NCBI GenBank assembly: GCA_029007785.1 | Contig: JAQXIM010000062.1 | Location: 1-38,137, forward strand | Origin: Clostridiales bacterium | Lineage (GTDB): Bacteria > Bacillota > Clostridia > Lachnospirales > Lachnospiraceae | DNA: 38,137 nucleotides | Reading direction: 5' to 3' | Shown: piece by piece, positions 1-38,137 of the stretch | How the letters are laid out: each line of letters starts with the position of its first letter | Position numbering within the stretch: position 1 is the stretch's first letter | Position numbers and translations under genes: made by a program | The notes under the pieces: model-generated | What the model was told of the DNA's origin: nothing | The model's database searches: none | Seen by the model: the letters and a program-made list of their open reading frames with translations, nothing else

Positions 1-131
1 GCATCTAAGCGTGAAGCCCCCCTCAGGATGAGATATCCAAGACCCCTTGAAGACGACGAGGTAGATAGGGCAGGGGTGGAAGTACGGTAACGTATGGAGC
101 TGACTGCTACTAATCGGTCATCAGCTTGACC
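1..131 (+). rRNA. rrl: 23S ribosomal RNA, 3' end (partial)
   Basis: The first ~131 bases match the conserved 3' end of bacterial 23S rRNA: the stretch around gaagacgacgaggtagatag, then ggtggaagtacggtaacgta, and the terminal ctactaatcggtcatcagct. The gene begins outside the window. The 3' end is set by the usual terminal-helix position and may be off by a few bases. No 5S rRNA gene follows; tRNA genes start 117 bases downstream. Confidence 0.95.
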
Positions 132-177
132 AATGTCTGGTGGATGGTCTGGTTTGGAAAGTTAAGACAAAAAAGTC

Positions 178-206
178 TTGACAGAAATCATCATGGATGT
201 TAAGAT
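178..206 (+). promoter_or_regulatory. Candidate promoter for the tRNA cluster, overlapping a hairpin
   Basis: TTGACA at 178-183 is followed after 17 bases by TAAGAT at 201-206, a good sigma-A match placed 43 bases before tRNA-Asp. The -35 box overlaps an 8-bp hairpin (161-182, arms GTTAAGAC and GTCTTGAC around six A). With no T-run after the stem it is not a standard terminator. It could be a processing site downstream of 23S rRNA. Whether the tRNAs are made from this promoter, from the rrn promoter, or from both cannot be told from sequence. Confidence 0.5.
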
Positions 207-248
207 ATTAAAGTCGATTTGCAGTTTTGAAGGTACAATCAAAAAGAT

Positions 249-322
249 GGCCCAGTGGCTCAGTTGGTTAGAGCGCCGCCCTGTCACGGCGGAGGTCGAG
301 GGTTCGAGTCCCTTCTGGGTCG
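249..322 (+). tRNA. tRNA-Asp (GTC)
   Basis: The full cloverleaf is visible: acceptor GGCCCAG pairs with CTGGGTC (one G-T pair), the T arm carries GGTTCGAGTCC, and the anticodon loop CTGTCAC gives GTC. The discriminator is G322. The 3' CCA is not encoded. Confidence 0.97.
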
Positions 323-329
323 TTTATAT

Positions 330-402
330 GGGATCTTAGCTCAGCTGGGAGAGCATCTGCCTTACAAGCAGAGGGTCATAGGTTCGAGCCCTATAGGTCC
401 CA
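330..402 (+). tRNA. tRNA-Val (TAC)
   Basis: Acceptor GGGATCT pairs with AGGTCCC; the anticodon loop CTTACAA gives TAC; the T loop has GGTTCGAGCC. The discriminator is A402. CCA is not encoded. Confidence 0.97.
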
Positions 403-429
403 TTTAAAAATTAAATAATATATTGTTAT

Positions 430-511
430 GGGGGAATTCCCGAGTGGCCAAAGGGGACAGACTGTAAATCTGCTAGCTATGCTTTCGGTGGTTCGAATCC
501 ACCTTCCCCCA
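430..511 (+). tRNA. tRNA-Tyr (GTA)
   Basis: Class II tRNA with a long variable arm (gctagctatgctttcg region). Acceptor GGGGGAA pairs with TTCCCCC and the anticodon loop CTGTAAA gives GTA. The length of 82 nt fits tRNA-Tyr. CCA is not encoded. Confidence 0.97.
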
Positions 512-522
512 CTCAATATCGA

Positions 523-596
<74 letters not shown>

Positions 597-615
597 TTTC
601 TTACTTATGTAAGAT

Positions 616-688
<73 letters not shown>

Positions 689-710
689 TTTTATTTTGTC
701 AAAAAAATAA

Positions 711-783
711 GGGCGATTAGCTCAGCCGGTAGAGCACTTGACTTTTAATCAAGTTGTCGGGGGTTCGAATCCCCCATCGCTCA
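711..783 (+). tRNA. tRNA-Lys (TTT)
   Basis: Acceptor GGGCGAT pairs with ATCGCTC (one G-T pair); the anticodon loop CTTTTAA gives TTT; the T arm has GGTTCGAATCC. It is the last tRNA of the cluster. CCA is not encoded. Confidence 0.97.
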
Positions 784-831
784 TGAAAATAGAATATATT
801 GTTTTCGGCAGTGTTTCATTGCCGGATAAAG

Positions 832-883
832 AAGAGACTGTCACTTATATGGATCATGGTTCCTAAAGTGACAGTCTCTTTTT
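832..883 (+). terminator. Rho-independent terminator of the tRNA cluster
   Basis: A perfect 15-bp stem (AAGAGACTGTCACTT with AAGTGACAGTCTCTT) with a 19-nt loop is followed by a T-run. It ends transcription of the rRNA/tRNA unit. The stem also lies 16 bases beyond the stop of the convergent minus-strand gene and may serve it too, though the minus-strand T content is poorer. A small hairpin (CGGCA/TGCCG) precedes it near 805-823. Confidence 0.9.
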
Positions 884-898
884 GTTGAATAATATTTT

Positions 899-1444
899 TC
901 AATCCAAATGAAGACGTGAAGATTCTTTTTGAAAAATTTGGTCAGGAAAAAGTGCTTCCTTCCATATATTTACCAGCCGATCGAAAGAATAAGAAGCATT
1001 GGCAGGACTGGTGGAAGGGAGAGGAATATTTGGTACGTTTGTCTGTGCATAGCAGTATTTTTGATAAAGCTGACCGGCTTTCCCACCGTTTGTGTATATC
1101 CTTGAAATTTGTGTATAACTCAATAATTTTTTGATGTCGGTGGGGATAACATTTTTGATGCTGCTGTCGCTGGATCCGATAATATCACAGCTTTGTACCA
1201 CATCCCAAACGGCAATTTTGTGGCGTAAAAGAAGGGCTTTCTTTTCTTCGATGGATTCAGGAAGTTTTTCTTCCGTAATCCGGGCCAGGATTTTCCAAAA
1301 TCGATTTTGCGGATGGTGATAATAGAAATTGCCTTCCCTCGATTTCACCGAGGGAAGGCTTCCAAGAATTAGCAGTTGTGAATGACTGTCATAGACAGGC
1401 TCGAATGTGTGGATAACATGCTGATAACTGGTATGAGATTTCAT
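899..1444 (-). CDS. DNA-deoxyinosine glycosylase (hypoxanthine-DNA glycosylase, UDG superfamily)
   Basis: This 181-residue protein probably excises hypoxanthine (deaminated adenine) from DNA, starting base-excision repair in the cytoplasm. The N-terminal motif GSLPSV followed by NFYYHHPQNRFW (residues ~28-50), the AVWDVVQSC segment (~78-86) and the late PSTSPANA motif (~143-150) are the hallmarks of the deoxyinosine-glycosylase branch of the Mug/UDG fold. Length is normal for the family. An AAGGAT ribosome-binding site lies 10 bases before the ATG. The gene starts 15 bases after the sufB stop, so it is very likely the third gene of the sufC-sufB operon. The substrate is inferred from family motifs; a broader uracil or mismatch specificity cannot be excluded. 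Confidence 0.85.
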   Translation of the reverse strand: MKSHTSYQHVIHTFEPVYDSHSQLLILGSLPSVKSREGNFYYHHPQNRFWKILARITEEKLPESIEEKKALLLRHKIAVWDVVQSCDIIGSSDSSIKNVIPTDIKKLLSYTQISRIYTNGGKAGQLYQKYCYAQTNVPNIPLPSTSPANASYSFDRLVNIWKEALFPDQIFQKESSRLHLD

Positions 1445-1459
1445 ATTTTGCTGTATCCT

Positions 1460-2377
1460 TTATTTCAGAAAGCCGTTGATGATCTGAGCTTCTGCTTCTG
1501 CTTCTGTCAAACCTAAGGTCATTAATTTAATAATCTGTTCACCGGCAATTTTTCCGATAGCTGCTTCATGAATCAGGCTGGCTTCTACGTTATTGGCAAC
1601 CAGTTCAGGAAGAGCAGTGACGGAAGAGGAATCCATGATAATGGCATCACATTCCGTATGTCCATAGCAGCGGTTATTTCCGATGATATTGGAGGTGAAT
1701 TTCTGACGGGATTCGTCTCTGGCTACGGAACGGGACATAACATTGGCACTGGAGTTTTCTCCGTTTAATTCAACGGTGAAATCAGTCTCTGCAGTCTGCT
1801 TTCCGTGGGTCATAATTTTTTCTTTCACGATTACTGTGGCATTGTCAGCCAGATCTGCACGGGTAATTCGGTTTGTGGAGTCAATTCCTTTGATCTGAAC
1901 GGAGTCCATTTCAAAGTATCCGCCTTCGTCAATATGAATTACCGTTGTGGGATTCATAACTCTTTCTCCGTTTCCGTCACCCTGGCCGTAATGCTTCTCC
2001 ACATATTTTACACGGGAATTCTTTCCAATATAGAAAGTGTGAATGCCATCGTGCTGAGAGGCGGCGTCACCTCCATTGTGAATGCCGCAGCCGGCAACAA
2101 TCACGATATCGCAATTCTCGCCAATGTGGAAATCGTTGTATACCAGTTCTTTTAATCCTGTTTGACTCAGAAGAACCGGAATGTGAACGCTTTCCTTTTT
2201 CGTATTGGGTTTAATATAAATATCAATACCTTGAGCGTCTTCTTTCGGAACAATCTCAATATTGGCGGAATTCTGGCGGCCAATGGATTCCCCGTTGGCT
2301 CGAATGTTGTATGCGCCGGCAGGAACTTCGTGAAGACCGGCGATTTGTTCCAGTAAGGTCATCTGTATGGTATCCAT
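1460..2377 (-). CDS. sufB: SufB/SufD-family Fe-S cluster assembly scaffold (short, SmsB-like)
   Basis: A 305-residue scaffold on which Fe-S clusters are built together with the SufC ATPase. The C-terminal half has the SufB/SufD beta-helix core and the signature region LIHEAAIGKI followed by EQIIKLMTLGLTEAEA near the end. A cysteine in GHTECDAI and the histidine in LIHEAA correspond to the cluster-assembly Cys of SufB and His of SufD. Having both in one protein fits a homodimer that replaces the SufB-SufD heterodimer. The protein is much shorter than the ~470 residues of classical SufB, as in the minimal two-gene SUF-like systems of anaerobes. AAGGAAA precedes the ATG. It lies 27 bases after sufC; no sufS, sufU or sufD is nearby. 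Confidence 0.9.
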   Translation of the reverse strand: MDTIQMTLLEQIAGLHEVPAGAYNIRANGESIGRQNSANIEIVPKEDAQGIDIYIKPNTKKESVHIPVLLSQTGLKELVYNDFHIGENCDIVIVAGCGIHNGGDAASQHDGIHTFYIGKNSRVKYVEKHYGQGDGNGERVMNPTTVIHIDEGGYFEMDSVQIKGIDSTNRITRADLADNATVIVKEKIMTHGKQTAETDFTVELNGENSSANVMSRSVARDESRQKFTSNIIGNNRCYGHTECDAIIMDSSSVTALPELVANNVEASLIHEAAIGKIAGEQIIKLMTLGLTEAEAEAQIINGFLK

Positions 2378-2404
2378 AGTGTTTCCTTTCTTCGCTCTAT
2401 AATT

Positions 2405-3118
2405 TTACTGGTAATAACGGCAGCTTGAAGAGGTGTTCAGCAGTTCAGGAAGAATCTCTTCCTTGCTTCCGTATGCCGTTACTTCTCCGTTGGCTAAAAC
2501 AATGATCTTATCAGCGATATTCAGGATTCTTTCCTGGTGAGAAATAATCAGGATGGATCCATTGATTTCTTTATGCATTTTTTCAAATACCTGGATCAGG
2601 TTTCCGAAACTCCACAGATCAATACCAGCCTCCGGTTCATCAAAAACGGAAAGTTTGGTACCTCTGGCAATAATCATGGCGATTTCAATTCGTTTTAATT
2701 CACCGCCGGAAAGACTGCCATTGATTTCCCGGTTTACGTAGTCTTTGGCACAGAGGCCCACTTCAGAAAGATAGGAACAGACATCGGTGACGGAAAGTTT
2801 TTTTCCTGCAGCCAGGGTGATCAGATCTTTTACCGTCAGTCCCTTAAAACGTACCGGCTGCTGGAAAGCAAAGCTGATTCCAAGATTTGCTCTTTCCGTA
2901 ATATTCATATCTGTAATGTCAACGCCGTCCAAAAGAATCTGACCGGAGGTCGGTTTGTAGATTCCGGAAATAATCTTAGCCAGAGAGGATTTTCCTCCTC
3001 CGTTGGGACCAGTGATGGCAACAAAATGATCATCAATGGTGAGAGAAACATTTTTTAAAATTCCTTTATCGGACTTTTCATCGTGAACTTCATAAGAAAT
3101 ATTTCTTAATTCAAGCAT
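2405..3118 (-). CDS. sufC: Fe-S cluster assembly ATPase SufC
   Basis: A 237-residue ABC-type ATPase that drives the SufB scaffold. Visible motifs: Walker A GPNGGGKSS (~37-45), Q-loop FQQP (~85-88), signature LSGGE (~136-140), Walker B with LSVFDEPEAGID (~156-167) and the switch histidine in SHQER (~194). EPEAGIDLWS is typical of SufC rather than transporter ATPases. A strong AGGAGG lies just upstream of the ATG. It is the first gene of the sufC-sufB-glycosylase operon; its promoter region carries a dyad that also occurs upstream of the TSCPD-murG operon (see 3157-3183). Confidence 0.95.
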   Translation of the reverse strand: MLELRNISYEVHDEKSDKGILKNVSLTIDDHFVAITGPNGGGKSSLAKIISGIYKPTSGQILLDGVDITDMNITERANLGISFAFQQPVRFKGLTVKDLITLAAGKKLSVTDVCSYLSEVGLCAKDYVNREINGSLSGGELKRIEIAMIIARGTKLSVFDEPEAGIDLWSFGNLIQVFEKMHKEINGSILIISHQERILNIADKIIVLANGEVTAYGSKEEILPELLNTSSSCRYYQ

Positions 3119-3156
3119 AAGTCCCTCCTAAATTGTTTGATACTGTAAATTTTAAT

Positions 3157-3183
3157 ATTTTAACCAAATGATAGTCTGGTAAA
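3157..3183 (-). promoter_or_regulatory. sufCB promoter region with candidate operator
   Basis: On the plus strand 3163-3180 reads ACCAAATGATAGTCTGGT, an imperfect dyad (ACCA/TGGT) centred on TGATAG. On the minus strand a -10-like TAAAAT (3157-3162) directly abuts it; a -35-like TTTACC overlaps its far end with a short 15-base spacer. An 18-mer identical at 15 positions sits at 35074-35091 in the same placement beside the -10 box of the TSCPD-murG promoter. The position suggests a repressor site. The regulator is not identifiable from this window. Confidence 0.45.
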
Positions 3184-3445
3184 TATTCTACCCATTTCTT
3201 CTGTAATGCAGACAATTTGTCGGCAAAATACATGGTTTTATTTACGTTGTAAAGTATAACCTATGTATTCTTTAAAGTCCAGAGAAAGTCAGAAGATGCA
3301 GGGAATAATTGACAAAAAAGGAACAGATTTTGTAGTTGACAGTATGGACTGGGCTTTACAGAAAAGAGTGGGGCATATAGTGGGAGGGATGGAATTTCCT
3401 TTTTCAAATAAGAACAGAAAGGCGTTGATGGATGAGAATGTTTTT

Positions 3446-3474
3446 TTGACAGGGATTACTTCCTATGTTAAAAT
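3446..3474 (+). promoter_or_regulatory. Promoter of the holB-ricT-trmN6-rsmI operon
   Basis: TTGACA (3446-3451), a 17-base spacer and TAAAAT (3469-3474); a second -10-like TATAAT follows at 3474-3479. The transcript would have a leader of ~105 bases before holB. The stretch 3181-3585 otherwise holds no supported gene: a 71-codon frame at 3263-3478 has no ribosome-binding site, resembles nothing I recognise, and ends inside this promoter. Confidence 0.6.
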
Positions 3475-3585
3475 ATAATGAATTCTTATGACTATAATGG
3501 CGGCAGAGAGAAATTTCCCTATTTATGGGATGTTTTACAGGATGTTTTGTATTTTGCAGCAGCTGAGGATAACTGAGGAAAAAGA

Positions 3586-4581
3586 ATGGGAAATTGGGAT
3601 CATATATCTGGTCAGGATACTTTGAAACAGTATTTTAGCCAGGTGGCAGAAAATAAGAAGATTTCACATGCTTATATCCTGGAAGGAGAGCCAGGAACGC
3701 CCAAGAAAGAATTGGCAGGGGCATTTGCCAGAATGCTTCAGTGTGAAAATGGTAATGGGTGCGGAGAGTGTCATTCCTGTCGGGCCTTTGACAGTGGAAA
3801 TCATCCGGATATTATATATGTTACCCATGAAAAACAGGATATCATAAGGATAGATGAAATCAGGGATCAATTGGTGAACGATATAGGCATTCGTCCTTAC
3901 AGCAGTCCTTATAAGATTTATATCGTGGATGAAGCAGATAAAATGAATGTGGCTGCACAGAATGCATTGCTGAAAACATTGGAAGAGCCGCCGTATTATG
4001 GGATTATTATTTTGCTGACGGTTAATTCCAGTTATTTCTTGCCGACGATTCTTTCAAGAAGTATGGTTTTGAAACTGGAGAATCATTCCAGCGGCGTACA
4101 GTTATTGGAAGAAACCCAGCGTACTAAAATTGTGTCGGTGCTGAACCGTGCCTGGAGTGCCGATCGGACGGATATGGCAGAGGCGGCAGCTTTATGGAAA
4201 GAGATGGATGTTCCCATCCAATGGATTATGAACGTGGTTCGTATTTGGCTTCGTGATGTACTGGTCTGGAAAGAATGCAAAGATCGGACTCTTTTGATTC
4301 TTCAGGATGAAATCCGGGGAATTCAGACGGCAGCGGAGAATTATACCTTTGCGCAGTTGAATCGGATTCTTCTTCTGGTGGATCGGACGGAGAAGAGAAT
4401 TGTTTTTCATGTGAGCTTTGAATTGGCTGTAGAGGAACTTTTGGCTGCCATGAGAGGGAAAAAACAGGAAGACGAGGATTCCTGGGAAGATTCGGCTCCC
4501 TTTCCTGATTTTGAAGAAGCCCGGTTTTTGAATGAAAGTTATGAAAATGCGATGCAGTATAGTGGGCATCAGGAGGAATAG
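3586..4581 (+). CDS. holB: DNA polymerase III subunit delta' (clamp loader)
   Basis: A 331-residue AAA+ clamp-loader subunit that helps load the beta sliding clamp. It starts in the family style (GNWDHISGQDTLKQYF). The Zn-binding cysteines C53, C59, C62 and C65 are present, as are the LLKTLEEPP segment and the sensor-like LPTILSRS. The P-loop is degenerate: GEPGTPKKE (~34-42) lacks the GKT/S end, and the arginine-finger SRC motif reads SRS. Delta' is often ATPase-inactive, so this is acceptable. GAGGAAAAAG precedes the ATG. It is followed after four bases by ricT, the holB-ricT order of Bacillus. Confidence 0.93.
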   Translation: MGNWDHISGQDTLKQYFSQVAENKKISHAYILEGEPGTPKKELAGAFARMLQCENGNGCGECHSCRAFDSGNHPDIIYVTHEKQDIIRIDEIRDQLVNDIGIRPYSSPYKIYIVDEADKMNVAAQNALLKTLEEPPYYGIIILLTVNSSYFLPTILSRSMVLKLENHSSGVQLLEETQRTKIVSVLNRAWSADRTDMAEAAALWKEMDVPIQWIMNVVRIWLRDVLVWKECKDRTLLILQDEIRGIQTAAENYTFAQLNRILLLVDRTEKRIVFHVSFELAVEELLAAMRGKKQEDEDSWEDSAPFPDFEEARFLNESYENAMQYSGHQEE

Positions 4582-4585
4582 ATAG

Positions 4586-6430
4586 ATGATTACAATAATT
4601 GGTGTTAGATTCCGATGTGCAGGAAAAATATATTACTTTGATCCTCAGGATCAGGAAATCCCGAAGGGAACCAGTGTTATTGTGGAAACAGCAAGAGGAC
4701 TGGAAATGGGAACGGTGGTACTGGCAAATAAAGAGGTGGAAGAGGAAAGTGTTGTACAGCCTTTAAAACCGGTACTTCGTATTGCTGTCCCGGAAGATTT
4801 TGAAATCATAAGAAATAATAAAGAACGGGAAAAAGAAGCATACAAAATCTGTCAGGAAAAGATATCCAAGCATAATCTGGATATGAAGCTGGTGGATGTA
4901 GAATATACTTTTGATAATAATAAGATTCTGTTTTATTTCACTGCGGACGGCAGAATTGATTTTCGTGAACTGGTTAAGGATCTGGCTTCGGTATTTAAAA
5001 CAAGAATTGAACTGCGCCAGATTGGTGTCCGGGACGAGACAAAAATGCTGGGAGGCGTTGGTGTATGTGGACGATGCCTTTGCTGCAGTACTTATCTGTC
5101 AGAGTTTATTCCTGTATCCATTAAGATGGCAAAGGAGCAGAATCTGTCTTTGAATCCGTCAAAGATTTCCGGTGTATGCGGCAGATTAATGTGTTGTTTG
5201 AAGAACGAGGAAGATACTTATGAGTATCTGAACAGTCGTCTTCCTTCTGTGGGAGATACGGTGCTTCATAAAGACGATGGCATCCAGGGAGAAGTGCAAA
5301 GCGTCAATGTTCTTCGTCAGCTGGTTAAGGTCATTGTAAATCTGGACGGTGACGATCTGGAAGTTCGTGAGTATCCGGTGGATGAATTGGCATTTCAGTC
5401 GAAAAAACGCAAAAATCGCGTAAAGATTGATGATGCAGAACTGCAGGAGCTGGAAGCGATGGAGAGAGAAGACAGCTACTCTCAGTCCGAAGAGAAATCC
5501 CGGGCGGAAGGAAAGCATCGAGGCGACGGCAGAGGAAAAGGCGAGAATCATTCCAGTCAGGATTTCAAACGGAAACAGGGTCATAAGACAGAGACACTGG
5601 CTGCGGCAGCTGTTTTAGGTGTAGAAGAAATTCCGATGGAAGCCTCTGCCGGAGCAGAAGAGACCGGAATAGAAGATGGTGCAGATGAAACGATTTCTGA
5701 TACAAAGGCAGATTCAGAAAATACGGCTGGAGAAAACATGATTTCCGGTACAGGTTCCGTCACGAATTCTGACATGGATGCTTCTGAAAATATGACAAAA
5801 GAAGAAGGTTTGAAATTGGAAGAGTCTGCAGAGTCTGAGAGAAATAAGGATGCATCAGAAGAGAATAGAGAGGCATCGGAGAGAAGAAATCGCAGATTCG
5901 AAGATCGAAGAGAAGACAACAGACCTCATCGGAAACAGGAAAACCGGAACGAAAGAAGATCGGATCGCCGAACGGAAGGAAAAGAAGAGAAATCTCACCG
6001 GAGAATGGAAAATCGGGGAGACAGCAAATCGAACCGCCGATTCGAGAATCGGGGAGAAGAGAAGGGTGATCACAAATATGATCGGAAAGGGGATTATAAG
6101 TACGGCAATAAGTCCGAAGGCTGGTCGAATCGCCGTTCCGAAGGAAGAAATGAGGAATGGTCGAATCGCCGTTCCGAAGAAAGAGAGGAAGAATGGTCCA
6201 ATCGTCGATCCGAAGGCAAAGAAGAAGGACGATGGAAACGGGGAGAAGAGAAAAACCGCGGAGGCCGTTTCCGTAATGAGAACCACCCCAGAAGAGAGAA
6301 ACGCTTCAATGGGGATTCCAATGGAGATCACGAATTTCGACAGGATCATTCCAGAGGGAAAGAAGACAGCCGGGGAAATTCCGGTGAAAAAAATTCCCGG
6401 GCAAACAATACAGATGGCAGTAACGAATAA
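4586..6430 (+). CDS. ricT: PSP1-domain protein RicT (YaaT) with long charged C-terminal tail
   Basis: Residues ~1-270 are a PSP1/RicT protein: GVRFRCAGKIYYFDP at the start and two cysteine clusters, CGRCLCC (~160) and CGRLMCC (~197). RicT of Bacillus, with RicA and RicF, forms the Y-complex that binds Fe-S clusters and steers RNase Y in mRNA maturation; it also affects sporulation and competence. The remaining ~340 residues are low-complexity Glu/Arg/Asn/Ser-rich sequence, basic-acidic, with three 12-residue repeats starting WSNRRSE. The family is usually ~270-300 residues, so this tail doubles the protein. It is probably disordered and might bind RNA, which is inference. A yabA homologue expected after ricT in Bacillus is absent. 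Confidence 0.9.
   Translation: MITIIGVRFRCAGKIYYFDPQDQEIPKGTSVIVETARGLEMGTVVLANKEVEEESVVQPLKPVLRIAVPEDFEIIRNNKEREKEAYKICQEKISKHNLDMKLVDVEYTFDNNKILFYFTADGRIDFRELVKDLASVFKTRIELRQIGVRDETKMLGGVGVCGRCLCCSTYLSEFIPVSIKMAKEQNLSLNPSKISGVCGRLMCCLKNEEDTYEYLNSRLPSVGDTVLHKDDGIQGEVQSVNVLRQLVKVIVNLDGDDLEVREYPVDELAFQSKKRKNRVKIDDAELQELEAMEREDSYSQSEEKSRAEGKHRGDGRGKGENHSSQDFKRKQGHKTETLAAAAVLGVEEIPMEASAGAEETGIEDGADETISDTKADSENTAGENMISGTGSVTNSDMDASENMTKEEGLKLEESAESERNKDASEENREASERRNRRFEDRREDNRPHRKQENRNERRSDRRTEGKEEKSHRRMENRGDSKSNRRFENRGEEKGDHKYDRKGDYKYGNKSEGWSNRRSEGRNEEWSNRRSEEREEEWSNRRSEGKEEGRWKRGEEKNRGGRFRNENHPRREKRFNGDSNGDHEFRQDHSRGKEDSRGNSGEKNSRANNTDGSNE
6122..6229 (+). repeat. Three 36-bp in-frame tandem repeats in the ricT tail
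   Basis: Units at 6122-6157, 6158-6193 and 6194-6229 each encode a 12-residue unit beginning WSNRRSE. Units 1 and 2 are almost identical in their first 22 bases; unit 3 has silent and conservative changes. The period keeps the reading frame, so copy number can change without frameshift. Confidence 0.9.
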
Positions 6431-6472
6431 CGTTCTGGATTAATGGACAGCAGGCATAAAACGGAGGAAAGC

Positions 6473-7216
6473 ATGGCGACAGAGGAATTGGTAAAGCCGG
6501 AGGAACGGGTGGATGATCTTCAAAGGAATGGTTATCATATCATTCAGAATCCTAAAAAGTTTTGTTTTGGCATGGATGCCGTTCTTCTCGCCGGTTTTTC
6601 TGTTGTAAAAAAAGGTGAGTCTGTTCTGGATATGGGAACGGGGACGGGAATTATTCCCATTCTTCTGGAGGCGAAAACCCAGGGGAAATCCTTTATCGGT
6701 CTGGAAATTCAGGAAGAAATGGCCGAAATGGCCGGACGGAGTGTAAAGCTGAATCAACTGGAAGAGAAAATTCAGATCGTAAAGGGAGATATTCGGGAAG
6801 CTTCGGTTTTATTTGGAAAATCAGTATTTGATGTGGTAACCTGCAATCCTCCTTATATGAATCAAAATCATGGCTTAAAGAATCCGGAAGATGCCAAGGC
6901 CATTGCCCGCCATGAAATTCTCTGTACTCTGGATGATGTGATTCGGGAGGCCAGCATGGTTTTGAAGCCCGGAGGAAGATTTTATATGGTACATCGTCCC
7001 CATCGGCTTGCCGAAATGTTTGCAAAAATGAAGGAATACCATTTGGAACCGAAACGAATGAAAATGGTTCATCCATTTGTAAATGAAGAAGCGAATATGG
7101 TACTGCTGGAAGCAGTTCGTGGAGGAAATCCCTGGATGAAGGTTCAGGCACCCCTTGTAGTATATAAGGAACCTGGTGTTTATACAGATGAGATTTACGA
7201 TATATACGGATATTGA
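6473..7216 (+). CDS. trmN6: tRNA1(Val) (adenine(37)-N6)-methyltransferase
   Basis: A 247-residue SAM-dependent methyltransferase that modifies A37 of tRNA-Val. The early segment NPKKFCFGMDAVLLAGF, the SAM loop DMGTGTGIIPILL and the catalytic NPPYM motif are those of the YfiC/TrmN6 family. I chose the ATG at 6473 because GGAGG lies five bases upstream; an earlier in-frame ATG at 6443 has no ribosome-binding site. It follows ricT by 42 bases and precedes rsmI, matching the Bacillus order ricT-yabA-trmN6-yazA-rsmI with yabA and yazA missing. Confidence 0.92.
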   Translation: MATEELVKPEERVDDLQRNGYHIIQNPKKFCFGMDAVLLAGFSVVKKGESVLDMGTGTGIIPILLEAKTQGKSFIGLEIQEEMAEMAGRSVKLNQLEEKIQIVKGDIREASVLFGKSVFDVVTCNPPYMNQNHGLKNPEDAKAIARHEILCTLDDVIREASMVLKPGGRFYMVHRPHRLAEMFAKMKEYHLEPKRMKMVHPFVNEEANMVLLEAVRGGNPWMKVQAPLVVYKEPGVYTDEIYDIYGY

Positions 7217-7243
7217 TTACAATTAGGAGAGAAGGGACGAGCC

Positions 7244-8092
7244 ATGGACGGAAAGTTGTTTCTTTGTGCAACACCCATAGGAAATCTGGAGGATATTACT
7301 CTTCGAGTTTTGAATACGTTGAAGGAAGTGGATCTGATTGCGGCGGAAGATACGCGCCACAGCAGAATTTTGCTGGATCATTATGGAATCAACACACCTC
7401 TGACCAGTTATCATGAGCACAATAAGTATGAAAAAGCGGAAATCCTGGTGAAAAAGATGCAGGAGGGAACAAAGATTGCCTTGATTACCGATGCAGGAAC
7501 TCCGGCTATTTCCGATCCGGGAGAAGTATTGGTAAGACAATGTCTGGATGCGGGGATTCCGGTGACTTCTTTGCCGGGAGCCTGTGCCTGTATTACAGCT
7601 CTGACCATGTCGGGCCTGTCCTCCAGACGGTTCGTATTTGAGGCATTTCTTCCCGCGGATAAGAAGGAACGCCGCGAAGTACTGGAGCATTTGAAAAAGG
7701 AACATCGTACTGTCGTCTTTTATGAGGCACCTCATCATCTGAAAAAGACCTTGAAGGAATTTCTTGATGTATTGGGAAACCGAAAACTTGTGATTTGCCG
7801 GGAACTGACCAAAAAATTTGAAGAGCGGGTGGAGACTACGCTGGAAGATGCTTTGGCCTGGTATGAAACAGAGGAGCCCAGAGGAGAGTATGTTCTTCTT
7901 CTGGAAGGACGTTCCCTGGAGGAATTAAAGGGGGAGACAGCTCGAAGCTTTGAAAGTCTCACCTTAACGGAGCATCTGCAGACTTATCTGGATCAGGGCC
8001 TGGATAAAAAGGAAGCCATGAAGCGGATGGCCAAGGATCGGAATTGTTCCCGGAGAGATATTTATCAGGGATTGCTGAATGAGGAGAAGTAG
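7244..8092 (+). CDS. rsmI: 16S rRNA (cytidine(1402)-2'-O)-methyltransferase
   Basis: A 282-residue methyltransferase that 2'-O-methylates C1402 in the decoding centre of 16S rRNA. LFLCATPIGNLEDITLRVL at the N-terminus, AAEDTRHSRILL, ITDAGTPAISDPG and the SLPGACACITAL segment are family signatures. Full length. It is the last gene of the holB operon; only 16 bases separate its stop from the convergent spmB stop, and no obvious terminator is visible there. Confidence 0.95.
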   Translation: MDGKLFLCATPIGNLEDITLRVLNTLKEVDLIAAEDTRHSRILLDHYGINTPLTSYHEHNKYEKAEILVKKMQEGTKIALITDAGTPAISDPGEVLVRQCLDAGIPVTSLPGACACITALTMSGLSSRRFVFEAFLPADKKERREVLEHLKKEHRTVVFYEAPHHLKKTLKEFLDVLGNRKLVICRELTKKFEERVETTLEDALAWYETEEPRGEYVLLLEGRSLEELKGETARSFESLTLTEHLQTYLDQGLDKKEAMKRMAKDRNCSRRDIYQGLLNEEK

Positions 8093-8108
8093 GAATCAGA
8101 CTCCTTTC

Positions 8109-8645
8109 CTAGAATAGAATCCCGGTAATGAGAGTGCTGGCTGCGATGCCTGCCACGGTGGCTGCGACGGCACCCGGAATGGTCCAGCGGGTTTTTAGAA
8201 TCCGTGCCGAGGTGAAGTAAATGCTGATGGTGTAAAAAGCTGCTTCCGTACTGCTCATAATTAAAGAGGCCAGGATTCCTTCGTAGGAATCAGGACCGTG
8301 AACCTGAAAGATATCCAGCAGAAATCCGTTGGCTGCAGAGGTGGAAAAGATACGAACCAGAGTCATGGGGAGCAGCTGGGAGGGAAAATGAAGAAATTGG
8401 GCTGCAGGCTCCAGGAGAGACTGGAGGAAGTCAAGAAAACCGGATGCCCGGAGTACGCGAACGGAAATCATCAGACCAATAATAGTGGGAAGAATGTGGG
8501 CTACAGTTTGGATTCCATCTTTTGCTCCCACAATGAAATCATCATAGAGAGGTCTGTGAGAAAGCAGACCGAAAACGAGTATAGCTGCGATGGTGAGAGG
8601 CAGAATCGAACCAGAAAGATATAAGAGGGTCTGAATAGCAATCAC
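8109..8645 (-). CDS. spmB: Spore maturation protein B
   Basis: A 178-residue integral membrane protein of the nucleoside-recognition (Gate) domain family. With SpmA it is needed for spore-core dehydration and heat resistance in Bacillus and Clostridium. Several hydrophobic segments are visible, with the typical LPTIIGLMISVRVLRASGFLD and IMSSTEAAFYTISIYF blocks. The start overlaps the spmA stop by four bases (ATGA), indicating translational coupling. It marks the organism as a spore former. Confidence 0.94.
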   Translation of the reverse strand: MIAIQTLLYLSGSILPLTIAAILVFGLLSHRPLYDDFIVGAKDGIQTVAHILPTIIGLMISVRVLRASGFLDFLQSLLEPAAQFLHFPSQLLPMTLVRIFSTSAANGFLLDIFQVHGPDSYEGILASLIMSSTEAAFYTISIYFTSARILKTRWTIPGAVAATVAGIAASTLITGILF

Positions 8646-9238
8646 TCCTTTCCTGTTTGGAAATTACGGCGGCAGGCAGCCAGACAAAAAAGAATGCCTG
8701 TGAGGGTGGATATTCCTGTGGCAATGATGGAAGGCAGGAGAATGATTTCCGGATGGAGAGATTGATATTGCTGACGATAAGCCAGAATATTGATGGGAAA
8801 GAGCTGGAGAGAGGATACGTTGAGAACGAGAAAGGTGCACATGGCATTGCTTGCAATACTTTTTTCATTCTCATTTAATTTTTGCATTTCTTCCATGGCT
8901 TTTAATCCGGCAGGTGTTGCTGCCCATCCTAACCCAAATACATTTGCCAGAATATTGGTACAAAGATAATCGTTGACCGGATGGTTTTCCGGAAGACCCT
9001 GGAAGAGCAGCCGAAGAAACGGTTTCATTTTTTTTGACAGTTTTTCCAAAAGACCGGATATTTCAGCAATGTGAAGAAAACCGGACCACATGGAAATTGT
9101 TCCCAACATGGTAATACAGAGAGAAATGGCTTCCGAAGCACCTTCCAGAATACCATCGGTGACGGCCTGTGTATTGCCGGTAAAGAAACTCCAGAGAATG
9201 CCAAGGAGAAGCATTCCAGACCATAAAAGATTTAACAT
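8642..9238 (-). CDS. spmA: Spore maturation protein A
   Basis: A 198-residue membrane protein, partner of SpmB. The N-terminal hydrophobic segment, the GILEGASEAISLCITMLGTI block and the NVFGLGWAATPAGLKAM block are family signatures. CGGAG precedes the ATG. It is first in the two-gene spmA-spmB operon, divergent from the NUDIX gene with 67 bases between starts. A sigma-E-like promoter lies in that gap. Confidence 0.94.
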   Translation of the reverse strand: MLNLLWSGMLLLGILWSFFTGNTQAVTDGILEGASEAISLCITMLGTISMWSGFLHIAEISGLLEKLSKKMKPFLRLLFQGLPENHPVNDYLCTNILANVFGLGWAATPAGLKAMEEMQKLNENEKSIASNAMCTFLVLNVSSLQLFPINILAYRQQYQSLHPEIILLPSIIATGISTLTGILFCLAACRRNFQTGKE

Positions 9239-9264
9239 AAAAGCTCCGGAGTATTGCTTTTTTA

Positions 9265-9296
9265 TTATATGAAACAGCAGGTGAAAGATATACCGG
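9265..9296 (-). promoter_or_regulatory. Candidate sigma-E-type promoter for spmAB
   Basis: On the minus strand CATATAAT (plus 9265-9272) matches the mother-cell sigma-E -10 consensus CATAyAnT, and GGTATATC lies 16 bases upstream (plus 9289-9296) as a weak -35 match. spmA is sigma-E-controlled in Bacillus, so the match is plausible. The same TATAAT could act with sigma-A. Confidence 0.4.
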
Positions 9297-9305
9297 GAGG
9301 AAAAA

Positions 9306-9785
9306 ATGAAACAGACAACATTATGTTACCTGGAAAAAGATGGAGCTTATCTGATGCTCCATCGTACCAAGAAAAAGAATGATGAAAATCAGGGAAAGTG
9401 GATTGGCGTCGGCGGAAAACTGGAAGAGGGAGAAAGCCCGGAGGAATGTGCCAGAAGGGAAATCCAGGAAGAGACGGGATTATTTGCTCAGAGACTGGAA
9501 TTCCGCGGGGTGATTACCTTTGTTTCCGATGAATGGGATGCGGAAGTTATGTATCTTTTTACATCGAAAGAATTTTCCGGAGAACTAAAGGAATGTGATG
9601 AAGGCGAATTGGCCTGGATTCCCATTGATCAGGTGGAAAGACTGCCTTCCTGGGAGGGAGATCGTATTTTCCTGGAGGAAATGAGAAAACGGAAAGATTT
9701 CTTTTCCCTGAAACTGGTGTATCAGGGTGAAGTACTGCAAAGTGCCGTATTATGGGAAGATGGTCTGGAGAAAAAAATCAAATAA
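9306..9785 (+). CDS. NUDIX hydrolase, MutT-like (8-oxo-dGTP diphosphatase family)
   Basis: A 159-residue cytoplasmic pyrophosphohydrolase. The complete NUDIX box GX5EX7REUXEEXGU spans residues 37-59 (GKLEEGE...REIQEETGL). The surrounding LMLHRTKKKND and KWIGVGG resemble oxidised-purine nucleotide hydrolases of the MutT/MTH1 type. GGAGG precedes the ATG by five bases. The next gene starts 128 bases on. Exact substrate is not determinable; oxidised dGTP is the best guess. Confidence 0.88.
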   Translation: MKQTTLCYLEKDGAYLMLHRTKKKNDENQGKWIGVGGKLEEGESPEECARREIQEETGLFAQRLEFRGVITFVSDEWDAEVMYLFTSKEFSGELKECDEGELAWIPIDQVERLPSWEGDRIFLEEMRKRKDFFSLKLVYQGEVLQSAVLWEDGLEKKIK

Positions 9786-9913
9786 TCACTAAAGTTAGAA
9801 AAAAATAACAGAATAAACAGATCATAGGGGCTCCGTACAAGGGGCTGACTCTGAATATATCGGAACAAATAAATCCAACAGAATATGAATATAAAATGAG
9901 AAGGATAAAAAGT

Positions 9914-10546
9914 ATGGAAATGAAAGTAACAAAGGCAGAAGCATCAGCGTGGAAAAAAGAAGATTTGTTAGCTTTGGCAAAGGAATATCAGTGCAAAGGC
10001 TATTCAAAATTGAAAAAGGCAGAACTTTTGGATCTGCTGGAAAAAGAAGGTTGTTTTGCTGATGGTCAGGAAGAAAAGGCAATTCCTGCAGAGGGGGCTG
10101 CTGTGTCTGGTGAAGCGTCAGAAGAAATGCACTGGAATGTGGGGGATAATTTTACAGAGGAAGGCAAAGAAGAATTAAAGAACCTGACTCTTTGTCTGAT
10201 GGAACATGCTCATATTGGACAGGAACAGGCGATTCTTCTGTCTGAGAAAATTGTAAAATGCATCGAAGATGGTGGATGTCTGGCCGATGTCAGAGAATTC
10301 TTCAATGAAATGGAAATTCTTCTGGAAGATCAGGAAGAAAAACAGGCTATTGTTGATCAGATTATGAAACTTTGGTTTCTGGTTCCTGTGAAAAATGCTG
10401 CTCCTTTGGAATGGGAAAATGATGTAGTGGAAACTCAGCAGGTTGTATCCCAAAAGGAATGGCCGAAAAAGAAGATTTATCCCAACGATCCTTGTCCCTG
10501 CGGCAGCGGAAAGAAATATAAAAAATGCTGCGGAAAAAGAGGGTAA
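9914..10546 (+). CDS. SEC-C metal-binding protein with N-terminal Rho_N/SAP-like domain
   Basis: A 210-residue protein of unknown role. Residues ~13-46 (WKKEDLLALAKEY through AELLDLLEKEG) look like the Rho N-terminal helical fold found in nucleic-acid-binding proteins. The last ~20 residues are a SEC-C zinc motif, DPCPCGSGKKYKKCCG, as at the end of SecA. The acidic middle has no recognisable domain. I chose the ATG at 9914, preceded by AGAAGGA; an in-frame ATG at 9896 has no ribosome-binding site. The stretch 9786-9913 shows no clear promoter. Regulatory or translation-linked roles are possible but unproven. Confidence 0.8.
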   Translation: MEMKVTKAEASAWKKEDLLALAKEYQCKGYSKLKKAELLDLLEKEGCFADGQEEKAIPAEGAAVSGEASEEMHWNVGDNFTEEGKEELKNLTLCLMEHAHIGQEQAILLSEKIVKCIEDGGCLADVREFFNEMEILLEDQEEKQAIVDQIMKLWFLVPVKNAAPLEWENDVVETQQVVSQKEWPKKKIYPNDPCPCGSGKKYKKCCGKRG

Positions 10547-10585
10547 AAGTTTCCTTAATTCCATAAGTTTAAGAAATCTGCAAAC

Positions 10586-10640
10586 TTGACAAATAAAGTA
10601 TAAATTATAGGATGTTTTTCCGGGAAATATGTTGTATAAT
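10586..10640 (+). promoter_or_regulatory. Promoter region of the flavodiiron gene
   Basis: TTGACA at 10586-10591 lacks a perfect -10 at 17 bases; TATAGG lies at 14 bases. A separate consensus TATAAT occurs at 10635-10640 with only a weak -35. Two overlapping promoters are possible. AGGAGG lies just before the ATG at 10673. Confidence 0.4.
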
Positions 10641-10672
10641 ACAGTAGAAGACGATTTTCAAGGAGGCTAATC

Positions 10673-12463
10673 ATGAAGATTACAGATACGATCAAATATG
10701 TAGGTGTAAATGATCATCAGGTTGATTTGTTCGAGGGACAGTATGTGGTACCCAATGGAATGGCTTACAATTCCTATGTGATTCTGGATGAAAAAATCGC
10801 AGTTATGGATACGGTTGACGTTAATTTTACCCACGAGTGGTTGGATAATCTCAGCAGTGTACTGGAAGACAGAAAGCCGGATTATCTGATTGTTCAGCAT
10901 ATGGAGCCGGATCATGCGGCTAATATTGCCAATTTCCTGAAAGTTTATCCGGACACGGTAGTAGTTGCCAATGCCAAGACCTTTGTTATGATTCAGAATT
11001 TCTTTGAGCTGGATCTGGAGGGCAAGAAACTGGTGGTTGCCAATGGTGATACCCTTTCCCTGGGAAAACATCAGCTGACCTTTGTATTTGCTCCCATGGT
11101 TCACTGGCCTGAGGTTATGGTTACCTATGACAGTACGGACAAGGTTCTGTTCTCTGCCGATGGATTTGGAAAATTCGGTGCCCTGGATGTGGAAGAAGAC
11201 TGGGATGACGAGGCAAGAAGATATTATATCGGTATCGTTGGAAAATATGGTGCACAGGTACAGTCTCTGTTGAAGAAGGCGGCCGGACTGGATATTCAGA
11301 TTATTTGTCCTCTTCATGGTCCTGTTTTGACGGAGAATCTGGGACATTATATTAAACAGTATGATATTTGGTCTTCTTATACGGTAGAGTCGGATGGTAT
11401 TGTTATTGCATATACTTCTGTTTATGGTCACACGAAAAAAGCAGTGGAAATCCTGAAAGAAAAGCTGGAATCCAAAGGATGCCCGAAGGTAATTGTTCAT
11501 GATCTGGCTCGTACCGATATGTCAAAAGCAGTGGAAGATGCTTTCCGCTATGGAAAAATCGTTTTCGCTACTACTACATACAATGCCGGAATCTATCCTT
11601 TTATGCATGATTTCATCGTACGTCTTACGGAACGTAATTTTCAGGGACGTACTGTGGGTCTGATTGAGAATGGTTCCTGGGCACCTCTGGCAGCGAAGAT
11701 CATGAAGGAAATGCTGTCTAACAGTAAGAATCTGACCTGGCTGGAGACCACCGTAAAGATCATGTCCGCAGTAAAGAAAGAAAATATAGATCAGCTGGAA
11801 CAGATGGCGAATGAGCTTTGCAAAGAGTATATTGCCAAGAACGATTCTCTGGCCAATAAGAGTGATCTGACTGCACTGAATCGGATTGGTTACGGACTGT
11901 ATGTGCTGACCACCAATGACGGCAAGAGAGATAATGGTATGATTGTGAATACGGTTACTCAGCTGACCAGTTCTCCCAATCGGATTGCTGTCAACATTAA
12001 CAAACAGAATTATTCTTACCATATTGTTCAGCAGACAGGCATTCTGAATATTAACTGTCTGTCTGAGGATGCGCCTTTCCGTGTATTTGAGCAGTTTGGT
12101 TTCCAGAGCGGAAGAACTGTGGACAAGTTTGCCGGACAGGAAGTATGCCGTTCTGATAATGGTCTGGTATTCCTCAGACGTTACATCAATGCCTTTATGT
12201 CCTTAAAGGTGGAACAGTATGTAGACATGGGAACCCATGGTATGTTCATCTGCAGCATTACCGAAGCACGCGTAATCAATGACAGAGAGTCCATGACTTA
12301 TGCGTACTATCATAACAATGTGAAGCCCAAGCCCGAGACCAGCGGAAAGAAAGGATATGTATGCAAAATCTGCGGATACATCTATGAGGGAGAAAATCTT
12401 CCGGAAGACTACATCTGCCCGCTCTGCAAGCATGGTGCCGCTGATTTTGAGCCGATTGCATAA
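10673..12463 (+). CDS. Flavodiiron protein fused to flavin reductase-like and rubredoxin domains
   Basis: A 596-residue cytoplasmic protein that probably reduces O2 (or NO) to harmless products. Residues 1-~240 are the metallo-beta-lactamase diiron domain with all ligands in place: H76, E78, D80 and H81 (HMEPDH), H144, D163 and H215. Residues ~243-395 are the flavodoxin domain with the FMN loop YTSVYGHTKKA. Residues ~400-545 resemble flavin reductases (NRIGYGLYVLTTNDGKRDNG). The C-terminus is a rubredoxin with C564, C567, C582 and C585. The fusion puts an electron-input flavin domain and rubredoxin on one chain. It sits alone between its own promoter and a strong terminator, and fits an anaerobe that meets oxygen. 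Confidence 0.93.
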   Translation: MKITDTIKYVGVNDHQVDLFEGQYVVPNGMAYNSYVILDEKIAVMDTVDVNFTHEWLDNLSSVLEDRKPDYLIVQHMEPDHAANIANFLKVYPDTVVVANAKTFVMIQNFFELDLEGKKLVVANGDTLSLGKHQLTFVFAPMVHWPEVMVTYDSTDKVLFSADGFGKFGALDVEEDWDDEARRYYIGIVGKYGAQVQSLLKKAAGLDIQIICPLHGPVLTENLGHYIKQYDIWSSYTVESDGIVIAYTSVYGHTKKAVEILKEKLESKGCPKVIVHDLARTDMSKAVEDAFRYGKIVFATTTYNAGIYPFMHDFIVRLTERNFQGRTVGLIENGSWAPLAAKIMKEMLSNSKNLTWLETTVKIMSAVKKENIDQLEQMANELCKEYIAKNDSLANKSDLTALNRIGYGLYVLTTNDGKRDNGMIVNTVTQLTSSPNRIAVNINKQNYSYHIVQQTGILNINCLSEDAPFRVFEQFGFQSGRTVDKFAGQEVCRSDNGLVFLRRYINAFMSLKVEQYVDMGTHGMFICSITEARVINDRESMTYAYYHNNVKPKPETSGKKGYVCKICGYIYEGENLPEDYICPLCKHGAADFEPIA

Positions 12464-12580
12464 ATTCTGATTTCTGTATTTATGTATTGGCATCGCTGCA
12501 TGGTTATGCAGTTTTGTATCTTTATATAGTTACGTATCTTTGTATAGTTACGTATCTCGTATTTGTATAGTTGGATGTAC

Positions 12581-12626
12581 TGAGCGTTTATTTGTTCCGG
12601 AAATGGAATGGATAGGCGCTCATTTT
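12581..12626 (+). terminator. Rho-independent terminator after the flavodiiron gene
   Basis: An 18-bp stem rich in G-T pairs runs from TGAGCG (12581) to CGCTCA (ending 12622), with a short loop at ~12599-12604 and TTTT after it. Between the gene stop and this terminator are AT-rich near-repeats of gtatagttacgtatct (~12525-12575) and a small CTGCAT/ATGCAG hairpin near 12497-12512; nothing else is seen in 12464-12627. Confidence 0.75.
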
Positions 12627-12627
12627 A

Positions 12628-12656
12628 TTGATTGCATTTTTTTTCTTTGATATAAT
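12628..12656 (+). promoter_or_regulatory. Promoter of the LRR/FnIII secreted protein gene
   Basis: TTGATT (12628-12633), 17 bases, TATAAT (12651-12656) with the extended -10 dinucleotide TG in place. It starts two bases after the preceding terminator. The leader of ~115 bases has no obvious structure. Confidence 0.6.
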
Positions 12657-12779
12657 TCTAGAAACAGAAACATTTTAAAGAAAACGGAAACAAGATATCA
12701 TTGAACTCGTCAGAGATTTGGGGAGGACAATTTCATGATATAAGGATGGTCAAATTGAAAGAAGGAGGGAGTCGATATT

Positions 12780-15050
12780 ATGTTTCAGGCATGGAAAGAA
12801 ACTATGATGAAAAAAGAGTTCAAGACATTCTTTATGGTTCTGTTATTTGTCATGGTTGGTTTCATTTTTCAGAAACCGTTGACGATTTATGCAGCTGACA
12901 TATCATGGTCTTATGACAGCAGTACGTACACCCTGACGATTTCCGGTTCAGGTGATATGCCCGATTATGGAAAGGCAAGGGCTGACAGACCGCCGTGGCA
13001 GTCTGTCATGGGTAAAATTAAACATATCAATATAGATAACGGCATCACCTATATTGGAAATTATGCTTTTTGCTCAGCAGATATGGTTACTTCCATTGTT
13101 GTACCAAATACCGTAAAGGGCATTGGTGATTATGCCTTTTATATGTGCGATGGACTGACTTCCCTTACTCTGTCCAATTCCCTGAAGAGTATTGGAAGCT
13201 ATGCCTTTTATATGTGTGATGGACTGACGGAACTTGATTTCCCGGACTCTCTGGAGTATATCAGCAGCAATGCTTTTTATCAATGTGAGAATCTGACATC
13301 CATTGATATGTCAAATTCTATCATCGAAATTGGAGAAGGTGCCTTTTATAATTGTATGAAACTGGAGACTCCTGATTTACCGTCTGGTTTAGAGATATTA
13401 GGAGAAAAATGTTTTGCATTGTGTCAGAACATGGTCTATTTTACAATTCCGGAAGGCTGTAAAGAGGTTGGGGCTGATGCAATATCTTCGTCCAATATGG
13501 ATCGGATTTTGGTATTGAGCAGAGATGTGGATCTGTCTTATTATTTCTGCAGGAATGCAAGCACTACCAGAATTTTTGGCTATAAGAATTCTACAGCCGA
13601 ATCTTATTGTAAAAACGCCAAGAATTCATTTTTCAGAGTGAATCCGGATCCCCCGACAAATGTAACTGCAGTATGCAATACGGCTGCATCCATCAAATTA
13701 ACATGGACCGGCACGCCTTATATTTCCTGTTATTGTGTTCAGAAGTATGTTGACGGAGAATGGGAGACAATAGGTGCACCGACAGGCTGTGAATTTATTG
13801 ATGAGGATGAGTTTATCCCCGGAGAAACTTATTACTATAGGGTAGCAGCTTTTTCCGAGGTTCTGGATATGTGGGGCTTCCATAGTACCTTTGTAGAAAC
13901 CTCCGGCAGTGTCAATCTTAGTGATCCGGAAAATGTTGTAGCTGTGTGTACCGGACCGGAGTCAATCGAGATATCCTGGGATTTTGTGCCTGATGTAGAT
14001 GGTTACGCTGTTTATCGATGGAATGGTGAGTCCTGGCAATTTGTAAAAACGATTATGGATCCGGATGTCTCATATACGGATACAAAATTAGCGTATAAAA
14101 ATACTTATTATTACTGTGTAATCTCCTGGAAGCAGGTCAAGGGCGAGCTTTATACAAGTCCTGGAGCCTCCAGCGTCACCGGAAAAACCAATTGGAAAAT
14201 CAAATCTCCGGAGAATATGAAGGCCGTGTGTACCGGACCGAAAAAGATCAAGCTATCCTGGGATTCTGTATCGGATGTAGATGGTTATAAAATATATAGA
14301 AAGTCCGGGGATTCCTGGACATGCATCAAAACTCTTTCGTCCTCGGCAGCATCATATACGAACAGCGGACTGAAATATAAAGAGACCTATAAGTACAGAG
14401 TAAAAGGTTATGTGAAAGTGGGGGACAATACATATGTAGGTGACTCGTATGCTTCCGCCTCGGCGAAAACTATTATTAAAGCTCCCACTCTGAATTCTTT
14501 GAAAACCAGCAGGAGCAGAGCTATTTTGAGCTGGTCCAAAGTAGACAATGCCTCCGGATACTATATTTATGAAAAGAAGGGATCTGGCGGTACTTACAAA
14601 AAAATTGCAACTGTGAAAGGCGGAGAAGTAACTTATTATACTACAGGAACCAGAAAGGTAGACCAAAAATACTACTATAAGGTCAAAGCTTATAATGGGG
14701 ACTATACCTCTTCCTACAGCAACGAAAAGTCTGTAAAAATTCAGAAAAAGTGCCTGACCTGCAAAGGATCCGGATATTGCAAAATGTGTGCCGGTGACGG
14801 AAAGTGTAAATATTGTTTTGGCTCCAAAACAGAATCCTGTGCGGATTGTTTCGGTTCCGGAAAATGTATATCCTGTATGGGTTCTGGTAAGAATTTTGAT
14901 GGATCCAAATGTCATTTCTGCAGTAATGGAAAATGTCGTACCTGCAGCGGAAGAGGTACTGCCAAATGTGTAGGATGCAGCGGAACCGGCCGCTGCGTAA
15001 ACTGCAACGGCAATGGACGCTGTCCGGAGTGTAACGGTAAGGGTAAGTAG
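12780..15050 (+). CDS. Secreted LRR_5/FnIII protein with DnaJ-like cysteine-rich C-terminus
   Basis: A 756-residue exported protein of unknown function. Residues ~10-41 form a signal peptide ending near IYA-AD. Residues ~60-270 hold about six BspA-type leucine-rich repeats (pattern IG-x-YAF-x-x-C-x-x-L). Four fibronectin type III domains follow (~290-655), each with the SW...GYxIY core. The last ~100 residues (658-756) contain ten CxxC motifs, 20 cysteines, mostly as CxxCxGxG, the pattern of the DnaJ zinc ribbon; DnaJ has only four. No LPxTG or other anchor is visible. AGGAGG lies 11 bases before the ATG. It has its own promoter. The FnIII domains resemble those of the protein at 24068. Surface adhesion or metal binding is a guess. 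Confidence 0.88.
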   Translation: MFQAWKETMMKKEFKTFFMVLLFVMVGFIFQKPLTIYAADISWSYDSSTYTLTISGSGDMPDYGKARADRPPWQSVMGKIKHINIDNGITYIGNYAFCSADMVTSIVVPNTVKGIGDYAFYMCDGLTSLTLSNSLKSIGSYAFYMCDGLTELDFPDSLEYISSNAFYQCENLTSIDMSNSIIEIGEGAFYNCMKLETPDLPSGLEILGEKCFALCQNMVYFTIPEGCKEVGADAISSSNMDRILVLSRDVDLSYYFCRNASTTRIFGYKNSTAESYCKNAKNSFFRVNPDPPTNVTAVCNTAASIKLTWTGTPYISCYCVQKYVDGEWETIGAPTGCEFIDEDEFIPGETYYYRVAAFSEVLDMWGFHSTFVETSGSVNLSDPENVVAVCTGPESIEISWDFVPDVDGYAVYRWNGESWQFVKTIMDPDVSYTDTKLAYKNTYYYCVISWKQVKGELYTSPGASSVTGKTNWKIKSPENMKAVCTGPKKIKLSWDSVSDVDGYKIYRKSGDSWTCIKTLSSSAASYTNSGLKYKETYKYRVKGYVKVGDNTYVGDSYASASAKTIIKAPTLNSLKTSRSRAILSWSKVDNASGYYIYEKKGSGGTYKKIATVKGGEVTYYTTGTRKVDQKYYYKVKAYNGDYTSSYSNEKSVKIQKKCLTCKGSGYCKMCAGDGKCKYCFGSKTESCADCFGSGKCISCMGSGKNFDGSKCHFCSNGKCRTCSGRGTAKCVGCSGTGRCVNCNGNGRCPECNGKGK

Positions 15051-15147
15051 GAAATAATTACTTTTATATTGTCGTTGATAAGAGTGTCTTCATAAGCATT
15101 TTATTGCCCGCATACAATGTTAAAAAGTGTCCGAAAGAGGCTCATCC

Positions 15148-15408
15148 TTGAAAGATTACATTGAAGAGCGGGCAATTGAAATTGCTAATTATATTATTGA
15201 AGAGAAAGCGACGGTTCGCCAGACAGCCAAGAAATTTGGGGTCAGCAAGTCCACCGTACATAAAGATGTTACAGGACGTTTGATTCAGATTAATCCGGCG
15301 TTAGCATCGGAAGCCAGAAAAGTACTGGATATCAATAAATCGGAACGCCATATCCGAGGCGGGCTGGCTACCCGGGAAAAGTATCTTCATCAGAAGAGTC
15401 ATTTTTAG
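15148..15408 (+). CDS. spoIIID: Sporulation transcriptional regulator SpoIIID
   Basis: An 86-residue DNA-binding protein that controls mother-cell genes during sporulation. The helix-turn-helix region TVRQTAKKFGVSKSTVHKDV (~20-39) and the downstream NPALASEARKVLDINKSERH and RGG motif match SpoIIID throughout. I place the start at a TTG (15148), because GAAAGAGG lies seven bases upstream and the product then begins MKDYIEERA, aligning with the Bacillus N-terminus. A GTG at 15127 would add seven residues and lacks a ribosome-binding site. A terminator follows, then a CmpB-like gene and mbl; in Bacillus spoIIID is directly followed by mbl. Confidence 0.95.
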   Translation: MKDYIEERAIEIANYIIEEKATVRQTAKKFGVSKSTVHKDVTGRLIQINPALASEARKVLDINKSERHIRGGLATREKYLHQKSHF

Positions 15409-15441
15409 GAATTCTTTTTGTAAACCAATAATCAGACAGGT

Positions 15442-15482
15442 GGGGAAAGGAATGTCAAAGTGCATTTTCTTTCCCTTTTCTT
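15442..15482 (+). terminator. Terminator after spoIIID
   Basis: GGGAAAG (15443-15449) pairs with CTTTCCC (15469-15475), followed by TTTTCTTT. The stem may extend by a few A-T pairs across the loop. Confidence 0.6.
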
Positions 15483-15506
15483 TATGGAATCTTTCGATCC
15501 TGTTAT

Positions 15507-15534
15507 TTGTATTCTGTGACATATGTGGTATAGT
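15507..15534 (+). promoter_or_regulatory. Promoter of the CmpB-like gene
   Basis: TTGTAT (15507-15512), 16 bases, TATAGT (15529-15534) with an extended -10 TG. The ATG at 15626 has AGGAGAT upstream. Confidence 0.5.
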
Positions 15535-15625
15535 ATGAAGACAAAGAAAACAAAGCAGAGTCCAAAAAGAATCAATGGGAACAAAATCCTTCGTGGTATG
15601 GTTACCTTTTACCAGGAGATATAAA

Positions 15626-16765
15626 ATGATAAATTATTCGATATTTCAGTGGCTGATGTTTTTTTACGTATATAGTTTTGCCGGATGGATCTGGGAAAGC
15701 GGTTATGTTTCTGTTTTAAAGAAGCGGTGGGTAAATCGTGGATTTCTTCATTTGCCTATGCTTCCCCTCTATGGAAGTGGGGCGGTACTGGTTTTGTTTA
15801 TTACTCTGCCGGTTCGCAGCAGTGTTTCACTTACGTATCTGATCGGAGCCTTGGGAGCAACTATATTGGAGTTGGCAGTCGGGCTGGGTATGGAAGCTTT
15901 GTATAAGATTAAATACTGGGATTACAGTAAGGAAAAATTCAATTATAAAGGGATTATCTGTCTGAAATCCACGCTGTTCTGGGGTGTGTTGACAGTAGTT
16001 CTGGTAAAATATGTTCATCGGTGGGTGGAAATAGTGGTTTTTGCATTTCCGTCATTGGTGTTCTATGTGGTGGAATTGGTAATCAGCCTTGTTTTTGTGT
16101 ATGATATCATTGTTTCCAACCGGGAAGCAATTCAACTGGCACGTATTCTTACTGCCATTGAGACAGCCAGGGAAGAGGTTCAGGAGAAAATACAGAAACT
16201 GGAAGAGGAGTTGGAAGAGCAGAAAATTATTCTGGAAGGAAGATGGGAGGAACAGAGAACTATTCTTGGAGAAAAACTGGAAGAGCAGAGAACCATTCTG
16301 GAAGAAAAACTGGAAGAGCAGAAAACCATCCTGGAAGAAAATCTGGAATCAATGGGAGCCGGCGTGGAAAATATCAAATCCAATGCCATGAACAGTATGA
16401 CCAGAGCAAAGGAACGTTTGGGAGAATCCCTGGAAGCCAACTTATCCCAGGTCAGAGAGTTTGCGGTAGAAATGTCCGATTCTGCGGAGCTTCGGTTGGA
16501 TGATATGTATGAAAAAGCCGAGGAAAGAAGCAGACAGCTGAAGCAGCAGATCGACCAGCATCATCAAGCGTATGAAGAAAAGAGAGAAGAGCTTATGTCG
16601 AGAGGTCAGCTTTTGGCCAAAGGTATGCTGATGAGAAATCCTACGGCACATTCGGAACGATATGCAGAGACCTTTTATGATTTGAAAAACCGTACACTGC
16701 AATGGATGAAGGATAAGAAGCAGGGAGCCCGGAATAAAAAACAGGATAAGGGTAAGACATCCTGA
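15626..16765 (+). CDS. CmpB-like putative ABC-transporter-type membrane protein with cytoplasmic coiled coil
   Basis: A 379-residue protein. Residues 1-~185 carry about five membrane segments and the family marks FAGWIWESGYVSVLKKRWVN and RGFLHLPMLPLYGSGA of the putative ABC transporter permease family (PF06541). That family's transport role is unproven. Residues ~190-345 are a long charged coiled coil including four 11-residue repeats of the type LEEQRTILEEK. The C-terminus is lysine-rich. The ATG at 15626 has AGGAGAT at good distance; an in-frame ATG at 15575 has none. It sits between spoIIID and mbl, so a role near the cell envelope or shape machinery is conceivable but only suggested by position. 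Confidence 0.78.
   Translation: MINYSIFQWLMFFYVYSFAGWIWESGYVSVLKKRWVNRGFLHLPMLPLYGSGAVLVLFITLPVRSSVSLTYLIGALGATILELAVGLGMEALYKIKYWDYSKEKFNYKGIICLKSTLFWGVLTVVLVKYVHRWVEIVVFAFPSLVFYVVELVISLVFVYDIIVSNREAIQLARILTAIETAREEVQEKIQKLEEELEEQKIILEGRWEEQRTILGEKLEEQRTILEEKLEEQKTILEENLESMGAGVENIKSNAMNSMTRAKERLGESLEANLSQVREFAVEMSDSAELRLDDMYEKAEERSRQLKQQIDQHHQAYEEKREELMSRGQLLAKGMLMRNPTAHSERYAETFYDLKNRTLQWMKDKKQGARNKKQDKGKTS
16211..16342 (+). repeat. Four 33-bp in-frame repeats (11-residue coiled-coil units)
   Basis: Units start at 16211, 16244, 16277 and 16310 and encode LEEQKIILEGR, WEEQRTILGEK, LEEQRTILEEK and LEEQKTILEEN. An 11-residue (hendecad) period is compatible with a coiled coil. The high DNA identity between units suggests recent duplication. 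Confidence 0.88.
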
Positions 16766-16947
16766 AAATCAGGCAGGAGGCCGGTGGATAACTGTGTCGA
16801 ATTGTGGAAAATGACATCAAATAACAGTAAGTTAGTGGAAAAACGAGATCAAGGAATCATGAATGGCAGAGATTCATTGGGAAAATAACAGGAAGAAATC
16901 AAGAATCCAATAGTGATAGAAAGGAATAAAAGATCAAAGGATCGAAG

Positions 16948-17017
16948 GATAAAAAGATCAGATAAAAAGATCAGATAAAAAGGGAATCGCCCATGGGAAC
17001 GGGGGATCCATGGGCGA
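16948..17017 (+). repeat. 13-bp tandem repeat and strong hairpin upstream of mbl
   Basis: GATAAAAAGATCA occurs twice in tandem (16948-16973) with a third partial copy to 16984. Next is a perfect 10-bp hairpin, TCGCCCATGG (16987-16996) with CCATGGGCGA (17008-17017). On the plus strand no T-run follows; on the minus strand TTCCCTTTTTATC follows, so it looks more like a minus-strand terminator although no minus-strand gene is near. A second hairpin, ATCATTC/GAATGAT, lies at 17035-17051. The rest of 16766-17143 is AT-rich with nothing recognisable. Confidence 0.6.
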
Positions 17018-17143
17018 CGAGCATAAAAAGCTTTATCATTCGAGGAATGATGTCTTAAGTATAGGTTAAAAATGTGAATATTTTGTGATTAAATTAAGAA
17101 ATATTTAAGAAAATGTAAAATTTATTTTTAGATGAAAAAAGCT

Positions 17144-17171
17144 TTGAAAAAAAGGGGATCTTGTATATAAT
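17144..17171 (+). promoter_or_regulatory. Promoter of mbl
   Basis: TTGAAA (17144-17149), 16 bases, TATAAT (17166-17171), then a leader of ~36 bases with AGGAGG seven bases before the ATG at 17214. Confidence 0.6.
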
Positions 17172-17213
17172 AAGATTGGCTGATTGAGTTTAAGTGTAGT
17201 AGGAGGATCGTAT

Positions 17214-18215
17214 ATGCTGTCCATGGATATCGGTATAGATTTGGGAACAGCCAGTGTTCTGGTGTATATAAAGGGCAAAGGCGTAGTTTTGAAGGAACCT
17301 TCTGTTGTTGCGTATGATAGAGATACCAATGAGATTAAAGAGATTGGTGAAGAGGCACGTAAGATGATCGGCCGTACTCCGGGTAATATTGTGGCAGTGC
17401 GCCCTCTGCGTCAGGGTGTTATTTCTGATTATGCAATTACAGAGCAGATGATGAAGTATTTTATCCGTAAAGCGATGGGAAAGAAAACACTGAGAAAACC
17501 GAGAATCAGTGTATGTATCCCCAGCGGAGCTACGGAAGTAGAAAAGAAAGCAGTAGAAGATGCGACGTATCAGGCAGGTGCCCGTGAGGTGAGCATTATT
17601 GAAGAGCCTATTGCGGCTGCTATTGGAGCTGGTATTGATATCGGCAAGGCCTGCGGCAACATGATTGTTGATATTGGCGGCGGTACCTCGGATATTGCGG
17701 TAATTTCTCTGGGAGGAACCGTAGTAAGTACTTCCGTTAAGGTAGCAGGAGATAATTTTGACGAAGCTATCGTTCGATATATGAGAAAAAATCACAATCT
17801 GCTGATTGGTGAGAGAACGGCAGAAGAGATTAAGATTAATATCGGAAGTGCATATCCCAGACCGGAGATGCTGACCATGGATGTTCGCGGACGGAATCTG
17901 GTTACGGGACTTCCTAAAACCATGACGGTTACCTCCGATGAGATGATGGAGGCTTTGCGTGAACCGGCCATGCAGATTGTAGAAGCAGTATTGAACGTTT
18001 TGGAGCGTACTCCCCCGGAACTGGCGGCAGATGTATATGAAAGAGGCATTGTAATGACGGGTGGAGGAAGTCTTCTCGGAGGCCTGGACGAGCTGATTGA
18101 AGAGAAGACCGGTATTAATACTATGATTGCCGATGATCCGATGAGGGTTGTAGCCATCGGAACAGGTAAGTTTATTGAATTTCTTCATTCTTCCAAATCA
18201 GGATCCGATACGTAA
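17214..18215 (+). CDS. mbl: MreB/Mbl-family rod-shape actin homologue
   Basis: A 333-residue actin-like ATPase that guides lateral cell-wall synthesis under the membrane. DIGIDLGTASVLVY (phosphate 1), VDIGGGTSDIAVISLGG (phosphate 2), IIEEPIAAAIGAG and the late GIVMTGGGSLLGGLDELI are MreB signatures. The start at 17214 (MLSMDIGIDLG) has AGGAGG upstream and aligns with Bacillus Mbl (MFARDIGIDLG); an in-frame TTG at 17184 lies before the ribosome-binding site and is rejected. The neighbourhood downstream of spoIIID and the absence of mreC/mreD support Mbl rather than MreB. Confidence 0.93.
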   Translation: MLSMDIGIDLGTASVLVYIKGKGVVLKEPSVVAYDRDTNEIKEIGEEARKMIGRTPGNIVAVRPLRQGVISDYAITEQMMKYFIRKAMGKKTLRKPRISVCIPSGATEVEKKAVEDATYQAGAREVSIIEEPIAAAIGAGIDIGKACGNMIVDIGGGTSDIAVISLGGTVVSTSVKVAGDNFDEAIVRYMRKNHNLLIGERTAEEIKINIGSAYPRPEMLTMDVRGRNLVTGLPKTMTVTSDEMMEALREPAMQIVEAVLNVLERTPPELAADVYERGIVMTGGGSLLGGLDELIEEKTGINTMIADDPMRVVAIGTGKFIEFLHSSKSGSDT

Positions 18216-18266
18216 TGCGGATGGGAAGGGAATAACAGGAGGAAACTCTCTGTTCTTTGATAAGGG

Positions 18267-20540
18267 ATGAATGGAGAGACATCACGGGATAAAACTATGG
18301 CAATAGTAAAGGGATATGTAGAACATATCGTTTATCGAAATACAGATAATGGATATACGGTAATGGAAGTTGTCAGTGGTTCAGAGACTTATACACTGGT
18401 GGGAACATTTCCCCATATCCAGGCAGGAGAACCCCTCGAAGCCGAGGGGTCCTTTGTTACTCACCCTCTTTATGGAGAACAGCTGTCTGTGGAAAAATAT
18501 GAATTGACAGCTCCGGAGGATGTGGTATCCATAGAGCGCTATCTGGGGTCCGGTGCCATTAAAGGCATCGGGCCTTCCCTTGCCTCCAGAATTGTAAAAA
18601 AATTCAAGGCAGACACCCTTCGTATTATTGATGAAGAACCGGAACGATTAGCGGAGATTAAAGGAATCAGTGAAAATGGTGCAAGGCAGATTGCCTTTCA
18701 GGTTGCAGAGAAGAAAGAACTTCGTCAGGCCATGATTTTTTTGCAGCAATATGGCATTTCTCTGAATCTGGCGGTACAAATTTATGAACGGTATGGTTCG
18801 GAAATGTATTCGCTGATTCAGACAAATCCCTATCGTATTGCCGATGATATTCCGGGGGTAGGCTTTAAAATAGCGGACGAGATTGCATACCGCGCCGGTA
18901 TTCAGATGGATTCGGATTTCCGGATTCGAAGCGGCCTCTATTATACCTTGACGAAGGCATTGGGATCCGGCCATGTCTATCTGCCCTTGGATATTCTCCT
19001 TCGAAATGCTTCGGAGTTATTGGGAGTTCCGGAAGATGGCATGGATAAACATATTATGGATCTTGTTCTTGATAAGAGAATTGTGGTAAAGGAAAAAGAG
19101 GAAAACCAGATTGTTTATCTTGCCATGTATTATTACATGGAATTAAATACGGCAAAAATGCTGAAGGATCTGAACATCATGTATTCGATTCATGAGACAG
19201 AGACGGAAAAGTGGCTGAAGCAGGAGGAGAGCCGGAATAAACTGGAGCTGGATATTCTTCAGAAAAAGGCAGTGACGGAAGCCATCCATAATGGTGTCAC
19301 AGTGATTACCGGTGGTCCGGGTACCGGTAAGACGACAACCATCAATATTATTCTTCGGTATTTTGAACAGGAGGAGCAGGAAATCCTGTTGGCAGCACCA
19401 ACGGGAAGAGCGGCCAAGAGAATGACGGAAGCCACGGGATATGAAGCCAGAACCATTCATCGTATGTTGGAATTTAATGGAGCGTTGGATGAAGATACGG
19501 ATTCCCGGGTTAAATTTGAACGAAACGAATCCAATCCTCTGGATGCGGATGTGATTATTATCGACGAAATGTCCATGGTGGATATTAACCTTATGTATGC
19601 ACTGCTGAAAGCGGTTTCTGTGGGTACCCGCCTGATTCTGGTAGGAGACGCCAATCAGCTGCCTTCGGTGGGGCCGGGAAATGTGCTGAGGGATATCATT
19701 GAATCCGGAGAATTTCCCGTGGTAGAACTGACAAAAATTTTTCGTCAGGAAACGGCAAGCGATATTGTTGTAAATGCCCATCGAATCCATGCTGGTGAAC
19801 AAATTGATGCTTCCAGGCGAAGCAAAGATTTTCTGTTTGTCAAACGGTACGATGCCAATCGAATTCTCAATGCAGTCATTACTCTGGTTCGTGATAAGCT
19901 TCCACCTTATGTAGAAGCCGGTTGTTTCGATATTCAGGTAATGACTCCCATGCGAAAGGGCGTTCTGGGAGTGGAGAATCTAAATAAAATTCTCCAGCAG
20001 TTTTTAAATGGACCTGATGCCTCGAAAAAGGAAAAGAGCTTCGCTCAGGGGATTTTCAGGGAAGGTGACAAAGTGATGCAGATCCGGAACAACTATCAGA
20101 TTGAATGGGAAATCCGAAGCCGATACGGCATCGCTGCAGAAAAAGGAGCGGGTGTTTTTAACGGAGATATGGGTATCATCCGGGAAATCAATTTATTTGC
20201 CGAGACCTTTGAGGTGGAATTTGATGAAGGACGAATTGTTACTTACAGTTTCCGCCAGGCTGACGAACTGGAACTGGCCTATGCCATTACCGTTCACAAA
20301 TCCCAGGGAAGTGAATATCCTGCTGTGGTGATTCCGCTGTTGACGGGGCCTCATATGCTGATGAACCGAAATCTGATTTATACAGCGGTTACCCGGGCAA
20401 AAAACTGTGTCTGCATTGTGGGACCGGTGGAATCCTTCCAGTCCATGGTAGACAATGACGAAGAGAGAGAACGATATTCCGGATTGGATGACCGCATTCA
20501 GGAACTGAGCAGTATGGAATTATCCATTGGCGGGCTGTAG
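18267..20540 (+). CDS. recD2: RecD2-type ATP-dependent DNA helicase (RecD/TraA family)
   Basis: A superfamily 1B 5'-3' DNA helicase working outside RecBCD. N-terminal OB-like segment (IVKGYVEHIVYRNTDNGYTV), then helix-hairpin-helix repeats (GSGAIKGIGPSLASRIVKKF; IKGISENGARQ). Walker A GGPGTGKTTT, Walker B VIIIDEMSMVD, motif III LVGDANQLPSVGPG, and motifs V/VI AYAITVHKSQGSEYP and LIYTAVTRAK follow. Full length (757 residues from 18267). Neither candidate ATG has a good ribosome-binding site; 18297 (MAIVKGYVEHI) agrees better with homologues and would give 747 residues. An AGGAGG at ~18237 is too far upstream of either. Confidence 0.95.
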   Translation: MNGETSRDKTMAIVKGYVEHIVYRNTDNGYTVMEVVSGSETYTLVGTFPHIQAGEPLEAEGSFVTHPLYGEQLSVEKYELTAPEDVVSIERYLGSGAIKGIGPSLASRIVKKFKADTLRIIDEEPERLAEIKGISENGARQIAFQVAEKKELRQAMIFLQQYGISLNLAVQIYERYGSEMYSLIQTNPYRIADDIPGVGFKIADEIAYRAGIQMDSDFRIRSGLYYTLTKALGSGHVYLPLDILLRNASELLGVPEDGMDKHIMDLVLDKRIVVKEKEENQIVYLAMYYYMELNTAKMLKDLNIMYSIHETETEKWLKQEESRNKLELDILQKKAVTEAIHNGVTVITGGPGTGKTTTINIILRYFEQEEQEILLAAPTGRAAKRMTEATGYEARTIHRMLEFNGALDEDTDSRVKFERNESNPLDADVIIIDEMSMVDINLMYALLKAVSVGTRLILVGDANQLPSVGPGNVLRDIIESGEFPVVELTKIFRQETASDIVVNAHRIHAGEQIDASRRSKDFLFVKRYDANRILNAVITLVRDKLPPYVEAGCFDIQVMTPMRKGVLGVENLNKILQQFLNGPDASKKEKSFAQGIFREGDKVMQIRNNYQIEWEIRSRYGIAAEKGAGVFNGDMGIIREINLFAETFEVEFDEGRIVTYSFRQADELELAYAITVHKSQGSEYPAVVIPLLTGPHMLMNRNLIYTAVTRAKNCVCIVGPVESFQSMVDNDEERERYSGLDDRIQELSSMELSIGGL

Positions 20541-20582
20541 GAATAAAAACTTCGCATGATTTGTTTGAAAAAGGAGCTGTCC

Positions 20583-21428
20583 ATGAGTAAATTTCAGCAG
20601 ATGAATGGAAACAGGAAAACTCAAGATGATCGGAGATTTACCGGATTATGGCACAAAGACTACGAAACAGACAAAAGAAATGTTCGAATACAGTATAAAT
20701 ATATAGAAGGAACGGAGACAGTAAAAGAGATTTTGCTGTCTCTTTTATTTCCCAGACGCTGTCCGGTCTGTCAGGAAATTGTGGAGCCGGTGGGAGAAAA
20801 AATCTGTCCGTCCTGCAGAAAAAAGATTTCTTTTATCTGCGAACCCTGTTGTCAAAAATGCGGAAAACCGATTTTAAAGGAAGAAGATGAATGGTGTTAT
20901 GACTGTCAGCAGCATGTACGTACGTTTGACTGTGGTGTCTCTTTAATGAATTATGATAAGATCGGACGTCGAACAATGAAAGCCTTCAAATACCAGGGCA
21001 GGCAGGAATATGCTGATTTCTATATGGAAGAACTTTTTTCCCGCCATGGAAAAGAACTGAGAGGATTTCGTCCGGATTGTATTATCCCGGTGCCGATCCA
21101 CAAAAGCAGAAGACGGAAGAGAGGTTACAATCAGGCCGAACTGCTGGCAAAGCGATTGGGGAAAAGACTTCAGATCCCTGTGGAATGTGATCTTTTGGTA
21201 CGTTATAGGAAAACAACAGCCCAGAAAGAACTGAATGCCCAGGAACGTCAGAGAAACCTGGAGAAGGCTCTTCGGGTACGTTTTCTCCCGAAGGGAATGG
21301 AAAGAGTGATTCTGGTGGATGATATCTATACAACGGGAAGTACGGCAGAGGCCTGTACGAGAGTACTGAAAAAAGCAGGAGTGGGCCGGGTTATGGTGGT
21401 TACTGTGTGCATTGGAAATAATTTTTAA
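20583..21428 (+). CDS. comF: ComF family protein (phosphoribosyltransferase fold)
   Basis: A 281-residue protein related to ComFC/GntX of DNA uptake. Two zinc-finger-like cysteine groups (C60, C63, C75, C78; then C86-C108) precede a type I phosphoribosyltransferase domain with the PRPP loop VILVDDIYTTGSTAEA (~240-255) and the upstream VPIHKSRRRKRGYNQAELLA. AAGGAG lies at good distance before the ATG at 20583. About 48 residues precede the usual family start (LLSLLFPRRCPVC), an unusual polar extension. It follows recD2 by 42 bases and probably shares its transcript. Confidence 0.9.
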   Translation: MSKFQQMNGNRKTQDDRRFTGLWHKDYETDKRNVRIQYKYIEGTETVKEILLSLLFPRRCPVCQEIVEPVGEKICPSCRKKISFICEPCCQKCGKPILKEEDEWCYDCQQHVRTFDCGVSLMNYDKIGRRTMKAFKYQGRQEYADFYMEELFSRHGKELRGFRPDCIIPVPIHKSRRRKRGYNQAELLAKRLGKRLQIPVECDLLVRYRKTTAQKELNAQERQRNLEKALRVRFLPKGMERVILVDDIYTTGSTAEACTRVLKKAGVGRVMVVTVCIGNNF

Positions 21429-21513
21429 CATGGAAGAAAGTCCGTGAACCACGGCAGGTTGGGAAGGGAACAGCAGGCAATTAAGAAATTCCGGATTGAA
21501 AACCAGCTGAAAA

Positions 21514-21568
21514 AAGAGCAACTAAAATAAGAGCAACTAAAATAAGAGTAACTAAAATAAGAGTAACT
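21514..21568 (+). repeat. 15-bp tandem repeat upstream of rpmG
   Basis: AAGAGCAACTAAAAT at 21514-21528 and 21529-21543, AAGAGTAACTAAAAT at 21544-21558, and a partial fourth copy to 21568. The array ends 14 bases before the rpmG promoter. The rest of 21429-21513 shows nothing recognisable. Confidence 0.9.
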
Positions 21569-21581
21569 GCAAAAAAATATC

Positions 21582-21610
21582 TTGACGGTAGGAAGAAGTT
21601 GTGATAAGCT
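21582..21610 (+). promoter_or_regulatory. Promoter of the rpmG-secE-nusG-rplK-rplA unit
   Basis: TTGACG (21582-21587), 17 bases, TAAGCT (21605-21610) with an extended -10 TG. Nine bases on, a short stem AAGAC/GTCTT (21619-21638) is followed by a run of T (to ~21644), which looks like a weak leader terminator before rpmG. Confidence 0.5.
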
Positions 21611-21703
21611 TATACGGCAAGACAAAGATCTAGGTCTTTTTTTTGTGTATAAAAATAAGTCGTGGTAAAGAACGATACCATGTAGCGAGCGGAGGGAAGA
21701 GAG

Positions 21704-21853
21704 ATGCGCGTAAGAATTACTTTGGCATGCACCGAGTGCAAACAGAGAAATTACAATTTAACCAAAGAAAAGAAAAACCATCCCGAAAGAATGGAAACGA
21801 AAAAGTATTGCCGCTTCTGCAAGAAGCACACAATGCACAAAGAAACCAAATAA
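21704..21853 (+). CDS. rpmG: Ribosomal protein bL33
   Basis: A 49-residue protein beginning [17 protein letters not shown] and ending in [10 protein letters not shown]. It keeps both zinc-binding CxxC pairs (CTEC and CRFC), so it is the zinc-binding (C+) paralogue. GGAGGGA lies before the ATG. It is first in the classical rpmG-secE-nusG-rplK-rplA order. The protein sits on the large ribosomal subunit near the E site. Confidence 0.97.
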
Positions 21854-21881
21854 TCGGCCCTGGATGGAAAGGAAAGTATCT

Positions 21882-22052
21882 ATGGGAGAAAAGTTTGAAT
21901 TATTAAAAGCGGAATTCAAAAAGATTATCTGGCCGAACCAGAAAACAGTCGTTCGTGAGACGGTCGCTGTTGTTGTGTCGGGTGTTTGTCTGGCACTGAT
22001 TTTGGCACTTTTGGACACGGTAATCAAGTATGGTCTAGGCTTTGTTTTATAA
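21882..22052 (+). CDS. secE: Preprotein translocase subunit SecE
   Basis: A 56-residue single-span subunit that clamps SecY in the SecYEG channel. The amphipathic segment LLKAEFKKIIWPNQKTVVRE is the conserved cytoplasmic part, followed by one membrane helix (VAVVVSGVCLALILALLDTV). I chose the ATG at 21882, preceded by AAAGGAAA at six bases; an in-frame ATG six codons upstream has no site. It lies between rpmG and nusG, as in most bacteria. Confidence 0.95.
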   Translation: MGEKFELLKAEFKKIIWPNQKTVVRETVAVVVSGVCLALILALLDTVIKYGLGFVL

Positions 22053-22068
22053 GAACGAGGGGGAAAAC

Positions 22069-22584
22069 ATGGCAGATGCTAAATGGTATGTTGTTCATAC
22101 CTACTCCGGCTATGAAAATAAAGTAAAAGCAGATCTGGAAAAGACGATTGAGAATCGGAAACTGCAGGATACCATTCTGGAAGTAACGGTACCGCTTCAG
22201 GAAGTGGTAGAAGTTAAGAATGGTGAGAAAAAAGCTGCACAGAAGAAGATGTTCCCCGGATACGTTTTGATCCATATGATTATGAACGATGATACCTGGT
22301 ATGTGGTACGCAACACCCGTGGTGTTACCGGTTTTGTTGGACCGGGAAGCAAACCTGTACCGCTGGAACCGGATGAGATGGCCCGTATGGGTATCAGCGC
22401 CGGAAGCATTCAGATTGATTACCAGTTGGATGATACGATTGTAGTAACATCCGGTGTATGGGAAGGTACCATTGGAGTAATCCGTGAGATCAACGAAAGC
22501 AAACAAAGTGTGACCATCATGGTAGATATGTTTGGTCGTGAGACTCCGGTTGAACTGAGTTTCACAGAGGTTAGAAAAATGTAA
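22069..22584 (+). CDS. nusG: Transcription termination/antitermination protein NusG
   Basis: A 171-residue elongation factor that binds RNA polymerase and couples to the ribosome or Rho. The NGN domain begins KWYVVHTYSGYENKV and includes KKMFPGYVLIHM; the KOW domain near the C-terminus contains VWEGTIGVIREIN. GAGGGGG precedes the ATG at 22069; an upstream in-frame ATG at 22042 overlaps secE and lacks a site. Confidence 0.97.
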   Translation: MADAKWYVVHTYSGYENKVKADLEKTIENRKLQDTILEVTVPLQEVVEVKNGEKKAAQKKMFPGYVLIHMIMNDDTWYVVRNTRGVTGFVGPGSKPVPLEPDEMARMGISAGSIQIDYQLDDTIVVTSGVWEGTIGVIREINESKQSVTIMVDMFGRETPVELSFTEVRKM

Positions 22585-22586
22585 AT

Positions 22587-22616
22587 GTGTGGAAGGGGTA
22601 TCCGCCCCGTAAACAC
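22587..22616 (+). other. Hairpin between nusG and rplK
   Basis: GTGT (22587-22590) pairs with ACAC (22613-22616) and GGGG (22595-22598) with CCCC (22605-22608), separated by an internal loop. No T-run follows. It sits in the leader of the L11-L1 genes, where ribosomal protein L1 commonly binds its mRNA, so a translational operator is possible; no clear L1-site consensus could be confirmed. Confidence 0.4.
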
Positions 22617-22660
22617 CACCATCAGTTGAAAAAAGCTGAAGAAAATAGGAGGAAGCCACA

Positions 22661-23086
22661 ATGGCAAAGAAAGTAACAGGTTATATCAAATTACAGATTC
22701 CCGCCGGCAAAGCTACACCGGCACCGCCTGTAGGTCCTGCACTTGGACAGCACGGCGTAAATATCGTTCAGTTTACCAAAGAGTTTAATGCAAGAACAGC
22801 TGATCAGGGCGATTTGATTATCCCCGTTGTTATCACTGTTTATGCAGATAGAAGTTTCAGCTTCGTTACCAAGACCCCCCCTGCAGCAGTTCTGCTGAAG
22901 AAGGCTTGCAAGATCAAATCCGGTTCTGGTGTTCCGAATAAGACCAAAGTTGCAACCATCAAGAGAGAAGAAGCTCAGAAGATTGCTGAGCTGAAGATGC
23001 CTGACCTGAATGCAGCAAGCATTGAGGCAGCAACCAGCATGATCGCAGGTACCGCAAGAAGCATGGGTATCGTTGTAGAAGACTAA
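22661..23086 (+). CDS. rplK: Ribosomal protein uL11
   Basis: A 141-residue protein of the GTPase-associated centre of the large subunit. It starts [19 protein letters not shown], continues [20 protein letters not shown] and keeps [11 protein letters not shown], all diagnostic. AGGAGG precedes the ATG. It is 15 bases upstream of rplA and co-transcribed. Confidence 0.98.
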
Positions 23087-23101
23087 TAGGAGGGTGCCAA
23101 G

Positions 23102-23800
23102 ATGAAAAGAGGAAAGAAATACGTAGAAGCTGCAAAAAACATCGAGCGCGCTACTCTGTACGAAGCAAATGATGCTATTGCACTTGTTAAAAAGACCGCT
23201 ACCGCTAAATTCGATGAGACCGTAGAACTGCATGTTCGTACCGGTTGTGATGGACGTCATGCAGATCAGCAGATCCGTGGTGCAGTTGTACTGCCTCATG
23301 GTACCGGAAAAACCGTTCGCGTACTCGTATTTGCTAAAGGCGTAAAAGCTGATGAAGCTGCTGCCGCTGGTGCAGATTATGTTGGTGCAGAAGAACTGAT
23401 TCCGAAGATTCAGAATGAAGGATGGCTGGATTTTGACGTTGTAGTAGCTACCCCCGACATGATGGGCGTAGTTGGACGTCTGGGTCGTGTTCTGGGACCG
23501 AAGGGCCTGATGCCCAACCCTAAAGCTGGTACTGTAACCATGGATGTTACCAAGGCTATCAACGAAATCAAAGCTGGTAAAATTGAGTATCGTCTGGACA
23601 AGACCAACATCATTCATGTTCCGATTGGAAAGGTTTCCTTTACCGAAGAGCAGCTGCTGGACAACCTGAATGCTATCATGGGCGTTCTGGCAAAAGCTAG
23701 ACCTTCTACCTTGAAGGGAACTTATATGAAGAGCGTTGTTGTGGCTTCCACCATGGGCCCCAGCGTTAGACTGAATCCTATCAAATATATGAACGCATAA
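23102..23800 (+). CDS. rplA: Ribosomal protein uL1
   Basis: A 232-residue L1-stalk protein that helps release E-site tRNA; in many bacteria it also represses its own operon by binding the mRNA. It starts [19 protein letters not shown] and has [19 protein letters not shown], the family signature. AGGAGG precedes the ATG. A strong terminator follows, so rplJ-rplL are not simply its continuation: a 2.5-kb secreted-protein gene lies between. Confidence 0.98.
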
Positions 23801-23851
23801 TTTTTCGATGTGACATGGCACTTTCAAAATGTCCCGAAATAATGAAAGCAT

Positions 23852-23888
23852 AAGAAAAAGCTCCAGTATTTACTGGGGCTTTTTCTTA
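23852..23888 (+). terminator. Terminator after rplA
   Basis: AAGAAAAAGCTCCAGTA pairs with TACTGGGGCTTTTTCTT (one T-G pair) with a loop of about three bases; the T-rich 3' arm serves as the U tract. It directly abuts repeat element A. Confidence 0.9.
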
Positions 23889-23966
23889 TACAGCAGGAGA
23901 TTTTGTCCCTGTTGTACAAAAACCTTTGGGAGGATCTGTATGCTGCTTCAAAGGGAGTTTGGCTGC
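23889..23966 (+). repeat. Structured repeat element, copy A
   Basis: Begins one base after the rplA terminator. Hairpin 1: TACAGCAGG (23889-23897) pairs with CCTGTTGTA (ending 23916). Then come AAAAA, mini-hairpin CCTT-TGG-GAGG (23923-23933), an ATG at 23940 with the GGAGG of that hairpin six bases before it, and a conserved end GTTTGGCTGC (23957-23966). Positions 23912-23966 align without gaps to 27893-27947 at 43 of 55 bases. Hairpin 1 differs in sequence between the copies but keeps pairing. The ATG opens a 14-codon frame (23940-23984). I do not recognise the element. Confidence 0.65.
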
Positions 23967-24015
23967 CTTTTATTTCTTCTTTGATGTTTATATGGGTGAA
24001 GTGAAGAAAATGTAT

Positions 24016-24044
24016 TTGACAAGGATTTTTGGTCAGTGTACCTT
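24016..24044 (+). promoter_or_regulatory. Candidate promoter of the 819-residue secreted protein gene
   Basis: TTGACA (24016-24021), 17 bases, TACCTT (24039-24044). The -10 is weak. AAGGAGG follows before the ATG at 24068. Confidence 0.4.
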
Positions 24045-24067
24045 TAGAATAAGGAGGGAAAATCAGA

Positions 24068-26527
24068 ATGAAAGAAAATTGGATATCAAAAGTATACCAT
24101 AGAAGATTATGGTTGCTGTTATGGGGAGTTGTCTTGCTGGCACTTAATTTGTCCTGCACAATGGTATGTGAGGCAAAAGCTTCGGGAAAAGAGACTTATC
24201 TTAGTTCCAATGAGGGAGCCCAGGATTACGATTTTTATGGTGAGCCTGTCTCATCCTATCTGATTGCAGATGCTTCCGGGTATATCAGAATATCCGCTTT
24301 GGATACAGGCTATGTTCTTAGCGAATCTTTTGACACCAACTATCAGTATCAAAGTCAGGAATACATTGAGTACGAACTTCCTTTATTTGGGGGATTTTAT
24401 GCCGGAACAGATGCCTATTACCTCGTATTTGGTCAGAATAACCTGAATGAAAAAAACACGAAGGAAGTCTTGCGCGTTGTTCGATATGACAGGAATTGGA
24501 ATCGAACCGGAAGTGTTTCTCTGAAAGGCGCAAATACAACGAAGCCTTTTCATGCAGGAAGTCTTCGGATGGCAGAGCAGGATGGTTATCTCTATATTCG
24601 TACCTGTCACGAGATGTATACGTGTTCTGATGGATACAATCATCAGGGTAATTTGACGGTGGTTGTGAAACTGGATGATTTTACTCTAGCCGGTTATGCG
24701 GATTTTGAGACAAGTCATTCCTTTAATCAATATATTTTATTCGATGATGAGGGAAATTTGATTACACTGGACCATGGTGATGCCAATCCGGAACGGGCAG
24801 CTCTTCTGAGACGGTACAATCGGGCAGATAGTGACAGTTATCCTTTTGAAAATGGATTGAAGAACGGTTATTTTGAAGGATATGATAACGAGAGAGTCAG
24901 CCTGATTACTTATCAGGGCGGGATCGGTGATAATGACACGAGATCTGCCATGGGAGGAATGGAGTATTCTTCCACCAGTTATTTAACAGCAGGAAATTCT
25001 TCTCCCCAGGATATGGAGGAAATCTCTTCCGGTGATGTGAGAAATGTCTATGTCACGGTTACCGATAAAGTGGATTTTACAGAAAGCGGAACAACTATTA
25101 AGTGGTTTACCAACTATAAGAACAAGGACCATAAATATGCATCGAATCCTCAGCTTGTTAAGCTCAGTGACGAATCTTTCCTTCTCCTGTGGGAAGAATA
25201 TGAAGGCGAGGCCTGGTATCTCAGAGAGTCCAACGGAAAAATATCCTATGTATTTATTGATGGGGAGGGTAATGCCGTGAGCTCCGTCTACACGGTGAAG
25301 GGGAGACTTTCTGACTGTAAGCCTGTAGTATATAAAGGAAAAGTCATGTGGTTCGTTACAGACGATGAAAACATTACCTTTTATTCCGTTAATCAGAAGG
25401 GAAAACTGACGAAAAATAATGGGTCTTATCCTTCCGGAATGATTGTGTATCCTTGTGCCATCGAAAACTGTCAGATGATTTTTACCAAGGTTGGTTCCAT
25501 TAACAGCAGCTGGGATGAAATAAGCAAATCGATTGGTATGGCAAAGGGAGATCAGGTTCTGAAGAAAGACGAAGATTATTACCTTCGTGATACCAGTTGG
25601 AGATATTATGGTGAAACTGTTCTGGCTGTAACTCAGAAAGTGGCTGCTCTGGGAGAATTTTATTACGGAGAGACCTCCTTTACAATCGAGCCGATTCGTT
25701 CTCAGTCGATTTTGAACTCTGTAAAAATAACAGATCAGGGAGTGAAGCTTTCCTGGGAACGGGAGAGCGGTGCTATAGGGTATAAAATATACCGGAAAAT
25801 CGGCGGCGGAAGTTATGAGTGTGTGAAAACCATTAAGAAAAATCGTACAGTTACATGGACAGACACCGATGCGGATCAGGTCGGTAAGCAATATACATAC
25901 TATATTAAAGCGTTTACCGGAGATGGAAGCAAATATTATTACGCAGATAAGTCCAGGAAGCTTTCTGTAACATTACAGCTCGCAGCGCCTCAATTGACGG
26001 GTGTATCTAATCTTGCGGATGGAGTTCAGATACAATGGAAATCGGTTGCAGGGGCAAAAAAATATCGAGTCTTCAAAAAGGTCGGCAGCGGCAGCTGGAA
26101 AAAGGTGGGAGATACGACATCGACAGAATTGACAGATAAAACAGCGGAGTCGGGAACAACTTATTGCTATACGGTACGCTGTATTTCCAACGATGGAAAA
26201 TCTTACACCAGCAGTTATGATGCGAAGGGGAAAACGATTGTATATCTTTCCAGACCGAAAATATCAGAACTTTCCAATCAAAAAGATGGTGTTAAAGTCA
26301 GTTGGAAAAAGGTGTCCGGAGCTGCCGGCTATCAGATACAGTATTCTGCGGACAACAGCTTCTCCAAGGCGGTAAGCGTTAAGGTAAAAGGGGCTGACAC
26401 CCTGTCAGAAATAATAAGCGGACTTTCCAAGGGAAAAACCTATTATGTACGTATACGGGCGTATACAACGGTATCCGGCAAAAAGTATTATTCGGCCTGG
26501 AGCAGTACCAAAAAGTTTGTCAGATAA
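24068..26527 (+). CDS. Secreted protein with N-terminal propeller-like region and three C-terminal FnIII domains
   Basis: An 819-residue exported protein of unknown function. Residues ~12-37 form a signal peptide (WLLLWGVVLLALNLSC, then near CEAKA); a lipoprotein processing site at the cysteine of LNLSC is an alternative. Residues ~45-540 show recurring short beta-strand blocks with glycine turns (FDDEGNL, FIDGEGNAV, SLRMAEQDGYLYIRT), suggesting a beta-propeller; this is inference. Three fibronectin type III domains follow (~548-637, ~639-727, ~729-819) with the GYKIYRK/YRVFKK/GYQIQYS cores. No wall anchor is seen. AGGAGG precedes the ATG. It is inserted between rplA and rplJ, normally adjacent. 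Its FnIII units resemble those of the protein at 12780. Confidence 0.85.
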   Translation: MKENWISKVYHRRLWLLLWGVVLLALNLSCTMVCEAKASGKETYLSSNEGAQDYDFYGEPVSSYLIADASGYIRISALDTGYVLSESFDTNYQYQSQEYIEYELPLFGGFYAGTDAYYLVFGQNNLNEKNTKEVLRVVRYDRNWNRTGSVSLKGANTTKPFHAGSLRMAEQDGYLYIRTCHEMYTCSDGYNHQGNLTVVVKLDDFTLAGYADFETSHSFNQYILFDDEGNLITLDHGDANPERAALLRRYNRADSDSYPFENGLKNGYFEGYDNERVSLITYQGGIGDNDTRSAMGGMEYSSTSYLTAGNSSPQDMEEISSGDVRNVYVTVTDKVDFTESGTTIKWFTNYKNKDHKYASNPQLVKLSDESFLLLWEEYEGEAWYLRESNGKISYVFIDGEGNAVSSVYTVKGRLSDCKPVVYKGKVMWFVTDDENITFYSVNQKGKLTKNNGSYPSGMIVYPCAIENCQMIFTKVGSINSSWDEISKSIGMAKGDQVLKKDEDYYLRDTSWRYYGETVLAVTQKVAALGEFYYGETSFTIEPIRSQSILNSVKITDQGVKLSWERESGAIGYKIYRKIGGGSYECVKTIKKNRTVTWTDTDADQVGKQYTYYIKAFTGDGSKYYYADKSRKLSVTLQLAAPQLTGVSNLADGVQIQWKSVAGAKKYRVFKKVGSGSWKKVGDTTSTELTDKTAESGTTYCYTVRCISNDGKSYTSSYDAKGKTIVYLSRPKISELSNQKDGVKVSWKKVSGAAGYQIQYSADNSFSKAVSVKVKGADTLSEIISGLSKGKTYYVRIRAYTTVSGKKYYSAWSSTKKFVR

Positions 26528-26643
26528 AGAAAAAGCAGATAAAATAAGGTGAAAACAGATTTTTTACAAATGCTTTTCAGAAAGAATGTAAGCCGCACTC
26601 CGATTAGAGAGGCGGTGTCAAGCAAAAAAATGAAAAATAGTAC

Positions 26644-26672
26644 TTGACAAGAACCAGAATTTATGGTAATTT
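26644..26672 (+). promoter_or_regulatory. Promoter of rplJ-rplL
   Basis: TTGACA (26644-26649), exactly 17 bases, TAATTT (26667-26672), immediately upstream of the L10 leader. This gives rplJ-rplL a transcript independent of rplK-rplA. The stretch 26528-26643 shows nothing else recognisable. Confidence 0.7.
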
Positions 26673-26679
26673 ATGAAAG

Positions 26680-26821
26680 TCTGTAGAAGATACTACAGCA
26701 TATACCACTGCCGAAGACAGCAGGTGCCGTAAGGCATAAGTTGAAAACGCCTGCCGAGGAAGAATAAGTTTCACAAAAAGTGAAGTTGTGTCCTCCTGTC
26801 GGTGACGGGAGGATTTTTTTT
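26680..26821 (+). promoter_or_regulatory. Ribosomal protein L10 leader (autoregulatory attenuator)
   Basis: The leader RNA of rplJ. A first hairpin CTGTAG/CTACAG (26681-26698) is followed by the conserved L10-binding fold: outer stem GCAGG (26720-26724) with CCTGC (26750-26754), inner stem GCC-GTAA-GGC (26726-26735), flanked by CCGAAGACA and CGAGGAAGAA. A terminator completes the element (26791-26821). In Bacillus and relatives L10 (with L12) binds this structure and promotes termination when in excess. Confidence 0.88.
26791..26821 (+). terminator. Attenuator terminator of the L10 leader
   Basis: TCCTCCTGTC pairs with GACGGGAGGA around a three-base loop, followed by eight T. It lies 68 bases before the rplJ start and is expected to be conditional. 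Confidence 0.9.
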
Positions 26822-26889
26822 CCCATTGCAGAGGTACCTATCTGTGGTCTTGATGACTACGCAAAATTTATAAGGAGGTAACCGAATCC

Positions 26890-27381
26890 ATGGCTAAAGT
26901 AGAAGAAAAACAGCCGGTTGTTCAGGAAATTGCTGAGCTGCTTGCCGATGCGAAATCTGCTGTTCTGGTAGACTACCGCGGAATCACCGTTGAAGCCGAT
27001 ACTCAGCTGCGTAAGCAGGCGAGAGAAGCTGGCGTTGTTTATCGTGTATACAAGAACACTCTGATGAACATCGCGATGAAAGGAACCGAGTTCGAAGCTC
27101 TGGCTGGAGACCTGAAGGGACCGAGTGCCATCGCTGTTTCTAAGGAAGATGCTACTGCTCCCGCAAGAGTTGTTGCTACTTTCGCAAAGACCAACGACAA
27201 GATTTCCCTGAAAGCTGGCGTTGTAGAAGGCGAATATTACGATACCAAGGGAATCAATGCAATCGCTCTGATCCCTGGAAGAAACGAGCTGCTGTCCAAG
27301 CTGCTTGGAAGTCTGCAGTCTCCTATTGCAAACTTTGCTCGTGTTATTAAGCAGGTTGCAGAGCAGAAAGCAGAAGCATAA
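26890..27381 (+). CDS. rplJ: Ribosomal protein uL10
   Basis: A 163-residue stalk-base protein that carries the L7/L12 dimers and binds 23S rRNA. AVLVDYRGITVEADTQLRKQ and YKNTLMNIAMKGT are family signatures, and the C-terminal helix (IANFARVIKQVAEQKAEA) binds L12. AAGGAGGTAACC precedes the ATG. It is controlled by the upstream leader. Confidence 0.98.
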   Translation: MAKVEEKQPVVQEIAELLADAKSAVLVDYRGITVEADTQLRKQAREAGVVYRVYKNTLMNIAMKGTEFEALAGDLKGPSAIAVSKEDATAPARVVATFAKTNDKISLKAGVVEGEYYDTKGINAIALIPGRNELLSKLLGSLQSPIANFARVIKQVAEQKAEA

Positions 27382-27452
27382 GATTAATTTATTGCTGGAA
27401 TTTAATTAACAAGACTATCACTATTAAAAGAAAATAATCGGAGGAAAATAAA

Positions 27453-27824
27453 ATGGCAAAACTGAGTATTGATGAGATCATCGCAGCAGTTGAAGAGCTG
27501 AGCGTATTAGAACTGAATGACCTGGTTAAAGCTTGTGAAGAGAAATTTGGCGTATCTGCAGCAGCAGGCGTTGTAGTTGCAGCTGGCGCAGCAGCACCCG
27601 CTGAGGAAGAGAAAGATTCCTTTGACGTAGAGCTGACTGACGTTGGTCCTAACAAAGTTAAAGTTATCAAAGTTGTTCGTGAGCTGACCGGTCTGGGCCT
27701 GAAGGAAGCTAAAGCTGTTGTTGACGAAGCTCCCAAGGTATTCAAGAACGAAGTATCCAAAGAAGAAGCAGAAGCTGCTAAGGCTGCTCTGGAAGCTGAA
27801 GGTGCAAAAGTTACTCTTAAATAA
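27453..27824 (+). CDS. rplL: Ribosomal protein bL12 (L7/L12)
   Basis: A 123-residue stalk protein that recruits translation GTPases. N-terminal dimerisation part ([20 protein letters not shown]), Ala-rich hinge and C-terminal domain ([20 protein letters not shown]) are all present. CGGAGG precedes the ATG. It lies 71 bases after rplJ and is followed by a strong terminator. Confidence 0.98.
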
Positions 27825-27840
27825 TTTTTTCGCCTATAGA

Positions 27841-27868
27841 AAAAAGACCGCGCAAGCGGTCTTTTTTT
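27841..27868 (+). terminator. Terminator after rplL
   Basis: GACCGC (27846-27851) pairs with GCGGTC (27856-27861) across a GCAA tetraloop, extended by flanking A/T pairs and followed by a run of seven T. Repeat element B begins two bases later. Confidence 0.93.
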
Positions 27869-27869
27869 G

Positions 27870-27947
27870 TGCAATAGGAAACTCTGTTCCTATTGCATAA
27901 AACCCTCCGGGAGGATGAGCATGCCGCTAAAAAGGAAGTTTGGCTGC
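27870..27947 (+). repeat. Structured repeat element, copy B
   Basis: Begins two bases after the rplL terminator. Hairpin 1 is perfect: TGCAATAGGAA (27870-27880) with TTCCTATTGCA (27887-27897). Then comes the mini-hairpin CCTC-CGG-GAGG (27904-27914), an ATG at 27921, and the shared end GTTTGGCTGC (27938-27947). The ATG opens a 32-codon frame (27921-28019) whose first nine codons read M-x-L-x-R-x-F-G-C, as in copy A. Further hairpins follow only in this copy: GGCTGC/GCAGCC (27942-27957), GCGC/GCGC (27958-27969) and the one at 27971-27992. Confidence 0.65.
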
Positions 27948-27970
27948 AGAAGCAGCCGCGCGGCAGCGCG

Positions 27971-27996
27971 AGAGTTCCGCGAGCGGAACTCTTTAT
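27971..27996 (+). terminator. Terminator-like hairpin downstream of element B
   Basis: AGAGTTCCG pairs with CGGAACTCT around CGAG, followed by TTATTC. The T-run is short, so it could be a weak terminator or simply the last hairpin of the structured region. Confidence 0.5.
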
Positions 27997-28065
27997 TCTA
28001 CACAAAATTCTTTATATAAAAGCATTGGTATCATGGGATCCATAGTATGAAATGTTCACATTTTC

Positions 28066-28092
28066 TTGACAGGAGTATCACAGTTTTACCAT
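28066..28092 (+). promoter_or_regulatory. Candidate promoter of the HtrA gene
   Basis: A consensus TTGACA (28066-28071) is followed by TACCAT at a short 15-base spacing. The leader to 28235 contains no clear regulator box. The spacing makes this uncertain. Confidence 0.3.
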
Positions 28093-28234
28093 AGAGGAAA
28101 CACAAACCCGACACAGGTCTTGGATATATTATAACCATCAAAAGAAAATACGGGTCAGCAATTCATACCCATTTATGATGGAAAAAAATGGGCAATGAAC
28201 GGAGCCTATGCAATATATTCAGGAGGTGTCGATT

Positions 28235-29542
28235 ATGTACGAATACGAAAACAATACAGAGAACAGGGAAGATCGTAATTATACAGAAGAACCGGATAAT
28301 AGAATCTGCGGGAACGGAACAGAGAAAACATCTCTGGAAAGACCGAAGAAAAAAGGAAAAGTTTTTATGAAGCGGATGGCGGGAGTCACTGCCATGGCCG
28401 TGACATTTGGATTGATTTCCGGCGGAATATTCCAGGCCATGGCCCAGAACAGTTTGGAAGCTTTGAAAGAAACGTCCAATGCCGGTACCGCAAGAGCGGC
28501 CACCAGTATGGCTTCATCTTCTTCTTCCGACAGTATCCTGGAAATGGATAATTCAGATAATCTGACAGTACAGGAAGTCACGAGAATCGTACTTCCTTCC
28601 ACCGTAGCCATTAACTGCACCGGTACAGAAATTATCAGTACCTTCTGGGGCAATGCACAGCAGCAATACAGCAGCTGCGGTACCGGTATTGTTGTAGGTG
28701 AAAGTGAAGAAGAACTGTTGATTGCAACGAACTGTCATGTAGTGAATGACAGTGATACCATTTCTGTAAGCTTTATTGATGACGCAGAAGCAGATGCTCT
28801 GATTAAGGGAACGGATCCGGATAATGATTTGGCTGTCATTGCAGTAAAACTTCAGGATCTTACCGAAGAGACTCTGGAACAGATTTCTGTAGCGGAGTTG
28901 GGAGATTCCGATAGTCTGGAAGTTGGAGAACAGGTGGTTGCCATCGGTAATGCCCTGGGATATGGTCAGTCAGTAACCACAGGAATTGTCAGTGCTCTGA
29001 ATCGTGAAGTTGTTACAGAACAGTCCACCAGCCTGTTGATTCAGACGGATGCCGCCATCAATCCCGGAAACAGTGGCGGTGCATTGGTAAATATGCAGGG
29101 ACAGGTAATCGGTATCAACTCGGCAAAATATTCCGATGAAGAAGTCGAAGGTATGGGATATGCCATTCCCATCAGCGCAGCATCTCCGATTTTGGATGAA
29201 CTGATGAATCGGGAAACCAGAGAACAGGTATCCGAAGAAGACAGTGCGTATCTGGGAATTCAGGGACAGGATATCGATGAAAGAATTTCCTCGGCTTACA
29301 ATATGCCGGAAGGAGTTTATCTGGTAAATGTAATGAAAGATTCTCCGGCAGACAATGCCGGTCTCCGAAATGGTGATATTCTGGTGGAATTCGATGGAAC
29401 TCGTGTGGATTCCGTAGAAACCCTGCAGAATATGCTGAAATATTATTCAGCCGGCGAGATCGTTCCTGTCACAGTAAAACGTGTGGAAAAAGGCGAGTAT
29501 GTGGAGTATGAGCTTAATGTTTTGCTGGAGCATCAGAACTAA
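28235..29542 (+). CDS. htrA: HtrA/DegP-type membrane-anchored serine protease with PDZ domain
   Basis: A 435-residue envelope quality-control protease. A polar cytoplasmic segment (1-~42) precedes one membrane helix (~47-70), so the catalytic part is outside the cell. The trypsin-like domain has H168 (TNCHVV), D198 (DNDLAV) and S280 (PGNSGGAL); a PDZ domain spans ~330-425 (YLGIQGQDI through NVMKDSPADNAGLRNGDILVEFDG). I chose the ATG at 28235, preceded by AGGAGGTG; an in-frame ATG at 28208 lies before that site. It likely degrades misfolded secreted proteins; a terminator follows. Confidence 0.93.
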   Translation: MYEYENNTENREDRNYTEEPDNRICGNGTEKTSLERPKKKGKVFMKRMAGVTAMAVTFGLISGGIFQAMAQNSLEALKETSNAGTARAATSMASSSSSDSILEMDNSDNLTVQEVTRIVLPSTVAINCTGTEIISTFWGNAQQQYSSCGTGIVVGESEEELLIATNCHVVNDSDTISVSFIDDAEADALIKGTDPDNDLAVIAVKLQDLTEETLEQISVAELGDSDSLEVGEQVVAIGNALGYGQSVTTGIVSALNREVVTEQSTSLLIQTDAAINPGNSGGALVNMQGQVIGINSAKYSDEEVEGMGYAIPISAASPILDELMNRETREQVSEEDSAYLGIQGQDIDERISSAYNMPEGVYLVNVMKDSPADNAGLRNGDILVEFDGTRVDSVETLQNMLKYYSAGEIVPVTVKRVEKGEYVEYELNVLLEHQN

Positions 29543-29614
29543 TACAGAGACATGCCGACCGACAGGATAGAAAGAAAAGCTTCCTCAGCGGCAGCAATCC
29601 ATAATTTCCAATAA

Positions 29615-29672
29615 AAAAACTGTCATCGGAATTGAGGCGTGAACCGGCCCCAAAAGTCAGATGGCAGTTTTT
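29615..29672 (+). terminator. Terminator after htrA, probably bidirectional
   Basis: AAAAACTGTCATC (29615-29627) pairs with GATGGCAGTTTTT (29660-29672), enclosing a 32-base GC-rich loop. A and T runs on the two sides allow use by both htrA and the convergent ECF gene. Confidence 0.75.
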
Positions 29673-29725
29673 ATGTATTAGATGGAATTATTTAAACGTG
29701 ATGTATTAATTGAAATCCTTATTCT

Positions 29726-30370
29726 TTATTCGCCGGACATGGGCATATTCATTTTGCGGAAAAGCTGAATCAATGCTTTGCCAAGGGCCAGAACCAGAAC
29801 AGCGGCAGCAATGGCTTCCGGAATTCCGGATGCTGTGACGGTTCCCATAACCAGTCCCCAGACAGCGTTAACAGCGACATTTTTGGCTTCCGCATACTGC
29901 TGAGCCAGCAATACATAGATACTGCCCATTACGGTTACCGTGTTGACCATGGATCCTAAAAATCCAACCAGGGGAAGAGCGATGATCTGGTTCAGACGAA
30001 TCTTGCTGAACAGAATCCAAAGCCATCCGGCAGCAACACCGATCAGTACGCGGCATCCAACGGAAATCCAGAGAGCTTTCAAAGCACCGACAATTCCTGT
30101 TGTACTCAGGAAAGGGGAAAATGCGAAGGATAACAGCGTAGGAGCAAAAGTATTGCTCAGCAGCGAGCAGATTCCAAAGACAAGGCCAAGGATTGCTCCG
30201 GCGGACGGTCCCAGAAGAATGGCACCGATGATGACGGGGATGTGAACGGTTGTCGCCTTAATGATGGGCAGCTGAATCATACCCAGAGGTGTGTTGGCAA
30301 GAACAATAACAATTGCTGCCATAAGTGCGACACTGACCATCCAACGGGTGTCGTGTTTCTGTTTTTTCAT
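29726..30370 (-). CDS. ECF transporter S component (substrate-binding membrane subunit)
   Basis: A 214-residue membrane protein with about six hydrophobic helices. The N-terminal WMVSVALMAAIVIVLANTPLG, the PIIKATTVHIPVIIGAILLGP block and GAILGLVFG are typical of S components that capture vitamins for energy-coupling-factor transporters. The EcfA/EcfT energising subunits are not in the window, so it probably uses a shared module. No riboswitch is recognisable in its short leader, so the vitamin is unknown; a pantothenate-type substrate is possible. AGGAGG precedes the ATG. Confidence 0.85.
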   Translation of the reverse strand: MKKQKHDTRWMVSVALMAAIVIVLANTPLGMIQLPIIKATTVHIPVIIGAILLGPSAGAILGLVFGICSLLSNTFAPTLLSFAFSPFLSTTGIVGALKALWISVGCRVLIGVAAGWLWILFSKIRLNQIIALPLVGFLGSMVNTVTVMGSIYVLLAQQYAEAKNVAVNAVWGLVMGTVTASGIPEAIAAAVLVLALGKALIQLFRKMNMPMSGE

Positions 30371-30419
30371 AATTTACCTCCTTGTTATCATTCCTTTAGA
30401 AAGGATACAATACGGGCTC

Positions 30420-30448
30420 ATTATATCATTAAGATGTCGGATAGACAA
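30420..30448 (-). promoter_or_regulatory. Promoter of the ECF S-component gene
   Basis: On the minus strand TTGTCT (plus 30443-30448), 17 bases, TATAAT (plus 30420-30425) with an extended -10 TG. The leader of ~45 bases contains a small TCCTTT/AAAGGA hairpin but no riboswitch-sized structure. Confidence 0.65.
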
Positions 30449-30783
30449 GAAAAGATAGAAAAAAAGCTGATTTTGTTTTTCTTTATCGAATTATGACCGG
30501 TGTATAAAAATGTAAAAAATTGTGTAAATATCAGGGATGATTGTTAGTAATTAAGGAAGAAAAAGGCAAAACATAAAAGATATACATACAAAAGGCTTGC
30601 TTTTTCAAGGGTAATATGAGAAAATCGAAAAAGTATCATGTTATTTATTAATTTCATCTCAGGCATCATGTGAAAGGTCATGTTACATCTCGACCGGGGG
30701 ACCGTCTGGAGGGGAGGCATTGAAATCACAGCAATGCGATGACGACGGGAAGTTAATGAATAGGCAAGAAAAGAGGAGAGACA
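30449..30783. other. Non-coding stretch upstream of secDF
   Basis: AT-rich in its first half, GC-richer from ~30690 (gaccgggggaccgtctggag). I see no convincing sigma-A promoter, riboswitch or small gene. A GAGGAGAGA ribosome-binding site for secDF ends it. A small CTTG/CAAG hairpin lies near 30597-30610. Confidence 0.4.
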
Positions 30784-32961
30784 ATGAAGAAAAAAGGAAA
30801 CATCATCAAACTTGTGCTCATTGCTCTGATTTTCCTGGTAGGAGGATACACGGTATTGTTCGGTATCGGCGGATACGGCAGTGCAAAGAACATTATCCTC
30901 GGCCTGGATGTTCGCGGCGGTGTAAGCATTACCTATGAAGTTGCAGATGAGACATTTACCGCATCGGACTTCGCAGACACAAAGAGCAAGCTGGAAAGCC
31001 GTGCTCAGGCGCTCAGCACAGAAGCGGAGGTTTATCAGGAAGGCGATAGACGAATTGTTGTAAATATTCCTGGTGAGACCGATGCAGAGGCTACTCTGGA
31101 TAAACTGGGACAGCCCGGAAGTATTTCTTTCGTAACCTATGAATCCGACGGAACGGAAAAAGTATGGCTGGAAGGTGAAGACATCCAGACGGCCAGAGCC
31201 GGAGAACAGCAGGAAGAGCTGACCGGTGCTACCAATTATGTTGTAGAACTTACCATGTCCGGTGAAGGTGCTCAGAAGTTTGAAGAAGCAACAACAGAGA
31301 ATCTGAACCAGATTATCTATATCGTTTATGATGGTGAAATCATCAGTCAGCCTGTAGTAAACTCTGTCATCAGCGGCGGACAGGCTGTGATTGAGAATAT
31401 TGAATCCGCAGAAGAAGCAGAGTACCTGGCTACCATGATTCGTATCGGTAACCTGAAACTCCAGCTGAATACGATCAGCCATAAGACCGTAGGTGCAAGA
31501 CTGGGTGCCGAAGCTCTGTCCAAGAGTATTATGGCCGGTCTGATTGGTCTGCTGCTGATCTGTGTATTTATGATTATCATTTACCGCATCCCGGGTGTAG
31601 TAGCATCTTTTGCACTGTTCTTCTACACCATGCTGGTTATGCTGGCACTCAATGGTTTCAACTTTACATTGACCCTGCCCGGTATTGCCGGTATTATCCT
31701 GGGTATCGGTATGGCAGTTGACGCCAACGTTATTATCTATACCAGAATTCGTGAAGAACTGGCAGATGGACAGCCGGTAGAAACTGCCATTAAGACTGGT
31801 TTCAATAAAGCAAATTCTGCTATTATCGATGGCAACGTTACCACTTTGATTGCTGCTTTCGTATTGATGTGGCAGGGATCCGGTACCGTTCAGGGCTTTG
31901 CACAGACTCTGGCTGTTGGTATTCTGGTTTCCATGTTCACTGCCCTGGTGGTATCTCGTATCATCATGATGGCTCTGTATCGTCTGGGATTGAAAGATCC
32001 GAAGTATTATGGTATAGAAAAGTCCAGAAAGAGACTGTACATTGTTAACAAGAAGAAAATTTTCTTCGCTGTTTCCTGTGTCATCATCGTTGTTGGTTTC
32101 GCAATCGGCGGTATGAATGCCGGCAATGGAAAGGGTATTTTCAATACGAGTATTGAATTCCAGGGTGGTAAAGCTCTGACTGCTGATTTTGACAAGGCTT
32201 ATACCATTGATGAATTCAATGCAGAAGTAAAACCTGCCATTGAAGAGATCATTGGAAGCACCGATGTTCAGGCACAGAAGGAAACCAATTCCAATCGTTA
32301 CACCATCAAGATGAAAGATGTGGATGAATCCCTGGTTACCAGCATCAAGGAAACCCTGATTAATGATTTCGGTGCGAAGGAAGACAACTTTGAAGAATCC
32401 TATATCAGTGCAACCATTAGTAATGAGATGACCAGAAGCGCAATCATTGCTACGATTCTGGCAACCATCTGTATGCTGCTCTACATCTGGATTCGTTTCA
32501 GCAATGTACGTTTTGCATTCAGTGCAGTTATTGCCCTGATTCACGATGTGGTAATTCTGCTGGTATTCTACATGGTATCCCGTACTTCTGTAGGAACCGC
32601 ATTCATTGCCTGCGTTCTGACCATTGTTGGTTATTCCATCAACGCTACCATTGTTATCTTCGACAGAATTCGTGAGAATCTGAAGGCCAATATTAAGAAA
32701 CGCAGTCTGGAAGAGATTATTGATGATAGTATTACTCAGACGCTGACAAGAACCATCAATACATCTTTGACCACTTTTGTGACAGTATTGATGATCTTCG
32801 TTCTGGGCGTTCCTTCTATTCAGGAGTTTACTCTGCCCATTATGGTAGGTATCATTGCCGGCGGTTATTCTTCCGTATTTATCACCGGTCCCCTGCTGCA
32901 TGTAATGGGTAAAAAGGTACTGGGTGCTGCAAAAGCAGAAAAAAGCAAAACAAAGAAATAA
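30784..32961 (+). CDS. secDF: Protein translocase subunit SecDF (fused SecD and SecF)
   Basis: A 725-residue membrane protein that uses the proton gradient to pull secreted proteins through SecYEG. The SecD half (~1-415) has the first membrane helix, LGLDVRGGVSITYEV and the large extracellular P1 region, then LPGIAGIILGIGMAVDANVIIYTRIREE. The SecF half (~425-725) begins with a new membrane helix, IEFQGGKAL, and ends with IVGYSINATIVIFDRIREN. About 12 membrane segments in total. The fusion is common in Firmicutes. GAGGAGAGA precedes the ATG. Confidence 0.96.
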   Translation: MKKKGNIIKLVLIALIFLVGGYTVLFGIGGYGSAKNIILGLDVRGGVSITYEVADETFTASDFADTKSKLESRAQALSTEAEVYQEGDRRIVVNIPGETDAEATLDKLGQPGSISFVTYESDGTEKVWLEGEDIQTARAGEQQEELTGATNYVVELTMSGEGAQKFEEATTENLNQIIYIVYDGEIISQPVVNSVISGGQAVIENIESAEEAEYLATMIRIGNLKLQLNTISHKTVGARLGAEALSKSIMAGLIGLLLICVFMIIIYRIPGVVASFALFFYTMLVMLALNGFNFTLTLPGIAGIILGIGMAVDANVIIYTRIREELADGQPVETAIKTGFNKANSAIIDGNVTTLIAAFVLMWQGSGTVQGFAQTLAVGILVSMFTALVVSRIIMMALYRLGLKDPKYYGIEKSRKRLYIVNKKKIFFAVSCVIIVVGFAIGGMNAGNGKGIFNTSIEFQGGKALTADFDKAYTIDEFNAEVKPAIEEIIGSTDVQAQKETNSNRYTIKMKDVDESLVTSIKETLINDFGAKEDNFEESYISATISNEMTRSAIIATILATICMLLYIWIRFSNVRFAFSAVIALIHDVVILLVFYMVSRTSVGTAFIACVLTIVGYSINATIVIFDRIRENLKANIKKRSLEEIIDDSITQTLTRTINTSLTTFVTVLMIFVLGVPSIQEFTLPIMVGIIAGGYSSVFITGPLLHVMGKKVLGAAKAEKSKTKK

Positions 32962-33077
32962 TAAAACAGAAAGTTTTCCCGGAAGAAGCCGAAGGAGAAC
33001 ATGGTAATCTGTGAAGAATCAGAAAAGACTGTTTGCTCCGGCAGCAGTCTTTTCCGGCTATAAGGAGGTTATGCAAC

Positions 33078-33494
33078 ATGAGAGATGATAACTGCATTTT
33101 TTGTAAAATTGCCAACGGAGATATTCCCTCTGCAACCATTTATGAGGATGATATGTTTCGCGTCATTCTGGATCTGGGACCGGCAAGCAAAGGCCATGCC
33201 CTGATTCTGCCCAAGGAACATTTTGCAGATGTGACAGAGTTGGATGATGTCTATGCAGAGAAGGTATTGAAGTTAGGCGCAAAAATTGGCGGAGCCATGA
33301 AAAAGAGTCTGGGATGTGCCGGTTTTAACCTGGTTCAGAACAATGGTATTGCTGCCGGTCAGACCGTATTTCATTTTCACATGCACGTAATTCCCCGGTA
33401 TGAGAACGGACCGGAAATGGTTGCCTGGGTTCCCGGCAGCTATGAGGAAGGCGAAATGGAGAAGACGGCTGAGGAGATCAGAAAAGCATTATAA
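33078..33494 (+). CDS. HIT family protein (nucleotide hydrolase/transferase, HinT-like)
   Basis: A 138-residue histidine-triad protein, probably a purine nucleoside phosphoramidase. It starts in the family style (CIFCKIANGDIPSATIYEDD), and the catalytic triad HFHMH has H99, H101 and H103. I chose the ATG at 33078, preceded by AAGGAGG; an in-frame ATG at 33033 has no site. It follows secDF by 116 bases, so a shared transcript is possible. Its stop codon lies inside the first unit of a short repeat. Confidence 0.93.
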   Translation: MRDDNCIFCKIANGDIPSATIYEDDMFRVILDLGPASKGHALILPKEHFADVTELDDVYAEKVLKLGAKIGGAMKKSLGCAGFNLVQNNGIAAGQTVFHFHMHVIPRYENGPEMVAWVPGSYEEGEMEKTAEEIRKAL

Positions 33495-33549
33495 AAAAGA
33501 GCAGCATTATAAAAAATCAGCATTATAAGAAAGCAGCATTATAAGAAAG
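33485..33549 (+). repeat. AGCATTATAA repeated four times at the end of the HIT gene
   Basis: AGCATTATAA occurs at 33485, 33503, 33519 and 33535 (spacing 18, 16, 16) separated by A-rich linkers such as aaaagagc and gaaagc. The first copy contains the last codons and stop of the HIT gene, so the array seems to have grown by duplication from the gene's end. Confidence 0.85.
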
Positions 33550-33597
33550 AATAGAAAAAGCGGACCCTTTATGGCAGGGGATCCGCTTTTTCTATTC
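33550..33597. terminator. Bidirectional terminator between the HIT gene and murG
   Basis: The arms AATAGAAAAAGCGGA and TCCGCTTTTTCTATT pair, with CCCT/AGGGG continuing the stem. A and T runs on both sides serve the two convergent genes. Confidence 0.9.
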
Positions 33598-33612
33598 ATT
33601 TTCCAGAGGTGT

Positions 33613-34680
33613 TTATTTCGATGCCAATTCATTCAGCATATCGGAGATGGTGTTGACGGCATCTCCCATGGAACTGGATGCCATAGCATTCATGTAATCA
33701 TTTCGATGGTCATAAACGTGATGAATGCGTTCCAGGAGAAGTTCATCCTTAACCTCTTCCTCTGCAATTACTTCACTGAAGCCCTGCTTCCTGAAGGAAG
33801 CCGCATTGAGAATCTGATCACCGCGGCTGGCAGCAGCCGACAGAGGAATCAGGATATTCGGTTTTCGAAGAGCCAACAGTTCGCAGATTGCGTTGGCGCC
33901 TGCCCGGGAAATCACTACATCCGCCATGGCAAACAGATCCTTCAAAGGCTGGGAAACGTATTCATACTGAACATAACCAGGGGTTCCGGTCAGTGCCTCA
34001 TCCAGGTTGTTCTTTCCGCAGATATGTACAACCTGAAATTCGGAAAGAAGCTGGGGAAGTATGCTGCGGACTGCCTTGTTGACAGCAACCGATCCCAGAC
34101 TGCCTCCGATTACCAGAATAACAGGTTTGTTGTCCTGGAAGCCTGTGTAAGCCAGTCCGGCTTCTCGTGTTCCGGTAAGGAGTTCCTGACGGATGGGACA
34201 TCCGGTAACAACGGCCTTGCCTTTCGGCAAATTGCGGGCTGTCTCGGGGAAGTTGCAGCAAATCTTCGTAGCAGAAGGCAGACTGATTTTATTTGCCAAT
34301 CCGGGAGTCATATCAGATTCATGAATAATTACCGGAATATGGAGCCCTTTTGCGGCCAGTACAACGGGAACGGTAACAAATCCTCCTTTGGAGAAGATGA
34401 CGTCGGGTTTATACTTTTTTAAGAGGCTTCTGGCTTCACCAAATCCTTTCAGAACCCGGAAAGGATCTGTAAAATTCTTCAGATCGAAATAGCGGCGTAG
34501 TTTTCCGGAGGAAATTCCGTCATAGGGAATTCCGGCTTTTGTAACTAATTCTTTTTCCATTCCATTTTTAGAGCCAATGTAACGTACTTCAAAGCCGCGT
34601 TCTTTCAAAGCAGGAAGAAGGGCCAGGTTGGGAGTAACATGGCCAGCTGTGCCGCCGCCGGTAAGGATAATTCGTTTCAT
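33613..34680 (-). CDS. murG: UDP-GlcNAc:lipid I N-acetylglucosaminyltransferase
   Basis: A 355-residue peripheral membrane glycosyltransferase that makes lipid II for peptidoglycan. The glycine loop GGTAGHVTPNLALLPALKERG, the membrane-proximal SGKLRRYFDLKN, HESDMTPGLANK, GGSLGSVAVNKAVR and the UDP-GlcNAc site SRAGANAICELLALRKP are all present. AAGGAGG precedes the ATG. It is not in a division/cell-wall (dcw) cluster here but follows a TSCPD gene by ten bases and shares its promoter with that gene. Confidence 0.97.
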   Translation of the reverse strand: MKRIILTGGGTAGHVTPNLALLPALKERGFEVRYIGSKNGMEKELVTKAGIPYDGISSGKLRRYFDLKNFTDPFRVLKGFGEARSLLKKYKPDVIFSKGGFVTVPVVLAAKGLHIPVIIHESDMTPGLANKISLPSATKICCNFPETARNLPKGKAVVTGCPIRQELLTGTREAGLAYTGFQDNKPVILVIGGSLGSVAVNKAVRSILPQLLSEFQVVHICGKNNLDEALTGTPGYVQYEYVSQPLKDLFAMADVVISRAGANAICELLALRKPNILIPLSAAASRGDQILNAASFRKQGFSEVIAEEEVKDELLLERIHHVYDHRNDYMNAMASSSMGDAVNTISDMLNELASK

Positions 34681-34690
34681 GAATACCTCC

Positions 34691-34939
34691 TTATTGCTGT
34701 TCCGATTTGTACTGCTTCAATGCTCTGGACAACTGATCCGGGCATGAGGTGGGTCTGCTGCCGCAGCGGATTCCTTCCAGGCGTGAAATGACTTCATCAA
34801 TATCCATGCCTTCTACCAGCTTGCTGATGCCCTGGGTGTTGCCGCTGCATCCGCCTAAAAAAGTGACATTGGTTAATTTATTATCCTGAATATCAAATGA
34901 AATTACTTGAGAACAGGTTCCTTTTGTTCTGAACTGCAT
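34691..34939 (-). CDS. TSCPD-domain protein with four cysteines (TIGR03905 type)
   Basis: An 82-residue protein of unknown function with cysteines at 9, 31, 59 and 66, matching the four-Cys TSCPD family; TSCPD domains also occur at the end of some ribonucleotide reductases. The four cysteines suggest metal binding. I chose the inner ATG (34939 on the minus strand) because GGAGG lies seven bases before it; two ATGs upstream precede the site. It leads an operon with murG. Its promoter carries the same dyad as sufCB, which would fit an iron- or redox-linked protein; that is inference. Confidence 0.88.
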   Translation of the reverse strand: MQFRTKGTCSQVISFDIQDNKLTNVTFLGGCSGNTQGISKLVEGMDIDEVISRLEGIRCGSRPTSCPDQLSRALKQYKSEQQ

Positions 34940-35065
34940 AATATTTCCTCCCATCATAAATTTTGCTTTTTGTTTACCCGCTTTTTGTTTTCGAAATTCC
35001 TGTTTTGCTTTTGGAATTCCAGATCATTGGAAGCGAGTATAGATAAAGTAATAAATCTGAAAAAC

Positions 35066-35094
35066 AGTATAGCACAAAATGATAGTTTTGTGCA
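35066..35094 (-). promoter_or_regulatory. Promoter and operator-like dyad of the TSCPD-murG operon
   Basis: On the minus strand TGCACA (plus 35089-35094), 17 bases, and an extended -10 TGCTATACT (TATACT at plus 35066-35071). A perfect inverted repeat fills the spacer and reaches the -35: GCACAAAA (35072-35079), six bases TGATAG, TTTTGTGC (35086-35093). A bound protein would block RNA polymerase. The inner 18-mer (35074-35091) matches the dyad at 3163-3180 at 15 of 18 positions. Confidence 0.6.
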
Positions 35095-35104
35095 GGGAAT
35101 GAAG

Positions 35105-35172
35105 AACTTTTTGAGTCATGACAGTTTTTGAGCCAGGGCAGCTTTTGAGCCAGAACAGCTTTTGAGACTGCT
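35105..35172. repeat. Four 17-bp tandem repeats upstream of the TSCPD promoter
   Basis: Units at 35105, 35122, 35139 and 35156 share the pattern cAgcTTTTGAGccag; units 2 and 3 are closest (CAGTTTTTGAGCCAGGG and CAGCTTTTGAGCCAGAA). The array sits just beyond the TSCPD-murG promoter. The next 100 bases (35181-35280) are strikingly A- and G-rich on the plus strand, with nothing else recognisable. Confidence 0.85.
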
Positions 35173-35288
35173 GGTCAGAAAAAGGAGATAGTGAGAAAAA
35201 ACGGAGATAAAAGAAAGAAAAAAGTTAAAATATGACAATAAAAAGAGAAAAATAAAAGAAAAAAACGAACGAATCATGGCCAATACCT

Positions 35289-35317
35289 CTTTTTTTCTGA
35301 AAAGAAATCTGTATAAT
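35289..35317 (+). promoter_or_regulatory. Candidate promoter of the 214-residue membrane protein gene
   Basis: A consensus TATAAT (35312-35317) lies 51 bases before the ATG; the -35 region at 17 bases upstream is only a T-run. Confidence 0.35.
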
Positions 35318-35367
35318 AAGTAATAGCAGCAGACTGCTGATGGAAATGAAAGAAGGGGGAGTATGGT

Positions 35368-36012
35368 ATGGTGGTATTTTGGGATCACGGGCGCGGATTG
35401 CTTGTTCTTACCATAATAGCAGTTCTCGGATTGTACTGGCGTTTTCGTGTTACGATGAGATATCGAAGAATCATGAAGCAATGCGAGAGTGTGGATGTAA
35501 CAAAAGATCGATATCTTCGGACCTGGAGATCGCAGATGGAAGAATTGTCGCAGATGCGAAACGGTTTCGGAAACTTAGCTGTTTTCCTTCAAAAGGCTTT
35601 GAGGAAGTATCGGGTTCGCGGAATTACTCTTCATCGATGGAATCAGCTGGCAGATGTTGCAGCTGGCATAGATATTTTAGGGGGATTGATACTGGCAGGA
35701 ATCTGTTTTTGGAGAAATCAGGATATACGAACCATCGTTTTCTATGGAGCAGCCGGAGTGGTGTTGGGCAGTGCCGGAATACTATTTGGTATTCTGTTGG
35801 ACAACCGTCAGAAAGAGGAGCAGACCTGGATTTGTCTCCGGGATTGTTTTGAGAACAGAATCTTTCCTCAGATAACAAAAGAACCGGATGACAGGGATAC
35901 CTGGTACGGCAGAGACCGGCCGGAATGGGGGCAGCGTACTTCGCCGGTATATATCATGAAGCCGGAAGAAGAGGCGGTGGTGGAAGAGATTTTCAAGGAG
36001 TATCTGTGGTAA
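35368..36012 (+). CDS. Membrane protein of unknown function
   Basis: A 214-residue protein I do not recognise. Three hydrophobic stretches are visible: ~10-24 (GLLVLTIIAVLGLYW), ~99-116 (GIDILGGLILAGICF) and ~121-145 (VFYGAAGVVLGSAGILFGIL). Between the first two lies a basic, possibly helical segment (~25-95), and the C-terminal ~65 residues are acidic and polar. AAGGGGG precedes the ATG. A terminator is not clear; a CTGTGGT/ACCACAG stem with a large loop follows the stop. pgi downstream has its own promoter, so the two are probably separate units. Confidence 0.75.
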   Translation: MVVFWDHGRGLLVLTIIAVLGLYWRFRVTMRYRRIMKQCESVDVTKDRYLRTWRSQMEELSQMRNGFGNLAVFLQKALRKYRVRGITLHRWNQLADVAAGIDILGGLILAGICFWRNQDIRTIVFYGAAGVVLGSAGILFGILLDNRQKEEQTWICLRDCFENRIFPQITKEPDDRDTWYGRDRPEWGQRTSPVYIMKPEEEAVVEEIFKEYLW

Positions 36013-36041
36013 GGCAGATGACGGTTTTTTCGACCACAGCC

Positions 36042-36070
36042 TTGTAAATATTATGAAACAAGAGTATACT
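36042..36070 (+). promoter_or_regulatory. Promoter of pgi
   Basis: TTGTAA (36042-36047), 17 bases, TATACT (36065-36070). GGGAGGAAG precedes the ATG at 36118. Confidence 0.65.
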
Positions 36071-36117
36071 AAAATATATGACGAAATACCTGGTTCATAT
36101 AAGGGAGGAAGTTACAT

Positions 36118-37464
36118 ATGAAAGCTGTTAAATTTGATTATGGAAAAGCAGGTGCTTTTTTAAGAAAGGAAGAAATCAGTGCAAAAAAACCAGCGGTTTT
36201 TGCAGCAAAAAAAACACTGACAGAGAAGACAGGTGCAGGCAATGACTATCTGGGATGGATTGATTTGCCGATTTCTTATGATAAAGAAGAATTTGACCGG
36301 ATTAAAAAAGCAGCAAAAAAAATTCAGGAAGATTCGGATGTGCTGCTGGTGATTGGTATCGGCGGATCCTATCTGGGAGCCCGTGCTGCTATTGAATTTC
36401 TTCGTCATAATTTTTACAATAGTGTGGACAGTGAGACCCGGAAAACACCGGAAATTTATTTTGTTGGAAATAATATCAGCAGTACATACATTACCCACCT
36501 GATGGATGTATTGAAGGACAAGGATTTTTCCATCAATGTCATTTCTAAATCCGGTACCACAACCGAACCGGCCATCGCTTTCCGCATTTTTAAAAAGATG
36601 ATCACTGACAAATATGGAAGAGAAGAAGCGGCCGGCAGAATCTATGCTACCACAGATAAGGCCAGAGGAGCTTTGAAAAAGCTTGCAGATGAGGAAGGTT
36701 ATGAAACCTTTGTGGTTCCGGATGATGTTGGCGGACGTTTCTCTGTATTGACCGCCGTGGGTCTTCTTCCCATTGCAGTCAGCGGTGCGGACCTGGATGC
36801 TTTGATGCAGGGTGCAGCAGATGCTAGACTCGATTGTCTGGAAAAAGAGTATGAGGAAAATGATGCGCTGCTGTATGCGGCCTGCCGCAACATTCTCCAT
36901 GACAAAGGCGGAGCCATCGAAATTATGGCGAATTACGAGCCGAGTCTGCATTATATTTCTGAATGGTGGAAACAGTTGTATGGAGAGAGCGAGGGAAAAG
37001 ACCATAAAGGAATCTTCCCGGCATCTGTAGATCTTACTACCGATCTTCATTCCATGGGACAGTTTATCCAGGATGGTGCCCGCATTTTATTTGAAACGGT
37101 AATCGATGTAGAGGAGTCTTCCTGTACGGTTACCCTGGAGGCGGAAGAAAATGATCTGGATGGATTGAACTATTTGGCTGGAAAAACCGTAGATTTTGTC
37201 AATAAAAATGCAATGAATGGAACCATTTTGGCTCATACAGACGGAAATGTGCCCAATCTGATGGTTCACGTGGCCCGCCAGGATGAGTATGCACTGGGCC
37301 AGCTGTTCTATTTCTTTGAATTTGCCTGTGGTATCAGCGGATATATGCTTGGGGTAAATCCTTTTAATCAGCCGGGTGTAGAAAGCTACAAGAAAAATAT
37401 GTTTGCTCTTCTTGGAAAACCGGGATATGAGGCAGAAAGAGAAAATCTGCTGAAACGTCTTTAA
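36118..37464 (+). CDS. pgi: Glucose-6-phosphate isomerase
   Basis: A 448-residue glycolytic enzyme interconverting glucose-6-phosphate and fructose-6-phosphate. [15 protein letters not shown], the sugar-phosphate site [27 protein letters not shown] and the C-terminal [17 protein letters not shown] (with the active-site lysine) are family signatures. The ~450-residue length is the compact form typical of Firmicutes. Single-gene unit between a promoter and a terminator. Confidence 0.97.
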
Positions 37465-37524
37465 TCCGACGGAAGCCGCATCAAGAATAGAATGAATTTA
37501 TATTGTATATAGTTTTTCACAAAG

Positions 37525-37560
37525 AAAGGCAAATGCTGTCCCGGGACAGCATCTGCCTTT
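37525..37560. terminator. Bidirectional terminator after pgi
   Basis: A nearly perfect palindrome: AAAGGCA-a-ATGCTGTCC with GGACAGCAT-c-TGCCTTT. It serves pgi and the convergent 91-residue gene. Confidence 0.85.
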
Positions 37561-37592
37561 AATAAAGGAATTCTCTATATTTCACAGCAGGA

Positions 37593-37868
37593 TTAAACAA
37601 AATCGTCTTCTTCAATGACCTGTATTTCAAGAAAATCGAAAGGAATGGTCTCCATAAAGTTATCCTGACGAAATCTGGTTTTTGCATGGAGCTGAAATTC
37701 GCGAATGTTGCTGTCCAGCCAGATGGGAATCGGGAGATCCAATTCCATACAGGTTTTTTCCAAAGCATCCAGAACTTTTTTCGTCCGTTTGTGATCCGTA
37801 TCATCCGGAATCAGGATATCTGAAATCATATGATTATCTTTCCACTGCTTTGACCATAGACGGAACAT
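37593..37868 (-). CDS. Conserved-looking small protein of unknown function
   Basis: A 91-residue soluble protein that I cannot assign to a named family. It has an N-terminal basic segment (LWSKQWKDNH), a helix-like middle (TKKVLDALEKTCMELDLP), a strand-rich part (IPIWLDSNIREFQLHAKTRF) and an acidic end (FLEIQVIEEDDFV). GAGG lies seven bases before the ATG, a good promoter lies 93 bases upstream and a terminator follows, all of which support a real gene. A frame within the same region (37559-37804) is a shadow. Confidence 0.75.
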   Translation of the reverse strand: MFRLWSKQWKDNHMISDILIPDDTDHKRTKKVLDALEKTCMELDLPIPIWLDSNIREFQLHAKTRFRQDNFMETIPFDFLEIQVIEEDDFV

Positions 37869-37960
37869 AAATGGTCCTCACTCTCTTATTGATTCTTGCA
37901 GTACAGGAAAGAAGAAAAGAATTTTGTGAGTATTCTGGATCTTTCCCGTTTGCTGGGATC

Positions 37961-37989
37961 AGTATAACGGATTCCAACAAGGATGTAAA
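37961..37989 (-). promoter_or_regulatory. Promoter of the 91-residue gene
   Basis: On the minus strand TTTACA (plus 37984-37989), 17 bases, TATACT (plus 37961-37966). The leader is about 85 bases. Confidence 0.6.
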
Positions 37990-38070
37990 GAGAAGAAATG
38001 AAAAGAAGAAATGAAGAAAAAAGTAAAAAAACGGCACCGCTAAAGAGAAAAGGGAAAGAAACGGCACTAC

Positions 38071-38099
38071 TTGAAATACGGATTATTTTGTTGTAGAAT
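38071..38099 (+). promoter_or_regulatory. Promoter directed out of the window
   Basis: TTGAAA (38071-38076), 17 bases, TAGAAT (38094-38099). The window ends in gggggaggaggagaaga, a strong ribosome-binding site, so a plus-strand gene very likely starts just beyond 38137. The stretch 37990-38070 is A/G-rich with AAACGGCAC twice (38027 and 38060) and no gene. Confidence 0.65.
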
Positions 38100-38137
38100 A
38101 TAAAGAAGTATATCTTTAATGGGGGAGGAGGAGAAGA

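Follow-up and report, generated by a model that had tools for sequence, protein, structure and literature searches.

The rplA and rplL genes of the 38,137-nucleotide stretch of DNA analysed here (the window) each end in an intrinsic terminator, and directly behind each terminator lies a copy of the same structured element, which raises the question of what this element is and how it came to occupy both places. It is a dispersed DNA repeat with no conserved coding capacity and is probably a non-autonomous mobile element, predicted to target the hairpin and T-run of intrinsic terminators and to rebuild a landing site as it inserts.

Structure of the element and its two window copies

All features described here lie on the forward strand. 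The rplL terminator, a hairpin followed by a T-run (27840..27868), has fully complementary arms at 27840-27851 and 27856-27867, and would be the landing site of copy B, a complete element of ~130 bp at 27869..27998 (R2 match 27867-27997, 132.5 bits). The rplA terminator (23856..23885), recognised by fold and sequence, would likewise have received copy A (23886..23974), which is diverged and 3'-truncated (37.9 bits, 49 model positions skipped) and whose clear similarity stops near 23966. The copies align gap-free with 60 of 81 columns identical, and their paired positions change from A-T to G-C, from C-G to T-A and from G.T to A-T. The initial annotation was correct in placing two real structured copies after these terminators, and the pair changes that it listed are present; the element it described is real as well, but its extent of 78 bases captured one end of a sequence of ~130 bp.

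In copy B, the element opens with a long palindrome, P1 (27865..27902), whose 16-nt arms are 94% complementary and in which 11 of 11 pairs show two-sided changes across 95 sequences; in its outer bases, the flanking T-run pairs with AAAA behind P1. A mini-hairpin, CCC-UCC-GGG, and a conserved AGGAT follow at 27903..27916. This mini-hairpin had been noticed before, but its earlier reading as CCTY-NGG-GAGG is better replaced by NNC-UCC-GNN followed by AGGAT: 85 of the 95 sequences fit NNC-(UCC or near variant)-GNN, 83 of them with a Watson-Crick middle pair, the inner C/G being fixed by the search pattern. Helix P2 (27917-27927 with 27960-27969, region 27917..27969) encloses the unpaired AAGGAAGTTT stretch and helix P3 (27942-27947 with 27952-27957). 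The element closes with P4 (27971..27998), a terminator-like hairpin of AGAGTTCCGC/GCGGAACTCT with a T-rich tail, whose 10-nt arms are 100% complementary, with two-sided changes in 7 of 7 pairs, and which would recreate a landing site. The right end CTCTTTRTTC is common to most full-length copies of this genome, and the unpaired stretches AGGATGCGCA and GGAA are conserved. Terminal inverted repeats are absent from copy B, which has internal hairpins only (other copies were judged by eye).

A small open reading frame can be set aside, since neither the proposed ATG start codon nor its frame is conserved: of the 25 rows that other genomes contribute to alignment A4, only 2 retain the ATG (by eye), and in another copy of the genome studied here (L007) the frame is interrupted by a stop at codon 4.

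Copy number and distribution

Further copies are abundant, reaching tens in some genomes. The pattern GGGAGGATNNGYATGC gave 11 matches in this genome against none for the reversed pattern, which greatly exceeds chance expectation; covariance-model searches returned 30 places at E <= 1e-3, and the genome holds ~36 full or partial copies altogether. Within the same bacterial family, likely Lachnospiraceae, the element was found in 53 of the 150 genomes sampled, with at least 10 copies in 13 of them (copies were counted up to 22 per genome, among the matches listed), and the genera concerned include Roseburia, Butyrivibrio, Lachnospira and Coprococcus (from record titles). Outside the family, the element model matches in 3 of 373 genomes of the class. 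Matches to a viral contig and to a Syntrophobacterales sequence were rejected as chance, both being without a P1 arm and coding-like by eye, and a search of plasmids and phages with one E. oxidoreducens-type copy gave no match. From 100 loci, 95 matches were kept at E <= 1e-5, and alignment A5 comprises the first 101 of 109 rows, with eight weak matches (E 0.0006 to 0.0093) left out. Several copies are located at contig ends.

One subfamily is 96-100% identical over 124-129 bp among Eubacterium oxidoreducens, Lachnospira multipara, L. pectinoschiza and others, with differing flanks. Near-identity across genera, as read from these sequences, suggests recent spread.

No known family supplies a name for the repeat. 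Rfam 15 gave no match over either window copy at the gathering cut-off; at E <= 1, in a scan of two loci of this genome and ten divergent loci, nothing was found over the former, and the only model to overlap an element was one for a miRNA, which scored 23.8 bits (cut-off 70). The element shares covarying helices with the structured RNAs of Rfam, but matches none of their families. The open-licence literature searched (titles and the starts of abstracts) contained no description of it.

Position behind terminators and predicted insertion

The preference for post-terminator sites that the two window copies had suggested holds across the collection, with 83 of 133 copies standing behind a terminator-like structure. 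The corresponding figures were 31 of 1746 for randomly chosen positions and 127 of 1096 for the ends of T-runs. The count of copies excludes L152, L172 and L231, which repeat L043, L045 and L057, as well as copies whose left flank is shorter than 60 bases (L049, L191 and L212 being examples). A subfamily marked by TAACTCAG/ATCTCGG, separated after the counts were seen, lacks this preference, with 1 of 24 copies in such a position; with it set apart, the proportion is 82 of 109. Post-terminator copies share the orientation of the terminator that they follow.

Insertion at a T-run is shown by a single filled/empty pair, in which [C.] aminophilum DSM 10710 carries the empty site CTCC-T7-CTTTAC and KH1P1 carries the element behind T7. 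The filled site has T7 on its left and T6 on its right, and its insert has an extra 48 bp beyond the element, with a second P4-like end, so that the event may have been two-step. At the rplL ends of same-genus genomes, the terminator is present in 8 of 8 aligned genomes and a complete element in none (by eye, 280 bases), one genome having a 20-nt remnant, so that the position of the element is not conserved at rplL within the genus.

These observations can be accommodated by a mechanism in which an enzyme supplied in trans, perhaps a transposase, recombinase or reverse transcriptase, would recognise the terminator in the form of a DNA hairpin, single-stranded or extruded, with T's behind it, the target T-run would pair with the AAAA behind P1, and the inserted P4 with its T-tail would provide a new landing site. 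Such a renewed site would explain the second copies found directly behind P4 at L022/L040, L058, L205, L209, L359 and L440. Moreover, landing after a terminator while carrying a terminator of its own would leave the host nearly unharmed. Among the three interpretations offered initially, an insertion-prone small repeat is the best fit.

Comparison with group IIC introns and other small repeats

Terminator targeting has a precedent in group IIC introns, which, according to the part of the source drawn on here, land behind intrinsic terminators and recognise a single-stranded DNA stem rather than a sequence (PMC3240598). The element resembles introns such as Bacillus halodurans B.h.I1 in location (PMC3240598, in part), but differs from them in its length of ~130 bp, in the lack of an intron domain match and of an internal reverse transcriptase (RT), and in its own 3' terminator-like hairpin. 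No Intron_gpII match occurred in the window or the element loci, whereas the same tool found group II models in RT loci.

RUP, ERIC, Correia/NEMIS and others are small non-autonomous bacterial repeats, some with RNA structural motifs, as described in the consulted part of PMC2229807; the likeness to them is one of description, and the element differs in its hosts, its terminator preference and, in copy B, the absence of terminal inverted repeats. The same absence separates it from MITEs derived from DDE-transposase elements, and a cis-regulatory RNA or leader would occupy a conserved position, which was not found at rplL, the sole site compared.

Possible modes of mobilisation

An unlikely alternative, albeit the least unlikely of those considered, is a SINE-like retroposon, in which a minus-strand transcript would be copied into DNA from a 3'-OH at the target T-run, so that synthesis would begin with the P1 end and truncation would fall on the 3' side. 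By hand count, 20 copies of this genome retain both halves, 15 (copy A included) the P1 side only and one the P4 side only (binomial p 5e-4 for the P1-side excess), and truncated copies end at points that differ from copy to copy, while group IIC introns show that retroelements can target terminators (PMC3240598, in part). However, the tally excludes four P4-like hairpins standing alone (along with two weak P1-like places, C76 and C44), and retention of P1 could have other reasons. RT (PF00078) was found in 38 of 53 genomes with the element and 51 of 97 without it (p 0.025, two families tested, uncorrected), yet no RT match was present in G011 (assembly 86% complete), G087 and G142, three of the 16 genomes with at least seven counted copies. 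Furthermore, the sole RT match of the genome studied here is part of a group II intron, and seven RT or intron loci gave no R2 match at E<=1. An autonomous relative with a gene in P1, considered for contigs ending inside P1, was rejected, as the longer G160 copies hold only small hairpins.

Constraint as DNA or as RNA

Ranking next, and likewise improbable, is a structured RNA family that functions at the RNA level, whether in 3'-UTR regulation, in sensing read-through or as an sRNA, and was dispersed along with its host terminators. Covariation is strong, with two-sided changes in 39 of 40 model pairs and 90.7% of cells paired against 68.8% after shuffling and at most 51.0% after sliding, and both the conserved unpaired stretches and the orientation of post-terminator copies are in keeping with an RNA. 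Nevertheless, the main helices (P1, P2b, P3 and P4) of eight subfamily consensuses comprise 223 Watson-Crick, 1 G.U, 0 A.C and 12 other pairs, the G158 consensus being a mixture of two subfamilies. G.U thus makes up 1 of 224 standard pairs, compared with 47 of 699 (652 Watson-Crick and 47 G.U) in 32 distinct tRNAs from the loci collected and the window (Fisher p 4e-5); only this G.U share is a fair control, because ARAGORN brackets well-paired stems only and a tRNA A.C count of 0 is unfair. Because G.U is nearly absent from these helices, and is not in excess over A.C, the pattern points to DNA hairpins rather than to the selection on RNA structure proposed at first. A G.U excess does exist in the model's mini-hairpin (40 G.U, 2 A.C) and weak helix 5 (45 and 3), and would favour an RNA; it may reflect mispaired positions in the model, and in P2a the bias is reversed (3 G.U against 18 A.C). 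The non-conserved rplL position, the many 3'-truncated and three internally deleted copies, the lack of a promoter-like match inside either window copy and the absence of an Rfam family likewise argue against an RNA function, and a read-through sensor in particular finds no support.

REP/BIME repeats with RAYT (Y1) transposases and miniature IS200/IS605 elements are short, palindromic and high-copy, form genome-specific subfamilies and lack terminal inverted repeats. The element shares all these features, but has several helices, is terminator-directed and shows no Y1 association. That it is itself an IS200/IS605-type, REP-like miniature moved by Y1 as single-stranded DNA is doubtful. In keeping with such a miniature, hairpins stand at both ends, copy B is without terminal inverted repeats, insertion took place on the 3' side of a short T-rich sequence with no evident loss of the target, and one subfamily ends in TTGAC, similar to IS200/IS605 right ends. 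Against this, Y1 transposase (PF01797) was found in 35 of 53 genomes with the element and 52 of 97 without it (p 0.17), and no Y1 (IS200/IS605) match was found in the genome's own assembly (97% complete). When 16 Y1 loci were searched with four element queries, no element ends were detected apart from two short matches, of 13-16 bases (E 0.15-0.40); the only other match was to an internally deleted copy ~1.7 kb from a Y1 fragment. Neither Y1 nor RT is convincingly linked to the element.

Correction of palindromes by template switching could generate Watson-Crick double changes free of selection and would suit the strictly Watson-Crick changes of the main helices, but that the repeats are inert relics with covariation as a by-product is very improbable, given that the P2 arms covary although they lie >30 nt apart with P3 between them, and that the near-identical cross-genus copies suggest recent spread.

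Implications

The repeat may, more tentatively, represent a new kind of gene-free mobile element of ~130 bp, for which terminator hairpins serve as DNA landing pads through their shape and T-run pairing, which creates a new pad with each insertion and which is moved in trans by a possibly reverse-transcribing Lachnospiraceae enzyme. Transcription ends would be used as insertion sites, and many genes may gain a second terminator. Because several copies sit at contig ends, short-read assemblies may break at the element. In addition, near-pure Watson-Crick covariation in subfamily consensuses could mark structured repeats that are constrained as DNA rather than as RNA, a sign that matters for the discovery of RNA families. 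The repeat family would be widespread, with common gut bacteria among the genera that carry it, and the enzyme that moves it would offer a concrete target.

Extent and structure of the element

The element is a dispersed repeat of about 130 bp that runs from helix P1 on the left through a mini-hairpin, P2 and P3 to a terminator-like P4 on the right. As the initial annotation had claimed, its two copies in the window directly follow ribosomal-protein terminators in the sequence as read, copy A that of rplA and copy B that of rplL, and the compensatory pair changes described between them are present, with 60 of 81 ungapped columns identical. The end assigned to the element was set too early; other genomic copies show that similarity continues through GGCTGC..GCAGCC and GCGGCAGCGC into a hairpin, AGAGTTCCGC/GCGGAACTCT, that has the tail CTTTRTTC. 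Copy B (27869-27998) is a complete element, and in copy A similarity ends near 23966. A gene for an 819-aa, apparently secreted protein (24068-26527) lies between rplA and the L10 leader (26693-26828) with rplJ.

Over 95 sequences, 90.7% of cells are paired, two-sided changes occur in 39 of 40 pairs, no shuffle out of 500 attains any one of the five measures, and pairing falls to 32-51% when partners are slid by 1-3 columns; since this alignment was fitted to the model it is biased toward structure, and two-sided changes are still found in 24 of 26 predicted pairs of an unfitted MAFFT alignment (A4). The mini-hairpin proposed earlier is present, but its pairing is better read as NNC-UCC-GNN (CCC/GGG, CGC/GCG, CAC/GTG), a pattern that fits 85 of 95 sequences and itself fixes the inner C/G. 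DNA folding of both strands of 3 copies gives z-scores of -7.4 to -10.3. In addition, extra hairpin modules can occur in the P1 tips, P3 and P4: P1 of E. oxidoreducens-type copies (L232-L236, L398-L402) can contain a CCCCCACCTC..GTAGGTGGGGG module, and in genome G160 an additional GGAATGCTACGCATTCC module. Three copies are internally deleted with both ends retained.

Copy number and spread

The claim of a structured repeat holds and opens onto a sizeable family of elements. A pattern from the centre common to copies A and B has 11 matches in the genome and its reverse none, and a covariance model built from 11 copies (R1) finds 30 places there at E<=1e-3. By hand count of half-by-half searches, 20 own-genome copies keep both halves (84-100% identity to the query), 15, copy A among them, keep the P1 side alone, with differing end points, and 1 keeps the P4 side alone; 14 listed P1-side copies have 81-98% identity over the retained part (12 of them at least 89%). 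Outside this tally, a P4-like hairpin stands alone at 4 further places. Stand-alone palindromes around GAGTTCCGCGAGCGGAACTC that carry the P4 sequence between an A-rich and a T-rich flank (G000:C85:5934-5967, C38:10505-10533, C11:1764-1795), are possible bidirectional terminators derived from P4.

At E<=1e-3 the element occurs in 53 of 150 family genomes, 13 of which have at least 10 counted copies (lower bounds), and in 6 of 11 genomes of the genus. Across the class, the broader model R2 matches 11 of 393 genomes at E<=1e-5, comprising 8 of 20 same-family genomes and 3 of 373 outside the family in the per-genome listing; among the latter we read G256 and G316 as genuine members, and G255 is doubtful. 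In a named scan with at least 120 matching stretches, most titles are Lachnospiraceae, genera taken as Lachnospiraceae, or unclassified Clostridiales, Eubacteriales and Clostridium, and the remaining titles among the matches listed include Sarcina, Ruminococcus and Syntrophobacterales. The P1 arm is present in 114 of 126 core matches (loci L247-L367). The E. oxidoreducens-type copy retains 96-100% identity over 124-129 bp in several genera with unrelated flanks, which points to recent spread. At locus L357, a second repeat of ~90 bp, GTTTGAAAGTAAACTTTCAAACTTTGATTGACGGCTCAAATAGACAAGC..GAGCCTGGAGGACAAAATATG, lies to the right of the element (~700 to 1100), just upstream of an ATG; it has dozens of matches in two [Clostridium] aminophilum genomes and looks like a separate leader-like repeat.

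Target site and insertion

In 83 of 133 copies (24 of 30 in the own genome), the left edge of the element coincides with the end of a stem of 6 or more pairs plus its trailing T's. The same loci show this at 31 of 1746 random positions and at 127 of 1096 T-run ends. The E. oxidoreducens-type subfamily with related ATCTCGG copies shows this in 1 of 24, its edges being usually T|TAAC on the left and CTTGAC on the right; with that subfamily excluded, the count is 82 of 109. At several loci additional copies lie immediately behind the first copy's P4, so P4 can itself act as a landing site.

An empty site in [C.] aminophilum DSM 10710 reads CTCC-TTTTTTT-CTTTACTTTAC, and in its filled counterpart in strain KH1P1 CTCC-TTTTTTT is followed by the element, by 48 bp that include a second P4-like end, and by TTTTTT-CTTTACTTTAC, all target bases being retained. 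Other sites covered by this query yielded no second clean pair. Behind the rplL terminator, none of 8 aligned same-genus genomes has a complete element by eye, and one has a 20-base P1 remnant.

RNA or DNA hairpins

Selection on RNA structure, as first proposed, finds no support in the pair counts of the main helices. Per copy over 101 rows, these helices hold similarly few G.U and A.C pairs (P1 24 vs 26; P2b 5 vs 7; P3 8 vs 9; P4 14 vs 10), and the consensuses of 8 genomes with at least 4 copies hold 223 Watson-Crick pairs, 1 G.U, 0 A.C and 12 others in these helices, unlike 32 distinct tRNAs from the loci and window, with G.U in 47 of 699 pairs (p 4e-5). Such near-absence is unusual for an RNA-selected helix and expected for hairpins acting as DNA on either strand, which it supports without proving. 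Counting against the DNA reading, the model's mini-hairpin and weak helix 5 have G.U 40 vs A.C 2 and 45 vs 3 in the 95 rows of A6, and P2a is reversed (3 vs 18); we think these imbalances reflect putative mispairing in the model. Template-switch correction of palindromes could also be a source of purely Watson-Crick changes.

Mechanism and identity

The terminator would be recognised as a DNA hairpin plus T-run, the element's AAAA would pair with the target T-run, and an enzyme supplied in trans would move the element. Recognition of a terminator as single-stranded DNA has a published precedent in group IIC introns (PMC3240598). Neither Y1 (IS200/IS605) transposase nor reverse transcriptase presence accounts for the distribution across 53 genomes with and 97 without the element. 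In the own genome RVT_1 matches once, in a 655-aa reading frame within a group II intron (G000:C79, L457); the intron appears to split a DNA polymerase III alpha-like gene. At L423, which in KH1P1 corresponds to the L286 site, an apparent group II intron end in the first 420 bases adjoins a decayed element copy by eye; it has no Rfam match at gathering. Copying from the target T-run onward, which we hold to be rather unlikely, would fit the surplus of P1-side copies.

Rfam and the searched open-licence literature gave no name for the family, and membership in any known family would go beyond the evidence here. These repeats form a family with hairpins that lands behind terminators, carries its own terminator-like end and has inserted at one T-run, and the element looks like a terminator-targeted transposable element.
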